Shown here: positions 1-55,144 of the stretch, one piece after another
How positions within the stretch are numbered: the stretch's first letter is position 1
Layout: each line of letters starts with the position of its first letter
From: Desulfobacterales bacterium
GTDB taxonomy: Bacteria; Desulfobacterota; Desulfobacteria; Desulfobacterales; JAHEIW01
Length of the DNA: 55,144 nucleotides
Assembly: GCA_030066985.1 (NCBI GenBank)
Contig: JASJAN010000059.1
Location: 1-55,144 of the forward strand
Reading direction: 5' to 3'
Notes under the pieces: model-generated
Databases searched by the model: none
Told to the model about the DNA's origin: nothing
What the model saw: only the letters and a program-made list of their open reading frames with translations
Program-made: the position numbers and the translations under genes

Positions 1-364
1 GATGGTGGTGAGCCGCCATGGCAAGTTTTTCGATACCATGGTCCGTATGGATCACCCGCATGTTGGGATTGGCAGCAGCGATTTTACTCAGCCAGGCGTT
101 TTCAAACGGGACGCCGATGGCAAAGTAGATTTTTGTCTTTGAAAGATCGGCCATCTGTTGGGGTTTGGGCTCATAGGTGGCCGGGCTGGCCCCGGGCTGG
201 ACCATGGCCTGTACCTCTACTAATTCTTTGCCAATTTGTTGCACGAAGTATTTTTGAGGTACGATGCTGACAAATACAGGGAGCTTGTCCGCTGCGGCAC
301 TGATGCCTGGTAATATTAATAATACACTAAAAATTATAAAAATCTGCTTAAACATAAAGCGCAT
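1..364 (-). CDS. Zinc/manganese ABC transporter substrate-binding protein, N-terminal part (cut by window edge)
   Basis: This is the first 121 codons of a ZnuA/TroA-family (cluster A-I) periplasmic binding protein that hands divalent metal to an ABC importer. A signal peptide covers about residues 1-25 (FIIFSVLLILPGISAAA). It is followed by the family's opening strand (VSIVPQKYFVQQIG), then GASPATYEPKP and YFAIGVPFENAWL. The sequence is cut at AMAAHHH, the start of the His-rich metal loop usual in this family. I chose the ATG at 364 because AAGGAGG lies 5 bases upstream; an ATG at 355 is possible. The position after GASP that is His in well-studied members (GASPHxYEP) is Ala here. The partner permease and ATPase genes would lie outside the window. 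Family call is secure; the metal specificity is inference. Confidence 0.9.
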   Translation of the reverse strand, partial: MRFMFKQIFIIFSVLLILPGISAAADKLPVFVSIVPQKYFVQQIGKELVEVQAMVQPGASPATYEPKPQQMADLSKTKIYFAIGVPFENAWLSKIAAANPNMRVIHTDHGIEKLAMAAHHH

Positions 365-766
365 CCCCTCCTCCTTTCCTAAAAAATGTTCCGTTACGAT
401 GACGCCATGCAAAATACTAATAAAACACAATTTTTACGTATATATATTTTTTAGTATGTAATATACCGGAAATATTATTAATAAATTGACGTAACAGTTT
501 AGGATTATAATTTATACCAACGCAAATATATTGCATGTTTTTGTAGGATGCAATACATATGTGGAAAATGAGGTGACAAAATGAAAACCACGTCCTGCGA
601 TCCGGGCTCGAATCGAAATATTAAATCCAAATAAGATGCTGTAATTGCCTGATAGTTATTTGAAATACTGAGAAATTTTTGGTAACTTTGAGTATGATTG
701 TGTTTTTATTTATTCTGGGCTTGGTTAACAACATTGGATGCTACTGATTTGGGTGGATGTGTGTGT
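365..766. other. AT-rich divergent intergenic region with an 8 bp inverted repeat
   Basis: This gap separates the reverse-strand metal-binding protein gene from the forward amidase gene. It must hold both promoters, but I cannot place them with confidence. A perfect inverted repeat, TATTGCAT at 529-536 and ATGCAATA at 548-555 with an 11-base spacer, could be a hairpin or an operator. I do not recognise a canonical Zur box. Confidence 0.4.
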
Positions 767-2062
767 ATGACGGATCGGAGAGGGCAGTACAATAATAAAT
801 TCGTATTTATTGTGTTTATCTGTGTTTTCTTTATCGTCAATTTGCCATCTTTATCAGCCGCCTTCACCGAAACCGAGCGCTATAACTTTCAGCGTTCCAT
901 ATTCGATTTCCGTTCGCGATTAAATCCCAAATACAAAAAAGTCCATCGTAAACAGACAAAATACATTATTGTTCACACCTCAGAGTTAGGTCTTAAACTA
1001 ACGCTTAGGGTTGTTTCCAAAGGGAAACATTTGCGCAATGGGCGCCGCACCTACGGCGGTCATGCTCACTATGTGATCGCACGCAACGGACGCACTTATC
1101 GTATGCTGGATAAAAAATATGTAGCCGACCATGCCGGTCGCAGCATGTGGAATGGTGTGAGAGGCATCAGCCAAATTTCGATTGGAATTGAGTTAGTCGG
1201 CTATCATTACGCTCCCATCTCTGAAAAACAGTATCGATCGGCAGGCATGTTGATTAGGATTTTGCAAGACGTATATGATCTGAATGACCGGTCAGTGCTG
1301 ACCCACAGCCAGGTAGCCTATGGTTTGCCGAACCGGTGGTTTAAAGATGTTCACCGCGGGCGCAAGCGTTGCGCAAAAAACTTTATTCGCAGCAAAGCTG
1401 GTTTAGGTTCGACTTGGCCATATGATCCGGATGTTCGTGCTGGCAGGCTCATGGCTGATGCTCAACTTTCTGACGTGTTTTACAGTCAGCCCAAAATTGG
1501 TCATCAGCTAGATGAGGCGAATGTAATTTCTAAGCGTAATACCGCTTGGGCTATTGCTGGCGAAGATTACGACAGTATTACAACGGTATACAAATTGCCA
1601 AACGGAAGCCGATACACAGGCGATCAAATTGCAGATGCGGTCGGGTGGAACCGTATCCCCGCAAAAACGGTTGTACTGCTTAACCATGAAAGCAGCTCTA
1701 CAATAATAAAAAACGACGGCCCCATAAAGACTATATCGAATAGAAATACAGCATGGTCTCTTGCTGGAAAATTATATAATGATAAAACGACGATCTATTT
1801 TTTGCCTTCCGGTCAAATAAAACATGGATCAATAATAAACGATTGGGATGATTTGCCGGCTAAAACCAGACTAATCATCGGATATAAAGGACCTTTCAGA
1901 ATAAACAAGAACCGAACTGCCTTCAGCATAGCGGGCTTTAAATACAAGGATCAAAAAACAATCTACTACCTGCCGCCCAATAAACTTCTGAACGGCAAGG
2001 AAATAAGAGACTTTAGCCAGCTTCCAATTGGAACTTATATATTTCTTCCTGCCACGCTATAA
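767..2062 (+). CDS. Secreted N-acetylmuramoyl-L-alanine amidase (Amidase_2/PGRP fold) with three C-terminal LysM-like repeats
   Basis: Predicted 431-residue exported peptidoglycan amidase that would cut the MurNAc-L-Ala bond. An N-terminal hydrophobic segment (FVFIVFICVFFIVNLP) acts as signal or anchor. The amidase domain runs about residues 65-210 and shows IIVHTSE, HYVIARNGRTYRM, the hallmark HAGRS...SIGIELVG, and THSQVAYG. Likely zinc ligands are His70 and His180. The usual third-ligand motif DPG is replaced by DVHRGRKRC, so His196 or Cys202 may serve. Residues about 254-431 hold three tandem ~50-residue repeats (NTAWAIAG, NTAWSLAG, RTAFSIAG, each followed by TTxYxLP or KTIYYLP), which look like divergent LysM wall-binding modules. 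ATG 767 is preferred over in-frame 698 because GGGTGG lies at suitable spacing and the signal peptide then starts properly. Amidase call is good; the LysM relation is inference. Confidence 0.82.
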   Translation: MTDRRGQYNNKFVFIVFICVFFIVNLPSLSAAFTETERYNFQRSIFDFRSRLNPKYKKVHRKQTKYIIVHTSELGLKLTLRVVSKGKHLRNGRRTYGGHAHYVIARNGRTYRMLDKKYVADHAGRSMWNGVRGISQISIGIELVGYHYAPISEKQYRSAGMLIRILQDVYDLNDRSVLTHSQVAYGLPNRWFKDVHRGRKRCAKNFIRSKAGLGSTWPYDPDVRAGRLMADAQLSDVFYSQPKIGHQLDEANVISKRNTAWAIAGEDYDSITTVYKLPNGSRYTGDQIADAVGWNRIPAKTVVLLNHESSSTIIKNDGPIKTISNRNTAWSLAGKLYNDKTTIYFLPSGQIKHGSIINDWDDLPAKTRLIIGYKGPFRINKNRTAFSIAGFKYKDQKTIYYLPPNKLLNGKEIRDFSQLPIGTYIFLPATL

Positions 2063-2286
2063 ACCTTGCAAAGTTGTTGCGCCACTTAAGATAAAGGCCA
2101 ATTCGCGTGATACCTCCAAGATCCAACACGATTTGGCTATTTTGAAAAATTTGTGAGACGGTTATCGTATCTAAACTTAAAATGTTTGCTCGCCTGTTTT
2201 CTGTCCTCTGACTTCTGCTTGCCGCGGTGAAGCATAAAAATGCGGAGCCGGAAGCTTGACAAAGCAAAGACGGGTCCTCTGAAGAA

Positions 2287-2775
2287 CTAGTCAGCGAGCA
2301 ACCACTGATAAGCCCTCGTAAAGCCCCGCAATGAAAATTCTGCCTTTTGAGTAACATCTGGCTCAGAGTCGTATTCAAACCGAATGCGAAGACCCCTTTT
2401 CATATTTTTAATGAGCTCACCGCTCGGGTCTGCCTGGTCGATCAGGCAATTGCCATTACACCCCTTTTTACCGGAGCGAAGGGTGAGGTTATCAATTTTG
2501 TCAATTTGAACCGAAAAATAATCAGAAACGATCATCTTATCTGAATTTAAGGTCAACTGAATCTGGTCGGCGCCGGCTACCGGAACCGTCAGCCAGATGG
2601 CGTTGGTCCGATTTCCGGCAAAAGTGCCGATTTGTCTGCTTTGCGTGTTTGTGGCCGGATCCGTTTCTTCGATACCGACCCAATCGGCAAACTTAATCTG
2701 TTCGGCCAGGCCGGTGCTCGCAAAAACCATGATGGATAAGATGATGACCAACCCGAGGTGAAGCGGCGTTTTCAT
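2287..2775 (-). CDS. Exported hypothetical protein
   Basis: A 162-residue protein with a clear signal peptide (MKTPLHLGLVIILSIMVFAS, cleavage likely after TGLA). It is followed by a mostly beta-rich soluble region. An AAAGGA ribosome site sits about 8 bases before the ATG. A Cys pair (KKGCNGNCLIDQ, near residues 104-108) could form a disulfide in the periplasm. The C-terminal half repeats the pattern of charged strands found in small periplasmic proteins, but I recognise no family and claim no function. It is transcribed convergently with the amidase gene across about 220 bases that hold nothing obvious. Confidence 0.6.
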   Translation of the reverse strand: MKTPLHLGLVIILSIMVFASTGLAEQIKFADWVGIEETDPATNTQSRQIGTFAGNRTNAIWLTVPVAGADQIQLTLNSDKMIVSDYFSVQIDKIDNLTLRSGKKGCNGNCLIDQADPSGELIKNMKRGLRIRFEYDSEPDVTQKAEFSLRGFTRAYQWLLAD

Positions 2776-3075
2776 TACTGCATCCTTTCATTTATGAGAA
2801 GGTATCTGTCTAATTTTAGATTGGCCGTATGCGTATTGCAAGTAGGAAAATGCCTTCTTGGAAATTCGATGGTTCACAGATTCACGAAAACAGACAGCAG
2901 TGCTGCCGGTACCTCGATGTTGCATCAGGAGGCCGCTCGCTTATATTAGAGGGTGAAATCTCTCATGTCATGGCATTGATAAACAAGCCATCAAATTCCG
3001 GAAAAACGGTACGGTGGCCAAAATGAACAGATATGCCCATAGAATAATGAGAACGAATTTCAAGGGAGGCATAAA
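2776..3075. other. Intergenic region without a supported gene
   Basis: About 300 bases separate two divergent genes. Short open frames here have no ribosome binding site and no recognisable protein character. Only the GGGAGG ribosome site at about 3064-3069 for the next gene is clear. Confidence 0.4.
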
Positions 3076-3342
3076 ATGAAGCTCAATCTTAAAGCATTGA
3101 CAATATCAGTGGCAGTTGTGTGGGCCGGAGCAGTATTAATTGTTGGTGTGGCGAATGCCATCTGGCCAGGATACGGCAAAGCGTTTTTGATGGTGCTGGC
3201 ATCCATATATCCGGGATTTGGCGCCACTGGCACCTTAGGAGATGCACTGGTGGGCAGCGGTTATGCTTTAGTGGATGCTGCAATTGTTGGACTGATTTTT
3301 GGCTGGTTATATAACTTTATCGCCGGTGCAAAAAGCAGCTGA
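3076..3342 (+). CDS. Small two-helix membrane protein (holin-annotated type)
   Basis: An 88-residue hydrophobic protein with two membrane segments: about residues 9-31 (ISVAVVWAGAVLIVGVANA) and 58-83 (VGSGYALVDAAIVGLIFGWL). They are joined by a loop containing SIYPGFGATG. The start is supported by GGGAGG about 7 bases upstream. The pattern of W in helix one, SIYPG in the loop, and a second helix ending in WLYNF matches small chromosomal proteins often labelled bacteriophage holin in databases. No phage genes are near, so a lysis role is not supported. I would read it as a small inner-membrane protein of unknown function. Confidence 0.65.
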   Translation: MKLNLKALTISVAVVWAGAVLIVGVANAIWPGYGKAFLMVLASIYPGFGATGTLGDALVGSGYALVDAAIVGLIFGWLYNFIAGAKSS

Positions 3343-3418
3343 ACTCCCTGATTGCCGCAACCCCAGTGTGACGGACTTTGTTTAAGATAGCAACCGGCGA
3401 ATCGCAACCAAAGCATAG

Positions 3419-3452
3419 AAAAAGGCGTCCCGCCGACATTCGACGAGACGCC
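3419..3452 (-). terminator. Rho-independent terminator of the first cold-shock gene
   Basis: On the minus strand a 12-pair stem (GGCGTC arm against GACGCC, continued by inner G-C and G-T pairs) has a 5-base loop and is followed directly by TTTTT. It starts about 22 bases past the stop codon at 3475. Confidence 0.9.
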
Positions 3453-3474
3453 CTCAATTCACTTGGAAATGCAA

Positions 3475-3675
3475 TTAAACTACAGTGACATTTACCGCCG
3501 CCGGCCCTTTTTGGCCTTCCTCGATATCAAACGTCACCTGGTCGCCTTCATTCAGAGATTTGAACCCGGACGAGTTGATGCCCGAATAATGGACGAATAC
3601 ATCCGGTCCGTCTTCCTGCTCAATGAAGCCATAGCCTTTACTGCTATTAAACCATTTTACAATTCCATTGGCCAT
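3475..3675 (-). CDS. Cold-shock domain protein (CspA family), copy 1
   Basis: A 66-residue single cold-shock domain, the full length of the family. It binds single-stranded RNA or DNA and acts as an RNA chaperone in the cytoplasm. RNP1 (KGYGFI) and RNP2 (VFVHY) are both present, with the usual opening GIVKWFN and the [15 protein letters not shown] turn. The start has AGGAGG about 8 bases upstream. The gene has its own strong terminator at 3419-3452, and its roughly 120-base leader matches that of the second csp gene at 10534-10734 in spacing and sequence blocks. The two proteins differ at about a dozen positions, so they are paralogs rather than a recent duplication. Confidence 0.97.
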
Positions 3676-3712
3676 AATAACACCCTCCTAAATTAAAAGT
3701 TTTTCATAGTTT

Positions 3713-3774
3713 CATACTGCAGGGTGCCACTTTGACAAATGGAACTCTCCCCTGAATGAAACCGGCCCGTTAAT
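3713..3774 (-). promoter_or_regulatory. Conserved 5' leader blocks of csp copy 1
   Basis: Two blocks of the leader are shared with csp copy 2. A 21-base block (3754-3774, minus strand, containing GGTTTCATTC) starts 99 bases before the coding region. An 18-base block (3713-3730, TGGCACCCTGCAGTATG) starts 38 bases before its far edge. Both distances are identical in the second gene, which points to a conserved structured leader. Confidence 0.7.
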
Positions 3775-3801
3775 CCCGAACGCGCCATTTTGAATGAGAG
3801 A

Positions 3802-3829
3802 ACACTAACAAGTTTTATAAAAAAATCAA
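3802..3829 (-). promoter_or_regulatory. Probable sigma-70 promoter of csp copy 1
   Basis: Minus strand: -35 TTGATT (3824-3829), 16-base spacer, weak -10 TAGTGT (3802-3807). The CTTGATTTT block and its distance from the start codon match the csp copy 2 promoter to within one base. Confidence 0.55.
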
Positions 3830-3994
3830 GCCCATTGTTTAAATATTTTTTTTATCGCGAAAGATGTATGAAAACGGCAATATCGCAGCTGGTCCACCGG
3901 ATCCAAACCAAGGCGTTATCGCAAAGCCGCGCCCAGCGCCACAGGAGCGGAACTTCAGCCGAATTCAAATAAAATTCAGCACCATAGCCCTCTA

Positions 3995-4023
3995 TTGACA
4001 AACCGATACTGCTCCTCTATGGT
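3995..4023 (+). promoter_or_regulatory. Sigma-70 promoter of the BMP transporter operon
   Basis: Perfect -35 TTGACA (3995-4000), 17-base spacer and -10 TATGGT (4018-4023), facing the operon. It implies a long untranslated leader of about 230 bases (4030-4261). I cannot match that leader to a purine riboswitch. Confidence 0.65.
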
Positions 4024-4261
4024 ACCTTGAACACTTACCTAAATATCATGATTGCCGGGAGCAGTGCGACTATGGAAGCGACACGCTATCGCAGGAATCT
4101 GAAGCATTGGGGCCAACATCCCGCAGTCGTTTCTCCAGCACAAAACATTGGCAGCATTGTATTCTGCTCCCCTTCGCAGCCAGAGATTCCAATCCACGCA
4201 AACTCAACCAAAACCATTAGATTACATGTCTTGAAAACAAAGCCATGAAAGGAGGATGTGC

Positions 4262-5248
4262 ATGAAAAAAGGATTATGGATTGCAATGATGGTGGTCTTA
4301 GCGGTTTTATTCGCCTTCAGCGCCAGCCAGGCCAAAACATTTAAAATTGCGGCCATTTTTCAAACCGCTATCGAGGAGCCCTGGGATGGCGTCATTCACC
4401 AGGCCTGCCTGCAAGTCAAAAAGGAAATGGGCAACATCGAGTATGAGTTTACTGAAAAAATCGCCGCTGCCGACTTTGAAAAAGTGCTGCGTGAGTATGC
4501 GGAGAGAGGGTTTGATCTGATCGTTGGCGATGCGTTTCTGGCAGGTGAAGAACCGGCCCGAAGAGTTGCCAAAGATTATCCGAACATCGCTTTTGCTTTT
4601 GGATCGGAATTCGGACCGGTTGCACCGAATTTTTCCGTATTTGATAATTGGATTCATGAGCCTTCCTACCTGTGCGGTGTTATTGCCGGCCGGTTGACCA
4701 AAAGCAATACCCTCGGTGTCGTGGCCGCCATTCCCATTGGTGAAGTCAATCGACTGGTCAATGCTTTTAAAGCCGGTGCACTGAGCGTTAATCCCAAAGT
4801 GAAAGTCAAAATCTCTTATATCGGTGGCTGGTTTGATCCACCCAAAGCCAAAGAAGCCGCTATTGCCCAAATCGAAGCCGGTGCAGACCTGATATTTGCT
4901 GAGCGATTCGGTGTCTTTGAAGCTGCCAAAGAAAAAGGCGTGCTGGCTTTTGGCAACATGTCAGATCAAAATGCATTGGCGCCCAGTGTGGTCATTACCG
5001 GCCCGGTGTGGAATATGTACCCCACCATCAAATTTTGCATCGAGATGGTTCAAAAGAAGGCCTGGGTGTCCATGGATTTGGGCGAGTGGTCGATGATGGC
5101 CAAAGGCGGTGCCAGTCTAGCGCCGTTTCATTCATTTGAAAAAACCCTGCCCGCCGGTGTGGTCAAAGAAGTCCGGGATCTTGAGCAGAAAATTTTAAAC
5201 GGCACATTCAGGGTGCCGGTAGATGAGCAGAAGCCCGTTTCGGATTAG
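4262..5248 (+). CDS. BMP-family ABC transporter substrate-binding protein
   Basis: A 328-residue exported binding protein of the BmpA/PnrA family, whose studied members deliver purine nucleosides or related solutes to an ABC importer. The signal peptide is residues 1-24 (GLWIAMMVVLAVLFAF, then SASQA). The mature domain opens with the family pattern IAAIFQTAIEEPWDGVIHQA. It continues with EYAERGFDLIVGDAFLAGE, NFSVFDNWIHEPSYLCGVIAG, and AIAQIEAGADLIFAE. I start at ATG 4262, with GGAGG 6 bases upstream, rather than the in-frame ATG 4256 which overlaps that site. It heads an operon with the ATPase and two permeases, although a 476-base gap with a structured repeat separates them. Ligand identity is inference from family and context. 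Confidence 0.92.
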   Translation: MKKGLWIAMMVVLAVLFAFSASQAKTFKIAAIFQTAIEEPWDGVIHQACLQVKKEMGNIEYEFTEKIAAADFEKVLREYAERGFDLIVGDAFLAGEEPARRVAKDYPNIAFAFGSEFGPVAPNFSVFDNWIHEPSYLCGVIAGRLTKSNTLGVVAAIPIGEVNRLVNAFKAGALSVNPKVKVKISYIGGWFDPPKAKEAAIAQIEAGADLIFAERFGVFEAAKEKGVLAFGNMSDQNALAPSVVITGPVWNMYPTIKFCIEMVQKKAWVSMDLGEWSMMAKGGASLAPFHSFEKTLPAGVVKEVRDLEQKILNGTFRVPVDEQKPVSD

Positions 5249-5459
5249 CTCAAATATTGAATGAAAATTATCACGAAAAGCTCTACTATAAGAAAGTGTG
5301 ATGAAGACAATTCGAATTTATTAATTTCGTGATAATTTTCACCCTGCGGGCGAGCCGAGATGTCCATTTACGGCGTTATCAGGGGCGTGCGGTACCCAAG
5401 TACAGCTACGCCCCTGAAGCCTTGTAAATGAACATCTCGATCTCGTTCAATACTCGAGC
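5248..5459 (+). repeat. Structured repeat element, copy 1
   Basis: The element starts at the last base of the bmp stop codon. Outer stem: 5248-5264 with 5443-5459 (17 positions, two mismatches). Hairpin A: 5262-5278 with 5325-5341, a perfect 17 bp inverted repeat. Stem B: 5356-5371 with 5424-5439 (one mismatch). Stem B is capped by hairpin C, 5380-5388 with 5408-5416 (CAGGGGCGT/ACGCCCCTG), and by an apical GTAC/GTAC pair. Invariant blocks shared with the other copies are TTTTCACCC, GGCG, GCGTTAT and GCCTTG. Confidence 0.85.
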
Positions 5460-5599
5460 TAAAAATTTAATAAACTCAACAGAGGTTTTCGACGCGCTTT
5501 GTTGAACGCCATAATTTAATAAAAATCAGATGTGAAATCCCGCATTCATGCGGGGAGCGTGATCACCTATTTTAAAGCCAGCTTTCATAGTTTTATGAT

Positions 5600-5629
5600 A
5601 AATGTCTCGATCTCGTTCAGTATCTGAGC
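5600..5629 (+). repeat. Truncated 3' end of a second copy of the structured repeat
   Basis: The block AAATGTCTCGATCTCGTTCA and the following bases repeat the 3' arm at 5426-5459 with a few changes and a small deletion. The rest of this copy is not recognisable. The stretch 5461-5599 holds only a small hairpin (CCCGCAT/ATGCGGG, 5539-5554) and no gene. Confidence 0.6.
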
Positions 5630-5724
5630 GTATATATCAGAGCTCAACCGACCAACCCAACAAAGTACATTCTTGTTATTGATTTAACCATTGCTTGTAA
5701 AAGATTGCCGATCCGAGGAATTTG

Positions 5725-7245
5725 ATGGGTAGAAATGACCAGCCGGTCGTAAGGATGTCGGGGGTTACGAAACGTTTTTTGGATGTGACCGCCAATAAAG
5801 ATGTCTCTTTTGATCTGTACTCAGGGGAAATTTGCGCTCTGCTCGGTGAAAATGGAGCAGGTAAGACCACCCTGATGAACATCTTATTCGGCTATTACGA
5901 CTGTGATGAGGGTGAAATTTTCATCAAAGGTGATAAGGTCAACCTTTCCGCTCCCAAAGATGCAATTTCCCGCGGTGTGGGAATGATTCATCAGCACTTT
6001 GCCCTGGTACCCTCTCAAACCGTGCTCGAAAATGTGATTGTGGGCACGCCCTCGCCCAAGGGGTTGTTTCTGGATCTAGCATCCGCCCGGCAAGCGCTGC
6101 TTGAGCTCCAAGAGCGTTTTGGCCTTCAGATTGATCCGGATGCCCGTGTCTGGACTCTGTCGGTGGGCGAGCAGCAGAAAGTCGAAATTCTCAAAGCACT
6201 TTATCGGGATGTGGATATCCTGATCATGGACGAGCCGACTGCCGTCCTCGCTCCGGCTGAAACCGCAGATCTTTTTAATACCTTGCAGTCGTTGGTTAAA
6301 GAAGGCCGATCGGTTGTTTTCATCTCCCATAAGCTCAATGAGGTAATGGACATTTCTGATCGCATCGTCGTTTTGCGCGGCGGCGAGGTGGTGGCTGAAC
6401 GCAAAACCAGTGAAACCAGTGCCCGTGAATTGGCCAATCTGATGGTCGGCCGGGAGCTTTTAGAGAGCATCGAAAAAACCAAATTGGCGCCCGGTGATCC
6501 GGTTCTAAACATAAAAAAGCTCAACGTTTTAAATGATAAAAAACTTGCAGCCATTGCCGATCTGAATTTAACCATCCATCAGAAGGAGATTCTGGGGATG
6601 GCTGGAATTTCCGGAAACGGCCAGACCGAGCTTTCAGAAGTGCTTTTCGGGATGCGGTCCCCGGTTGACGGTGTCATTCAAATTAAGGACCGCCCACTTA
6701 AATTCGGCAGCCCGGCAGCATCAATTCAATCCCAGATGGGCAGGATACCGGAAGACCGCATCGATACCGGATTGCTGATGGATCTTTCGGTGGAAGAAAA
6801 TTTGATATTGGAAAACCATTCTTCAGCCGCATTTCAAACCTACGGGCTGATGAAATCCCAAAAAATTCACCATTTCAGCGATAATCTGATCAAGGCCTAC
6901 AACATCAAAACGGCCAGTCGCGATGCCATCACCAAAAGTCTGTCCGGCGGCAACCTGCAGAAGGTCATGCTAGCCCGTGAGCTGGCTGGAGAACCATTGC
7001 TGATTGTTGCTTCTCAGCCCACACGCGGCCTGGATGTGGGCGCCATGGAGTACATCCACCAGCAACTTGTAAAGGAAAGAGAGCGCGGAGCCGGCATCCT
7101 TTTAATTTCAGATGATCTGGATGAAATATTTGCGCTCAGTGATCGCATAGTCGTTTTGTACGAAGGCAGAATAATGGGAGAAGCCCCCGGGGCAACAGCT
7201 TCTCGCGAACAGATTGGTCTGTGGATGAGCGGGGTAATGGCGTGA
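5725..7245 (+). CDS. BMP-type ABC transporter ATP-binding protein (two ATPase domains)
   Basis: A 506-residue protein with two fused ABC ATPase domains, as in YufO/NupO and the RbsA group; it powers import by the two permeases that follow. Domain 1 has Walker A GENGAGKTT (residues 41-49), signature LSVGEQQK and Walker B ILIMDEPTAVLAP. Domain 2 (from about 255) has the degenerate Walker A GISGNGQTEL and a good signature LSGGNLQK. Its Walker B ends in ASQPTRGLD, the asymmetry normal for this family. ATG 5725 has GAGGA 5 bases upstream. The stop codon overlaps the next gene's ATG (TGATG), so the two are translationally coupled. Function secure; substrate inferred from the binding protein. Confidence 0.95.
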   Translation: MGRNDQPVVRMSGVTKRFLDVTANKDVSFDLYSGEICALLGENGAGKTTLMNILFGYYDCDEGEIFIKGDKVNLSAPKDAISRGVGMIHQHFALVPSQTVLENVIVGTPSPKGLFLDLASARQALLELQERFGLQIDPDARVWTLSVGEQQKVEILKALYRDVDILIMDEPTAVLAPAETADLFNTLQSLVKEGRSVVFISHKLNEVMDISDRIVVLRGGEVVAERKTSETSARELANLMVGRELLESIEKTKLAPGDPVLNIKKLNVLNDKKLAAIADLNLTIHQKEILGMAGISGNGQTELSEVLFGMRSPVDGVIQIKDRPLKFGSPAASIQSQMGRIPEDRIDTGLLMDLSVEENLILENHSSAAFQTYGLMKSQKIHHFSDNLIKAYNIKTASRDAITKSLSGGNLQKVMLARELAGEPLLIVASQPTRGLDVGAMEYIHQQLVKERERGAGILLISDDLDEIFALSDRIVVLYEGRIMGEAPGATASREQIGLWMSGVMA

Positions 7246-8303
7246 TGCGATTCAGAATCATAAAACGCAGGCCATTGCCGGGCTGGGCCAGAATCGTTAT
7301 CCCGATTGCAGCTATTGTAGTGACGCTGATTCTGGCGGCCATCCCCATTCTTTTGGCTGGTGGACATCTGTGGAAGTCTTATTATTACCTTTTTCACGGC
7401 GCGCTGGGGACCCGCTATAATCTGTTAGAAACTTTTGTAAAAGCCAGCCCGCTTTTATTGACCGGTCTGGCAGTGGCGTTTGCTTTCCGCGCCAAATTCT
7501 GGAATATCGGCGCCGAAGGCCAACTGCTGGCCGGTGCCCTGATGGCCACTGTCTTAGGCGTGAATCTGGGCGGCATCCCGACGATAATGGTTTTGCCGAT
7601 TATCATCATCGCCGGATTTCTGGCCGGCGGCCTGTGGGCCTCGATCCCGGCATTGCTGAAAACAAAACTCAAGGTCGATGATGTGGTCTCCACCCTGTTG
7701 TTAAACTATGTCATGATCCACATTATGGGTGCACTGCTTTTTGGCCCCCTCCAACAGCCCGGCTCCAGCTGGCCACGATCATCGGCAATTATTGAGGCCG
7801 CCTGCTATCCCATTTTGATGCCGCGCTCGCGCTTTCACATGGGTATCATAATCTCCTTTGTGGCAATGCTGATCATCTGGTTTATCAACAAAAAGACCAC
7901 CTTCGGATACCAGGCCAAAGCGGTTGGCACCAATATACGCGCCGCGCATTTCGGTGGTATCAATACCACCAAAGTCATCCTGTGGACTGCCCTGATATCA
8001 GGCGGACTGGCGGGTCTGGCAGGTGTGGGCGAGCTGTGCGCACTTCAGTATCGGCTGATTATGCATATTTCCCCCGGCTACGGGTATTCGGGTATTGTGA
8101 TCGCCATGCTGGGCAACCTTCATCCGGTGGGGGTGTTGTTTTCATCGCTTTTTTTCAGTGTGATTATCGTGGGTGCCCAGACCATGAGCCGCATGACCGG
8201 CGTCCCCACCTATATTGCCGAGGTCATTCAGGGCATGGCGTTGATGGTGATGCTCATTTTTTTGCTGTTTACGGAATACAAAATAAAGGTGCAGCGCAAA
8301 TGA
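7245..8303 (+). CDS. BMP-type ABC transporter permease 1
   Basis: A 352-residue inner-membrane permease of the branched-chain amino acid/sugar type (BPD_transp_2), matching the usual length of the first permease of nucleoside importers. About eight to nine hydrophobic segments are visible. The conserved region includes FRAKFWNIGAEGQLLAGAL near residues 86-104, the coupling-loop motif for the ATPase. A later block reads AKAVGTNIRAAHFGGINTTK, followed by a long hydrophobic stretch. I start at ATG 7245, which overlaps the ATPase stop as TGATG; an upstream GTG at 7221 would extend into the ATPase gene. It overlaps the next permease by 4 bases. Confidence 0.94.
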   Translation: MRFRIIKRRPLPGWARIVIPIAAIVVTLILAAIPILLAGGHLWKSYYYLFHGALGTRYNLLETFVKASPLLLTGLAVAFAFRAKFWNIGAEGQLLAGALMATVLGVNLGGIPTIMVLPIIIIAGFLAGGLWASIPALLKTKLKVDDVVSTLLLNYVMIHIMGALLFGPLQQPGSSWPRSSAIIEAACYPILMPRSRFHMGIIISFVAMLIIWFINKKTTFGYQAKAVGTNIRAAHFGGINTTKVILWTALISGGLAGLAGVGELCALQYRLIMHISPGYGYSGIVIAMLGNLHPVGVLFSSLFFSVIIVGAQTMSRMTGVPTYIAEVIQGMALMVMLIFLLFTEYKIKVQRK

Positions 8304-9250
8304 TGGCTGAATTATTGGATCTTGCTTTTATCTCCGGCCTCATAGGGGCAACCATGCGCATGGCCACCCCGATCATTTTCGCGGCTCTGGGTGAGATCTT
8401 AACCGAACGGGCCGGTGTCCTGAATCTGGGAATCGAAGGCATCATGCTAATGGGTGCCATGACCGGATTTTTGTTTACGTATACAACGGGGTCCATATGG
8501 TTCGGCGTGTTTGCTGCGGCCTGTGTCGGCATGCTTTTGGGATTTCTGATGGCCTTGCTTTCGGTAAACCTGGGATTAAGCCAGCATGTTTCCGGATTGG
8601 GGATCACCCTGTTTGCAACCGGCCTGGCCATGTTCATTTATCGGCTGTATATTGGATCCCCCACTGTGCCGCCGGTAGTTGAACCGTTTAAACAGGTGGC
8701 CCTGCCGGTGCTTTCAAAGATTCCCGTGATTGGTCCGGGTCTTTTCACCCAGTATACATTGACATACATCGCCTGGCTGCTGGTCCCGGCCCTGTCGATC
8801 CTGCTGTATAAAACGACCATCGGGTTGAAAATCAGAACAGTTGGTGAAAATCCGGTGGTGGCCGACACCGTGGGGGTCAACGTAACGCTAACCCGTACCC
8901 TGTGTCTGGTTGCCGGCGGTGCCCTGATGGGCATCGGCGGGGCATTTTTAACGCTTGCACATCAGAACATGTTTCTGATCGATGTCATCGGCGGTCGCGG
9001 CTGGGTGGCGATTGCTATGGTTATTTTTGGCAACTGGAACCCCCTCAAAGCCACCATCGGCGCCCTCATTTTCGGCTTTTTAGACGGCCTGCAGCTCAGG
9101 CTCCAGAGCGTTGGGGTTGTTCTTTCTTTCCACCTGTTTTTGATGATTCCTTATTTGCTAACGATCATTGCGCTGATCGGCGTGTCCAGACGGGCTGCGG
9201 TACCGGCAGGCCTGTTAAAGCCCTATCGCCGCGAGGAAAAAGGGGGGTAA
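8300..9250 (+). CDS. BMP-type ABC transporter permease 2
   Basis: A 316-residue inner-membrane permease, partner of the preceding one. It shows the coupling motif ILTERAGVLNLGIEGIMLMG near residues 33-52 and KIRTVGENPVVADTVGVNV in the second half, both typical of the shorter permease in BMP operons. Around eight membrane segments are present. The start ATG 8300 overlaps the previous stop in ATGA; another ATG follows directly at 8303. An upstream in-frame extension lies wholly inside permease 1 and is not credible. This is the last gene of the transporter operon. The downstream gap contains AT-rich short repeats and a 29 bp palindrome. Confidence 0.94.
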   Translation: MMAELLDLAFISGLIGATMRMATPIIFAALGEILTERAGVLNLGIEGIMLMGAMTGFLFTYTTGSIWFGVFAAACVGMLLGFLMALLSVNLGLSQHVSGLGITLFATGLAMFIYRLYIGSPTVPPVVEPFKQVALPVLSKIPVIGPGLFTQYTLTYIAWLLVPALSILLYKTTIGLKIRTVGENPVVADTVGVNVTLTRTLCLVAGGALMGIGGAFLTLAHQNMFLIDVIGGRGWVAIAMVIFGNWNPLKATIGALIFGFLDGLQLRLQSVGVVLSFHLFLMIPYLLTIIALIGVSRRAAVPAGLLKPYRREEKGG

Positions 9251-9254
9251 TCAA

Positions 9255-9366
9255 TGGTTATTGGTTATTCGTTACTAGTTGAGAAAAGCGAATGCCGAAG
9301 TATTTTTATTAGATCGAAACAGCAAAAACAAATAATCAATTAACAAATAACAGATAACAAATAACT
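9255..9366. repeat. Short AT-rich direct and inverted repeats
   Basis: The gap after the permease repeats GGTTATT-like units on one side and AACAAATAAC-like units on the other (CAATTAACAAATAACAGATA, then ACAAATAACT). The two sets are roughly complementary and could fold on each other. No gene is visible. Confidence 0.45.
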
Positions 9367-9395
9367 CCTAATCAAGCGCTTAGCGCTTGATTAGG
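9367..9395. terminator. 29 bp palindrome between convergent genes, overlapping a stop codon
   Basis: The arms CCTAATCAAGCGCT and AGCGCTTGATTAGG are perfectly complementary around a single base. The stop codon of the reverse gene (9391-9393) lies inside the right arm. Its site between convergent genes suggests a bidirectional terminator, although T-tracts are poor. An operator for a regulator is an alternative, because the centre resembles LacI-type AAGCGCTT sites. Confidence 0.55.
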
Positions 9396-10386
9396 GTTTG
9401 AGGTAAGGGCGCACCTGTTTGAAAATATCCGAATGTTCGTTTTCCAGTCGCTCCAGGAACTGCGCCGAACGCACGATCGGGCTCCAGAGAGAAAAATCTT
9501 CACGTTCAAAATCCATCCCCACCGCCAGCATGTCACTGAGGGTTTCAATCAAGTGTTCTTCGGGCTTGTAGATCGAATCGCCGATATCCCCCACCCAGCA
9601 TAGCGGTGTCCCCTGGTAGCGGTCTTTCAAATCATGGTAAAAATGCTGCGTGGTGATGGTGCGCGGTTGGAGTCCCAGGTCGGTATAGGGCAAGGTTACC
9701 CCCACGGCGGCCACCTCGATAAGGGCACCGTTGAAAACCGGGATTAATTCAACGCCGTGATCACGGCAAATTTTACAGATCCCCTCCAGGCCTTCAAGGC
9801 TGGCACAAACCGGAAAAAGAAAAATCTTTTTGGGGCGGTGGTTCTTTAACGCCTCGTCAACAAAATAAGTCAATGTCTGACCCGATGCGATACATTCTTC
9901 CATAATAATCCAGGTGTCATCCGGCCACCATTCACCCACAAAGGAACTTTCCACGATGTTCCAGCCGCGAAAACCATCATTGTCTTCTACCCGGGTGAGC
10001 TTAATATAAGTGGTGTCCAGAAGACCAGACCGCTGCAACGGCGGATTGGCATCCAGAAGATCAAGCGGGCGACCGCCCCACAGGATCACATACTGGGCCA
10101 CCTTGCCATCGAACATTCTTTCAAACAGGCGAATCATATCGTGACCCACCTCTTTGATCATCAAAAATTTTTCCGGCCCGCAGGCCTGACGGTTGAGCAG
10201 AAACTCCTCCCCGGCTCCCCGGCCTGGGAAATCAACCACGTAAATTCGCTCCGGCAGGCATCGATCACGGAAGGCCTCGTGTTGCGTAATGGACTTTACC
10301 AGCCAGATGTCCTTGCCTGCACGCGACATGACGATTTCACCAACATCTTCCAGATAAATTCGGTCGGCAGCGGTATCCTGTATCAT
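9391..10386 (-). CDS. Phosphoribosyltransferase-like protein
   Basis: A 331-residue cytoplasmic protein with one clear type I phosphoribosyltransferase signature near residues 158-171 (TWIIMEECIASGQT). It has the hydrophobic strand, acidic pair and SGQT loop that bind PRPP, but the acidic pair is Glu-Glu rather than the usual Asp-Asp. Upstream there is YVILWGGRPLD, and downstream FLFPVCASLEG and VGDIGDSIYKPEEH. It is much longer than simple base salvage enzymes (about 180-220 residues), so it carries extra domains I do not recognise. AAGGAG stands 7 bases before the ATG. It lies convergent to the nucleoside-type importer, which makes a role in base or nucleoside metabolism plausible. Fold call moderate; substrate unknown. 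Confidence 0.6.
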   Translation of the reverse strand: MIQDTAADRIYLEDVGEIVMSRAGKDIWLVKSITQHEAFRDRCLPERIYVVDFPGRGAGEEFLLNRQACGPEKFLMIKEVGHDMIRLFERMFDGKVAQYVILWGGRPLDLLDANPPLQRSGLLDTTYIKLTRVEDNDGFRGWNIVESSFVGEWWPDDTWIIMEECIASGQTLTYFVDEALKNHRPKKIFLFPVCASLEGLEGICKICRDHGVELIPVFNGALIEVAAVGVTLPYTDLGLQPRTITTQHFYHDLKDRYQGTPLCWVGDIGDSIYKPEEHLIETLSDMLAVGMDFEREDFSLWSPIVRSAQFLERLENEHSDIFKQVRPYLKP

Positions 10387-10478
10387 GGGATTGCTCCTTT
10401 TTAAGGTAGCGCGTCAATGAAGAAGAAAAATGTCGGGCAGGAATATAGGATAAAGATGCGGAAGTGTCAAACCAGAAA

Positions 10479-10516
10479 AAAAAGGCAAGCCTTCCAGAAT
10501 GAAGGCTTGCCTTTTT
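10479..10516. terminator. Strong bidirectional terminator between the csp and phosphoribosyltransferase-like genes
   Basis: A 14-pair perfect stem (AAAGGCAAGCCTTC, 10481-10494, with GAAGGCTTGCCTTT, 10501-10514) has a 6-base loop and is flanked by A and T runs on both sides. It terminates csp copy 2 on the minus strand and could also stop plus-strand transcripts. Confidence 0.9.
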
Positions 10517-10533
10517 CAGATAAAAGTGCTTGG

Positions 10534-10734
10534 CTAAACTACTTTAACATTGACAGCATGTGCACCCTTGGGTCCCTCCTCTATTTCAAAAGTAACCTGG
10601 TCACCTTCGTTGAGAGACCTGAATCCTGCTGCATCGATTCCGGTGTGATGGACAAATACATCCGGACCATCTTCCTGCTCGATGAAGCCATAACCTTTGC
10701 GGTCATTAAACCATTTTACAACACCATTTGCCAC
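10534..10734 (-). CDS. Cold-shock domain protein (CspA family), copy 2
   Basis: A 66-residue cold-shock domain with RNP1 KGYGFI and RNP2 VFVHH, and the same [15 protein letters not shown] core as copy 1. It is an RNA-binding chaperone of the cytoplasm. The promoter, leader blocks and spacing mirror those of copy 1 at 3475-3675. The ribosome site is weaker here (a GGGGG run about 8 bases before the ATG). It sits alone between its terminator at 10479-10516 and its leader. The two copies probably respond to the same signal through the shared leader. Confidence 0.97.
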
Positions 10735-10771
10735 TGTGACACCCCCTTTGTTTCAGTAATTACCGTAGTCC

Positions 10772-10833
10772 CATACTTCAGGATGCCACCCGGTCGAATG
10801 GATCTTTCCTGCAGAATGAAACCAGCCGTCAAT
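10772..10833 (-). promoter_or_regulatory. Conserved 5' leader blocks of csp copy 2
   Basis: The blocks at 10814-10833 (containing GGTTTCATTC) and 10772-10789 (TGGCATCCTGAAGTATG) match csp copy 1. Their distances to the coding start, 99 and 38 bases, are exactly the same, while the sequence between them has diverged. Confidence 0.7.
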
Positions 10834-10859
10834 CAAGACAGACTATGATCTATGTATAA

Positions 10860-10889
10860 ATTATAAATTCTTTTTCCCATCAAAATCAA
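10860..10889 (-). promoter_or_regulatory. Sigma-70 promoter of csp copy 2
   Basis: Minus strand: -35 TTGATT (10884-10889), 18-base spacer, perfect -10 TATAAT (10860-10865). It would start an mRNA with a leader of about 120 bases. Confidence 0.65.
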
Positions 10890-11298
10890 GCACTTTATTC
10901 AATTGAGTTTATGCCAGCGGCCATCAAACCACTTGTATATACAGGTTTTTCAGGCCAGCGCTCAGCAATGGGTAAGCGCTTACCTAACGTTTGACCATTT
11001 TTTTTCACACACTTTATATCGCCGGCCTCAAGAGTCTATATAAATACTTTAAATTATTTTAAATTTTTTTATTTCCAAATAATCGTCTATTTTTGCATGG
11101 ATATTGCAGCCCTGATTAAAACAAAGCCCTGAGCGCGTTGACGTTTCCAAGTTGGATCCGTTTTCGCCTCCTGAGGAATTGTTCAAACAAGCCACATATC
11201 CGCCCCAATGCCTGCCCACTAGCAGTTTTTTTGTAAGATTTCAGTGCCGGGTTCTCAAAACCCGCAATCAACTGTATTTATTATAAATCGTCGTTACA
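10890..11298. promoter_or_regulatory. Intergenic region with a 14 bp perfect palindrome
   Basis: GGTAAGCGCTTACC at 10971-10984 is a perfect palindrome of the size and shape of a LacI-family operator. No LacI-type regulator gene is in the window. The rest of the roughly 400 bases is AT-rich and shows no supported gene. Confidence 0.4.
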
Positions 11299-11511
11299 AT
11301 GATTTGTACCGGAGCAATGTTTGTGCGTAAAGCCGACAAAAAGACAACAGCGCTAGAACACGAGCAGCCAAAAACGCAATTAGAAGAAGCGCCAGTCGAA
11401 AGAAGAAACGGTCGCGACCGCAGAAAAGGAACGGATCGGCGAAGCGGTTTTGACCGCCGACGGGAAATAGATCAAAAAGCAGTTGTACGAAAAAACGTTA
11501 CTCGGGAGTGA
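11299..11511 (+). CDS. Small Arg-rich protein with RRxGxDRR repeats
   Basis: A 70-residue basic protein whose core is a run of RRxGxDRR-like units: ERRNGRDRRKGTDRRSGFDR near residues 34-53. Such runs occur in small proteins and linkers near PilZ or signalling domains in many proteobacteria; their function is not known to me. The start is uncertain. ATG 11299 has no ribosome site, while ATG 11317 has GGAG only 2 bases away and a GTG at 11323 has it at better spacing. It precedes a possible PilZ-like gene by 85 bases, so the two may be linked. The low-complexity composition could also be a chance reading frame, hence the modest confidence. Confidence 0.5.
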   Translation: MICTGAMFVRKADKKTTALEHEQPKTQLEEAPVERRNGRDRRKGTDRRSGFDRRREIDQKAVVRKNVTRE

Positions 11512-11596
11512 ATCTTTGCGTCATCCGGACTGATCATAAGTTAATCAAGTCCTAACAAAAGATTGACAATTAAGCGTAACACTAGAAAGGAGCACC

Positions 11597-12016
11597 ATGG
11601 CCCAACACCTAATTAGCAGCAATCGGTTTGAAAATAAATATCGGCACCTGCGAAAGGCTGACGGTCATCTGAGAGCTGAAATAAAGATCAGCCGCAATGA
11701 TTTGGGATACCAATTCAAGTTGCAGGAAATCGATGATCATCGAGGCAGCTTTTTTATCAGTGCAAATTCCGCTGTGTTAAACATCCTGAATGTCGGCACT
11801 GTTTTGGATATGAAATATTGGACCGCTGAAAAAACCAGACTCGTCAAATATGTTAGCGCCCAAATACAGGACATTACCCGACAGCAGCATGAGCCATTTA
11901 AAGGCCATTATAAAGTCGGCTTATCCATTTTGAAAACCAAGGGGCTAAAACGGATCAACCCCACGAATCGTTTGCTCAAAGCAAGGGCAGAAGCCGAGAC
12001 TTTACTGTCGGCCTGA
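11597..12016 (+). CDS. Hypothetical cytoplasmic protein, possibly PilZ-like
   Basis: A 139-residue soluble protein with AAAGGAG 6 bases before its ATG, so translation is well supported. The segment from about residue 55 to 116 (GSFFISANSAVLNILNVG, then VLDMKYWTAEKTRLVKYV and GHYKVGLSILK) has the strand spacing of a PilZ beta-barrel. However, the RxxxR and D/NxSxxG c-di-GMP motifs are not evident. It could therefore be a non-binding PilZ relative or another small barrel. It follows the RRxGxDRR protein. No signal peptide or membrane segment is present. I make no claim of c-di-GMP binding. Confidence 0.55.
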   Translation: MAQHLISSNRFENKYRHLRKADGHLRAEIKISRNDLGYQFKLQEIDDHRGSFFISANSAVLNILNVGTVLDMKYWTAEKTRLVKYVSAQIQDITRQQHEPFKGHYKVGLSILKTKGLKRINPTNRLLKARAEAETLLSA

Positions 12017-12141
12017 TCAGATGCGGTCATACAGGATGAAAGTGATGATTCCATAACGCCTTAAGAGGGCGGGAAATACGCTTCGATGCATCGTTCTGTT
12101 GTTGTGCACTGTAGTCAAGTTTGTTTGAAGGGGGGATTACC

Positions 12142-12273
12142 ATTACTAAGATATTTCTCATTGCCGTCATTATTGCCGCAATATGTTGCTTAGCGGCCGC
12201 GATTGCCTGTTTAATTTCAGCAGCCCGAGAAATAGAATTGCCTGATATTGAAGATATCGAGATAGGAGAATAA
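12142..12273 (+). CDS. Small membrane protein with an apparent AUU start
   Basis: A 43-codon frame that encodes a single membrane helix (IFLIAVIIAAICCLAAAIAC) followed by an acidic tail (REIELPDIEDIEIGE). GAAGGGGGG ends 6 bases before an ATT codon at 12142, which is ideal ribosome-site spacing, but there is no ATG, GTG or TTG at that place. The only in-frame conventional alternative is TTG 12121, with no ribosome site. AUU is a known but rare start (infC, pcnB), linked there to control by IF3. A hairpin at 12304-12343 follows the stop. It lies between the PilZ-like and outer-membrane barrel genes. The composition is strongly protein-like; the start is inference. Confidence 0.5.
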   Translation: MTKIFLIAVIIAAICCLAAAIACLISAAREIELPDIEDIEIGE

Positions 12274-12303
12274 CAAACAGAAGGATTAGCTTCAATTTTC
12301 ACT

Positions 12304-12343
12304 CTGGTGCAGATACCCTGATTGCAGACGGTTTCTGCACCAG
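12304..12343 (+). terminator. Hairpin after the small AUU gene
   Basis: CTGGTGCAGA (12304-12313) and TCTGCACCAG (12334-12343) form a perfect 10-pair stem with a 20-base loop. There is no T-tract, so it may be a stability or attenuation element rather than a classic terminator. Confidence 0.45.
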
Positions 12344-12445
12344 GGGACAGTGGCAGTATTTGCATTTGATGCCCTTTCTATATTCTTGACGGATCGCGTT
12401 ATTGTCTGTTAGGACTTATTCTCGAGTACCCAACAGGAGGATGCG

Positions 12446-13030
12446 ATGCGCAAGACCCTCATATTTTTCAGCGTGTTAGTCGGTATTTTAACGATCACAT
12501 TCAATTCAGCAGCAGAGGAAAAGCACGGCCGGTTTTATGCGGGCGCCGGTGCAAGCTATGTTCGCGAATATTTTGATGACGGCGATTTGAAGGGGCTTCC
12601 CGGCAACTCCAGTATTGATAATTCATGGGGGTTTAACCTTTTTGCCGGCTATTGGTGGCTCAAACATGTCGGCATTGAGGCCAACTACAACTGGTATGAT
12701 GATTTTGACGGAGAGGCGGCGAATAACAGGAATCTTGATGTTAGCATTTGGACGGCGATGCTGGATGTGCGCGTCTTCTCTCCATCCCTGTGGCAAGACC
12801 GGATATTCCCATATGTGAGGCTCGGGGGCGGATGGATGGATGTTGAAGTCGATGCCAGCAATTTTAATTCAGACGAATCCGATTGGGCATACAATGTCGG
12901 CCTTGGGGTAGATGTTTTTGTGGCGCACCAACTGAGTGTCGGTCTTGACGGCAAGCACGTGTGGGGAACCGGCGATGTATCGGATTTCAACCATATGACA
13001 TTTACACTAAGGGCAGCGTACCATTTTTGA
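12446..13030 (+). CDS. Outer-membrane beta-barrel protein (OmpA/OmpW-like, porin family)
   Basis: A 194-residue exported protein. The signal peptide is residues 1-23 (TLIFFSVLVGILTITFNSAA). The mature part consists of alternating strands with aromatic girdles (GRFYAGAGASYVREYF, WGFNLFAGYWWLKHVGIEAN, YVRLGGGWMDVEVDA). It ends in FTLRAAYHF, and the terminal Phe is the classic signal for BAM-dependent insertion. Size and layout fit an eight-stranded outer-membrane barrel. AGGAGG lies 5 bases upstream of the ATG. Its last codons are copied into a direct repeat at 13228 by duplication of the structured repeat that follows. Confidence 0.85.
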   Translation: MRKTLIFFSVLVGILTITFNSAAEEKHGRFYAGAGASYVREYFDDGDLKGLPGNSSIDNSWGFNLFAGYWWLKHVGIEANYNWYDDFDGEAANNRNLDVSIWTAMLDVRVFSPSLWQDRIFPYVRLGGGWMDVEVDASNFNSDESDWAYNVGLGVDVFVAHQLSVGLDGKHVWGTGDVSDFNHMTFTLRAAYHF

Positions 13031-13228
13031 GTTTTGCATGAAAATAGATAAGAATTTTTAATTCAGGTCTAAGCGGATAATTCCTTTTTTATTTCTTATC
13101 TATTTTCACCCGTTGGGCGCGTCGCAGACTTTCATCTGATGCGTTATTCAGTGCGAAGCATAGATCACTATTACTTCGCACTGAAGTGCCTTGCATATGA
13201 ATGCCTGCAACCCGTGCAAAAATCAAAA
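13025..13228 (+). repeat. Structured repeat element, copy 2
   Basis: The element overlaps the stop codon of the barrel gene. Outer stem: 13025-13038 (TTTTGAGTTTTGCA) with 13215-13228, one mismatch. Hairpin A: 13039-13054 with 13093-13108, a perfect 16 bp repeat. Stem B starts GCAG (13124) and closes at CTGC (13205-13208), with internal mismatches. Hairpin C: 13147-13158 with 13174-13185, a perfect 12 bp repeat (TTCAGTGCGAAG), with an apical ATAG/CTAT pair. Invariant blocks TTTTCACCC, GGCG, GCGTTAT, GCCTTG and CGTGCAAAA match the other copies. Confidence 0.88.
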
Positions 13229-13290
13229 CCATTTTTGAGTTTTGCATGAAAATAGATAAGAATTTTTAATTCAGGTCTAAGCGGATAATT
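13228..13290 (+). repeat. 63 bp exact direct repeat: truncated tandem copy of the structured repeat
   Basis: Bases 13228-13290 are identical to 13020-13082, including the last codons of the barrel gene and the 5' arm of hairpin A. The offset is 208 bases, the length of one element. This shows a tandem duplication of the whole unit with later loss of the rest of the second copy. Confidence 0.92.
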
Positions 13291-13338
13291 TCTCTTTTAT
13301 TTTTAAATGCATCCATAATGAAGATTTGAGGAATGATG

Positions 13339-13671
13339 ATGAGAGGCATCGTAAACGTTATGTCGGGCATCTGCGGCATGATCACAGAGATCCGCGCCAC
13401 TTCGCAAGTTTCATCGGGTATGGTGAATCTGGATATAAACACCAGATGTGAAAGTATCAAGGCATTGGCCGGAGAATTAAAGGTGGTCAATCCAGAGGAA
13501 GAGATGTCGTTTGATGGTGATGGGCCCAAAACGCTGCGGATGGCGGCAAAGCACTGCAAGCATACCGCCTGTCCGGTACCATCGGGTATTATCAAAGCAA
13601 TCGAAGTGGCATCCGGCAAGGCGCTGCCGAAAGATGCGCGTATCACAATTGCCCGGGAAAAAGATGATTAG
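13339..13671 (+). CDS. Conserved hypothetical protein with four cysteines (DUF6951-like)
   Basis: A 110-residue cytoplasmic protein with the cysteine pattern ICG (Cys12), TRCES (Cys37), HCKHTACPVP (Cys73, Cys78). This suggests a metal site or an iron-sulfur-like cluster. The closing segment PSGIIKAIEVASGKALPKDA and the general arrangement recall a small family I know as DUF6951, found in anaerobic bacteria and archaea; I hold that name loosely. Three ATGs occur in a row (13333, 13336, 13339); GAGGA at 13328-13332 gives the right spacing only for 13339. The stop abuts the next gene's ATG with no gap, so the two form a coupled pair. Confidence 0.65.
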   Translation: MRGIVNVMSGICGMITEIRATSQVSSGMVNLDINTRCESIKALAGELKVVNPEEEMSFDGDGPKTLRMAAKHCKHTACPVPSGIIKAIEVASGKALPKDARITIAREKDD

Positions 13672-13866
13672 ATGACGTATAATTTTGATCCGGACAGGTG
13701 GTACGATGATGAGCGCGGTATACTGGATGTCCGCCGCAAAGCCGGGAAAATAAGCAAACAGGAATACGAAGCTGCTCTAACAGCTCTTGAACGCCGTTAT
13801 GACCGAATGCTGCAGCACCTGGACGGCATCTACCAAATCCCCAAACCACCGCGAAACGTTAACTGA
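13672..13866 (+). CDS. Small conserved hypothetical protein, coupled to the upstream gene
   Basis: A 64-residue acidic/basic soluble protein. It starts at the base after the preceding stop (TAGATG), so it is probably translated by re-initiation. The middle (KISKQEYEAALTALERRYDR) is predicted helical. The N-terminus FDPDRWYDDERG and C-terminus IPKPPR are Pro/Trp-rich and look like recognition tails. I do not recognise a family. Its tight coupling to the four-cysteine protein suggests the two act together. It converges with the fibronectin-like gene. Confidence 0.6.
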   Translation: MTYNFDPDRWYDDERGILDVRRKAGKISKQEYEAALTALERRYDRMLQHLDGIYQIPKPPRNVN

Positions 13867-13869
13867 GAT

Positions 13870-14373
13870 TTAACCTTTTCCGCCGGCTTGCTTCTGCTTT
13901 TCAGCGGTTTCAAATCCGGCTTCAGATGGCCCAATATTGCCTTGACGGATGGATTCAATCGCTTCGGACAGCCGGATCGGTTCAACTTTCACAGACTCAT
14001 CATCCTGCAGGCTTGTCAGATAATAATCCACGTCGTCATCGCCGGCGGATGTGATACCGAAATCATCCAACTTTTGCAGATACAAATCATCCGGGGCCTT
14101 TGGCACGTTAAACTGATAGGGGGCTACCAGCGTTGTCATATCGGATTCATTTCCCAGTTCATCCAGGGCGGTAATACCAAAAACAATCGGCCCGCCTTCG
14201 GGTTTAAAGGAATCCACATCATCAGGCAGGACGATTTCGGTAATATTTCCCAGGGCGGCGCACTTGGAATCGTAATTGACTTCACTGTTTTCTGACCAGT
14301 AAAGTTTATATCCAACAACCTGGGCGGAATCGGATGCTGTCCACCTGAGCCTTCGTTTCTTAATTTTGGCCAT
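13870..14373 (-). CDS. Fibronectin type III-like domain protein
   Basis: A 167-residue protein. Residues about 5-90 resemble a fibronectin type III beta-sandwich: LRWTASDSAQVVGYKLYWSE, then IVFGITALDELGNESDMT. The second half is acidic and apparently unstructured (DDFGITSAGDDDVDYYL). No signal peptide is present, so it seems cytoplasmic. I start at ATG 14373, with AAGGAG 7 bases upstream, and reject an in-frame upstream extension of 24 codons. It lies downstream of the orphan parA on the same strand, about 230 bases away. Whether they share a transcript is not clear. Fold call moderate; role unknown. Confidence 0.65.
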   Translation of the reverse strand: MAKIKKRRLRWTASDSAQVVGYKLYWSENSEVNYDSKCAALGNITEIVLPDDVDSFKPEGGPIVFGITALDELGNESDMTTLVAPYQFNVPKAPDDLYLQKLDDFGITSAGDDDVDYYLTSLQDDESVKVEPIRLSEAIESIRQGNIGPSEAGFETAEKQKQAGGKG

Positions 14374-14600
14374 GCTAATGCTCCTTAACATTGAGAACCC
14401 ATGACATCCGGTTTTTGGGCAACCATATCCTCCGGAGGTCGGCAAGCCCTTGATTGGGGCTTTCTTCGACAGGTCCCACTCCGGCCAATGGCTTTGTCCG
14501 GTTTAGCGGTTGACAAGCTTAAGCATCAACCCTCAGATCCGTTGCTCCTTGTGGATTTGATGAGCACTGCGTTGATTGGTTTACAGAAGCGTTGTCAGGG

Positions 14601-15317
14601 TCAGCTATACCCGTCACTCCAGAACGGCTTGTTACCATAAGCATTATGAGGAGCTGTCTGATGCTCTGGCTCTTCAGCTTGAGGCGGCTGGTTAGCCTCC
14701 AAAAGTGTCAATTCTTCACAGAGGTTTTCAATTTCATTGGCCGCTTTGCTGCCGGGCGCATACTGCATAACTGATACACCGGAGGTCATGGCATCGATAT
14801 AGGCAACTCGCTGGCACAACTCTGTATCCAGGATATCCATATCAAAAACCCCCAGTGACTGTCGTGCTTGACGCCCCACCCGTGTTCCCGGGATTTTTCG
14901 ATTGATCAGAAGCTTGACATTCAGATCTGGATTTTCTTCCTTGGCACTGTCAATCATTTCCAAGGTCCCCTTGCAGGACCAGATATCCAGCGAACTGGGG
15001 CTTAACGGAATAATGGAAAGTTGTGCAACTTCTAAAATGGACCTGGTGATGTGGCCGCTGGCCGGCGGCGCATCGATGACCAGGTAATCATACTCCTGGG
15101 TGAGTGCTTCGATTTCTTCTCTGGTGATCGGCTCCGGATGATGCAGCACTTCAAAAGCGGTGTTGTTTTCAACGGCGTGCCATTGGGTGGCACTGCCTTG
15201 CGGATCTGCGTCAATAAACAGCAGCTTGAAATTTTTTCTTTTCAGGCTGGCAGCAAAGTTGATTGCAGAAGTGGTTTTGCCGACGCCCCCCTTCTGGTTC
15301 ACAAAACTAACAATCAT
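14601..15317 (-). CDS. Orphan ParA/MinD-family P-loop ATPase
   Basis: A 238-residue cytoplasmic ATPase of the ParA/Soj group that positions DNA or protein cargo. The deviant Walker A is QKGGVGKTT (residues 8-16) with the signature Lys. Walker A' follows as LLFIDADPQGSATQW, and Walker B as YDYLVIDAPPAS. The last ~35 residues (rich in Q, E, P, H) form a tail beyond the usual domain. GAGAGGAGAGA precedes the ATG. No parB gene or centromere-like repeat is adjacent, so it is an orphan. Orphan ParA-like ATPases often place chemoreceptors, flagella, carboxysomes or plasmids; the cargo here is unknown. The fibronectin-like protein downstream is a possible partner. Confidence 0.9.
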   Translation of the reverse strand: MIVSFVNQKGGVGKTTSAINFAASLKRKNFKLLFIDADPQGSATQWHAVENNTAFEVLHHPEPITREEIEALTQEYDYLVIDAPPASGHITRSILEVAQLSIIPLSPSSLDIWSCKGTLEMIDSAKEENPDLNVKLLINRKIPGTRVGRQARQSLGVFDMDILDTELCQRVAYIDAMTSGVSVMQYAPGSKAANEIENLCEELTLLEANQPPQAEEPEHQTAPHNAYGNKPFWSDGYS

Positions 15318-15603
15318 CGTCTCTCTCCTCTCATGGCATTATAAGAATGTGAAGTGTCTTTGCCTCTGCCTGGGGCAGCGCCCATCCCCCTTTGATAGAG
15401 GCAACTATCCCACGCCTCTGGTGAAACTCTGGGATTCCCATACACTGCTGGCCCTCTTCTGTCAACATTAAAACACATTATATGGTATGAATTAACATTT
15501 TTCTCATCAATATATAGTAGTTAAGGATTTTGCAGATCAGAAAAAGGTAAGCCGCATCGGGAGTGACGGATCGGATGTAACCAGCGCTTGGATGCTGCGC
15601 TGA

Positions 15604-15945
15604 TCAATTCAAGTCATAACAGTCGTAATTGTCACGATTGCAGGGCGTACTTAAGATGCGCTCCAGTTTGCCAAAGACAAATTCAAAGTAGTACATAAAG
15701 CGATCCTGACCGAAATGATATACCCAGATAGGCCCTTTGTCATCCCGGCTGGTCACTTCCAGAGGATCGCCGCATGTTTCCCGCACAGATCGGTCTGAAT
15801 CGCCAACAGCCACTACGCCTCCAGGGCATCGATACGTGGATTGGTCTGCCAACGACCAGTAATCAACAGCCTTTGCGTACGGTGTGATAGTGGTCAACAA
15901 GGCTAAGGCCAGTATGATTATGCTGATATTGATCAGTTTTACCAT
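15604..15945 (-). CDS. Periplasmic DUF2845-family protein
   Basis: A 113-residue exported protein: signal peptide residues 1-26 (ISIIILALALLTTITPYAKA), then the DUF2845 pattern. YRCPGGVVAVGDSDRSVRET is followed by CGDPLE, and GPIWVYHFGQDRFMYYFEF by FGKLERI. Four cysteines (YRC, ETC, TPC, YDC) could form two disulfides in the periplasm. Family function is unknown. The ribosome site is weak (AAGGCGA). It stands alone on the strand, 160 bases downstream of the next exported protein gene. Family assignment is from memory and fairly confident. Confidence 0.7.
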   Translation of the reverse strand: MVKLINISIIILALALLTTITPYAKAVDYWSLADQSTYRCPGGVVAVGDSDRSVRETCGDPLEVTSRDDKGPIWVYHFGQDRFMYYFEFVFGKLERILSTPCNRDNYDCYDLN

Positions 15946-16105
15946 CGTGTTGGGTCGCCTTTTATGACATTTTTAATCACATGAATAAAGTTGATCGCCC
16001 TTATAACATAAGGTCACGACCCCACAAATCAAGGGAACCGTAAACAGCATCGCTTGGGCTTTACATCATCGACGCCTTATAACATGTTGCTTGTTGCAGG
16101 CGGCT

Positions 16106-16396
16106 TCACTTTTCTTTTGCGCTGGCCTTGCGTTCATTTTCCAATTTTTTGATTTTACGAATGAGTTGATCGATTTCCGTCTCTAGAGCAGATATGCGTT
16201 GGTCGGCAGTCTCAATTTCCCGGCTGATTTGCTGCATTTGGGTGTTTAAGCAGTCGTCGAGACATGCCAAATAGCGGGTGACATAGTCCATTTGATCTTT
16301 GTAGGCCGGCTGCCGACAGTCGCAATCTGCATGTGCATTGGCGGCCGTAAAAATGACGGTGCTGATTAACAAGAGGATAAACACAGATGCCTTCAT
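16106..16396 (-). CDS. Small secreted coiled-coil protein
   Basis: A 96-residue exported protein: signal peptide residues 1-23 (SVFILLLISTVIFTAANAHA), then a short Cys-rich segment (DCDCRQPAYKDQ and ACLDDCLN). A heptad-patterned coiled coil covers about residues 55-90 (REIETADQRISALETEIDQL). The design resembles small periplasmic oligomers such as Lpp-like spacers, but it lacks a lipobox. AGGAGAG stands 8 bases before the ATG. No family is recognised. It lies between ilvN and the DUF2845 gene on the same strand. Confidence 0.6.
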   Translation of the reverse strand: MKASVFILLLISTVIFTAANAHADCDCRQPAYKDQMDYVTRYLACLDDCLNTQMQQISREIETADQRISALETEIDQLIRKIKKLENERKASAKEK

Positions 16397-16457
16397 GGGT
16401 GGTCTCTCCTATGGTAAGGATATTGATCAGAGTAAGGAAACTAATGGGCAAAAGGTA

Positions 16458-16946
16458 TTAGTGGGGTTCGCGGTATAACGCCAACACCCCCGACCGGGCT
16501 AATTTTTTGACACCCATTGGCTCCAGCAGCCGAATGAGGGCATCTATTTTTTGCCGCCGTCCGGTGACTTCGATAATGAAGTGGGTTGCACCGGTATCAA
16601 CAATCCGGCCCCTGAAGGTTTCAATGATTCTTAAAATTTCGCTGCGGTTTTTGGCTTTGGCCTTTACACAAATCAATGCCATTTCTCGCTTGACGGCATC
16701 CTCGCCGGTCATATCCCGCAGTTTAATCACGTTGACGAGCCTGCGCACCTGCTTCATAATTTGTTCGAGCATCTCCGGGTTTGTCTGCGTCGAAATGGTG
16801 ATGCGGGACATTTTCGGGTTGGCTGTTGGCGCGCCGCAAATGGTTTCGATATTGTAACCTCGGCTGGCGAAAAGCCCCGCCACCCGTGCCGTCACGCCGG
16901 GCTCATTGTCAACCAGCATGGTCAGAATGTGCTTTTCGTCTTTCAT
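16458..16946 (-). CDS. ilvN: Acetolactate synthase small (regulatory) subunit
   Basis: A 162-residue regulatory subunit of acetohydroxyacid synthase, which activates the catalytic subunit and gives valine feedback in branched-chain amino acid synthesis. The N-terminal ACT domain shows LTMLVDNEPGVTARVAGLFA and RGYNIETI. The C-terminal domain shows ALICVKAKAKNRSEILRI and TGRRQKIDALIRLLEPMG. Length matches the family (about 160-175). I start at ATG 16946, preceded by AAGGGGGG, not at an upstream in-frame start that adds 23 unrelated residues. The catalytic ilvB/ilvI gene, normally adjacent, is absent here on both sides. The large subunit is therefore encoded elsewhere or lies in a separate operon. 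Confidence 0.93.
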   Translation of the reverse strand: MKDEKHILTMLVDNEPGVTARVAGLFASRGYNIETICGAPTANPKMSRITISTQTNPEMLEQIMKQVRRLVNVIKLRDMTGEDAVKREMALICVKAKAKNRSEILRIIETFRGRIVDTGATHFIIEVTGRRQKIDALIRLLEPMGVKKLARSGVLALYREPH

Positions 16947-17203
16947 TTTCCCCCCTTTAGGCGACAATTGCGGATCAGACAAGAACCCTATCGATACGTT
17001 AAGTTCTAATATCAAATACGGCCGGGGAGATCAAACGGACAGAACAATCTGTATGATACCGACTGTCGACAGAGAAGTAAGAGGCGGCGTACAATGGCGG
17101 GTGTGTTCCGCATTGTTCCCGCAAACCAAGGCCGCCATGGAGGTAGAATCTGAGGTGAGCGTTCAAACCGGATGTTAAAAGATACGGTAATTCAGTTGTC
17201 TGA

Positions 17204-17626
17204 TCAGGCTTCCCAGATGTCGGGATCTTTCTTATTCATTGTGTAATATTCAATCCGGTAAGGTGCAACTTTGCAAACCACATAATTGGGATCGTCGGGT
17301 CCGGTAAAAATGGGCTCGAGCATATCGTACCAGACGCTTCTTTTGGTCTCATCATCCTCGAGTATTTCAGCGCGCCCTTCGACCTGGAGCCAGGAGATTG
17401 CATTTTGCAAATGATCAACACCCAATGTTAGATGGACTTCCGGATTATCGGTAATCTGGATCACTTTGCGTGAGCCTTTAAATGTCGCAAACCAAATATT
17501 CATCTGATCATCGGCGCTGATAACCACATAGCGCGTCCAGGGTTTACGTTCATCGGTGACAGTCGCAAACGATGCCAGGGTGTGCGTTTTCATCTTCTCG
17601 AGGATTTTGGCTTTTAGATCGCTCAT
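17204..17626 (-). CDS. Pyridoxamine 5'-phosphate oxidase-like flavin/heme-binding protein
   Basis: A 140-residue cytoplasmic split-barrel protein of the general stress protein 26/PNPOx-like group, which binds FMN, F420 or heme as a dimer. Visible pattern: LASFATVTDERKPWTRYVVI, then NIWFATFKGSRKVIQITDNP and HLTLGVDHLQNAISWLQVEG. The C-terminus carries the usual DDPNYVVCKVAPYRIEYY. It is too short for true PdxH. GAGGAG precedes the ATG. It is monocistronic and divergent from the next gene. Substrate unknown. Confidence 0.85.
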   Translation of the reverse strand: MSDLKAKILEKMKTHTLASFATVTDERKPWTRYVVISADDQMNIWFATFKGSRKVIQITDNPEVHLTLGVDHLQNAISWLQVEGRAEILEDDETKRSVWYDMLEPIFTGPDDPNYVVCKVAPYRIEYYTMNKKDPDIWEA

Positions 17627-17780
17627 GGTGTCTCCTCATGAAATGGTAATGGTAGAAACTCTACTATGTTGATCCCACCAAAGGATGTCAAGAAGAGACT
17701 TGAAAATAATTTCAGCTTGATTCATAAGAGGTAGAAGAGAAGAAATGCGCCGAAGGGAATCCACTGGAAGGGGGCGTAAA

Positions 17781-18266
17781 ATGCTATCAGAATTTTATAA
17801 CGAGGTCCTGGCGTTCGGACCAGTAGCCGTTCTGCCACAGAATTTGAACGATAAATGGATTCAGCGGCTACAGGAAATGGCCGATGATTTTTTGGACAGT
17901 AATTTCAATTTGCATGCCTGTACCGATGCAACCGAGGTAGGTGATCCGGTACTGGCTGCCTGTGTTTATGAGATATTGCGCTATCAGTATGCGGATCAAG
18001 CCGATCTGACGCCCAAGGAAATGGCGGAGAAGATGGTGATTTATGCCCTCTCGATTACGATGGAATCAATCAACCGCACCGACGATTTTGGTCTGGCACC
18101 GCCAAGCCTCGACAACATCCTTTCGATGAAGCGCATCCTTTCCTACAAGGATACGCGACCGGAATTTATTCAATTGCTCAAAGATGCTTGTATTATCCGC
18201 GAATCGGAAAAAGGCTGGTTTCAGAATATCAAAGACAAATTGATTAGCGGGATAAAAGGCTCCTGA
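17781..18266 (+). CDS. Hypothetical helical protein
   Basis: A 161-residue soluble protein, predicted mostly helical, with no signal peptide. AAGGGGG lies 7 bases before ATG 17781; an in-frame ATG at 17745 would add a very basic 12-residue extension and is less likely. Features include NLNDKWIQRLQEMADDFLDS, ACTDATEVGDPVLAACVYEI and a basic/aromatic end (GWFQNIKDKLISGIKG). I recognise no family. It converges with the SOUL gene, with about 55 bases between them. Confidence 0.55.
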   Translation: MLSEFYNEVLAFGPVAVLPQNLNDKWIQRLQEMADDFLDSNFNLHACTDATEVGDPVLAACVYEILRYQYADQADLTPKEMAEKMVIYALSITMESINRTDDFGLAPPSLDNILSMKRILSYKDTRPEFIQLLKDACIIRESEKGWFQNIKDKLISGIKGS

Positions 18267-18322
18267 TATGTCCTGACGCCACAGCGCTTTTTGGTCATCT
18301 GCTGTTGGCTTCAGACTGAGCG

Positions 18323-18958
18323 CTAGTTCTGCACACGAATCAAAACCTCATTGCGGCGCAGAAACCAGGGCATAAAAGGCGGATCATAGCGCGCCCAAAT
18401 CGGCTGGCCATCCGGCTTAAGCCCGCGTTTTTCAATCGCTTCCTGAAGCAGGGCCAGGTTTTTTTCATAGCGTTTCTGACTCCAGGTGCCCGAATAACGG
18501 ATGGCGGCCATCAGATAGCCGGGCTCTTCTCTTAGTTGAACAAGGGGGTCCAGCGGTTTAGGAAGCGTTTCCAAAGTGTATTCTGCTGGCATTAAAAAGG
18601 TTATCCGCCATTGGCCCTGCACGCTTTCCTGTGTGACAGGGGCGGTCATCGCTATTTTTTCAGACTTGGCTTCTTGGGTTACGGGGGCTGTCATGGCAAT
18701 GTTTCTATTTTTGACGTTGTTCCCATTGATATAATCATATAACCGGCGAAAACCCACATTGCCAACTTCTTTGAAATTTCCCGCTACAAAAGTCTCGGCA
18801 ACAATTTGAGGTGCGTACTGTCTTAGCTCAAAATTTTCATCACTTTCAATAACCTCATATTTTGCTTTTTCAATTGCCAGCGCTTCGAAGGCCAGATACG
18901 GTAAAAATGAGAGAAAGAAGATTAATGTGGTCTTTATCATCATGTTTTTGGCAGTCAT
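18323..18958 (-). CDS. SOUL heme-binding family protein (exported)
   Basis: A 211-residue protein: N-terminal signal or anchor (TTLIFFLSFLPYLAFEALA), then a complete SOUL domain. The opening YEVIESDENFELRQYAPQIV and the family motif IAMTAPV are present, as are RRLYDYINGNN, FLMPAEYTLETLPKPLDP, AAIRYSGTWS and the ending PPFMPWFLRRNEVLI. The motif IAMTAPVTQE occurs twice, about 15 residues apart (NIAMTAPVTQEAKSEKIAMT), a short internal duplication common in this family. Bacterial SOUL proteins bind heme or related tetrapyrroles; the role here is not known. A second ATG at 18943 is possible. Confidence 0.9.
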   Translation of the reverse strand: MTAKNMMIKTTLIFFLSFLPYLAFEALAIEKAKYEVIESDENFELRQYAPQIVAETFVAGNFKEVGNVGFRRLYDYINGNNVKNRNIAMTAPVTQEAKSEKIAMTAPVTQESVQGQWRITFLMPAEYTLETLPKPLDPLVQLREEPGYLMAAIRYSGTWSQKRYEKNLALLQEAIEKRGLKPDGQPIWARYDPPFMPWFLRRNEVLIRVQN

Positions 18959-19167
18959 AAGCGGTTAAACCTTTCTGATCGGGTTGTCGGGTGATTAAAG
19001 CCAAATATTAACATCAATGTCATCATCTTTCTTACCGCAAAACATAGGTATCAAAAGGCAGGGTTCAAGCCCTTTGATGATGGAGCGGCTTAAAAATTCA
19101 TTTGCCAGTCCCTGTTTGGATATAGACGCTGTTGGCAGTTATGAAACAGGAAATTAGGGAGGAAAGA

Positions 19168-19806
19168 ATGGTTACCCAAAAAAACATTGTCGACTTTTAC
19201 TGGGATCCGGTCTGCCCATGGTGCTGGATTACCTCACGCTGGATGATTGATGTGGGTCGTCAAAAACAGATTCAAGTCAACTGGAAGCTGTTTAGCCTCA
19301 AGATGATAAACGCCGATCGCAATATACCCGAACCCTACAAAATATTGCATGAAATAGGGTTGAAAGCGTTGCGGGTGGCCGCGGCAGTGCGCAAAGCATA
19401 TGGCAATGATGGTCTGGCAAAAATATATACATTGATGGGCACCCATTACCACCACGACGAGGAAGATATTGATACACCGGAAGCGGTAGCGGAAATTCTT
19501 AGGGCCGGTGGCTTTCCCACCCGTCTGTCCGAAGCGACAACTGACCCCGCATGGGATGAATTGATTCGTGCTGATATGGATCAGGCCCTGGCCAAAGTGG
19601 GCAAGGATGTGGGCGTGCCTTTAATTGTTCTTGATGGCGGCCATGGGCCGGGTTTTTTTGGCCCGGTTTGCAGTCCGGCGCCGACAGGCAAGGCCGCCGT
19701 TGCCCTGTGGGATGCGATTATCATTGCCGGTAGAACGCCTGGTTTTTATGAGCTCAAACGCACCCGAGAAACGGAGCCTCTGTTCGGTGCACGGCCTAAG
19801 ATTTAA
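19168..19806 (+). CDS. DsbA-family thiol oxidoreductase (FrnE/mycothiol-nitroreductase-like)
   Basis: A 212-residue cytoplasmic protein with the thioredoxin-fold start IVDFYWDPVCPWCWITSRW. Its active-site motif is C16-P-W-C19, as in the DsbA-like FrnE and Rv2466c group. The helical insert and the cis-Pro segment (GVPLIVLDGGHGPGFFGPV) follow, and the C-terminus has the usual GRTPGFYELKRTR. Such proteins reduce or isomerise disulfides or use low-molecular-weight thiols. ATG 19168 is chosen because GGGAGGAAAGA precedes it; an upstream TTG frame is rejected. It is monocistronic, with a weak hairpin (AAAACC/GGTTTT, 19848-19866) downstream. Confidence 0.85.
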   Translation: MVTQKNIVDFYWDPVCPWCWITSRWMIDVGRQKQIQVNWKLFSLKMINADRNIPEPYKILHEIGLKALRVAAAVRKAYGNDGLAKIYTLMGTHYHHDEEDIDTPEAVAEILRAGGFPTRLSEATTDPAWDELIRADMDQALAKVGKDVGVPLIVLDGGHGPGFFGPVCSPAPTGKAAVALWDAIIIAGRTPGFYELKRTRETEPLFGARPKI

Positions 19807-20027
19807 CCCTACATATCCCTTTTAAGGCAAATAAACAGGTGGGTTAAAAAACCAGCAGTCGGTTTTGCAAGGTTTTTTCAAGGCAATCGAGTGAAGACCC
19901 AGCGGGAACAGAACAAATTCCAGCGAGTTTAACTTATTGTAGAGATTCATACAAAAAGTTGCTGAAATTTAACATATAGAGATGGCCTCAAGCAAACCCA
20001 CTTCGGTAGGATCAACAATATGGTTTA

Positions 20028-20102
20028 ACCACGAAGAACACAAAGAAAGATGAAAATAACACCAGACTTATAAAACCTCTGTGAACTTTATGTCTTTGTG
20101 GT
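20028..20102. repeat. Imperfect inverted repeat (ACCACGAAG type)
   Basis: ACCACGAAGAACACAAAG at 20028-20045 faces CTTTATGTCTTTGTGGT at 20086-20102. The pairing is imperfect, over a loop of about 40 bases. Inverted repeats of this wording (cacgaagaacacaaag) are scattered in many environmental proteobacterial genomes. The rest of the gap 19807-20129 holds no gene. Confidence 0.6.
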
Positions 20103-20129
20103 GATAAGGACAACATAGGATAAGAATAG

Positions 20130-20957
20130 GTGCAAAAATACACGTTAGTCCGAACCGTCAGTGTTGACGACCCGGCAACCGCCAGCGAATTTCTGGCAAC
20201 CCTTACCCCCCTGTCCAAAACTCGCATCAAAGATGCCATGTCCAAAGGCGCGGTCTGGCTCAAAAGACCAAAGCGCGGCCAGCGCCGCATCCGGCGGGCC
20301 AGCACCCCCCTTAAGCCGGGTGATGTGGTCTCGATTTATTATGATCGCGTCCTGCTGGCAGCTACTCCGCAAAAACCGAAGCTCATCAGCGATCAAAAAC
20401 GATATAGCGTATGGCTCAAACCGGCCGGTCTATTGTCCCAGGGGACCAAATACGGCGATCATTGCTCGCTGCTGCGACAGGTCGAGCAGGTTTATCGCCC
20501 CAGAAGGGTCTATCTCGTTCACCGCCTTGACCGGGAGGCATCCGGTCTGGTGCTGCTGGCCCATGATAAGACCTCTGCCGCTAAGCTATCAAAATTATTT
20601 AAAAAACAGCAAGTCATCAAACGTTACACGGCGCAAGTCAAGGGAAATCCAGCCAAATCGATGCCCGGCGGCGTCATTGCTTTTGATTTGGACGGCAAGC
20701 CTGCCATGACCAAATTCAGCCTTGAGAACTACGAGCCGGCAGCCGATATCAGCACCGTCCACATCGTCATGGGAAGTGGCAGAAAACATCAGATTCGCCG
20801 CCATTTTGAGATGATCGGCCATCCAGTGATGGGCGATCCACGCTACGGCAAAGGCAATAAGAATTCGGCAGGTCTAAAACTAGTGGCTACAAGCCTAGAA
20901 TTTAAATGTCCTTTTAGTATAGAAAAACGAGTGATTAAAACGACCACTGGATTATAA
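20130..20957 (+). CDS. RluA-family pseudouridine synthase
   Basis: A 275-residue cytoplasmic enzyme that converts uridine to pseudouridine in rRNA or tRNA. Residues about 20-80 form an S4-like N-terminal region (SKTRIKDAMSKGAVWLKRP). The catalytic domain carries the hallmark VHRLDREASGLVLLA with the catalytic Asp. Further on are KRYTAQVKG, HIVMGSGRKHQIRRHF and GHPVMGDPRYG. Start is GTG 20130 with a weak AGGATAAG site. The exact target base cannot be told from sequence. Confidence 0.9.
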   Translation: MQKYTLVRTVSVDDPATASEFLATLTPLSKTRIKDAMSKGAVWLKRPKRGQRRIRRASTPLKPGDVVSIYYDRVLLAATPQKPKLISDQKRYSVWLKPAGLLSQGTKYGDHCSLLRQVEQVYRPRRVYLVHRLDREASGLVLLAHDKTSAAKLSKLFKKQQVIKRYTAQVKGNPAKSMPGGVIAFDLDGKPAMTKFSLENYEPAADISTVHIVMGSGRKHQIRRHFEMIGHPVMGDPRYGKGNKNSAGLKLVATSLEFKCPFSIEKRVIKTTTGL

Positions 20958-21112
20958 GCAGCGATTGACAAATTCGTGATAATACCTGAAGATCAATGCA
21001 AAGAGGTCACAGAAAACATAATACTAGAAAAAAGCTAGACAAAATCTAGTGTCACTTGTGCAGGACGGTATTCCCAACTAGTGCCAATTTCAATGCCCAT
21101 GCCGCTGGCGCT

Positions 21113-21637
21113 TCAACGCCCCACCCCGATACCAAACCCACGGATAGGCCTGTCATCATCTCGCAGCCAAGGCATATCGGTATAAATGGACACATATTGA
21201 TTGGTGCCATCTACGTTTAGACTTTTAACCTCCAGGCTGGAATACCAATAACCAATCGGATTTTGCGATTGATCCAAGATATAGGACCCGTATGGACGAG
21301 AATAAGCGTAAGCGAAGTCTTTGATCAGGCCGGTAACTTTTTCAAGTTTTTCCGAGTACGGATCAAATTCCGCCCACATGTGGCCCACTAGACGGTAATT
21401 GTTTTGCAGGGCAACGACAGCGTAAGGATTGTTTTCCTGGTTCAGATAGTAATAACGGTGTTGCGGGTAAACATGAAAGGATTCAAAAGCCTGGGTAACA
21501 TCGCGGCTGTGCCGCAAGTAACCGTAGTTTCCGGCTGCACAACCAGCCAATATCAAAACAGCTAAAAACATCAAAACCCGGTTCATCGATATCATGTTCT
21601 TAAAAAAATTCGTTTTTTCGACTTCAGGCGCCGGCAT
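21113..21637 (-). CDS. Hypothetical lipoprotein
   Basis: A 174-residue protein with a lipoprotein signal: VLMFLAVLILAGCAAG, in which LAGC is the lipobox and Cys32 would be lipidated. AAGGAGAG stands before ATG 21637, which gives a long n-region. A shorter start at 21586 gives a more typical signal but lacks a ribosome site. The mature region is Tyr-rich (HVYPQHRYYYLNQENNPY, AYAYSRPYGSYILDQ), probably beta-structured. It lies 10 bases downstream of the HAD gene, hence in one operon with it. No family is recognised. Confidence 0.65.
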   Translation of the reverse strand: MPAPEVEKTNFFKNMISMNRVLMFLAVLILAGCAAGNYGYLRHSRDVTQAFESFHVYPQHRYYYLNQENNPYAVVALQNNYRLVGHMWAEFDPYSEKLEKVTGLIKDFAYAYSRPYGSYILDQSQNPIGYWYSSLEVKSLNVDGTNQYVSIYTDMPWLRDDDRPIRGFGIGVGR

Positions 21638-21647
21638 GGTCTCTCCT

Positions 21648-22412
21648 TTATAGCGGTATCATTTTCGACAGTAATGCGACCGCCTCTGACACAGTCAATA
21701 CGTCGTAGCCAGACGTGCGCGCCAATTTCTGATCTTTAGGGCCAATATACCCCCAACCAGCGAGAACCGGTATGAGCATTTTTTTTTGGCGGTTTAGGTT
21801 TTGATCAAGCTCCTGAAGATTTTTCAGGGAATCGTCTAAAAAATAAACCATTTTAGCCCCAAAACGATGCTGAATTATGTGCATGTTCTCGATTTTGGAT
21901 GTCCCATTATCGCCGCTGTAGATGTTTGAGGGCGAAATGTTCAGTCCAAATTGATGGCAAAGGCGTTCTGTGGCAGTGCGGTTTTTGTTGGTCACGATGG
22001 CAAATCCAGGTTGATCCTGGCGCCGAGCCAATTCGTTCCACAGGGGTTGAAAGGGCCGGTGCAGCGCGGTCCAAGCGGCGGCATCACGTTCGATAAACTG
22101 CTGCCTCGTTTTGTAGACCATACCTGAGCGACGGGCGACCGGTTCGGTGGCAACGCCAATAATCGTTTGGTATTCATCCAGCTGTAGGATCCTGTCAGGA
22201 TCGTTGAGATAATTTTTCAGGCACCAGTTCATGAGCAGGATACCGTCACCGATCGGCTGAACATGAAAACGGTTGCGCCGAAACAGTCTGATTAGCGCCT
22301 GCGGCAAATCACCCAGAGACATCAACTGTTGACCGCTGGCCGTGTTGTAGACCGTCAGAACCACTTCATTTAGGGAGTCGATCAGAACCCCATCAAAATC
22401 AAAAATCAGCAT
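21648..22412 (-). CDS. HAD-superfamily hydrolase
   Basis: A 254-residue cytoplasmic phosphatase-like protein. Motif I is FDFDGVLID (residues 4-12), with the nucleophile and acid/base Asp pair. Motif II is IVTNKN, and the late motif YFLDDSLKNLQ provides the acidic pair. A helical cap sits between motifs I and II, as in the phosphoglycolate phosphatase group. ATG 22412 is preferred (AGGGA upstream); an upstream frame adds 30 unrelated residues. It is in an operon with the lipoprotein gene downstream. Substrate unknown. Confidence 0.85.
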   Translation of the reverse strand: MLIFDFDGVLIDSLNEVVLTVYNTASGQQLMSLGDLPQALIRLFRRNRFHVQPIGDGILLMNWCLKNYLNDPDRILQLDEYQTIIGVATEPVARRSGMVYKTRQQFIERDAAAWTALHRPFQPLWNELARRQDQPGFAIVTNKNRTATERLCHQFGLNISPSNIYSGDNGTSKIENMHIIQHRFGAKMVYFLDDSLKNLQELDQNLNRQKKMLIPVLAGWGYIGPKDQKLARTSGYDVLTVSEAVALLSKMIPL

Positions 22413-22625
22413 TCTATCATCCCTGTTGGGGGTGTCAGATGTCAAATGATCATAAGTAAAACATGCGTATTTATATGAAAAATCGGTTGGCTTGACAATC
22501 AAATACGCCTTTCATTTGCTTTTTGAGCCATTTTTTGCTTACAACGGCTTCATATATGGCGTCAGTGCTGAAAATTTGATGTGTATCCAGAAATCCATCC
22601 ATCCACTTAAAGAAGGGATCGGCAT

Positions 22626-23600
22626 ATGCGTGCGGTTTGGCTCGAAAACCAGCTTTTAAGCGTTCGTGAAGATGTTCCGGATCCAGAGCCGCTTGAAGGC
22701 GAAGCCCTGGTGCGGGTCCGTATGGCCGGCATTTGCGGCACCGATTTGGAGCTGGTAAAGGGCTATTATCCGTTTCGCGGCATACCCGGACATGAGTTTG
22801 TCGGTGAAATCGTTCAGGCCTCCACGACACAGGAGCGCATCGGGCAGCGGGTGGTTGCGGATATCAACATCGCCTGCGGAAAATGCCCCGATTGTCAGGC
22901 AGACCGTCAACACCATTGTCAAGATCGCCGGGTTTTGGGTATCAAAAACTGCAATGGTGCCTTCGCTGATTTTGTATGCCTGCCATTGCAAAATTTGATT
23001 GCGGTGCCGGAAACGGTCTCCGATGCGGCAGCTGTTTTTGCAGAACCGCTGGCAGCCGCGCTGCAGATTCAGCAACAGGTCCCGATCAGCCGCAAGGATC
23101 GCGTGCTGGTCATCGGCGCCGGCCGGCTTGGACAATTGATCGCCCAGAGCCTGGTAACCGTCGCCGGCCAATTGACAGTCGTATCCCGTTATCAGCGCCA
23201 GCAAGCGCTTCTGGACGCTTTTGATATTCACTGGATCCAGGAAGGCGACATCGGCAAACGCAAATTTGATATCGTTATCGAAGCCACCGGCTCGGCCGGA
23301 GGTTTAACAACGGCTCTCCAGGCTGTCCGCCCAAGCGGGACCATCGTTCTTAAAAGTACTTACAAGGATAGGGATGGAGAAAAATGGCCGCTTCAGCTTT
23401 CATCCCTGGTAGTTGATGAGATCACTTTGGTGGGATCACGCTGCGGCCCAATCGCAGCGGCCCTTGATCAGCTCGAAAAACAACAGGTGGATCCCTCCGG
23501 GCTCGTCTTCCAACGGTATGGTCTGGAGGAGGCTGAGACAGCCTTTGAACAGGCGGCAGCACCCGGGGCGCTGAAGATTTTATTTCAAATTGCATCATAA
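22626..23600 (+). CDS. Zinc-dependent alcohol dehydrogenase (MDR family)
   Basis: A 324-residue NAD(P)-dependent oxidoreductase of the medium-chain family (sorbitol/threonine dehydrogenase group). Catalytic zinc ligands Cys37 (AGICGTD) and His56-Glu57 (PGHEFVGE) are present. So is the structural zinc lobe with Cys84, Cys87, Cys90 and Cys98 (CGKCPDCQADRQHHC). The Rossmann glycine motif is VLVIGAGRLGQLIAQ. A ribosome site AAGGGA precedes the ATG. It sits 36 bases upstream of the trans-sulfuration gene, likely one operon. Substrate cannot be set from sequence. Confidence 0.92.
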   Translation: MRAVWLENQLLSVREDVPDPEPLEGEALVRVRMAGICGTDLELVKGYYPFRGIPGHEFVGEIVQASTTQERIGQRVVADINIACGKCPDCQADRQHHCQDRRVLGIKNCNGAFADFVCLPLQNLIAVPETVSDAAAVFAEPLAAALQIQQQVPISRKDRVLVIGAGRLGQLIAQSLVTVAGQLTVVSRYQRQQALLDAFDIHWIQEGDIGKRKFDIVIEATGSAGGLTTALQAVRPSGTIVLKSTYKDRDGEKWPLQLSSLVVDEITLVGSRCGPIAAALDQLEKQQVDPSGLVFQRYGLEEAETAFEQAAAPGALKILFQIAS

Positions 23601-23636
23601 TACGCTAATCCGCTGCCCGCTGAGGAGGAAATCAAA

Positions 23637-24821
23637 ATGAATGATCATAACAACCCCAAAGATGCTACCCTGGCCGTTTGGGCCGGCGAAACCGGACCGC
23701 TGTGGGAAAACGCAACCCAGGTACCGGTGGTCCACAGCGTCTCCTTTGGCTATGCCGAGTTAGCGCACTGGGCAAAGGTCGGCCGCGGCGAAATCGATGG
23801 TCATATTTACAGCCGCAACACCAACCCAACGGTGCGCGCTTTTGAAGAAAAAATCTGTCGCCTTGAACAGGCCCAGGCGGCCACAGCCTTTGCCAGCGGC
23901 ATGGCCGCCATTTCCAACACGTTGTTTACGCTGCTGGCCCCTGGCGATCGGATTGTTTCGATCAAAGACAGCTATGGCGGGACCAACCGAATTTTTCAGG
24001 AATTTTTACCCCGTTTCAACATCGCGGTCACCCTTTGTGATACCACCGATCAAAAGGCCGTTGAAACCGCTATTTCGCAAGGCTGTCAGGTGCTTTATCT
24101 GGAGAGCCCCACAAACCCGACCATGAAAGTCGTCGATATTGCCCGCCTGGCGGCGGCCGCCCATCAGGTCGGTGCCCTTGTGGTGGTCGACAACACCTTT
24201 GCCACACCGGTTAACCAGAAGCCCCTCAAGCTGGGGGCCGATCTGGTATTGCATAGCGCCACCAAATATCTGGGAGGCCATGCCGACGCGCTGGGCGGCG
24301 CGGTCTGCGGGCCTCAGGATCATATTCGCCGCATCTTTCATTTCCGGGAAATCAACGGGGCTGCTCTGGATCCTATGGCCGCCTATCTGCTGCTGCGCGG
24401 TATGAAAACCCTGCCGCTTCGCATCGAGCGCCAGAATAAAAGCGCGCTGCAAATCGCCGCTTACTTGCAATCCCATTCGAGCGTGGAGCAAGTGTTTTAC
24501 CCCGGTCTGGACACCCACCCGCAGCACGCCATTGCACGACAGCAAATGAAGGGGTTTGGCGGAATGCTTTCTTTTTCAGTTAAAGGGGGCTATCCGGCGG
24601 TTGAGAAATTTTTGCCACAGTTGCGATACGCTCATCGAGCGGCTAATCTGGGGGCGGTTGAAACAATTGTTGGGCCACCGGCAACCACCAGTCATGTCGA
24701 ATTGAATGCCCGCCAAAGAGCAGCCATGGGCATTCCTGAAAACCTGGTGCGCTATTCGGTAGGCATCGAAGATATAGCTGATTTAATTGAAGATCTAACG
24801 CAGGCTCTGGATTCGATATAA
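23637..24821 (+). CDS. Trans-sulfuration PLP enzyme (cystathionine gamma-synthase/lyase family)
   Basis: A 394-residue PLP-dependent enzyme of the Cys/Met metabolism family. The internal aldimine Lys is Lys210 in LVLHSATKYLGGH. Also visible are YSRNTNPTVRAFEEKIC, FASGMAAISN, LESPTNPTMKVVDI, VVVDNTFATP and the C-terminal RYSVGIEDIADLIEDL. This family includes cystathionine gamma-synthase, cystathionine beta- and gamma-lyase, O-acetylhomoserine sulfhydrylase and methionine gamma-lyase; sequence alone does not separate these. GAGGAGG precedes the ATG. A good terminator follows at 24933. Confidence 0.93.
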   Translation: MNDHNNPKDATLAVWAGETGPLWENATQVPVVHSVSFGYAELAHWAKVGRGEIDGHIYSRNTNPTVRAFEEKICRLEQAQAATAFASGMAAISNTLFTLLAPGDRIVSIKDSYGGTNRIFQEFLPRFNIAVTLCDTTDQKAVETAISQGCQVLYLESPTNPTMKVVDIARLAAAAHQVGALVVVDNTFATPVNQKPLKLGADLVLHSATKYLGGHADALGGAVCGPQDHIRRIFHFREINGAALDPMAAYLLLRGMKTLPLRIERQNKSALQIAAYLQSHSSVEQVFYPGLDTHPQHAIARQQMKGFGGMLSFSVKGGYPAVEKFLPQLRYAHRAANLGAVETIVGPPATTSHVELNARQRAAMGIPENLVRYSVGIEDIADLIEDLTQALDSI

Positions 24822-24882
24822 AGCTGGTAACGCTATAAAAAAAGCTAAAGTTTTTTTTAAAAATGGCCGATATTGTTAGTAT

Positions 24883-24902
24883 GCGTGTTTCGGGAGACAC
24901 GC
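24883..24902 (+). other. Small hairpin after the trans-sulfuration gene
   Basis: GCGTGT (24883-24888) pairs with ACACGC (24897-24902) over the loop TTCGGGAG. A related hairpin with a TTCGG core occurs at 48855-48887. Confidence 0.4.
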
Positions 24903-24932
24903 TAAGTCACCTTCTTTTACTAACTTCGGAAT

Positions 24933-24969
24933 CTGGGGCGGGCCTTTCGGTCCGCCCCAGTTTCGTTTT
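24933..24969 (+). terminator. Rho-independent terminator of the dehydrogenase/trans-sulfuration operon
   Basis: CTGGGGCGGGCC and GGTCCGCCCCAG pair over a TTTC loop, followed by TTTCGTTTT. The structured repeat copy 3 starts inside that T-rich tail. Confidence 0.8.
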
Positions 24970-25205
24970 GCATGAAAATTAATGAGAATCTTAAATTCTA
25001 TTTAACGGCAGCAAGCTATACAATCTTCCCAAACGATATAAAATATACATCCATTATGAAGGATTAATATCATTTTATCTCATTAATTTTCACCCTAAAG
25101 GCGAGCCTGAAACTCCCATATGCTGCGTTATTAAGGCTGAAGCATAGGAATCTATGGCCTCAGCCTTAAATGCCTTGCCTATGGAAGCCTCAAACTCGTG
25201 CAAAA
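24966..25205 (+). repeat. Structured repeat element, copy 3
   Basis: Outer stem: TTTTGCA (24966-24972) with TGCAAAA (25199-25205). Hairpin A: 24973-24987 with 25078-25092, a perfect 15 bp repeat with a longer loop than in the other copies. Stem B: 25109-25123 with 25177-25191 (imperfect). Hairpin C: 25131-25140 with 25160-25169 (TTAAGGCTGA/TCAGCCTTAA), with an apical CATAG/CTATG pair. Shared invariant blocks are TTTTCACCC, GGCGAGCC, GCGTTAT, GCCTTG and CTCGTGCAAAA. Confidence 0.88.
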
Positions 25206-25212
25206 GCCAGCC

Positions 25213-25253
25213 TTGCATGAAAATTATTGATTAAGTCACTGATGATTCATGCA
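25213..25253 (+). repeat. Truncated 5' start of another copy of the structured repeat
   Basis: TTGCATGAAAATTA at 25213-25226 repeats the start of copy 3. TGCATGAA (25214-25221) also pairs perfectly with TTCATGCA (25246-25253). The remainder of the element is missing. Confidence 0.6.
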
Positions 25254-25283
25254 GCCACCGGATTGATGAAGCGCATTGATCCT

Positions 25284-25928
25284 TCACCTATTTAAATTCA
25301 TAAATTGTTTCAAAGCACTGCCCAGCGTTTTGGCTGTTTTGCTGAGGCACCCCTCCTCGCGCACCCCGCTCCAGGACAATTCCAGCTGTAAAGACGCCAC
25401 TCTGGAAATGGGATAGCGGTTCTTCCTGAACCACTGGTTCATGTTGTGATCGGAATGACCCCGAAATTTGGACCGTTCATCTGCAGCCACAACCGTATTC
25501 AGACCACCCGCATTCAAACCTGCCGTCAAATGGGTGATGGTGTCCAGGTCAGCGGTCAATCGATCCGGCAGACCATATCCGACCAGACAATCAATCCGGA
25601 CGCCGTCATTTAGATTGCGGGCTTCGAGCGCTGCACTTTGATCTTTCATGCCGTGAACCCAGATCACCCGTGAACGACCGTCGGGTGAAATGGCCTGTCT
25701 GAGGGCGTGGATAAACGTGGGATGGCGCGCCGCATCGGGAATTCGGTTCAAATCCAATTTATTGCGGGGCAATTCGGTATTGATAATGGCCATACAGCCC
25801 AAAAGCCGGGCTGTCTGCCGTGTGAGGCGGTCGGTGTTTTCATCGTCTTCGGCAGGCCCATGAGGTGCCACCAATACGATATCTGTGGAGCCGGACAGAA
25901 CCCGAATATCATTAGTCAGTGTTTGCAT
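25284..25928 (-). CDS. N-formylglutamate amidohydrolase-like protein
   Basis: A 214-residue cytoplasmic protein. The opening VLVAPHGPAEDDENTDRLTR, the segment AIINTELPRNKLDLNRIPDA and the late ASLQLELSWSGVR are arranged like the N-formylglutamate amidohydrolase/zinc-carboxypeptidase-like fold (a His-containing first loop, Asp/Asn-Arg pair, and a final Q-x-E strand). The match is by pattern only. No strong ribosome site is seen. It lies downstream of the EamA gene on the same strand, with 24 bases between, so likely one operon. Other hydrolases with this fold are possible. Confidence 0.5.
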   Translation of the reverse strand: MQTLTNDIRVLSGSTDIVLVAPHGPAEDDENTDRLTRQTARLLGCMAIINTELPRNKLDLNRIPDAARHPTFIHALRQAISPDGRSRVIWVHGMKDQSAALEARNLNDGVRIDCLVGYGLPDRLTADLDTITHLTAGLNAGGLNTVVAADERSKFRGHSDHNMNQWFRKNRYPISRVASLQLELSWSGVREEGCLSKTAKTLGSALKQFMNLNR

Positions 25929-25952
25929 TGGGATATTTTCTAGCAGCAGTAC

Positions 25953-26846
25953 TCATTTGCGGTTGACGATATAAATGCCGATACTGACCAGGGTCAGGCT
26001 AATGATGAGGCGCAAGGTCAGCGGTTCACCGAGCAACCAGACACCGGCAAGGGTTGCAAATATCGGCGTTAAAAAGGTAAACGCCGAAAGCCGGCTGACC
26101 GGATAGCTGTGTACCAAGAAAAACCACACCAGATAGCTGATAAAAGCAACCAGGATACCCTGATACGCCAATGAGATCAAAATCAGGCCATCAAGATACT
26201 GAACCGGTGTTTCCTGAAACATAAAGCTAAGCATAAACAAAACGGGTATCGAAAACAGGGTCTGATAGAAAAGGGTATGATAGGGTGATACGGCAGCCAC
26301 CAGGCGGCGCTTGATGACGACTGTCGTCAGTGCCCACAGCATGGCAGCGGCCAATGCCAGCATATCGCCGGCAAACTGATCGACTGAAGGCAGCCCCAGA
26401 TGCTGACTTAAAAGGATTAAAATGCCGGCGAAAGACAGTATCATTCCGCCGGCTTTGGCAATCGATAAACGATCGCCGGTCAGGAAAAAGTGCGCCCCCA
26501 GGGCATGAAAAAACGGCGAGGTGTACAGCAAAATCCAAGCTGATGAAGCGGTTGTATAGCGAATGGCCAGGTATAAAAGACCAAATTCGGCCCCGAACAA
26601 CAGACCAATGAATACCCCGTCTTTGATTCGGCCCACAAAAAGGGGGATACGCCGGCCGGCCATCCAGATAACCAGGCAGATAGTGGCCATAACGGAGCGA
26701 AGACCTGCACAAAAAATAGGCGCAATGCCCTCGGTTGCATATTTCATGGCAACGGCATTCAAGCCCCAGATCAAACACAGCAGTGTTAAGATGATCGCCG
26801 CTCTGGCATCAAGTTTATCGTGCGACTTCGCTGTCGATTTCGTCAT
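25953..26846 (-). CDS. EamA/DMT-family transporter
   Basis: A 297-residue inner-membrane transporter of the drug/metabolite family, with about ten hydrophobic segments in two EamA halves. The first half opens IILTLLCLIWGLNAVAMKYA, with RSVMATICLVIWM and YTTASSAWILLYTSPFF. The second half has ALAAAMLWALTTVVIKRRLV and ends in LTFLTPIFATLAGVWLLGEP. These are the usual duplicated signatures. An upstream TTG frame adds 17 residues with no support, so I start at ATG 26846. Exported or imported solute is unknown. Confidence 0.88.
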   Translation of the reverse strand: MTKSTAKSHDKLDARAAIILTLLCLIWGLNAVAMKYATEGIAPIFCAGLRSVMATICLVIWMAGRRIPLFVGRIKDGVFIGLLFGAEFGLLYLAIRYTTASSAWILLYTSPFFHALGAHFFLTGDRLSIAKAGGMILSFAGILILLSQHLGLPSVDQFAGDMLALAAAMLWALTTVVIKRRLVAAVSPYHTLFYQTLFSIPVLFMLSFMFQETPVQYLDGLILISLAYQGILVAFISYLVWFFLVHSYPVSRLSAFTFLTPIFATLAGVWLLGEPLTLRLIISLTLVSIGIYIVNRK

Positions 26847-27056
26847 CTGAGTTTTCCGCATCCAGCAGTTCAGGTTACCGTGCTGCTTTACATACAAAAA
26901 AGATTGCTATTTGTCACAGGGTAAGTGAAAATAAACGCCCAATTGCCAGAATAGTTGTCTTTGATCTTCATATCCGGATTGAAAGCCCGCTAAACTGAAG
27001 CGCACGCACATGATAAATCACCGGACAACCCCTAGCATCATGCCAGGAGGTGTGAG

Positions 27057-27830
27057 ATGCGAAAAGTCCTTTTCTGTATCTTAATGCTGTGGCCGCTGGC
27101 AGCAGTGGCCGAACCGATCGAGCGATCAAAACATCTGGAAATTCCTATCAAAGATGTAAAGGTCCTTCAGATTACATGCGCAGCCGGCTTTCTTGAAATA
27201 TATGGCGTTGATCGAACCGACCGCATCAATGTGACAGCAGCGGTTATCATAAGCGGTATTTCCCGAAATGAAATCGCCGATTTTATGGAACGTCACGTCC
27301 TGCTGTCTTTGAACAAACGGTCGCAAAAAGCCATTTTAAAAAGCGTCTTTAAAGATCAAAACCGGATGAAAGCAGACGCTAAAATCGATCTTACCGTGCG
27401 CGTTCCGAAACAGCTGGCAGTTCAAATCGATGACGGCTCCGGTCGCATTTTGGTCAGTAACCTGGAAGGAGATCTGACCATCACAGATGGTTCCGGATCG
27501 ATAACCGTCAAAGACATTCAGGGAAATGTAAAAGTGGCAGATGGCTCAGGTAAATTGCAAATCGAAGGCATCAGGGGCAATCTTGAAGTTAAAGATGGCT
27601 CCGGAAGTATTCTGATCGAGCGGGTCGAGGGCGACGCACGCCTGGTCGACAGCACCGGGCAGATGACCATAAAGGATATTGACGGCAATTTAACGATCCG
27701 AGACGGATCCGGTGGAATTGAAATTATGAATGTCACCCGGAACGTTCTTGTCAAAGAATCGGGCAGCGGCATTCTTGAAATTAACGGGGTGCAAGGAAAG
27801 GTGACCACCTGGGAGAACGGAAACCAATAA
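27057..27830 (+). CDS. Exported DUF4097-like beta-repeat protein
   Basis: A 257-residue secreted protein: signal peptide residues 1-18 (MRKVLFCILMLWPLAAVA), then a short globular part. From about residue 125 to 250 there are at least six ~19-22 residue beta repeats built on DGSGSIxVKDIxGNVxV (GDLTITDGSGSITVKDIQGN, GSILIERVEGDARLVDSTGQ). This is the pattern of DUF4097 putative adhesins, expected to fold as a right-handed beta-solenoid. CAGGAGG lies before the ATG. It converges with pncB, 20 bases apart. Function beyond surface or periplasmic structure is not known. Confidence 0.8.
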   Translation: MRKVLFCILMLWPLAAVAEPIERSKHLEIPIKDVKVLQITCAAGFLEIYGVDRTDRINVTAAVIISGISRNEIADFMERHVLLSLNKRSQKAILKSVFKDQNRMKADAKIDLTVRVPKQLAVQIDDGSGRILVSNLEGDLTITDGSGSITVKDIQGNVKVADGSGKLQIEGIRGNLEVKDGSGSILIERVEGDARLVDSTGQMTIKDIDGNLTIRDGSGGIEIMNVTRNVLVKESGSGILEINGVQGKVTTWENGNQ

Positions 27831-27850
27831 TTTTGCAGCGCTCTTTAAAA

Positions 27851-29050
27851 TCAGTTTTCAGAATTGATGTCTTCCCTAATCACATAATTTAAATAATCTA
27901 AAAACTCTATATCTTCACACATGCCCTTGTCCTGGCTATCGCTTATTTTGGCAACCGGCTTACGATTGCACTCCACCATTTTTATGACGACCTGGGGCGC
28001 CATAAATCCGCAGTCATTGGTCAGATTGGTTCCGATACCAAAGGAGGTTTCGATCCGGTCATGAAAACGCTTGAAAATATCCACTGCCGTTTCAAGGGTC
28101 AGGCCATCACTGTAAATAGCCGATTTGGTTCGAGGGTCGATGCGCAATTTCTGATAGTGGGCGATGAGCTTTTCCGTCCAGCGATAGGGGTCACCAGAAT
28201 CCTGCCGGCAACCGTTAAAAAGTAAGGCAAAAAAACGGTCGAAGTCTTTTAAAAATTTATCAAAGCCCATGGTATCTGAAAGCGCAATACCCAGCTCCCC
28301 CCGGTATTCGTCCGCCCAGCATTGCAGGGCAACCTTTTGACTGTCCACCAGACGAGGGCCCAGCTGCTGATGTGCTTGGAAAAATTCATGGGCCATGGTC
28401 CCAATCGGTCTGATACCGCACTTCATGGCAAAATGGGGATTGCTGGTACCTACCAGTCGATCTTCACAATGGTCGATCAGGTAATGAATAACTTCTTCCT
28501 GCCAGGCATAAGAAGCCCTTCTGCGGGTGCCGAATTCAGCGAATTTGAAATTGTGCTCATTGACTGTGGCCGTGATCAAAAAACGGACTTTGTCTTTCAG
28601 ATGCTGCCGCCCCTCTTTCTGCCAAGTGGCATCATCAACGCCGTGCAGACTTGAATACAGTTCGCTGATGATGGCCAGTACGGGTATTTCGTACATGATG
28701 GTATTTAACCACGGCCCTTCAATATTGATTTGCAATTGGCCATCTTCAATAAATGTATTGATGTATTTTCGATTCAGCTGAAAAAGTCTCAGATATTCTA
28801 TAAAGTCCGGTTTAAAAAACCGGATATTGGCCAGATAATTCACTTCTTCATCGGTAAATCGCAGCTCACACAGTCGATCGATTTCAGTATCCACTTTATT
28901 TTTGAAGTCCGGCAGCGAAACGGTTAAGTGCATTTCCTCCCAATTTCTCCATTTAAAAGCATAACGGACCCAGGCACTGGCATATTGATGTAAAACCACC
29001 TGCATCATGGTCAGTTTGTAAAAATCTGTATCGAGCAGACTGTTTACCAT
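27851..29050 (-). CDS. pncB: Nicotinate phosphoribosyltransferase
   Basis: A 399-residue cytoplasmic enzyme that joins nicotinate to PRPP to give nicotinate mononucleotide in NAD salvage (Preiss-Handler route). The N-terminus LLDTDFYKLTMMQVVLHQYA is the family signature. Also visible are EFGTRRRASYAWQEEVIHYL, GTSNPHFAMKCGIRPIGTMA and AHEFFQAHQQLG, ALSDTMGFDKFLKDFDRFFA, the PRPP-region DSGDPYRW and FGIGTNLTNDCG. Length matches bacterial PncB (about 400). AAAGGAAG precedes the ATG. Monocistronic. Call very secure. Confidence 0.97.
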   Translation of the reverse strand: MVNSLLDTDFYKLTMMQVVLHQYASAWVRYAFKWRNWEEMHLTVSLPDFKNKVDTEIDRLCELRFTDEEVNYLANIRFFKPDFIEYLRLFQLNRKYINTFIEDGQLQINIEGPWLNTIMYEIPVLAIISELYSSLHGVDDATWQKEGRQHLKDKVRFLITATVNEHNFKFAEFGTRRRASYAWQEEVIHYLIDHCEDRLVGTSNPHFAMKCGIRPIGTMAHEFFQAHQQLGPRLVDSQKVALQCWADEYRGELGIALSDTMGFDKFLKDFDRFFALLFNGCRQDSGDPYRWTEKLIAHYQKLRIDPRTKSAIYSDGLTLETAVDIFKRFHDRIETSFGIGTNLTNDCGFMAPQVVIKMVECNRKPVAKISDSQDKGMCEDIEFLDYLNYVIREDINSEN

Positions 29051-29325
29051 GCAGTCTTCCTTTCGCAGGTGACAGTTATAAAATTGTCACCATTAGCATC
29101 AAAGATTTCGCAAGCGATTTTTTGGCAGCATAAAAGCTGAATTTCTATTACAGGATCTGTTTGATTTAAGCAAATTAATATATAATATAAGTATTGGGCA
29201 ATACTGCAGCCATTGTCTGCTGTCGCTTGCCAATGGTATTCAGTTTACTTTCCCAAGATAAGAATGATTGCGTCATTGTCTGCAAATTATAATTTAAGCA
29301 GGGCAAAAAATCAAAGGAGGGCGAC

Positions 29326-29628
29326 ATGGCGGTTAAGGTATTCATCAAAAGAAAAATAAAAAAAGATAAAATCAACGCGGCCCTGGATCTGCTGAATGAG
29401 GTCCGAAGTCAAGCCCTAAAACAACCGGGTTATATCTCCGGTGAAACCCTAATTAACCACTACGACCCGTCTAACATCACTGTCGTTTCGACCTGGCAAA
29501 TTATTGATGACTGGATTCGGTGGCAGGAAAGTGATGCGCGCTCCGCCAAAGAGGATCAGCTGGAAGGCTTGCAGGAAGGACCGGCCGATTTTGAGATATA
29601 TGATCTGGGGCCGTCGGCCGGCTCATAG
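29326..29628 (+). CDS. Antibiotic biosynthesis monooxygenase (ABM) domain protein, paralog 1
   Basis: A 100-residue cytoplasmic protein with a dimeric alpha-beta-barrel (ABM) fold. Visible are FIKRKIKKDKINAALDLLNE, QPGYISGETL, and TVVSTWQIIDDWIRWQES. Members act as small monooxygenases or as unknown-function barrels. AAAGGAGGG is ideally placed before the ATG. A clear paralog is at 37489-37776, with the same YISGETL and STWxxxxDWxRW blocks. Real gene; role unknown. Confidence 0.85.
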   Translation: MAVKVFIKRKIKKDKINAALDLLNEVRSQALKQPGYISGETLINHYDPSNITVVSTWQIIDDWIRWQESDARSAKEDQLEGLQEGPADFEIYDLGPSAGS

Positions 29629-29654
29629 AAGCTAACTGGGTTACAAAAAAGACG

Positions 29655-30323
29655 TTATATCTGCAGTTCATCCCACCTTTTTAAAAAATCAGCCGTGTGC
29701 AGGGCCGCTGACGGATTTTCCAATAAATCAAGGCGTAACCGCTGAAGATCAGCTTCCACATCCACATCGTACCACTCCGGCAGGCAGTGGACTTTTAGAT
29801 TCAGCTGCCGGCAAATTTCTAAAGTTTGGGGAATGACCCGTTCGGTGCTCCAGGCGATATTTTCAAACAACTCCGGAATCATGTGTTTTAATCCAATCAG
29901 GTAATAGCCGCCGTCATGACCCATGCCCAATGTAATATCGGCATGATTCAGCTTGGTGAAGGCTTCTTTCAGATATGCCACGGGCAAGGTCGGCCCGTCG
30001 CTGTTCATGATAACCGCCCGGTGATATCCCTGTTTCAAATGAAGCGCAAGGGCATTTGCCAGGCGTTCTCCCAGATGGGCGCCTTGCTGGGGGGTCAGGT
30101 GAAAACCATTGGGCACCAGATGTTGGAAATATTCAACTGCTGAAACCGGCGTATAGGCAAGGCTCAGATCAACCTCCGGCATCTGCGCTGCCAATGCCAG
30201 CGTGTCCTGCATCAGGCAACCGTAAAATTCAGCCGCTGCTTCGGGGGTAAAGGGCGGGCAGAGGCGCGTTTTGGTAAACCCGGGCTCAGGCTTTTTGGCA
30301 ACAATAATGAGCGAGGCTCTCAT
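29655..30323 (-). CDS. DUF2064/TIGR04282-type glycosyltransferase
   Basis: A 222-residue nucleotide-diphospho-sugar transferase-fold protein: SLIIVAKKPEPGFTKTRLCP, LGERLANALAL, VIMNSDGPTLPVAYLKEAF (with the DxD-like SD) and GGYYLIGLK. It matches the rSAM/arsenosugar-associated TIGR04282 family, which elsewhere pairs with ArsS, but no arsenic gene is adjacent here. ATG 30323 is preferred (AAGGAAGGA upstream); an upstream frame adds 47 unrelated residues. It converges with the ABM gene. Specific sugar unknown. Confidence 0.8.
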   Translation of the reverse strand: MRASLIIVAKKPEPGFTKTRLCPPFTPEAAAEFYGCLMQDTLALAAQMPEVDLSLAYTPVSAVEYFQHLVPNGFHLTPQQGAHLGERLANALALHLKQGYHRAVIMNSDGPTLPVAYLKEAFTKLNHADITLGMGHDGGYYLIGLKHMIPELFENIAWSTERVIPQTLEICRQLNLKVHCLPEWYDVDVEADLQRLRLDLLENPSAALHTADFLKRWDELQI

Positions 30324-30521
30324 AATCCTTCCTTGTTTTAGATGGGCGTTTCGCAATTTTGGCACTAAGCGATCCGGTTCACAGACCTGGCCTACCATAA
30401 CATGCCGCCCTCTGTAAACCTCGAAGGGATAAGAATCCGAGCCCCCCAGCCAACAAACTTGCATCCAGGAGACTTTCGTGTCATATTTTTTAATTAAGGT
30501 TATCCGCTAACCCCGTTTTTA

Positions 30522-30590
30522 GTTGAGCCCGTTAAGAAAAAAACGACCACACTTAACCGGCAACCGGCTCAACGGGCCAACGGGCTCAAC
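30522..30590. repeat. GTTGAGCCCGTT inverted-repeat element, copy 1
   Basis: GTTGAGCCCGTT (30522-30533) and AACGGGCTCAAC (30579-30590) form a perfect 12 bp inverted repeat. A third, overlapping unit (GGCTCAACGGG) lies within the second arm. A related element lies at 47552-47609. The rest of the gap 30324-30668 holds no gene. Confidence 0.7.
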
Positions 30591-30668
30591 CCCATTCGAC
30601 ATATGGCTTGCGTGTCTGTTGGGCCCAATAGAATATTTTGAAACCAAGTATCCTCAAGAAATAAGATC

Positions 30669-31361
30669 ATGGGCTATATTCTGTTAGCGGGCGGTGCTGA
30701 ATTTGGTGGCCAGATGGCAGCACCAGACCGCCGGGCCATGACTCTGGCCGGCGGGCCAAAGGCGTTGATCAACATTGTACCGGCTGCGGCGGCGCCCGAC
30801 GATAATCATCAGCGTGCCGGACAGAACGGAGTTCGCTGGTTCAAACAACTGGGTGCTGCGAATGTCAGTTCTCTGCCGTTGATTAACCGCAGATCCGCAG
30901 ATGACCCAAAGGTGGTGGAGGCCCTGCAGCAGTCAAAAATGATTTACCTGCTGGGCGGCTTCCCCCGGCACCTGGCCCAATCGCTGGCGGGCAGCGACAG
31001 CTGGCAGGCCATGTTGCGCGCCCATCAGGCCGGTGCCGTTATTGCCGGCAGCAGCGCCGGCGCCATGGTCCTGTGTGATACCTACTATGACCCCCATGCC
31101 AAGGAAGCACTTAGGGGACTGGGATTAATCCCCGGTGCCTGCGTGTTGCCGCACCACAATACTTTTGGTCAAAGCTGGGTACCGGAGCTGAAACAGCGAT
31201 TCCCGGATATGATCTTAATCGGAATTGACGAACAAAGCGGCATGCTCAACGACGGCCCGCAGGGTTGCTGGCAGGTAACGGGCGCCGGCGAGGTCACCCT
31301 TTATCAAAATAAACGCCAGACCCGATTTGGGACTGGCCAGCACTTTGAGCTCAAAATATAG
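30669..31361 (+). CDS. Peptidase S51 / cyanophycinase-like protein
   Basis: A 230-residue class I glutamine-amidotransferase-fold serine hydrolase of the S51 family (dipeptidase E/cyanophycinase). The nucleophile motif is AGSSAGAM (Ser129), with the oxyanion segment YLLGGFPR and a probable base at PHHNTFG (His162 or His163). The family start GYILLAGGAEFGG is present. No ribosome site is clear. It lies 63 bases upstream of the caspase lipoprotein, on the same strand, so the two may be co-transcribed. Substrate (Asp-X dipeptide or cyanophycin-like) cannot be set. Confidence 0.85.
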   Translation: MGYILLAGGAEFGGQMAAPDRRAMTLAGGPKALINIVPAAAAPDDNHQRAGQNGVRWFKQLGAANVSSLPLINRRSADDPKVVEALQQSKMIYLLGGFPRHLAQSLAGSDSWQAMLRAHQAGAVIAGSSAGAMVLCDTYYDPHAKEALRGLGLIPGACVLPHHNTFGQSWVPELKQRFPDMILIGIDEQSGMLNDGPQGCWQVTGAGEVTLYQNKRQTRFGTGQHFELKI

Positions 31362-31424
31362 CGATCACTTAAAACCGGATCGATAACCAGCGCGATAAAA
31401 GCAACACCTAATATCGCCTAAAAA

Positions 31425-32846
31425 ATGATGCCAACCATGAAAAAGACAACTTTTATCCTGTTGATACTGATAATCATTCTGGGATGCGCCGGTACCAGCT
31501 CTCAGGAAACCAGAGAGTCAAGCCAACCTTCAGCCACCCAGTTACCGGAAGCCTGGTCCAAAATCCGGTCCACTGATCAGCGCGCAGTTAAGTTCGTCTT
31601 TGACATCACTGATATGAAAGTCCAAACCACCCAGCGCTTGAAGCGTGAAACGGCTGACGACTTGATCAAACATTTTGCCTATCGGTTGCAGCATGCCATC
31701 AAAACCGGTTTAGAGGACAGGGGCTTTGTTCTCGACCCGGCAGCCACCACCCAATACGTCGTTGGTGTTGACGAATTAGCGTTGAATTTCAAGGGGCAGA
31801 CCGACTATGCCCGAATGAAAGCGTCAGCAACCATCAACGTTGACATCAATCGTTTTGGATATCCAAAACTGGTTTCAAGACAAATTTCCGCCGAGGCGCT
31901 TGGAAGCCCGTATCTTACCTACAATTTTAAAGAATACAGCCGCCTCATTTCAAAGTGCACGCAGGAATTGGTTTCGCGCGCGTTTCCGAAACGCGTCCTG
32001 CAAGCCCTGGTGGACACCACCGATCCGACCAGCTTGGCACAAACGGTCACAGAACGACCATCATCAGCGGAGACGGCAACGGCCCCGCTGGCAGCCGCAT
32101 TTCCGCCTGGAGATACATCGGCGCTTGATTTTGGTACCTATTACGCCCTGGTGATCGGCAACAATGCCTATCAATCGATGCCGCCGCTTAAAACAGCGGT
32201 CAACGATGCACAGGTGGTCGCCAAGATTTTAAAAGATAAATATGGCTTCAGCGTGCAAACCCTCACCGATGCCACCCGCGCCGATATCCTGCGGGCCTTG
32301 CACCACTTGCGGCGAACACTGGGGGTTAACGATAACCTGCTGATTTATTATGCGGGGCATGGCTGGCTGGACAAGGCCGGTGATGAGGGCTACTGGCTGC
32401 CGGTGGATGCCGATAAAGACATTGAGACCAACTGGATTTCCAACTCTTACATGACCACCACACTGCGGGCTATCGAAGCCAAGCACGTGATGGTGGTCGC
32501 CGACAGCTGCTATTCAGGCAAACTGACCCGCGGGGTCAACATCAAAAATCGCTCTGCCAGCTATCTGGCACGCATTGTTAAAAAGCGCTCACGCACCGTG
32601 TTGTCCTCCGGTGGTCTGGAGCCGGTCATCGACAGCGGCGGCAAAGACAACCATTCGGTTTTTGCTTCAGCCTTTATCGATGCCTTAAGCGAAAATGATG
32701 GCATTGTGGATGCCACCCAGATTTTTACCCAGATCCGCCGTGCGGTCATGTTAAACGCCTACCAGATGCCCGAGTATGCCGATATTCGCTACGCGGGCCA
32801 TGACGGCGGCGATTTTTTGTTTGTGCCGCTGAAAACTGCCGACTAG
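31425..32846 (+). CDS. Caspase-family lipoprotein 1
   Basis: A 473-residue lipoprotein: lipobox segment LILIIILGCAG (Cys21 lipidated), then a domain at about residues 40-190 with a YajG-like pattern (VFDITDMK, LQHAIKTGLEDRGF, YVVGVDEL). A Pro/Ala/Ser linker follows, and a caspase p20-like peptidase domain at about 235-470. The catalytic dyad is His312 in YYAGHGW and Cys362 in VVADSCYSG, with GTYYALVIGNNAY as the opening strand. It would sit in the periplasm on a membrane. The second caspase at 45823-47490 shares nearly this whole domain. Stops with surE overlap in CTAG. Target unknown. Confidence 0.88.
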   Translation: MMPTMKKTTFILLILIIILGCAGTSSQETRESSQPSATQLPEAWSKIRSTDQRAVKFVFDITDMKVQTTQRLKRETADDLIKHFAYRLQHAIKTGLEDRGFVLDPAATTQYVVGVDELALNFKGQTDYARMKASATINVDINRFGYPKLVSRQISAEALGSPYLTYNFKEYSRLISKCTQELVSRAFPKRVLQALVDTTDPTSLAQTVTERPSSAETATAPLAAAFPPGDTSALDFGTYYALVIGNNAYQSMPPLKTAVNDAQVVAKILKDKYGFSVQTLTDATRADILRALHHLRRTLGVNDNLLIYYAGHGWLDKAGDEGYWLPVDADKDIETNWISNSYMTTTLRAIEAKHVMVVADSCYSGKLTRGVNIKNRSASYLARIVKKRSRTVLSSGGLEPVIDSGGKDNHSVFASAFIDALSENDGIVDATQIFTQIRRAVMLNAYQMPEYADIRYAGHDGGDFLFVPLKTAD

Positions 32847-33547
32847 CCACCAGCGCCTGAATCGACTGCCAGGCGGGTTATTGCGATTTTTCCCTCGTCA
32901 AAACATACGGCCACATCCTTGCCCGCATCCCGTGGTCTATTGTGAATAATTCCCCTATAGACGAGTGTGTCACCCTGTTGATCGTAGGTATAGTCGTGGG
33001 GGTGGGTATCCAAGCCGCAAAATTCATGGGCAACCTTTGCTTTCTTGCTAAGCGGATGGGGCAAGTTAATATTCCAAAAATGCCCCGGCATCAGATCCCG
33101 ATCCAACAACATTCGTAAGACCGGCAGGGAATGATAAGCGGTCGCAGCCCAATCGATCTTCTGATCTCTGGCGATATATTGTGAGATCGCTATGGCACGA
33201 CACCCTAAAATGGCCGCTTCCCGGGCTGCCGCCACAGTGCCTGAATTGTAAACATCTGACCCCAGATTGGCCCCTGGATTGATTCCCGCAATCAGCCAGC
33301 CAGCATCCGGCGCTAAGCGTTTCAGGGCGATCCGGGCGCAATCAGCAGGCGTACCATCGATACAAAAACGGTCCGGGCCCACCTGATCAAACCGGATGGG
33401 ATCCCGGGCTGTCACCCGGTGAGCAATGCCGCTCTGGGGCTGTCGCGGTGCCACGATCACAACATTACCAAGCCGCCGCACACATTGGTGCAAGGTATCC
33501 AGACCCGGGGCGTCAATGCCGTCATCATTGGTTATAACAATTCTCAC
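32843..33547 (-). CDS. surE: 5'/3'-nucleotidase SurE
   Basis: A 234-residue metal-dependent phosphatase that removes phosphate from nucleoside 5'- and 3'-monophosphates. The metal site is TNDDGIDAPG (Asp8, Asp9), with APRQPQSG, the phosphate loop GINPGANLG and YSGTVAAAREA-like NSGTVAAAREAA. The C-terminal part is shortened and divergent, which is common. Start is GTG 33547 with AAAGGA upstream. It converges with the caspase gene, and their stops overlap in a CTAG palindrome. Confidence 0.95.
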   Translation of the reverse strand: MRIVITNDDGIDAPGLDTLHQCVRRLGNVVIVAPRQPQSGIAHRVTARDPIRFDQVGPDRFCIDGTPADCARIALKRLAPDAGWLIAGINPGANLGSDVYNSGTVAAAREAAILGCRAIAISQYIARDQKIDWAATAYHSLPVLRMLLDRDLMPGHFWNINLPHPLSKKAKVAHEFCGLDTHPHDYTYDQQGDTLVYRGIIHNRPRDAGKDVAVCFDEGKIAITRLAVDSGAGG

Positions 33548-33661
33548 GATAGGAATATCCTTTGCCGTGCAAAGCGGTATGCCTGAGCATTGATTTACAA
33601 AGCAGGCCTCATAGATACTGTCAACACGATTTTTGGGTTAAGGTTGATCAAGCGCCAAAAT

Positions 33662-33691
33662 TTGACTTTTAAAGAAATCGTATGATAAACT
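33662..33691 (+). promoter_or_regulatory. Probable sigma-70 promoter for the helical protein at 33770
   Basis: -35 TTGACT (33662-33667), 18-base spacer, -10 TAAACT (33686-33691). Confidence 0.45.
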
Positions 33692-33769
33692 ATTGAAAAC
33701 AAGAGAAATTATAGCTTTGTTGCTCAAATTATTGAACAATTCGCAATCAGTTTCCGGAGTTGCGCCCAT

Positions 33770-34060
33770 ATGGCCCGCCTAACGGAAATAGACATACTTG
33801 AGATTCGCAAATTTTTTGAAGACGGGCTGAACCAGGCCCAGCGTGCCGACAAGCGCGAAAAGATGCGGTTGCGCAGAAAAATTCGCGACGAGGTATTCAA
33901 TCTGCTCACCTGGGAAAAACCCACCCCCACCGGAATCATGAACCGCTGGGAAGAGCGACTGCAGGATGCCTTCAAAATCATGCCTTACGGTTTTAAAGAA
34001 GAATTGTTTAAACTGCTGGTCGACAAGATGACACACCCACTGCGCATGAACAAACCGTAA
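33770..34060 (+). CDS. Hypothetical small helical protein
   Basis: A 96-residue charged, helical cytoplasmic protein (EIRKFFEDGLNQAQRADKRE, then MRLRRKIRDEVFNLL). The ribosome site is distant (GGAG, 10 bases). A promoter lies 80 bases upstream. It converges with the M20 peptidase gene; the gap contains AATCCGAT (34059) and ATCGGATT (34108), an inverted repeat that could terminate transcripts. No family is recognised. Confidence 0.55.
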   Translation: MARLTEIDILEIRKFFEDGLNQAQRADKREKMRLRRKIRDEVFNLLTWEKPTPTGIMNRWEERLQDAFKIMPYGFKEELFKLLVDKMTHPLRMNKP

Positions 34061-34218
34061 TCCGATTGCCTTGTTAAAAAATTTCCAGCTTATAATGCCA
34101 TCGCGCCATCGGATTTTCCGCGCTCACCTGCCGACTGAAGATCCTTCTGTCGTTTTCAAATACCGGTGTTAAAACCTTGGCAAGCCTGAAGACCCATATC
34201 CACGGGAGCGCAAAACAG

Positions 34219-35598
34219 TTACGTAAGTTTGATATCGCTTAGTTGCTCCAGCAACATGCCATAGGCCATCTGACCGCGTTCAAAGCTTTTGAGGCGCCAA
34301 AATTCATCCGGCCCATGGATGTTTTCATCCTTAAGACCAAAGGAGAAATTGACGGTGTAGGCGCCCAGTTCTTTTAGAAAAAGCCCACATACCGGAATGC
34401 TGCCCCCCATATAAGCGTAATAGGCCTGCTTGCCGTAAAGTGCCTTGTGAACGCTAATCGCCGCCTGATTTCCGGGATGATCGTGAGGAATTAAATACGG
34501 ATCCGCTGTGCTCGGATTGGTCGTTACCGTCACTTTTACACCTGGTGGCAGGTGCTTGTCGATATGGGTGCCGATCAGTTTGAGGATGGTTGCCGGGTCC
34601 TGGTTGGGCACAAGCCGACAGCTGATTTTGGCATGGGCGGTGCTCGGCAGAACGGTTTTGACCCCCTCCCCCCGAAAACCACCCCAGATGCCATTGACCT
34701 CGAGGGTCGGGCGAATCCAGGCGCGTTCATAAGTTGAATAGCCGGGCTCGCCGAAAAGCGCCTCGACGCCCAGTTCAGCTTTGTAGTCGGATTCATCATA
34801 GGGAATTTCAGCGATCTGTGCTTTTTCCGTATCAGAAAGTGCTCGGACGGCATCATAAAAACCATCTACGGCCACCTTGCCGTCCCGGGAGTGCATGGAA
34901 TCCAACAATTGTACCAGGGCGTGGATCGGATTCATGATCGTACCACCGAAAGTGCCGGAATGGGTATCGCTTTTGGCCGCTTGAACATCAACCTGCAGAT
35001 TGCACAACCCGCGGAGTCCTATCATCAATGCCGGCTGATCTTCATCCCATTGACCGCCGTCGGCACTATAAATCAGATCACAAGCCAGTCGTTCGCGGTT
35101 GGCTGAAATAAATTCTGGCAGTTGCGGGCTGCCGATTTCTTCCTGGCCTTCGAAAAAGCATTTAACGTTGATCGGCAGTTGCCCCGCGCTGCTGAGCATC
35201 GCTTCTATGGCCAGAATCGGCACCAGCATGTTGCCCTTGTCATCCGAGGCACCCCGGGCATAAACCCGATCATCTTTGATCGCCGGCTCAAACGGCGGAT
35301 GAGACCACAGATCCAATGGATCGACTGGCTGGGTGTCAAAATGTCCATAAATCATAACCGTCGGTTTATCGGCTGCATGCAGCCAATCCCCGTAAACAAC
35401 CGGATGGCCGCCGGTGGGTAAGATTTCAACATTTTCGATGCCGGCAGCCTGCATGCGGGTGGCAACCCAGTTCGCTGCCTTGACAACATCTTCCTTGTGC
35501 TCTTTCAAACTGGACACACTCGGAATGCGCAAAAATGCCAACAGTTCATCTACGAACCGGTCCTGATTATCTTTTAGATAAGATTTCCAGTCAGCCAT
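34219..35598 (-). CDS. M20-family dipeptidase (ArgE/DapE/CNDP type)
   Basis: A 459-residue cytoplasmic metallopeptidase with two zinc ions. Metal ligands and catalytic residues are seen in MIYGHFDTQPVDPLDLW, YARGASDDKGN and FFEGQEEIGSP. A dimerisation lid domain follows (LQVDVQAAKSDTHSGTFGGT). The layout matches the longer dipeptidase-type M20 (about 450-470 residues), not acetylornithine deacetylase (about 380). AAAGGAGA precedes the ATG. It lies in the same direction as the flavin reductase upstream. Substrate probably small dipeptides, by family. Confidence 0.93.
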   Translation of the reverse strand: MADWKSYLKDNQDRFVDELLAFLRIPSVSSLKEHKEDVVKAANWVATRMQAAGIENVEILPTGGHPVVYGDWLHAADKPTVMIYGHFDTQPVDPLDLWSHPPFEPAIKDDRVYARGASDDKGNMLVPILAIEAMLSSAGQLPINVKCFFEGQEEIGSPQLPEFISANRERLACDLIYSADGGQWDEDQPALMIGLRGLCNLQVDVQAAKSDTHSGTFGGTIMNPIHALVQLLDSMHSRDGKVAVDGFYDAVRALSDTEKAQIAEIPYDESDYKAELGVEALFGEPGYSTYERAWIRPTLEVNGIWGGFRGEGVKTVLPSTAHAKISCRLVPNQDPATILKLIGTHIDKHLPPGVKVTVTTNPSTADPYLIPHDHPGNQAAISVHKALYGKQAYYAYMGGSIPVCGLFLKELGAYTVNFSFGLKDENIHGPDEFWRLKSFERGQMAYGMLLEQLSDIKLT

Positions 35599-35668
35599 GG
35601 GTGGAATCTCCTTTCTGTATTAAAAACGAAACGTCCATCGTCTCCTATTCACAGTGGCGTTGTTCGGG

Positions 35669-36145
35669 TCAGTTTTTTCCCAGGTATATGCCATCGATAT
35701 CCAGGGTCGTTAGCTGAGCGCCACGGGAATCTCCACTGCCGGCAGCAATCACTTCGCCGATAAACAGCGTATGATTACCAGGCCGGTAATGGGTTTTGAG
35801 CTCGCATTCCAGATAGGCCAGACAGTCAAGCAGGATCGGACAGCCTGTTTGGCCTGATGTCCAATTTAATGCGGGAAATTTATTTTTTACATCCGGTTGC
35901 TTAAACCGCGCAAGGAAGTCTGTTTGCGCCTCGGATAATATATGCAACGCAAAACCGCCGCCTTTTTCAATCAGTTGATGCGAGTATCGGTTAGGGTGAA
36001 CTGCCGCCATTATGAGGGGCGGATCATATGAAACCTGCGAAACCCAGGAGGCGATCATGCCATTGATTGTTTCACCTGCTTTTGATGTCAAAACATAGAT
36101 ACCGTATGTCATTTGACCAAATGCTTCCATCCATTTCTTATCCAT
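35669..36145 (-). CDS. Flavin reductase-domain protein
   Basis: A 158-residue cytoplasmic FMN-binding split-barrel protein. Visible: QMTYGIYVLTSKAGETINGM, ASWVSQVSYDPPLIMAAVHP, RYSHQLIEKGGGFALHILSE and HTLFIGEVIAAGSGD. It reduces or binds flavin with NAD(P)H in related proteins such as HpaC. It lies 70 bases upstream of the M20 gene on the same strand, so possibly one operon. A specific physiological partner is not evident. Confidence 0.9.
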   Translation of the reverse strand: MDKKWMEAFGQMTYGIYVLTSKAGETINGMIASWVSQVSYDPPLIMAAVHPNRYSHQLIEKGGGFALHILSEAQTDFLARFKQPDVKNKFPALNWTSGQTGCPILLDCLAYLECELKTHYRPGNHTLFIGEVIAAGSGDSRGAQLTTLDIDGIYLGKN

Positions 36146-36257
36146 CGTTTGTGATCGCCCTTTCTGGTATTCAACCTTTTTATATAAGCTAGCTGTATAT
36201 GCATAATCTTCAGACGGCTAAAAATCAACCGTTGAGGTTGCACTTGTGAGGAGCCGG

Positions 36258-36286
36258 TTGACTTTCTTTTCGAATTTCTTTAACGT
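36258..36286 (+). promoter_or_regulatory. Probable sigma-70 promoter for the DRG-type GTPase
   Basis: -35 TTGACT (36258-36263), 17-base spacer, -10 TAACGT (36281-36286), about 45 bases before the start codon. Confidence 0.5.
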
Positions 36287-36335
36287 GAAACGACACTGTT
36301 GCCAATAATGAAATACCTGCCCAGAGGTTATCATT

Positions 36336-37322
36336 ATGCCAACAAACCTGCCGCCAGAATATTATGATGCCGAAAAGCGATTTCGTTCAAGCAAAACACC
36401 TGCGGAAAAACTCGCCTATCTTGAAGAGATGATCAGCATCGTCCCCAAGCATAAGGGGACCGACAAATTGCGTGCTGATTTACGCAAGCGGGTGTCCAAA
36501 TTGAAATCGGCTGCCCAGGCCAAAAAAAGTCTCGGACGGCAAGAATCCGCCTATCACATCAACAAAGAAGGTGCCGGTCAGGTGGTGATCGTTGGCGCAA
36601 CCAACGTCGGCAAATCCGCTCTGGTCGCACAGGTGACCAACGCCAGCCCTGAAGTCGCCGACTTTCCCCACAGCACCTGGAAACCGACCCCGGGGATGAT
36701 GCCCATAGAAAATATTCAGATTCAACTGATCGACACCCCGCCGTTGAGCGCCGAATATGTTGACCCGGAAATGATGGATTTGATTCGCCGCTGTGAACTG
36801 GTACTGTTAATAGTGGATTTGCAAACCGATCCATGGCAGCAGCTCGAGGACTCGCTTGCTTTGCTGGAGGCGCAAGGAATTGTGCCCTTGCGGCTAAAAG
36901 ATCGCTACAGAGACCGGCGCGGTATCCGTCCGGTTCCGTTTTTGATCATGGCCAACAAAAACGATGATGCGAGCACCGATGAAGATTTGGAAATTTTTCG
37001 CGAACTGCTTGCAGATAATTGGCCAATGATATCGGCTTCAGTCAAGACCGGCCGTAACCTGGACCAACTGAAAACAACCATAATAGAGCGCCTGAACATT
37101 ATCCGGGTATACACCAAATCACCGGGTAAAAAACCGGATTTAACCGCACCCTTTGTGCTGAGAAAAGGCAGCACCATGGCTGATTTTGCCGGCAAAGTAC
37201 ATCAGGATTTTTCCCGCAATCTAAAGTCCGCCAGAGTATGGGGTCCGGCCGTGTTTGACGGTCAAATGGTGCAGCGGGACTATGTTTTGCAGGAAGGCGA
37301 CATCGTCGAGCTACAAATTTAA
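36336..37322 (+). CDS. DRG/Obg-type GTPase with TGS domain
   Basis: A 328-residue GTP-binding protein. An N-terminal helical extension (about 1-75) precedes the G domain. G1 is GATNVGKSAL, G3 is IDTPP, G4 is NKND and G5 is SASVKTG. The C-terminal TGS domain carries VLRKGSTMADFAGKVHQDF and ends in QRDYVLQEGDIVELQI. This is the archaeal/eukaryotic DRG layout; bacterial relatives of this size are less common than Obg/YchF. G3 has Pro where most GTPases have Gly. Likely ribosome-linked, by family. Confidence 0.88.
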   Translation: MPTNLPPEYYDAEKRFRSSKTPAEKLAYLEEMISIVPKHKGTDKLRADLRKRVSKLKSAAQAKKSLGRQESAYHINKEGAGQVVIVGATNVGKSALVAQVTNASPEVADFPHSTWKPTPGMMPIENIQIQLIDTPPLSAEYVDPEMMDLIRRCELVLLIVDLQTDPWQQLEDSLALLEAQGIVPLRLKDRYRDRRGIRPVPFLIMANKNDDASTDEDLEIFRELLADNWPMISASVKTGRNLDQLKTTIIERLNIIRVYTKSPGKKPDLTAPFVLRKGSTMADFAGKVHQDFSRNLKSARVWGPAVFDGQMVQRDYVLQEGDIVELQI

Positions 37323-37488
37323 AAATGGTTGCCGGCAGTGTGACAAATATAGTTAGGGATCCAATTCGCTTGTCGGTATGTCAGCAAAGCCATTGCAAAG
37401 CGAATCATCTTCAGTTAAGTAAAGAATTCAAGATGCATTAGCCGGAAAACATTGTATTTGCGGCAGTTAAAACCCAAAGGAGCCATCT

Positions 37489-37776
37489 ATGACCGTTAAA
37501 ATTGTGATTAAACGCAAGGTGCCGAAGAACAAAGAATCTTCATTACTCCCACTGATCAAGGCGTTAAGAATCGCCACAACGAAGCAAAACGGTTATATTT
37601 CGGGCGAAACATTAAAGCGCATCGACAAGCCTGGTGAGACGGTGGTCATCAGCACGTGGGAGTCGGAAGAAGATTGGAGTCGCTGGGTAAAAGACCCTGA
37701 GCGCATTCAGCTTCAGGAAAAAATCGATGTCTTGCTGGGTAAAGAAACCGAGTACAAAATGTACAGCCACTCCTAA
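37489..37776 (+). CDS. ABM-domain protein, paralog 2
   Basis: A 95-residue ABM-fold protein: IVIKRKVPKNKESSLLPLIK, QNGYISGETLKRIDKPGETV and STWESEEDWSRWVKDPER. It is the paralog of 29326-29628, which shares the start VK-IKRK, YISGETL and the STW-DW-RW block. AAAGGAG precedes the ATG. A strong terminator follows at 37934. Role unknown; the pair may have different substrates. Confidence 0.85.
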   Translation: MTVKIVIKRKVPKNKESSLLPLIKALRIATTKQNGYISGETLKRIDKPGETVVISTWESEEDWSRWVKDPERIQLQEKIDVLLGKETEYKMYSHS

Positions 37777-37933
37777 TCCTCAAATGGTTAACGGCTGGAC
37801 CGATCATGTCATTTTCGTTTCTTTCTGAATGGTCTGGCTGGTATCCCGAAAGCAAATTTGCAGAGCGCTCATCCGCTGAAAGCACAAGTCCATTGGCGCA
37901 CGCATCTGGCCGATCAGATCATATCCTGCCATC

Positions 37934-37966
37934 CCCCTGTCTAAAGTACAATGACAGGGGTTTTTT
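37934..37966 (+). terminator. Rho-independent terminator
   Basis: CCCCTGTC (37934-37941) pairs with GACAGGGG (37953-37960) and is followed by TTTTTT. It lies about 160 bases beyond the ABM gene stop; the stretch between has no credible gene. Confidence 0.9.
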
Positions 37967-38305
37967 ATTCCTCAAACAACATCATGCAAGCGCATCGCGT
38001 CATCTGAAATTGATTAGGATGACAAAAGGAAGACCAGATGATGAGCACCTCTTTGGCACATGCAAAAAAAGATGGGTGCGAGCAAAAAAACAGCAAGGTG
38101 TTACCTAAAGTATACACTGGTTTATATATTTTTCTACAAATGTAGTTGGTGCCTGATTGGTATTTTTATTTAACTATCTGAATTTAATATAGTTAAGGTT
38201 TAACGGGACCTGTGCGCATGGTTTTTGCAAATAATTATAGTGCCTGAGTTTGCCGCCATCATTGCAAACTGCAAAGGTAAAATCCCGTTGGTAACAGGAG
38301 CTGGT

Positions 38306-38374
38306 ATGGATAAATATGATGTTATCGGTCTGGCGATTGCTATAATTGCCGTTTCCATCGTTTTATGGCACTAG
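38306..38374 (+). CDS. 22-residue small membrane protein
   Basis: The frame ATG-TAG encodes MDKYDVIGLAIAIIAVSIVL followed by WH: a short charged head and one hydrophobic helix. AGGAG ends 5 bases before the ATG (ACAGGAGCTGGT), a near-ideal ribosome site. It lies alone in the 680-base stretch 37967-38656, which otherwise holds no supported gene. Single-helix small proteins of this size are common but rarely annotated. It has no close relative that I recognise. Confidence 0.5.
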   Translation: MDKYDVIGLAIAIIAVSIVLWH

Positions 38375-38656
38375 CTGCTCGTTCGACTGACGGGTAACCG
38401 TTAATTACGGAAAATTGGTACGGGAATCGAGGCGATTTCCAAGCACTGCCCGCCGACAAGCCCATTGTGCAATATGAAATGAACCGTTTTTCCCACCTAG
38501 GCCACCTCTGTTTGTTGATCTGAAGCTAAGACCATCTAAAATCCAACCGTGAGATTTTAAAATTATAGTTGCTGTTTGTTCCCAAATAAAGGAATAATGC
38601 TTAGTGTCTTTTAAGTCTTAATGATTGCAACCTGCAGAGAACGGGAAACGGTTGGT

Positions 38657-39019
38657 ATGAAAGACAAAACAAATTTCCGGTCAACTGCTTTTGACCAGGC
38701 CTGTCATGCCATTTTAGCGTCTTATCCTGAAGCCATCGGGGTGGCATTCAAATTTCTGGATTGCGGCTGTTCATTACTGTGCGGGGTTTCGGCTCAAGGG
38801 AATCCTCTCGGAGAGCTGGTCCATGTTTCCGGCCAACCGGTAAAAAAGGGCAAAAAGCCGCCCATATGTTTCAGATGTAAGAGAGACGGCGGGCTACCGC
38901 GTGTCATCTGGGAGGGTATTCACTGGCCCGGTGATGAAAGTGAACTGCCGGACAAAGAACTAAGACTGATGATCGGAAGAAATGTATTCGGACCGGCTTA
39001 CATCGAAACGGATACTTAA
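38657..39019 (+). CDS. Cys-rich hypothetical protein
   Basis: A 120-residue cytoplasmic protein with five or more cysteines arranged as DCGCSLLCG (Cys36, Cys38, Cys42) and CFRCKRDG (Cys71, Cys74). This suggests a zinc ribbon or other metal site. I start at ATG 38657; an upstream in-frame ATG at 38621 adds 12 residues with no ribosome site. It converges with the Nudix gene. No family is recognised. Confidence 0.6.
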   Translation: MKDKTNFRSTAFDQACHAILASYPEAIGVAFKFLDCGCSLLCGVSAQGNPLGELVHVSGQPVKKGKKPPICFRCKRDGGLPRVIWEGIHWPGDESELPDKELRLMIGRNVFGPAYIETDT

Positions 39020-39046
39020 CACGGGCATGCATCTACGACAGTTTCC

Positions 39047-39958
39047 TCACTTGGCTCTTATCGGCCGGTACAGCCCCTCATGATACCATATTCTGGAAAA
39101 CGGCTCTCCAGGCGGCAAGAGGGCGTTATCGAGTTCGGTGGCATCAATGTCGATCTCGGGCTGCTCATAGGCTACATCCCAGGGCTCGATCAGCACTGCG
39201 CCCCGATCCAGTGGAATCAAACGCGGAAAAACAACCCGTCCCCATGTCCGATGCGCCATTTGTCTTTGTAAATCATCCAGCGAGCCATATGCCAAAAGCT
39301 GCTGCAGTGTGACCAGCGTCGGTGGGCTCAGCGGCACCTGCCCGCTTGAATTGCCGGCCAGACCCTTTGCAGGACTGATCCACAGCCCGTCGGTCGTTTC
39401 ACGCTGATCCGGCTGGCATTGCTGGTCGGCGGGCATGCATGCCACCCAAAATCGGGTATCGTAACGACGTTTCATTCGCACAGGGGTGATCCAATGGCTC
39501 CAGGGCATTAGAGCTGACAGCATTAGCGTCCAGCCCTGAGACACAACCAGATCGACAAACCAATCCTGTGGCAGGTTCTTCTGGCTGCGCAGTCGGGCCA
39601 CCTGTTCAATATCCGTCCGGCTTTGATCGTTGCGCATGGCAAGAAAAACACCGGCTTCCTCTACAGTTTCGCGGATTGCCGCAACACCATACGCGACAAT
39701 TTGCTCTGCAGTAAGGCTTCCACCCCCCAACCGATCACAAAGGCTTTTGACCGTTAGATCAACATGATTTCGCCAAAAGGTGTATTGCCAATCTGCCGGA
39801 TCCAGAATACCGCCCGGAAAAACATAATGGCCGGCCATGAATCCGCTTTTGGCATGCCGTTTTAACAGATAAACCTGAAGCTCGGTCTGAGACTGGCGCG
39901 CCAGAATGACCGTGGCAGCCGGTAGCGGTTTGGGCGGAGATGGGGACTGATCTGACAT
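39047..39958 (-). CDS. Nudix hydrolase (NUDT19-like)
   Basis: A 303-residue Nudix-fold hydrolase. The Nudix box ends with AAIRETVEEAGVFLA (REUXEEXGU satisfied), after a leading GG (VFPGGILDPADW) and a long insert, as in CoA-type Nudix such as NUDT7/19. The C-terminal region has TWGRVVFPRLIPLDRGAVLI and a Pro/Glu-rich tail. No clear ribosome site. By family it would act on a nucleoside diphosphate-linked substrate, possibly CoA. Substrate is inference. Confidence 0.85.
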   Translation of the reverse strand: MSDQSPSPPKPLPAATVILARQSQTELQVYLLKRHAKSGFMAGHYVFPGGILDPADWQYTFWRNHVDLTVKSLCDRLGGGSLTAEQIVAYGVAAIRETVEEAGVFLAMRNDQSRTDIEQVARLRSQKNLPQDWFVDLVVSQGWTLMLSALMPWSHWITPVRMKRRYDTRFWVACMPADQQCQPDQRETTDGLWISPAKGLAGNSSGQVPLSPPTLVTLQQLLAYGSLDDLQRQMAHRTWGRVVFPRLIPLDRGAVLIEPWDVAYEQPEIDIDATELDNALLPPGEPFSRIWYHEGLYRPIRAK

Positions 39959-40343
39959 GATGATAAGTGATTATGATGTTATAATAGATTCTATACCTTA
40001 AACAAAGAGGCTGTTATCTGTGACAAAACTATCAAATCTATGCAGACCAGTAAATGGCTTTTAGTGATTCAAGAGAATGAACCTGGAAAAAAAGTCCAAA
40101 TTTTAAAATCGGTAAGCAAATTAGCGATGCATTAAAAAGTGCACCGCAAAGATATTCACAATACCTATGGCCGCTGGACGGTCATTTTTTGAGTTCAGGG
40201 CTGGTCAAGCGGGAATTTCGGTCTTACGTTTAGGCCTCTGACGGATGCAGATCTTCAGGCTAGCTTACGGGCACAAATCTGAAAAATTGAATAGCGTTTA
40301 TGCGAGCAGAAAACGCAGCGGTTGACCGCAATAGGAGGAAAGC
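39959..40343. other. Intergenic region with no supported gene
   Basis: About 385 bases separate the divergent Nudix and lipoprotein genes. It is AT-rich with short broken frames. I see no hairpin, promoter or RNA gene I can support, other than the AGGAGG before the next start. Confidence 0.4.
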
Positions 40344-40928
40344 ATGAAAAAAATAATGTTGCTATCTTTTCTATCGATCCTGATATCAGCCTGCACCAGT
40401 TTCGATATCAGCGATCATAATGCATCGATTAACGAGCCAAATCCAGAAATTAAGCGGGTTGCCGTCATTGATTTTGATTTCGCCAGACCCGAAAGGGGTA
40501 GAACGGATCGGGGGCGGATCACCCGGCCGATGAATGCCGGATCGATTATGGCAGATATCTTCGCAGAGCACTTGTTGGCCTCCGGTTTATATGATGTGGT
40601 CGAAAGAAGAAAAGTTGCCCGGATGATGCGCGATTTTGAAATTGATACCAGCGATATTTTTGCCACGGATACGATCAACAAAATGCAACAGGTGCTGAAT
40701 GTCGATGGGTTGGTGGTTGGTGTGGTCATGGAATATGGTGACTGGCGCGGGAGACTCAACTGGGGCGGTGTGGTCGGCTTCAGTGCCCGGCTGGTTCAGG
40801 TCGACTCCGGATCGTTGATATGGGCCGCCAGCGCCAACCGTGACATGGCCATGACCAATTCCACGGCAATCGCCCATGCCGCGTCTGAGGATGCACTTGA
40901 AGACCTTATTGCCAAAATCGGCAGATGA
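40344..40928 (+). CDS. CsgG/DUF799-like lipoprotein
   Basis: A 194-residue lipoprotein: lipobox LISAC (Cys16), then a domain like CsgG/LpoB-type assembly lipoproteins. Visible are RVAVIDFDFARPE, IMADIFAEHLLASGLYDVVE, VDGLVVGVVMEYGDW and ARLVQVDSGSLIWAASANRD. It would sit in the periplasm on the outer membrane. AGGAGG precedes the ATG. It heads a three-gene operon; the next gene starts 14 bases later. Whether it forms a pore is not shown, as this group includes non-pore relatives. Confidence 0.8.
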   Translation: MKKIMLLSFLSILISACTSFDISDHNASINEPNPEIKRVAVIDFDFARPERGRTDRGRITRPMNAGSIMADIFAEHLLASGLYDVVERRKVARMMRDFEIDTSDIFATDTINKMQQVLNVDGLVVGVVMEYGDWRGRLNWGGVVGFSARLVQVDSGSLIWAASANRDMAMTNSTAIAHAASEDALEDLIAKIGR

Positions 40929-40942
40929 TTAAAATTTAATCG

Positions 40943-42034
40943 ATGCGTGAAATATACTCGATAACCCGCCAGGTTTTGCACAATTGCGACATTTCGGATG
41001 CGCAGCACGCCGGACTGTATTCCACCTGTGGTTTGGCTCTGCGCTTGCGTGACCTTTATAAGTGGGAGCATCAATTAAGTCCCTGGGAGGAAAAAGACAC
41101 TTCTGAGATTTTGGACTGGATTGGTGAAAAGGAAACTCTCTGGGAAAAACTGGCAAATGCAAAACACAAAAACATCGAGATACGGGACCAACAATACGAT
41201 TTGTTTGATACGTCTGCAATCAATGCAATCCTTGAGCCCCAGGGCCTATTTTACGGCGCCGGATATGCGTTTAGCCTTAAACCCACTTTTTTTCTGGCTG
41301 AGATCGAAAACAAACGCACAAACAATGGATACAGCGTCTATACGCTTGGCCGCGAACTGGCCCGCGATTTGCTGACCCTGCCCGCCCTGACGCAAGCACA
41401 ACAAATCCTGTTGCGAACCGATTCCGCTCGATTGTATTTGTGGGATCAAATGGCCTACATAAAAAAATCGGGTCGACCCGCCTTACGGTTTGCCCTCGAG
41501 CACTGCGGGCTCAAAACCCAAGATCCAGCGACAATCAGGCAACACCTGCCTGTTATTCTGGCGGCGCAAACAGACAATTATATATTCCATGAAATTGGAG
41601 AACTCAGCGATGATAGTTTTAAACCCAATACTTGGCGCGAAATGATTGCCGACTTTCCGCATTCACCGGTTGAGCTGCTTGCCCGCGGGCTCAAGGACTT
41701 ACTGGCTGACACGCACCCAAGCGGGACGCTTCACCATCTGATCGAAAATCGCAATATGGCCGGTCTTGGATTATATGTCGCTTTTTTGGACGGGATGCTC
41801 AAAGAATTGTTCCCCCATCTGCGTCCTGCATTTAATCACTTTACCAAATCGCAGAATTGGTCTATAATTAAGGAGGTTACATTAGAAAGTCACCATGATG
41901 CCAAGCAAATAGTGTCCGAAATGATGGCTTTGTATCAAACCGGTAAGCAAAAAAACCGGCTTCAATGGGCCAAAGATCAAATTGAGCAACGCCTGTTCGA
42001 AAAAATCAAACAAAAGGAGCTTGCAAGCGCATAA
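40943..42034 (+). CDS. Uncharacterised protein conserved in sulfate reducers (Sfum_1244-like)
   Basis: A 363-residue soluble protein, largely helical, with no signal peptide or membrane segment. The N-terminus MREIYSITRQVLHNCDISDA and LRLRDLYKWEHQLSPWEEKD resemble a family I associate with Syntrophobacter/Desulfobacter (Sfum_1244); I hold that name loosely. No enzymatic motif is seen. There is no ribosome site before ATG 40943, 14 bases after the previous stop, so it is probably coupled. It is followed 16 bases later by the MotA/FliG-like protein, so the three genes likely act together. Confidence 0.6.
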   Translation: MREIYSITRQVLHNCDISDAQHAGLYSTCGLALRLRDLYKWEHQLSPWEEKDTSEILDWIGEKETLWEKLANAKHKNIEIRDQQYDLFDTSAINAILEPQGLFYGAGYAFSLKPTFFLAEIENKRTNNGYSVYTLGRELARDLLTLPALTQAQQILLRTDSARLYLWDQMAYIKKSGRPALRFALEHCGLKTQDPATIRQHLPVILAAQTDNYIFHEIGELSDDSFKPNTWREMIADFPHSPVELLARGLKDLLADTHPSGTLHHLIENRNMAGLGLYVAFLDGMLKELFPHLRPAFNHFTKSQNWSIIKEVTLESHHDAKQIVSEMMALYQTGKQKNRLQWAKDQIEQRLFEKIKQKELASA

Positions 42035-42050
42035 GATCAGGAAATTCTAA

Positions 42051-42791
42051 ATGAATTATGATGCTGAGTTTTGCCAACAGATCCGTGTAAGTGAAGATGA
42101 AAAAAGAGAGTGCCTGTCGCTGATCAGCGAAATTCTACATCTGGCCACCAGTGCCCGCAATTATGGCCTGCTGTCATTTGGTAAAGAAGCAGAGGAAAAT
42201 TCATCTTTTCTGCTGCGCAAAGGGCTTCAGCTGGCTTTGGACGGTGTCAAAAGCCAGACGGCCAGAACAATATTGGAGCTTTACATCTTTACTGCCAATT
42301 ATACCGGCAAAGATCTGCTGGAGCGCTGTATCATTCTTGAAGGCGTCATCGGAATTTTGGATGGGATGCACCCCAAGCTGCTCAAAGAGCTTTTGGTGTC
42401 CTTTCTCGGAGAATCCGGCCATGACATTTACAAGGATGAATATGAGCCGCTGGAAAAGGAAAAACTGGACATCTATCTGAACAAAGTGAAGGATCAAGCG
42501 GCCGCATCAACATCAGCCACTGAGTTGTGTGACCTCATCAAACCGCTCAAAGATACAGTGGTTAAGCGCTTCTTACAAGTTATCAATATCGACGATCTGG
42601 CCAAGGTCATTGTCCGCCTGGACGGTGGCATTCAGACCAGATTGTTTGAGAGTTTGCCGGAACGCGGGGCATTTCTGCTGCTGGATGCCATTGAACAGCT
42701 CAATACGGTTCAACCACATGAAATCGAGGAGGCCCAGGAAAAGGTCGTCGCCATTATCGACGAGCTGAAAGATCAGGATTGGGCCCATTGA
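42051..42791 (+). CDS. Soluble protein with MotA cytoplasmic-like and FliG C-terminal-like regions
   Basis: A 246-residue protein with no membrane helix. Residues about 28-80 match the MotA cytoplasmic pattern: LATSARNYGLLSFGKEAEEN then FLLRKGLQLALDGV (compare MotA GLLALE and FLxxGLxLxxDG). Residues about 169-240 align without gaps to the FliG C-terminal torque domain: VINIDDLAKVIVRLD, LPERGAFLLLDAIE and EEAQEKVVAIIDEL. FliG R281 and D288 equivalents are kept (Arg205, Asp212), while K264, D289 and R297 equivalents are not. AGGAAA precedes the ATG. It ends the three-gene operon. No flagellar gene is near. Domain calls rest on pattern alignment, from memory. Confidence 0.65.
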   Translation: MNYDAEFCQQIRVSEDEKRECLSLISEILHLATSARNYGLLSFGKEAEENSSFLLRKGLQLALDGVKSQTARTILELYIFTANYTGKDLLERCIILEGVIGILDGMHPKLLKELLVSFLGESGHDIYKDEYEPLEKEKLDIYLNKVKDQAAASTSATELCDLIKPLKDTVVKRFLQVINIDDLAKVIVRLDGGIQTRLFESLPERGAFLLLDAIEQLNTVQPHEIEEAQEKVVAIIDELKDQDWAH

Positions 42792-42979
42792 CATATTATG
42801 TTCACGTTGATGCCTAAAAACACCCCGCCGAACCATCAGTGCCGCAGAACTGACTGAAATCTATCAGAACAATTCCGACAGGTTTTTACAAGCCACGTAA
42901 AACTAATTTATAAATGCATCTTGCCCCAAGGACCGGCACAACGACCTAAACGGGCCCAACCGGCAAACCTTTTGATAGC

Positions 42980-43720
42980 CTATTGGCCGGCGAATACTTT
43001 CTGGAGCAGATCGGTAACCCGGGCAGTCGGCTGGGTGCGGATTTGCCTCTCCTGTTCAGCCAGCATTTTAAACAGCCCATCCAAAGCCCCATCGGTGACA
43101 TACTGATCTAAATCAAAACTGGCGCTTTTACCGAAGGGCATGCTGGTGATCTTGTCGCTTAACTCCTGGTAGGATCGGGTAACCCCCACCTCACCCATGG
43201 CATCTTTTACGATGGGTTTAAAAACCTCCTGCAGCCGATTGGAGGTTTTATCCTTAAAATAAAGGGTCGCTTCATTATCACGTCCGTTTAGAATTTTTTG
43301 GGCATCATCAAAATTCATATCGGAAATGGCGTCCCAGAAAATGGATTTGGCCTCGGGTGCTGCCCGCTCGGCAGCCCGGTTCATGCTCAATTCGAATGCA
43401 TCTATTTTTTCGCCATAACCGGCGGCTCTGAGCCATTTATCTGCTTTCTCGACGGATTCGGGTAGTGGAATTTTTATTGCCGGATTCTTATAAAATCCAT
43501 CCGGCTGGGATACGAGCCCCACTGCTTTTTCAGTGCCCACCTGCAGCGCTTCTTTAAGACCCGCTGTAATTTCATCACTGCTGAGCCCACTGGCAGATCC
43601 GCCCAATGTTTTCTGCGCCTCCTTGGCCATATCTCTCAAACCGGCAGCAAAGCCAAACTGAACGCTGAAAATCATCAACGCGATAATTGTCACACTGCCC
43701 TTGTATCGAAAAATATTCAT
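42980..43720 (-). CDS. Exported DUF4197-family protein
   Basis: A 246-residue exported protein: N-terminal signal (GSVTIIALMIFSVQFGFAAG), then a helical DUF4197 domain. SSDEITAGLKEALQVGTEKA, IKIPLPESVEKADKWLRAAG, LSMNRAAERAAPEAKSIFWD, MNFDDAQKILNG and YVTDGALDGLFKMLAEQE are the typical blocks. AAAGGAG precedes the ATG. It lies downstream of the coiled-coil protein gene on the same strand, with about 135 bases between. Family function is unknown; it is widespread in Gram-negative bacteria. Confidence 0.85.
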   Translation of the reverse strand: MNIFRYKGSVTIIALMIFSVQFGFAAGLRDMAKEAQKTLGGSASGLSSDEITAGLKEALQVGTEKAVGLVSQPDGFYKNPAIKIPLPESVEKADKWLRAAGYGEKIDAFELSMNRAAERAAPEAKSIFWDAISDMNFDDAQKILNGRDNEATLYFKDKTSNRLQEVFKPIVKDAMGEVGVTRSYQELSDKITSMPFGKSASFDLDQYVTDGALDGLFKMLAEQERQIRTQPTARVTDLLQKVFAGQ

Positions 43721-43856
43721 AGGATGCTCCTTTCGAATTTATACGGATCGGGCAATGTCGTTTGAATGCACGCCAATATCTGAAAGTTGTGACCGGAATA
43801 CATCAGGCGAGAGCAGCCATTGGTTGTGCGGTCGCGCCATTTACCCGTTATACCGA

Positions 43857-44759
43857 CTATTGGGTGTTTTCAGCCTCGGCCGCCGAACCCTGCGTATCGG
43901 CGGTATCTTTCGTATTGGCCATTGCCCGAATCTCATTCAAACGTACTTTTAGCGTATTGATCTCATCGGCATTCGCTGCAATCGTTGCCTTAAGGTTCTG
44001 GTTCTCGGCCATCAGATTCTGGTTCTGATTGTTGGCCGCCTGCAGTCCAGCATTTTGTTTCTCGAGCTCTGCTTTTTCATTTGCGCAGACTTGAGCTTGC
44101 ATTTCATATTCCCGCTTTTCGGCGAGGAGCCGATTATTTTCGCCACCGACCTTCTGCAAGTCAGCTTTTTCTTTCTCCAATCGGGAATTGGTTTCTGCTA
44201 AAAGAGAGATGTTGGACTTCAATTGCTCATTTTCAGCAGACAGGTTCTGCACCTGATCGATCTGGGAACGCAGGGTAGAATTTTCCTGTTCCGTGCTGTT
44301 TTTAGCCTCAATCAATGCCTGAATCTGATCGGTTAATTCCAAATTTTTCTCAGTTGCTGATTTATCGGAGCTGAGGGCCGTTTGCAGGGCGGCATTTTCC
44401 TCCTGCAGCGATTTTATCTGCATCTCAAGGTTTTGGGTGCGATCATCTTCTGCTTCTGCCGGCGTTGTTTCTTCCTTGGCCACTTCTGCCGGCGGTGTTT
44501 CTACCTTTGCCACTTCTGCCGGCTTTTCTGATTCGCCGCTTGCCGGCGTCGCTTGAAGCGCAGTTGCCAACTGAGTTTCAAGATCGCCTTGGCGTGCTTC
44601 TAAGTCCGTAATGTGCTGGGCGGCCTCTCTGAGGAGTGCCGGAAAATCCCGCTCCTCGCCATCTGTGACCCCCCAGATGTAATAGCCGGCAATGACACCG
44701 CCGCAAAATAAGATCAGCACCAAAACGCCGATGAAGATGATTGTGTTTTTGCTTGTCAT
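43857..44759 (-). CDS. Membrane-anchored coiled-coil protein
   Basis: A 300-residue protein with one N-terminal membrane helix (IIFIGVLVLILFCGGVIAGY, residues 7-26) and a long coiled coil from about 40 to 290. Pro/Glu/Ala repeats break it near residues 70-105 (PAEVAKVETPPAEVAKEETT). The coil is Asn/Gln/Glu-rich, with many ENxxLK units. GGGAGG precedes the ATG. It may serve as a periplasmic spacer or a scaffold. Low complexity gives little family information. Confidence 0.7.
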   Translation of the reverse strand: MTSKNTIIFIGVLVLILFCGGVIAGYYIWGVTDGEERDFPALLREAAQHITDLEARQGDLETQLATALQATPASGESEKPAEVAKVETPPAEVAKEETTPAEAEDDRTQNLEMQIKSLQEENAALQTALSSDKSATEKNLELTDQIQALIEAKNSTEQENSTLRSQIDQVQNLSAENEQLKSNISLLAETNSRLEKEKADLQKVGGENNRLLAEKREYEMQAQVCANEKAELEKQNAGLQAANNQNQNLMAENQNLKATIAANADEINTLKVRLNEIRAMANTKDTADTQGSAAEAENTQ

Positions 44760-45329
44760 AATTATCCTCCCCGCAAGATGATTGTGTGGTTAACCAAACA
44801 GTTTCCGGCACAGAGCGGCTGCCGGCCTTATTTGACGCCAACTATTTTCGAAGCAAGCGGCTGCTGTCCCTAAAGAGCAATATGGGTGCCATCGGCTCAT
44901 CCAGCATCGGCAAAGCATCGCAGCTCCCATCTAACAAATTGAAATGATTTTGAATATGAAACATACTTCACAAGATCTCTTGCTTTTAGAACCATGAAGA
45001 TAGGGGGGCAATTCCCCCATCGCAGTGCGGGTTATAGCGCACACTCATCCTGAATCCGCTTGCTCATATAGCGCCGCCCAATGAATATCAAGCACCTGAC
45101 AGCTGATTATTTTGCGCTAACTGGCATCGTTTGGGTCTGAGCAGATGATATAACCGGCCGCGACACCCGCAATCAAGGAACGTTAATCCAAATTTAAAAT
45201 TCTAAATAAATTACTTTGATTATTAAGCCAAAAAAAGAATTGTCAAGAAGATCTCCGCTGTATAGAATGCGACAAGATTCGATGGTTGCTATTGGTGATA
45301 AAAAGATAACTTAAATCTGGCGTCGGAAT
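44760..45329. other. Long intergenic region before the ankyrin-caspase operon
   Basis: About 570 bases separate two divergent genes. A GGGGGG/CCCCC hairpin lies near 45004-45020 (loop AATT). A promoter ends the region (45240-45268). No gene is supported. Confidence 0.4.
45240..45268 (+). promoter_or_regulatory. Sigma-70 promoter of the DUF1285-like/caspase operon
   Basis: -35 TTGTCA (45240-45245), 17-base spacer, -10 TAGAAT (45263-45268), about 60 bases upstream of the first start codon. Confidence 0.55.
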
Positions 45330-45791
45330 ATGCACAAAAAACGCACCGAAATTGTGATCCCCAAGGAAAAAGCGGTATTCTGGCTGGATAAAAACGGGCG
45401 CTGGCACAATGCACACGGGGAGTTTGAGCATAAAAAAATCATCGATTATTTTCATGCCGCCATCAGAAAAGACGCCCAGGGATATTACCTTTACCAGGAA
45501 AGAGACAACATTCTGGAAAAGGTTTATTTTTATTACGAAGACACGGCACTGTTCGCAGTAGACTTCGTCAAAGACCCTGAACCCACCTTGATCCTGAATA
45601 CGCATAACCAGATCGCACTAAAACCGAAAAGCCTTTTCATTAAAAAGGACAGCCTGTATATGAAGCACGGCACAGAAACCATCAAGTTTACCGATCGCGG
45701 GCTTCTGAAAATCTCGGATTTGATGGAGTGTGAAGACGAAAAATACTTTGTCAAAGTAAAACATAAGAGATACAAAATACCCGAAAAATAG
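45330..45791 (+). CDS. Hypothetical protein, DUF1285-like
   Basis: A 153-residue cytoplasmic protein. IVIPKEKAVFWLDKNGRWHN, then FEHKKIIDYFHAAIRKDAQG and YYLYQERDN, recalls DUF1285 (an I-x-x-x-G-x-W opening, then a short helical stretch and YxL). The resemblance is by pattern only. It precedes the ankyrin-caspase lipoprotein by 31 bases and shares its promoter, so it may be a partner, inhibitor or chaperone. Ribosome site weak. Function unknown. Confidence 0.6.
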   Translation: MHKKRTEIVIPKEKAVFWLDKNGRWHNAHGEFEHKKIIDYFHAAIRKDAQGYYLYQERDNILEKVYFYYEDTALFAVDFVKDPEPTLILNTHNQIALKPKSLFIKKDSLYMKHGTETIKFTDRGLLKISDLMECEDEKYFVKVKHKRYKIPEK

Positions 45792-45822
45792 CAACTTATT
45801 CTTTTTCAGCCAGGGGGCCAAA

Positions 45823-47490
45823 ATGAAATTGTTAAATATAGGGTGCGGGCTGGTGATGATCTTATTGTTGTTTATCGGATGCACCACAACCGGCTCTATG
45901 AAGGATCCGCTGATTGAAGCCGTTGAAAGCGGCAATCTGGACGAAGTGAAGCTGCAGTTAAAAATGAGCTACGGCGGCGCCAGGCATATGCGTGATAAAA
46001 ATGGCAAGACTCTTTTGCATCTGGCAACTGAATACGGACATGCGCCTATTGTTAAATACCTTCTGGCAAACGGGATGAACCCGGACACCATCGACCGGAT
46101 CGGGGATACGGCCCTTCAGATTGCTGCTTACAATGGTTATGCGGATATTACCGAACAATTGTTAGCGGCCGGCGCCAATGTCAATACGGCCAACACTTAT
46201 GGCATTACCCCGTTGCTAAATGCACTGTTTAATCAGCAGTATGATATTGCACGATTATTGGTTCGCAATGGTGCGAACATCCATTCCAAAAGCGTCAATG
46301 GTAGCCCCCCTTTACATGTGGCCGCCAAAAACGGGAATCTGGAATTCGTCAAATTCCTAATCAATCAGGGTGCCGATGTAAACGCCAGCGGGCAATTCAG
46401 CTTCAAGCCTATTCACTTTGCTGCCGAATATGGTCATCTGGCAGTGGTTCAATACCTGGTATCCAAAGGTGCTGATGTCAATGCCAGGGATACTTACGGC
46501 CGGACCCCTTTACATGAGGCCATTCAAAAAGGCCACCTGGAAGTGGTCAAATTTTTAATTCAAAACGGTGCCGATTACAGGGCACGCGATCTGCAGAACA
46601 CCACACCACTAAAGCTTGCCCGACGGTCGAAAAACAGTGAGATCGAATATTTCATCACCGGTCTGTTTGTTGACAAAGTGCAAAAAAAAGCAAGACCCGT
46701 AAGCCCCAGCAGTGATTATTCAGCCAGCGGACGAATAAAACTGCCACAATCGGATTCACCGGTTGCGGCACAAAAAATTGATTTCGGCACTTATCACGCC
46801 CTGGTCATCGGCAATAACGACTACCAACATTTACCCAAGCTGCAAACTGCTAAAAGCGATGCCAATGATGTCGGCCGTATCTTGAAAAGCCATTATGGCT
46901 TTCAGGTTCAACTGCTTTTAGATGCGGATCGCAGCCAGATTCTGGTAGCACTTAGCCGCCTCAGGTCACAATTAAGCGCAAGAGATAACCTGTTAATATA
47001 TTATGCGGGCCATGGTTGGCTGGACAGAGAGGGCGATGAAGGATACTGGCTACCAATTGATGCCCAACTGGCGAACACCGTTAATTGGGTGTCAAATTCA
47101 TCTATCACCACGATGTTAAGGGGGATGAAAGCGAAACATGTGCTCATCGTAGCCGATAGCTGTTATGCTGGCAAGCTGGCCAGAGGTCTGCATACGATTA
47201 AAAAATCACGGGACTACCTTTACCGCATTTCAAACAAAAGAGCCCGATCGGTTTTATCATCGGGTGGACTGGAGCCGGTTGTAGACAGCGGTGGCAGCGG
47301 TCATCATTCGGTTTTTGCATCCGCTTTTATGACCGCGTTACTGGAGAATACCAGCATAATGGACGCCACCCAACTTTTCAGCACCATTCGGCGCCCGGTA
47401 ATGCTCAACTCAGATCAGACACCGGAATATTCCGATCTGCGCAAAGCCGGTCATGAGGGCGGAGACTTTATTTTTGTCCGCAAAGAGTAA
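45823..47490 (+). CDS. Caspase-family lipoprotein 2 with ankyrin repeats
   Basis: A 555-residue lipoprotein: lipobox LLFIGC (Cys20), then about seven ankyrin repeats (residues about 29-280; for example GKTLLHLATEYGHAPIVKYL, GRTPLHEAIQKGHLEVVKFL). A Ser/Pro linker follows, then a caspase domain at about 318-553. The catalytic dyad is His397 (YYAGHGW) and Cys447 (VADSCYAG). The peptidase half shares most residues with caspase 1 (DNLLIYYAGHGWLD, GDEGYWLP, SVFASAF), so the two domains are close paralogs with different sensor halves. AGGGGG precedes the ATG. Second gene of its operon. Confidence 0.92.
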   Translation: MKLLNIGCGLVMILLLFIGCTTTGSMKDPLIEAVESGNLDEVKLQLKMSYGGARHMRDKNGKTLLHLATEYGHAPIVKYLLANGMNPDTIDRIGDTALQIAAYNGYADITEQLLAAGANVNTANTYGITPLLNALFNQQYDIARLLVRNGANIHSKSVNGSPPLHVAAKNGNLEFVKFLINQGADVNASGQFSFKPIHFAAEYGHLAVVQYLVSKGADVNARDTYGRTPLHEAIQKGHLEVVKFLIQNGADYRARDLQNTTPLKLARRSKNSEIEYFITGLFVDKVQKKARPVSPSSDYSASGRIKLPQSDSPVAAQKIDFGTYHALVIGNNDYQHLPKLQTAKSDANDVGRILKSHYGFQVQLLLDADRSQILVALSRLRSQLSARDNLLIYYAGHGWLDREGDEGYWLPIDAQLANTVNWVSNSSITTMLRGMKAKHVLIVADSCYAGKLARGLHTIKKSRDYLYRISNKRARSVLSSGGLEPVVDSGGSGHHSVFASAFMTALLENTSIMDATQLFSTIRRPVMLNSDQTPEYSDLRKAGHEGGDFIFVRKE

Positions 47491-47551
47491 TCTTAAGTCC
47501 ACCATAAAATCCATCTTTGCGGGTTGTCCGGTTGAGTCCGCCTCCGGCGGA

Positions 47552-47609
47552 TTGAGCCCGTTAGTATGGAATGCTATCGGATTTTATTTTTTCGGGCAAA
47601 CGGGCTGAA
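47552..47609. repeat. GTTGAGCCCGTT inverted-repeat element, copy 2
   Basis: TTGAGCCCGTT (47552-47562) and AACGGGCTGAA (47599-47609) form a near-perfect inverted repeat of the same wording as 30522-30590. TCCGCCTCCGGCGGA, a small hairpin, lies just before it. It fills the gap between two convergent ankyrin genes, so it may serve as a terminator. Confidence 0.65.
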
Positions 47610-47626
47610 CCTTTTCCGATGGATTT

Positions 47627-48397
47627 TTAGTTGCAGGGTGGTGCGGTAACCAGCAGCTGAAATATGCCGGTATATTGTTTTTCCACAGCCCACTTGGAAG
47701 CTGTTTTGCCCTGATCGTCGACAGCGCGAACATCAGCACAGTTTTCCAGCAGGATTTGAACCACTTTTTCATGGCCGCGCTGAACAGCGAAAATCAGAGC
47801 CGTGTTATTGGTCTTGTCTTTGAGGTTTACATCGGCGCCAAGCGCAATCAACTGCTCAACGACCTCAGAATATCCACCGGCCGCTGCAAAAATCAGCGCA
47901 CTTTTACCGCTTCGGTCCGTAAGATTGATAAACTCAGGCGGGGCTTGCATGTCTTGAATTAATCCTTGATGGCCGTTTAAGGCTGCGAACATGATGGCAG
48001 TGGCACCGGTATTGTTTTGAGTCTCAATTTTTGCACCGTTCTGCAGTAATATCTTAGCGATTTCACGGTAGCCAAACTGGGCTGCCATCATCAGCGATGT
48101 CCAGCCAGCGTTTTCCTGGGCGTTTGGGCTGGCACCCCGGTTGATGAGCTCTTGGACGATATTTTCGTGGCCTTCGTAGGTGGCTTTCATTAGGGCGGTC
48201 CAACCATCCAAATCTTTTGCCTCCACCGGTACGCCCTTTTCCAGTATTTTTTTTACGGTATCGATTTCGCCCAGTTCGGCAGCGCTGATAAGCTGTTCAG
48301 ATAGCTTTCCGGCGCTCACACGCTCATTTGAAAATAGCATCAATCCGCACAAGGCGATCAGGAGCAAAACCAGGGCCTTTTGGCGTGACAGTTCCAT
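47627..48397 (-). CDS. Secreted ankyrin-repeat protein
   Basis: A 256-residue exported protein: signal peptide (KALVLLLIALCGLMLFSNER), then about six ankyrin repeats (LDGWTALMKATYEGHENIVQ, NAGWTSLMMAAQFGYREIAK, KTNNTALIFAVQRGHEKVVQ). It ends shortly after the last repeat. AGCTCGGGGG precedes the ATG. It is convergent with the ankyrin-caspase gene, and its periplasmic location matches that protein's sensor half. A role as ligand, inhibitor or scaffold is possible but not shown. Confidence 0.88.
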   Translation of the reverse strand: MELSRQKALVLLLIALCGLMLFSNERVSAGKLSEQLISAAELGEIDTVKKILEKGVPVEAKDLDGWTALMKATYEGHENIVQELINRGASPNAQENAGWTSLMMAAQFGYREIAKILLQNGAKIETQNNTGATAIMFAALNGHQGLIQDMQAPPEFINLTDRSGKSALIFAAAGGYSEVVEQLIALGADVNLKDKTNNTALIFAVQRGHEKVVQILLENCADVRAVDDQGKTASKWAVEKQYTGIFQLLVTAPPCN

Positions 48398-48451
48398 ATT
48401 TCCCCCGAGCTGGACCGCAATTTAAAAAAGCAGACGATATGATCAACAAAA

Positions 48452-48766
48452 TTAGGTTTTACGAGATTCTTCCGGACAGCACTCCTGGATTTCCTTCTCT
48501 AACTTCTTTGAATAATCCTCTAGTTTAGACTTTGCGGTTTCAAGTTCTTCTATAATTTCAATCCGTTCAAATTCACGGGCTTCAACTTTAACCAGCATCA
48601 TACCGAAAGATTCGGCCAATTCTGCCAGGATACTCGGATACCGGCCTTTCTTTGACAGTTCAAACAGCCGTTCTGAATCTTCTTTGTCGTATTTGCCGGA
48701 TGCAATTTTTTTACAGCAGGAATTCAACATGTCAAATAAATCAAGGTAATAACGCTCAAAATCCAT
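48452..48766 (-). CDS. Hypothetical coiled-coil protein
   Basis: A 104-residue cytoplasmic protein, helical, with a C-terminal coiled coil (IEIIEELETAKSKLEDYSKK). Cys pairs sit at both ends (NSCCKK, QECCPEES). ATG 48766 is preferred (AAAGGA about 10 bases upstream); an in-frame start at 48814 lacks a ribosome site. The ankyrin gene follows 54 bases later on the same strand. No family is recognised. Confidence 0.6.
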   Translation of the reverse strand: MDFERYYLDLFDMLNSCCKKIASGKYDKEDSERLFELSKKGRYPSILAELAESFGMMLVKVEAREFERIEIIEELETAKSKLEDYSKKLEKEIQECCPEESRKT

Positions 48767-48854
48767 TATCTTTTTTCCTTTCATCCTAAACGCAAACGAA
48801 CCGGCGTTATCCATTTTTGATTCATAAATCAGAAAAAGTCAGTAATAAATATTT

Positions 48855-48887
48855 AATATAGCGTCTTTTCGGAAGACACGCAATATT
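48855..48887. other. Hairpin in the gap before the HtrA-like gene
   Basis: AATAT (48855-48859) pairs with ATATT (48883-48887), and GCGT/ACGC plus CTT/AAG extend it around TTCGG. It resembles the hairpin at 24883-24902. The remaining gap 48767-49139 holds no gene. Confidence 0.4.
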
Positions 48888-49139
48888 GAACACCTCATTA
48901 ATACCAACTAACACTTGCGCATTTCTCGAGGCACTTGTTTGCAAAACGATTCCATGGGATTATATTGGTAGGTGACGAACCATGTTGCAATTAGGACGAC
49001 ATATTGCACTGTCTTCTGTGGTGTCTTGATCTCAAAAAAGACCCGCTAAGAAAACCGCTATGGCCTCAAGTTCTATCTATAGCTCATGGTGTATCCGCAG
49101 GCTGACTTCAGGCGCCCAGTGCAGTAATGGAGTTGGATC

Positions 49140-50129
49140 ATGCAAAAAAAAATAATAAGCCAATCTTTATTTGTTGTATGTATATTGGTTTTGAGTGCTA
49201 CTGTTTGCGCTGAGCAAACACCTGCCGATATCCTTAAAGCAATCGTCAAGATCAAAGCCACCGTCCCTCAGGATGCCTACACGGCTCAGATTCTGGGAAC
49301 CGCACGCGAAGGAAATGGTGTGGTCATTGATGAGAGAGGTCACATCCTCACCATCGGGTATTTGATCCTTGAAGCTGAAACCATTGATATCTATAAAACG
49401 AATGGCGATCCGATCAAAGCCGATTTCGTGGCGTATGACTATCAAACCGGTTTTGGCATTATAAGGGCGTCAGCACCGATGTTCATCGACCCCGTTAGAC
49501 TGGGTCAGTCCGACCGGTTGAAAGCGGGCGATCCGATTTTGATCGCCGGATTCGGTGGCTCAGAAGCGGTTCTGGGCTCACGGGTTGTCTCGCGCAGTGA
49601 ATTTGCGGGCTATTGGGAATATCTGCTTGAAGATGCCATCTACACAAGCCCGCCTTATCCCAATTACGGTGGTGCCGCCTTAATTGACCGTGAGGGACAA
49701 TTGTTGGGAATCGGATCCATTTTTACCCAACTCAATATCGCGGGACTTGGCGTCATTCCCTGCAATATGTCGGTTCCCATTGATCTTCTCAAACCGATAT
49801 TGGCAGATCTGCTTGAAACAGGGCGTTCTTCAGGACCCCCTCAACCCTGGATAGGCGTCCATGCGAGTGAAACGCATGGACGCGTTTTCATCATTCGGGT
49901 AACGCCGCAAGGCCCTGCTGCAAAAGCCGGTATAAAGGCCGGTGACATCGTTGTGGCGGTAAACCAAAAACCGGTGAAAGGACTGGCGCAGTTTTTCCGG
50001 CAGATCTGGGCAACAGGGCCCGCCGGTGTGAAGGTCTCTTTGAGCATCCTGCAGGAGACGCAGGTACGTGATATCGGCGTGCTATCAGCCGACCGCTACC
50101 GATTTCTAAAAGTAAATCGACAGCGCTAA
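49140..50129 (+). CDS. HtrA/DegP-like pseudoprotease with PDZ domain (catalytic triad lost)
   Basis: A 329-residue exported protein: signal peptide (IISQSLFVVCILVLSATVCA), then a trypsin-like HtrA fold and one PDZ domain (about 236-320). The landmarks are intact (GNGVVIDERGHILT; VRLGQSDRLKAGDPILIAGF; GGAALIDREGQLLGIGS), but all three catalytic positions are changed. The His site ILTNxHV reads ILTIGYL (Tyr74), the Asp site TDLA reads TGFG (Gly104), and the Ser site NSGGP reads NYGGA (Tyr176). GGAG precedes the ATG. It should bind but not cut. A chaperone or sensor role is inference. Confidence 0.85.
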   Translation: MQKKIISQSLFVVCILVLSATVCAEQTPADILKAIVKIKATVPQDAYTAQILGTAREGNGVVIDERGHILTIGYLILEAETIDIYKTNGDPIKADFVAYDYQTGFGIIRASAPMFIDPVRLGQSDRLKAGDPILIAGFGGSEAVLGSRVVSRSEFAGYWEYLLEDAIYTSPPYPNYGGAALIDREGQLLGIGSIFTQLNIAGLGVIPCNMSVPIDLLKPILADLLETGRSSGPPQPWIGVHASETHGRVFIIRVTPQGPAAKAGIKAGDIVVAVNQKPVKGLAQFFRQIWATGPAGVKVSLSILQETQVRDIGVLSADRYRFLKVNRQR

Positions 50130-50179
50130 CTAGATGAGTCGCAATCAACTACAGCATCACTGCCCAAGGACATAGCCAC

Positions 50180-50665
50180 ATGAAAAAAGAAAGCGGAGAA
50201 CTCTTCAGAGGCATATTGCTGGCGCATCTTGTCTTATTTTTACACCTGCTGTTCATTATTGGCCTGGGGATTGTGATTATTTTTTTCCGCGGTGTTTCTC
50301 AATATATGCTCTGGATATTTCTGGGGCTAACAGCTGTGTTCATCGCCTCTGGATTTTTCTGCTACCACTTTATTAAAACCAAAGGCCGGCAGACGCTTAA
50401 GGATATCGAAAAATCTGCTGTTTTTAAAAACAGAAATGTTGAAGTTCGGTTTCTAGGCGGAATGGCCTCCTTGAAGGTCAGTCAGCCTGGCGGCGCAATG
50501 GCAATTGAACATAACCCCGCAGAAATCTCAGATCCGCAGCATCAGCTGGAAGATCCGGACACGCTTCAAATCCGTGAACTGGAAAGATTGGCCGACATGC
50601 TTGAAAAAGACCTCATTACGCGTGACGAGTTTCTGATCGCCAAGAAAAAACTCCTCAAAACCTGA
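50180..50665 (+). CDS. Membrane protein with C-terminal SHOCT-like domain
   Basis: A 161-residue protein with two membrane segments (LLAHLVLFLHLLFIIGLGIV and MLWIFLGLTAVFIASGFFCY) and a soluble tail. The end of that tail, LERLADMLEKDLITRDEFLI, matches the SHOCT short-domain pattern. Ribosome site AAGGA is about 10 bases away. It follows the HtrA-like gene by 50 bases on the same strand, so the two may be co-transcribed. Function unknown. Confidence 0.75.
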   Translation: MKKESGELFRGILLAHLVLFLHLLFIIGLGIVIIFFRGVSQYMLWIFLGLTAVFIASGFFCYHFIKTKGRQTLKDIEKSAVFKNRNVEVRFLGGMASLKVSQPGGAMAIEHNPAEISDPQHQLEDPDTLQIRELERLADMLEKDLITRDEFLIAKKKLLKT

Positions 50666-51067
50666 ATCTCACCTCATTTTGCATACCAGCACCAGGCGCA
50701 ACGGCAGCCAGTATAATTGCAATTTTTAGTTGCTTGGCAGCCAGCGGATGAACCATGGTCGTCAGGAGGATAAAGTAACATACCAAGGGGTTCATACGAA
50801 AAAAGCGATGAGGATTGATGACGTTCTATCCTGCTTTTATCGCTTTCACATTTTATTCCTTGCAGAAGGAATTTTGCTAAACCGGACTTGCACCTGAAGC
50901 CATCCATCATTACACAGCCTCGCTGTGTTGAGGTCCGTTAAAGCGCGGCCAAGGATCTGGCAAAAATGGAATTTAAAGGTGTCGGTTATATTTGACTAAT
51001 TGCTTGAAAGGCGATACTTTAAACACATCTGATTGGTCCTATTTCGGCATTCATAGAGGGGTAACCC
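50666..51067. other. Intergenic region with a bulged hairpin
   Basis: AAAGCGAT (50802-50809) pairs with ATCGCTTT (50839-50846), with inner AGGAT/ATCCT pairs. It may be a terminator for the membrane-protein operon. A promoter for the next gene is at 50992-51020. No gene is supported; a reverse frame at 50674-50910 is rejected. Confidence 0.45.
50992..51020 (+). promoter_or_regulatory. Sigma-70 promoter for the exported protein at 51068
   Basis: -35 TTGACT (50992-50997), 17-base spacer, -10 TACTTT (51015-51020). Confidence 0.55.
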
Positions 51068-51661
51068 ATGCGTAAGGCAATTTTTCTAATATGGATTGTG
51101 GTTGGGTGTCCGGCAATCGGCAGCCATGTCTATGCCGCTGAACTTAAAGATGGCTTTTTTGGAATCGAATGGCAAGCCAACCTGTCTGAGCTAGGCGGGT
51201 TTAAAAAGGTTGGCGAAAATTTGAATGTCACTTATTTTGCCAATCCGCAGCGTGTGTTCACCATCGATGACGTCAAAATACCGGATGTGCTTTACGGTTC
51301 CTATAGCAATAGATTTTTTGCTGTTTATATCAATATTGAAACCATCGAGGTGTTCAGCCATCTCAGAAGGGGTTTCAACAGTAAATTCGGTGTGCCCCGC
51401 ATATCCATGGGCAGACCCGCGCAACAGACCACCTACCAATGGAAAACGAAAAAGACAAAAATCAAACTGAAAACCTTTGAAGATAGAAATAACATGAAAT
51501 TGGCTTTGTATTACACGCCGCTGTCCAGACGAGTAAATGAATCGCAGCAAGAAGCCTTTGCCGAAAATTTCAGAAACCCCATGTTTCCGCTCGACGATCG
51601 CAGAATGCAACAGGCAATTGATTTTATGGATGAGAAGCGTTCGTTTATCGGTCCCCGCTAG
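51068..51661 (+). CDS. Exported hypothetical protein
   Basis: A 197-residue periplasmic protein: signal peptide (AIFLIWIVVGCPAIGSHVYA), then a beta-rich domain (FFGIEWQANLSELGGFKKVG, YSNRFFAVYINIETIEVFSH). A Lys-rich strand follows (TTYQWKTKKTKIKLKTFEDR). AGAGGGG precedes the ATG. It resembles in outline small periplasmic domain proteins with a GxxWG-type opening, but I do not recognise a family. It converges with the next gene, 11 bases apart. Confidence 0.6.
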   Translation: MRKAIFLIWIVVGCPAIGSHVYAAELKDGFFGIEWQANLSELGGFKKVGENLNVTYFANPQRVFTIDDVKIPDVLYGSYSNRFFAVYINIETIEVFSHLRRGFNSKFGVPRISMGRPAQQTTYQWKTKKTKIKLKTFEDRNNMKLALYYTPLSRRVNESQQEAFAENFRNPMFPLDDRRMQQAIDFMDEKRSFIGPR

Positions 51662-51672
51662 AACAAATCATC

Positions 51673-52230
51673 CTAAGGCCCTGTGCCCTCCTGTGATGCC
51701 AGCTGCACCCGTTCCGCAATTTCATTGAGGATCAACTCGATTCGCGCCCGCCGGATTTCCATTAGTTCTTGCGGCAGCCACTCTGAGGGAGCAGGCAGCA
51801 ATGCCTGGTAAATAATGGGCATCATAAATCCCAGCACCACACCCATCAAAATCGCGGTTGCAATAATACCGGTCGTGTATCTTAGGTAATTGCCCTTTTC
51901 GAAAAAAAGGGTCGGTCGCAGCACCATCAACAAATATGTGACACCGGTGGCCAGCAAAAAAAGAAATAGGACTTTGCGGTCCAATCGTTTTTCCATCCGC
52001 TTGTTGTGTTGATATTTGAGTTTTTCCAGATTGCTTTTAAATTTCACACAATCCTTTGCACGATGCCATCTGAATGCCCGTTCGGTCCATTCTTCACAAA
52101 ATTCTTCGTGCTGCTCGATGGTGGGCACAAAAATCATATCAGCGGTAATGCTCATCAGGTAAAAGAGGAAGCCACCGATCAGCATGTACAGTAACAGAAA
52201 AAGCTGTAGGTGTTTTTCAATTATATTCAT
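51673..52230 (-). CDS. Multi-pass membrane protein of unknown function
   Basis: A 185-residue protein with about three membrane segments (LFLLLYMLIGGFLFYLMSIT; VLFLFLLATGVTYLLMVL; TGIIATAILMGVVLGFMMPI). A charged cytoplasmic loop carries EEFCEEWTERAFRWHRAKDC. There is no good ribosome site; it follows the upstream gene by 41 bases and may depend on it. No family is recognised. Confidence 0.6.
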   Translation of the reverse strand: MNIIEKHLQLFLLLYMLIGGFLFYLMSITADMIFVPTIEQHEEFCEEWTERAFRWHRAKDCVKFKSNLEKLKYQHNKRMEKRLDRKVLFLFLLATGVTYLLMVLRPTLFFEKGNYLRYTTGIIATAILMGVVLGFMMPIIYQALLPAPSEWLPQELMEIRRARIELILNEIAERVQLASQEGTGP

Positions 52231-52271
52231 TGTGTCCGCACCCGAAGATGGACGGTTGCGGGATGGACCCG

Positions 52272-52706
52272 TCAGGGATTACTGGGATCTAGGGCTTCGC
52301 TTATCCGTCTTTCCAGTGCTGTAACACGGCGTGTCAGCTTTCGGTCGCTGCCGGATCGTTTTAGCCGCTCCATCTGGTGGATTAAATCGACAATCAAAAC
52401 CCCCTGCTGCGCATGGGCCTCAATCACTACATGGGCCGTATCCCGCCATGAACGCACCCTGTAAAAATTGACACCATCGATTAATTTTCGGGGATATTTG
52501 GCAGCCAGCTGTCTGCTGATACCGGCGGCCGCTTCAGCCGGCAGCGCCCAAATGTGCCTGCGATCATCCGGATCCATAATCCCCAACAGCTCAATATCTG
52601 AATTAGCGGGGCTTGTGGCCGATAACGGCAGGCTAAGACCCAAAACGCCGATCATCAAAACCAGCAGCGCGGGTAAAACCAAGCTGAAAATTGATTTTCT
52701 TTTCAT
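52272..52706 (-). CDS. Exported hypothetical protein
   Basis: A 144-residue exported protein: signal (IFSLVLPALLVLMIGVLGLS), then a compact basic domain (MDPDDRRHIWALPAEAAAGI, KYPRKLIDGVNFYRVRSWRD) and a coiled C-terminus. AAAGGA precedes the ATG. It sits upstream of the membrane protein gene, likely one operon. Family unknown. Confidence 0.6.
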   Translation of the reverse strand: MKRKSIFSLVLPALLVLMIGVLGLSLPLSATSPANSDIELLGIMDPDDRRHIWALPAEAAAGISRQLAAKYPRKLIDGVNFYRVRSWRDTAHVVIEAHAQQGVLIVDLIHQMERLKRSGSDRKLTRRVTALERRISEALDPSNP

Positions 52707-52907
52707 AAGTCGATCCTTTCATGATGATGGTCCGCAATTTTAATGTGCACAATATAACCGTCTTTTAACCATTCGTCACCTGTATGGCCGAATATTTTAT
52801 GGATAATATCCCAAGACGGCATCGATAACCGCCATCGGTCTGAGTTGACACATCGGCCCCATTTTCATATGGTTAAAAATTCCAATCAGCAGGAGCGTGT
52901 GTCAAGC

Positions 52908-54161
52908 ATGGAAAAACACAGTGATGTTTTGGTTATCGGTGGCGGCATTATCGGGCTGGCCAGCGCCTATTATCTGGCCAAAACCGGCCAAAAGGTCCGT
53001 CTGTTGGAACAGGATCAGATCGGCGCCGGCGCCTCTAATGGCAACTGCGGTTTAGTTGTGACCAGCCATCTGGTGCCGCTGTGCGCCCCGGGAACCATCC
53101 GCCAGGAAACAAAGCGCTGGCTGAAGGGACAGTCCCCTCTCTACATTAAGCTGGCGTTGGATATGAAACGGTTTTTGTGGCTATTTAATTTCGCCAGAAA
53201 ATGCAACCCCACCCACCTGACCCACGCCATCAGCGCCAGAGAACAAATATTAACCCATTCACGAGCGCTGTTTTCAAAACTGTTCACACAGGAGTCAATT
53301 GATTGTGATTGGGAAGAAAAAGGCGTTCTGATGATCTTCAAATCACAGGTGGCGATGCAAAAATATGGCACGATCAACCCTCTGTTAAAGCCGTATGGTC
53401 ATGATGCCGTATCTTTGACCGGTGACGAGCTCTTTCGCCTGGAGCCGGCGTTGCGCAAAGACCTCTATGGTGCCTGGCTGCATAAAACAGATGGCCATCT
53501 GCGGCCGGACAGGCTGATGCCGGCCTGGCAGCAGGTTTTAAAAGCACAGGGCGTGGCCTTTGAAGAAAACTGCCGATTGGACACCCTGGTTGCCGAAAAT
53601 CGGCATATTCAAAAAGCGCAGACGACCGGTGGTTCTTTTACGGCGGATACATATGTACTGGCCACCGGTGCCTGGACGCCACAGCTGACCCGGCAATTAA
53701 ACCTGAACCTGCCGGTTCAACCCGGCAAAGGGTACAGCCTGACGATGCCCCGGCCGGCAGCCTGCCCCGAGATTCCGTGCTATTTTTATGAAAAAAGTGT
53801 TGTGGCGACCCCCTGGAATAGCGGTTTTCGGTTGGGCGGCACCATGGAATTTTCAGGCTTTAATTCCAAAATTTATACCCGGCGAATTCAAAATTTGACA
53901 GCTGCCGCCTCAGAATACCTGCAAGAGCCCCTTGATCAGACGTCGATGGAAGAATGGGTCGGCATGCGCCCCATGGTTTATGATGATCTTCCGATCATCG
54001 ATCGCGCCCCCAACCACCCGAATCTGGTCATCGCCACCGGTCATGGGATGTCGGGCATATCCATGGCCACCAGCACTGGAAAGCTCGTGGCAGAAATCAT
54101 TACCGGACATGAACCGCATATCGATCCAGCCGCTTTTAGTATTCGACGATTCAACACCTGA
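52908..54161 (+). CDS. FAD-dependent D-amino-acid dehydrogenase-like oxidoreductase (DadA/DAO family)
   Basis: A 417-residue FAD enzyme of the DAO family, which oxidises amino acids at the membrane or in the cytoplasm. The dinucleotide motif is DVLVIGGGIIGLASAYYLAK, with RLLEQDQIGAGASNGNCGLV. Late blocks are ATGAWTPQLTR, QPGKGYSLTMPRP, RPMVYDDLPIIDRAPNHPNL and ATGHGMSGISMATSTGKLVA. ATG 52908 is taken as start; a GTG at 52899 has AGGAG at short spacing and is possible. A TIM-barrel isomerase gene follows on the same strand. Substrate unknown. Confidence 0.9.
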   Translation: MEKHSDVLVIGGGIIGLASAYYLAKTGQKVRLLEQDQIGAGASNGNCGLVVTSHLVPLCAPGTIRQETKRWLKGQSPLYIKLALDMKRFLWLFNFARKCNPTHLTHAISAREQILTHSRALFSKLFTQESIDCDWEEKGVLMIFKSQVAMQKYGTINPLLKPYGHDAVSLTGDELFRLEPALRKDLYGAWLHKTDGHLRPDRLMPAWQQVLKAQGVAFEENCRLDTLVAENRHIQKAQTTGGSFTADTYVLATGAWTPQLTRQLNLNLPVQPGKGYSLTMPRPAACPEIPCYFYEKSVVATPWNSGFRLGGTMEFSGFNSKIYTRRIQNLTAAASEYLQEPLDQTSMEEWVGMRPMVYDDLPIIDRAPNHPNLVIATGHGMSGISMATSTGKLVAEIITGHEPHIDPAAFSIRRFNT

Positions 54162-54242
54162 GTCCGGCAGATGTTACTGACTCTCCCCGGAAAAACGCAC
54201 ATACCGGGGCTCAAAAGCCATCAAAAGAATGGATGAGGGCCG

Positions 54243-55040
54243 ATGCAATACGGCGCAATGAATTTTCCGATCAAACCGATCATCGATGAACTGACGGATA
54301 TTGCTGATTTGGGATTTGATTATCTGGAATTAACGATGGACCCGCCCCAGGCCCACTACAGTACCCTGCGGCAACAACTACCGGAAATCGTCGGTGTGCT
54401 CAGAGCCCAGCACATGTCCGTCATCTGCCATCTGCCGACCTTTGTATCCACTGCCGATCTCACCGACAGTATTCGGCAGGCATCGCTGCAGGAGATGTTT
54501 CACTCGCTCGAAGTCGCAGCGGAGCTGGGAGCCAGCAAAGTTGTTTTGCACCCTGGCCACATTGGGGGATTGGGAAGCTATGTCATGGAAACCGCACTGG
54601 CCCATTGCAACCATAGTCTGGCGGCCATCATCGAGCGTGCACAAGCCCTCGGGCTTTGTGTGTGTCTGGAGAACATGTTTCCCCGATGCCGGGCGTTTGT
54701 TGAGCCGGATGATTTTGTCGACATCATGCAGCGTTTTCCGGATCTTAAACTCACCTTGGACACCGGGCATGCCAATATCGGTGCCCAGAGCGGTCGTCGC
54801 ATTTTAAGGTTTATCAAAAAATTCGGCCCTCGTATCGGCCATCTGCATGTCAGTGATAATTTCGGACAGCGGGACGATCATATCCCCCTGGGCAGCGGTG
54901 CCATCGATTTTGTCAAAATTGCGCAGGCTATTAAAAAATGCGGCTACGATGATACGGCCACGCTGGAAATATTTTCAGAAGACCGCCAGGCGCTGGTTCA
55001 AAGCAGGGATCGGTTTGATGAGATGCTAAAAAACAGCTGA
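54243..55040 (+). CDS. Sugar phosphate isomerase/epimerase-family TIM-barrel protein
   Basis: A 265-residue protein of the xylose isomerase-like TIM-barrel superfamily (AP endonuclease 2 family). Visible metal and active-site strands: MSVICHLPTF, KVVLHPGHIGG, CVCLENMFPR (catalytic Glu), LTLDTGHANIG, IGHLHVSDNFGQRDDHIPLG and TATLEIFSED. It follows the DadA-like gene by about 80 bases on the same strand. Members act on sugars, hydroxypyruvate or inositol derivatives; the substrate is not set. The remaining 55041-55144 holds only a TCCGCC/GGCGGA hairpin. Confidence 0.88.
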   Translation: MQYGAMNFPIKPIIDELTDIADLGFDYLELTMDPPQAHYSTLRQQLPEIVGVLRAQHMSVICHLPTFVSTADLTDSIRQASLQEMFHSLEVAAELGASKVVLHPGHIGGLGSYVMETALAHCNHSLAAIIERAQALGLCVCLENMFPRCRAFVEPDDFVDIMQRFPDLKLTLDTGHANIGAQSGRRILRFIKKFGPRIGHLHVSDNFGQRDDHIPLGSGAIDFVKIAQAIKKCGYDDTATLEIFSEDRQALVQSRDRFDEMLKNS

Positions 55041-55144
55041 GGCAGATCGTTAAAAGAACAGAAACATGGTTTCAGTGTTTCCGCCGAAGGCGGATCAGGT
55101 GTCAGGCCGTTATGTGTCAACTCGAAAACTAAAATTTTCATAGG

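Follow-up and report, generated by a model that had tools for sequence, protein, structure and literature searches.

The contact between MotA and FliG is the site of flagellar torque generation, at which the stator part pushes and the rotor part is pushed, and knowledge of this contact comes largely from point mutants. FlgX, considered below as a parallel, is a protein of Campylobacter. In the available portions of PMC7564593 and PMC6079164, the stator-rotor charge pairs are given as R90-D289 and E98-R281; R90-D289 is the pair reported there (PMC6079164) as critical for stator assembly, and the available text of PMC12505986 names R90/D288-D289 as a contact. The soluble protein YcgR binds both MotA and FliG, according to the accessible part of PMC10140304. 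No description of a protein combining MotA with FliG was found in the literature searched, subscription journals and preprint servers being outside its scope, and the terms 'soluble', 'fusion' and 'Leptospira' are absent from the main text, as available, of a 2025 survey of MotAB diversity (PMC12505986).

The window (the whole stretch of 55,144 nucleotides from a Desulfobacterales bacterium that was analysed) encodes such a protein, a soluble fusion of the cytoplasmic domain of the stator protein MotA with the C-terminal torque domain of the rotor protein FliG (FliG_C; Table 1). Residues 17–127 correspond to the MotA cytoplasmic domain; alignment and a predicted model indicate that TM1-2 are absent and that the TM3-4 hairpin is excised. 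In a search of PDB sequences, MotA (PDB: 8ucs_C) is matched with a whole-sequence E value of 2.5e-9, with residues 17–91 aligned to MotA 73–150 and residues 86–127 to MotA 215–256. The stretch singled out as MotA-like by an earlier, sequence-only reading, FLLRKGLQLALDGV, comprises residues 53–66 and aligns with the MotA loop of 8ucs_C. Residues 163–242 match FliG_C in Pfam (PF01706; E value 1.3e-10), scoring 42.0 bits where the cut-off is 23.3. Both the MotA and the FliG_C matches are far above chance. The FliG equivalog TIGR00207 scores 28.1 bits, below its cut-off of 226.7, and its match is limited to profile positions 246–323 of 338, the N-terminal and middle domains of FliG being absent. 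The maximum 19-residue Kyte-Doolittle mean is 1.31 vs 2.02–2.77 in eight MotA sequences; thus there is no strongly hydrophobic segment, hydropathy gives no transmembrane helix, and the protein is soluble as had been supposed. The proline columns P173 and P222 of the MotA channel region are gaps in all ten hybrids.

Table 1. Features of the hybrid locus, with positions in the window
Feature	Position	Strand	Basis
CsgG-like small lipoprotein	40344..40928	+	PF03783, E value 1.1e-5, 25.2 bits, cut-off 20.8
DUF6866 / Sfum_1244 family protein	40943..42034	+	NF045620, E value 3e-112, 374.9 bits, cut-off 150
Hybrid gene, 246 aa, MotA cytoplasmic domain + FliG C-terminal domain	42051..42791	+	Profiles, PDB sequences, hydropathy
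Residues 17–84, MotA cytoplasmic loop (from MotA 73–150)	42099..42302	+	Includes R36, G44, Y78
C21, cysteine	42111..42113	+	Invariant in 10/10 hybrids vs 0/21 MotA compared
Residues 82–86, junction where the MotA TM3-TM4 hairpin is absent	42294..42308	+	Alignment with 22 MotA including E. coli; model
Residues 86–127, equivalent of the MotA C-terminal cytoplasmic tail (MotA 215–256)	42306..42431	+	PDB sequence alignment
C93, cysteine	42327..42329	+	Invariant in 10/10 hybrids vs 0/21 MotA compared
Residues 158–244, FliG C-terminal (torque) domain, with R205, D212, A213	42522..42782	+	Pfam, PDB sequences, structure
Decayed remnant of a 90-aa ORF	42826..42891	+	E value 1e-5 in the window; full length in L128, L115

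The results from structural comparison are in agreement. Residues 20–120 of the predicted model align to PomA 72–243 (Z 15.9, rmsd 1.3, 29% identity, 99 residues) and residues 158–244 to FliG (PDB: 3ajc; Z 12.8, rmsd 1.4, 86 residues), which, together with the PF01706 match, bears out the torque-domain region recognized earlier. The model has a pTM of 0.49 and leaves the relative placement of the domains unfixed. Foldseek returned no match to the model at an E value of 1e-3 or below (best 7.6e-3), FliG and MotA both being listed with probability 0.99–1.00. MgtE and ExbB/TolQ appear among the structure alignments (VIA-align) at Z 4.8–6.0 only. The MgtE_N family scores 22.4 bits in the window hybrid, under the Pfam cut-off of 25.9, and the G002 copy passes that cut-off with 33.3 bits, exceeding its own FliG_C score of 27.6; the FliG_C part of the hybrid therefore resembles MgtE_N, as does FliG itself. 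A chance resemblance or a pseudogene is ruled out by the profiles, the PDB sequences, the structure alignment and the dN/dS ratios given below.

In the numbering of E. coli MG1655 FliG, the equivalents in the window hybrid are R205 (R281), D212 (D288), V188 (K264), A213 (D289) and Q221 (R297), and in that of E. coli MotA they are R36 (R90), G44 (E98) and Y78 (E150). Just R281 and D288 remain of the torque-helix charges K264, R281, D288, D289 and R297, and alignment to E. coli FliG agrees with the sequence-only reading at all five positions. Throughout the ten hybrids, the R281 and R90 positions are basic and the D288 position is acidic; K264 is kept in seven copies, the window copy being among the three losses, and R297 in three. 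The D289 position is acidic in 0/10 hybrids vs 32/32 FliG (deduplicated frames of 300–400 aa, 33 less E. coli, a count which omits shorter frames such as the broken 243-aa FliG of G001 and the 225-aa L045, as well as FliG loci fetched later). Similarly, the E98 position is acidic in 0/10 hybrids vs 21/21 MotA (deduplicated frames of 240–340 aa, 22 less E. coli), and E150 is lost in all ten. Since the copies are related, a 10/10 pattern does not stand for ten independent events. Every hybrid likewise keeps four further conserved MotA charges (columns 128, 135, 234 and 243) and those of FliG columns 273 and 291, so that the retention of R90 is not special; from the alignments, we take the loss of E98 and D289 to be the telling feature instead. 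Because these acidic partners are missing in all copies, both the R90-D289 and the E98-R281 pair are broken inside the hybrid. The earlier proposal that stator and rotor halves lie in one chain is upheld, while the idea that they face each other within it is weakened by these losses.

The two genes preceding the hybrid are co-directional with it, at gaps of 14 and 16 bases. They had been described as coding for an assembly-type lipoprotein and an unknown protein, which can now be named as CsgG-like and as a member of the DUF6866 / Sfum_1244 family, respectively. The spacing fits the three-gene operon that had been suggested, but the gene order in relatives does not. DUF6866 is found in 13 of 58 relatives, and an intact hybrid adjoins it in three of these, downstream in G000 and G002 and upstream in G004, where the hybrid is placed between a NUDIX-like gene and DUF6866. 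In G001 and G003 just remnants of the hybrid are left at the DUF6866 locus, and in the other eight DUF6866 genomes no full-length hybrid was found. Conversely, DUF6866 was not found alongside seven of the ten hybrids in the stretches read. CsgG adjoins DUF6866 in G000, G001 and G002; it was not found beside it in the stretches from G003, G004 and G005. A conserved three-gene operon is thus rejected, given DUF6866 without hybrid, hybrids away from DUF6866 and two arrangements, and the DUF6866 protein is probably a neighbour and not a functional partner of the hybrid. Its own predicted model is of low confidence (mean pLDDT 59.6), with no Foldseek match at an E value of 1e-3 or better and no credible match in the PDB sequence search (best E value 0.4). 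The 90-aa ORF that is decayed in the window is intact at the same locus in G001, G002 and G003. Promoter-like sites occur at the level of shuffled sequence (5 vs 4.5) and terminator-like sites above it (7 vs 3.3, sd 1.6), none of the latter being on the + strand after the hybrid.

Ten intact hybrid copies were found in 8 of the 389 genomes drawn at the order level, two of them in the genome of the window, and in a class-level draw the hybrid was present in 7/389 genomes. The remaining 381 order-level genomes gave no hybrid at an E value of 1e-15, and hence the hybrid is not a general part of the motor, although such absences are to be read as lower bounds because the best few candidates per genome were scored in samples drawn from one phylum. 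A scan of the genome contig collection with the single sequence gave no match, an alignment-based scan gave three loci (L026-L028), all from genomes already found, and the search of phages and viral contigs gave none. Separate phylogenies of the MotA and FliG parts each recover the hybrids as a single clade (UFBoot 99 in either tree; 100 for the MotA part with ten hybrids), which is not nested with the organism's own MotA or FliG, ruling out a recent fusion of these; long branches limit the placement of this clade. The A pair of hybrids has dN 0.27 and dS 1.07, its FliG part evolving faster than its MotA part (dN 0.38 vs 0.16), and the B pair has dN 0.18 and dS 2.30, the latter near saturation. 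Loss has occurred repeatedly, as copy A persists as remnants in G001 and G003 and copy B is fragmented in G002. Among bacteria that carry FliG, the hybrids thus constitute a conserved family of patchy inheritance that shows signs of purifying selection.

The sequence-only reading had noted that no flagellar gene is near. This holds for the seven window proteins around the hybrid, in which a Pfam scan reported no flagellar family besides the hybrid itself, yet flagellar genes are clustered elsewhere in the same genome, on contig C46. Inspection of translations showed no flagellar genes beside any hybrid in the stretches read. A true FliG is present in all eight hybrid genomes (partial in G760), which lends weak support to a motor link because FliG is common in the phylum. 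Among the six genomes of family f1, FliG is unbroken and flagellin-N is matched in all four that have an intact hybrid. The other two differ: G001 has broken FliG and FliI and keeps its flagellin-N matches, and G005 has FliG and no flagellin-N match. The flagellin-N family also matches the hook protein FlgL. Flagellin_C matches are weak in the hybrid genomes (best E value 7.9e-6) and absent from three of the eight (G003, G004 and G698).

What, then, might the hybrid do? Of the motor-derived regulatory or assembly module first envisaged, the motor origin stands, a module including the lipoprotein and DUF6866 does not (adjacency in 3/13), and a regulatory role is plausible. Our preferred though tentative reading, to which we give a little less than an even chance on the basis of domain content and residue pattern, is that the hybrid acts as a soluble motor-binding clutch or adaptor. 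In this reading the hybrid would attach to the native flagellar motor, where FliG_C would engage the stator and the MotA domain the rotor, and would thereby uncouple, brake or hold stator units. As basic R90 and R281 are kept while their acidic partners are lost, both halves could still make contact with the native motor, R281 of the hybrid through E98 of the cell's MotA and R90 through D289 of its FliG, whereas the same two pairs could form neither within nor between hybrid molecules. The hybrid-specific cysteines might, speculatively, provide a redox or metal input. A more elaborate version, which we consider quite improbable, would be a two-headed clutch whose own halves are barred from pairing because each canonical charge pair has lost one acid, which grips real stator and rotor at once and responds to redox state or metal by way of the cysteines. 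It would then be a single lineage within a larger family, that of MotA proteins without TM helices but with parts of the flagellar switch (FliG_C here; FliM-type EIDALL tails in Treponema).

Alternatively, both folds might have been reused as a helical scaffold without any flagellar link, for example in the setting of the cell envelope, genes for which (LptA-like and MurJ-like) adjoin the hybrid in genus g9. The neighbours vary between lineages and none seen are flagellar, several torque residues are lost, and FliG-bearing relatives such as G005 may be without the hybrid; nevertheless, the charge at the motor contacts R90, R281 and D288 is kept in all ten copies, FliG accompanies the hybrid in 8/8 genomes, and the Treponema cousins carry EIDALL motifs, so that we regard this explanation as unlikely, though of appreciable weight. 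Rather unlikely, too, is self-docking, in which FliG_C would bind a MotA half, either its own or that of the adjacent molecule; the product would be an autoinhibited switch, or else a ring or filament in the cytoplasm, independent of the motor. One chain does hold both partners of the known interface, and with R90 and D288 kept in 10/10 copies and K264 in 7/10 part of it could form; an R90-D288 self-contact might be made as well, given the R90/D288-D289 contact named in the available text of PMC12505986. The two best-supported pairs, however, have each lost their acidic side, and the model does not fix the domains against each other. Very improbable is a chaperone of stator and rotor assembly, a MotA-like and FliG-like template that would deliver or store stator units in a role comparable to that of FlgX, a precedent as stator chaperone in the accessible part of PMC6686046: the MotA side of the assembly-critical pair (R90-D289; PMC6079164, as available) is kept in the hybrid, but nothing in the present analysis separates a chaperone from a clutch.

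A natural soluble protein that bears both faces of the MotA-FliG contact, and in which the charges retained and lost are fixed, offers a ready means of probing which contacts matter. If the hybrid binds the motor, as the clutch or adaptor reading has it, it would be a new class of motor regulator built from the motor's own parts.

Among known systems, the motor brakes and clutches YcgR and EpsE are alike in proposed action, as soluble proteins binding MotA and/or FliG (PMC10140304 and PMC13432727, in the portions available), although the hybrid has different domains: a Pfam scan at E values up to 1 reported neither PilZ nor glycosyltransferase in it. With the cytoplasmic domain of MotA and PomA it shares fold and sequence over residues 17–127, including the R90 equivalent; unlike them it has no TM1-TM4 and no P173 or P222, and E98 and E150 are lost in all copies. 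Residues 158–244 resemble the C-terminal domain of FliG, with PF01706 above its cut-off and the R281 and D288 charges kept, whereas the N-terminal and middle domains are missing and D289 is lost in 10/10, R297 in 7/10 and K264 in 3/10 hybrids.

The NF047717 profile represents the LIC10244 family of Leptospira ('PerRA/PerRB upregulated'; 252 positions, cut-off 475 bits). Seven of the ten hybrids were scored, all far below the cut-off, five from f1 at 62.8–93.3 bits and two others at 75.1 and 88.9 bits. The matches are colinear and take in most of the profile, nearly all of it in the majority of hybrids: positions 9–240, 9–240, 9–244 and 10–221 in four from f1, 8–196 in the window copy, whose FliG part is largely not covered, and 9–225 and 8–247 in the two others; the second paralog in the genome of the window matches positions 9–244 of 252. 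Taken on its own, the FliG_C segment of two B copies matches the second half of the profile (E values 1.7e-4 and 6.4e-5), and the organism's own true MotA and FliG gave no match at E values up to 1. LIC10244 is thus a likely relative that may share the MotA-FliG_C fusion, as judged from the profile and not from the Leptospira sequence itself. In the available text of PMC11800159, three FliG and two MotA genes are named in L. interrogans, LIC10244 not being included, and it is given merely as a hypothetical protein in the literature found, in the portions available; the present finding therefore supplies a testable role for it.

Soluble MotA proteins also occur on plasmid pTS2 of Treponema saccharophilum and in G408 and G427; they likewise have a TM-less MotA cytoplasmic domain and group with the hybrids (UFBoot 97, a placement limited by long branches). 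The pTS2 copies share the change of E150 to Tyr. Unlike the hybrids, no FliG_C was seen in any of these proteins, those of G408 and G427 stand alone, and the E98 position is acidic in 5/5 soluble relatives lacking a fused FliG_C. Of three such proteins read from the T. saccharophilum plasmid, two end in FliM-type EIDALL motifs and one in diverged versions. In FliM and FliY, the EIDALL motif binds CheY-P (PMC9126983, as available). With its EIDALL tails, this small family from Treponema suggests that the flagellar switch may employ the TM-less MotA domain as a reusable adaptor.

The last ORF of the trio joins a MotA cytoplasmic domain to a FliG torque domain (FliG_C) in one soluble protein. The sequence-only reading had proposed such a MotA/FliG-like hybrid, and sequence, profile and structural alignments all bear it out. 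Two MotA matches lie in its N-terminal half, residues 17–91 corresponding to positions 73–150 and residues 86–127 to positions 215–256 of a stator which, according to the title of 6ysf, is from Clostridium sporogenes. In an alignment with 22 MotA sequences, TM1-TM2 are missing and the TM3-TM4 hairpin is replaced by a gap at about residues 82–86; the highest 19-residue hydrophobicity mean is 1.31, versus 2.02–2.77 in eight MotA, so that no strongly hydrophobic segment is left. The C-terminal half matches FliG_C (E value 1.3e-10) and positions 246–323 of TIGR00207. An AlphaFold model with four input sequences (mean pLDDT 72.0; pTM 0.49) is usable for the single domains and not for their relative placement. 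Each half fits its expected structure: residues 20–120 superpose on PomA 72–243 (Z 15.9, rmsd 1.3, 99 residues) and residues 158–244 on FliG (3ajc; Z 12.8, rmsd 1.4, 86 residues), versus Z of about 6 or below for unrelated structures. Foldseek returned nothing for this model at an E value of 1e-3 or better; its top ranks were FliG and MotA, with probability 0.99–1.00.

The ten intact hybrids were compared with 32 FliG and 21 MotA sequences, using the numbering of E. coli MG1655; since the hybrids are related to each other, counts over the ten copies are not independent. Among the FliG positions, all ten have a basic residue at R281 and an acidic one at D288; K264 is basic in seven and R297 in three. 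Of the MotA positions, R90 is basic throughout. Three other positions have lost their charge in every hybrid: D289 (A, T or V; acidic in 32/32 FliG), E98 (G, A, V or I; acidic in 21/21 MotA) and E150 (Y or F; acidic in 21/21 MotA). As a control, all columns with conserved charge in genuine FliG and MotA were listed. FliG columns 273 and 291 are kept in 10/10 hybrids and 300 in 9/10, and columns 243, 252 and 271 in 3, 5 and 1, respectively; MotA columns 128, 135, 234 and 243 are kept in all ten and 139, 258 and 260 in none. Because other charge-conserved columns are also fully kept, the retention of R90, R281 and D288 would by itself be unremarkable, and the striking feature is the total loss of the otherwise invariant E98, E150 and D289. 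The fusion is real and conserved, with a coherent residue signature. Cysteines C21 and C93 are also present in 10/10 hybrids, versus 0/21 MotA and none of five other soluble MotA proteins. Another cysteine lies near the N-terminus (position 13, or 8 in the two copies of the type found in the window, copy A); a redox or metal switch may conceivably serve as input to the protein.

According to excerpts of two papers, MotA R90 pairs with FliG D289 and MotA E98 with FliG R281 (PMC7564593, PMC6079164), the former contact being tied to stator assembly and the latter to torque (PMC6079164). For each canonical pair, the hybrid lacks the acidic member and keeps the basic one; with the acidic member gone from both, self-pairing through these contacts would be impossible. 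A leftover self-contact between R90 and D288 could nevertheless persist within the hybrid, and a contact given as R90/D288-D289 does appear in an excerpt of the literature (PMC12505986). The retained basic residues could instead pair with intact partners in the real motor. The best mechanism we can offer, tentatively and with slightly less than even confidence, is that of a putative soluble clutch or adaptor of the flagellar motor.

True FliG occurs in 8/8 hybrid genomes (partial in the fragmented G760), and the flagellar cluster of the window's own genome, on contig C46, was read from translations, with FliG and MotA confirmed by profile. Among six genomes of the own family, FliG is unbroken and flagellin-N is matched in all four that carry an intact hybrid. 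In G001, where only a hybrid remnant survives, FliG and FliI are frame-broken and flagellin-N matches are kept, the breaks reflecting either flagellum decay or an assembly fault; G005, without a hybrid, has FliG and no flagellin-N match. Flagellin-N also matches FlgL. A Flagellin_C search of the hybrid genomes carried little information, with no match in G003, G004 or G698. The family pattern agrees with a motor role and proves nothing, being drawn from six genomes whose draft assemblies can break frames.

Full-length hybrids were found in 8/389 genomes of an order-level draw, as two copies each in the own genome (A in the window, B on contig C12) and G698 and one each in G002, G003, G004, G760, G770 and G616, with an extra fragment in G002. 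A class-level draw gave 7/389. In a phylum draw of 395 genomes (threshold E 1e-8), the remaining matches among those listed resemble FliG or MotA in frame length and matched range, except stand-alone soluble MotA in G408 and G427. Remnants at the same place in G001 and G003 indicate that the ancestor of the own genus probably had copy A; copy B is fragmented in G002. Intact hybrids show signs of purifying selection (A pair, dN 0.27, dS 1.07; B pair, dN 0.18, dS 2.30, near saturation); within the A pair, constraint is looser on the FliG half (dN 0.38) than on the MotA half (dN 0.16).

The proposed three-gene operon (CsgG-like lipoprotein, DUF6866, hybrid) is unsupported, as its order is not conserved among relatives. 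DUF6866 is present in 13/58 relatives, and an intact hybrid adjoins it in only three genomes and two layouts, downstream in the own genome and G002 and upstream in G004. The remaining seven hybrids lie elsewhere, several on short contigs, so the three-gene unit is local only. In another genus (G698, L143; G770, L144; G760, L145), translations indicate a common setting near LptA-, MurJ-, ribosomal protein S20- and leucyl-tRNA synthetase-like genes, some not seen in all three. In G005 (L116), DUF6866 directly follows a NUDIX-like gene with no hybrid between. The 555-aa ORF of the window has what we take to be ankyrin-type repeats, and its C-terminal part looks caspase-like, with YYAGHG and DSCYAG motifs.

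Features of the hybrid loci and related genes (G, genome; L, fetched locus; bare coordinates, window; neighbour names read from translations)
Feature	Position	Size	Remarks
Hybrid gene (third ORF)	42051-42791	246 aa	16 bases downstream of DUF6866 gene
DUF6866 gene (second ORF)			14 bases downstream of CsgG-like lipoprotein gene
Remnant of 90-aa ORF	42826-42891		Decayed; intact at same locus in G001, G002, G003
Lipoprotein-like ORF	45823-47490	555 aa	
Copy A remnant, G001	L128:9681-9812	last 44 codons	Between DUF6866 and 90-aa ORF
Copy A remnant, G003	L115:5929-6015	29 codons	Between DUF6866 and 90-aa ORF
Own copy B; G003 hybrid			Neighbour alpha/beta hydrolase
G698 hybrid, first copy			Neighbour glycosyltransferase, common to B locus (67% match)
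G698 second copy; G770, G760 hybrids			Neighbours LptA-like and MurJ-like
G616 hybrid			Neighbours are other genes
FliG, G001	L113:13312-14171		Two frames, short internal deletion
FliI, G001	L113:11273-12554		Two frames, short internal deletion
Soluble MotA-like, G408	L030:744-1142	132 aa	Stand-alone
Soluble MotA-like, G427	L031:1438-1893	151 aa	Stand-alone
Soluble MotA cluster, pTS2	L153:39644-47428 (record about 179643-187427)	285, 181, 178 aa	Three proteins read

The NCBIfam family NF047717, which bears the name of LIC10244 of Leptospira and the description PerRA/PerRB upregulated, matches four hybrids of the own family over positions 9–240, 9–240, 9–244 and 10–221 of its 252-position profile; for the window copy the match spans 8–196. 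The FliG_C pieces of two B copies match by themselves (E values 1.7e-4 and 6.4e-5), and NF047717 is absent among the families listed for genuine MotA and FliG of the own genome. From these profile matches, the Leptospira family probably shares the hybrid architecture. In the portion of PMC8638967 available, LIC10244 has one mention, in a table of the perRA/perRB double-mutant section that labels it a hypothetical protein and gives it the mark CY and a value of 6.61.

Soluble MotA proteins are also encoded by a gene cluster on the Treponema saccharophilum plasmid pTS2 (NZ_AP025290.1), amid many small hypothetical and leucine-rich-repeat genes; a fourth match there covers 68 residues at 88% identity. 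Two of the three proteins read carry C-terminal FliM-type motifs (SQDEIDALLGG; SADEIDELL then DEEIDALLGG), and the third has the diverged forms SADEVDEFL and SEVLDALLGG. According to an excerpt of PMC9126983, EIDALL is the motif by which FliM and FliY bind CheY-P. G408 and G427 belong to another family, and FliG and flagellin are matched in both genomes. A tree built on the MotA part places the hybrids (UFBoot 100), the Treponema copies and the G408 and G427 proteins in one group (UFBoot 97), a deeper grouping that long branches make tentative. The Treponema copies share the E150-to-Y change seen among the hybrids; the G408 and G427 proteins keep the charges at E98 and E150. These soluble relatives differ from the hybrids in having no attached FliG_C, and hence no self-pairing to avoid; the E98 position stays acidic in 5/5 of them, in contrast to none of the ten hybrids.
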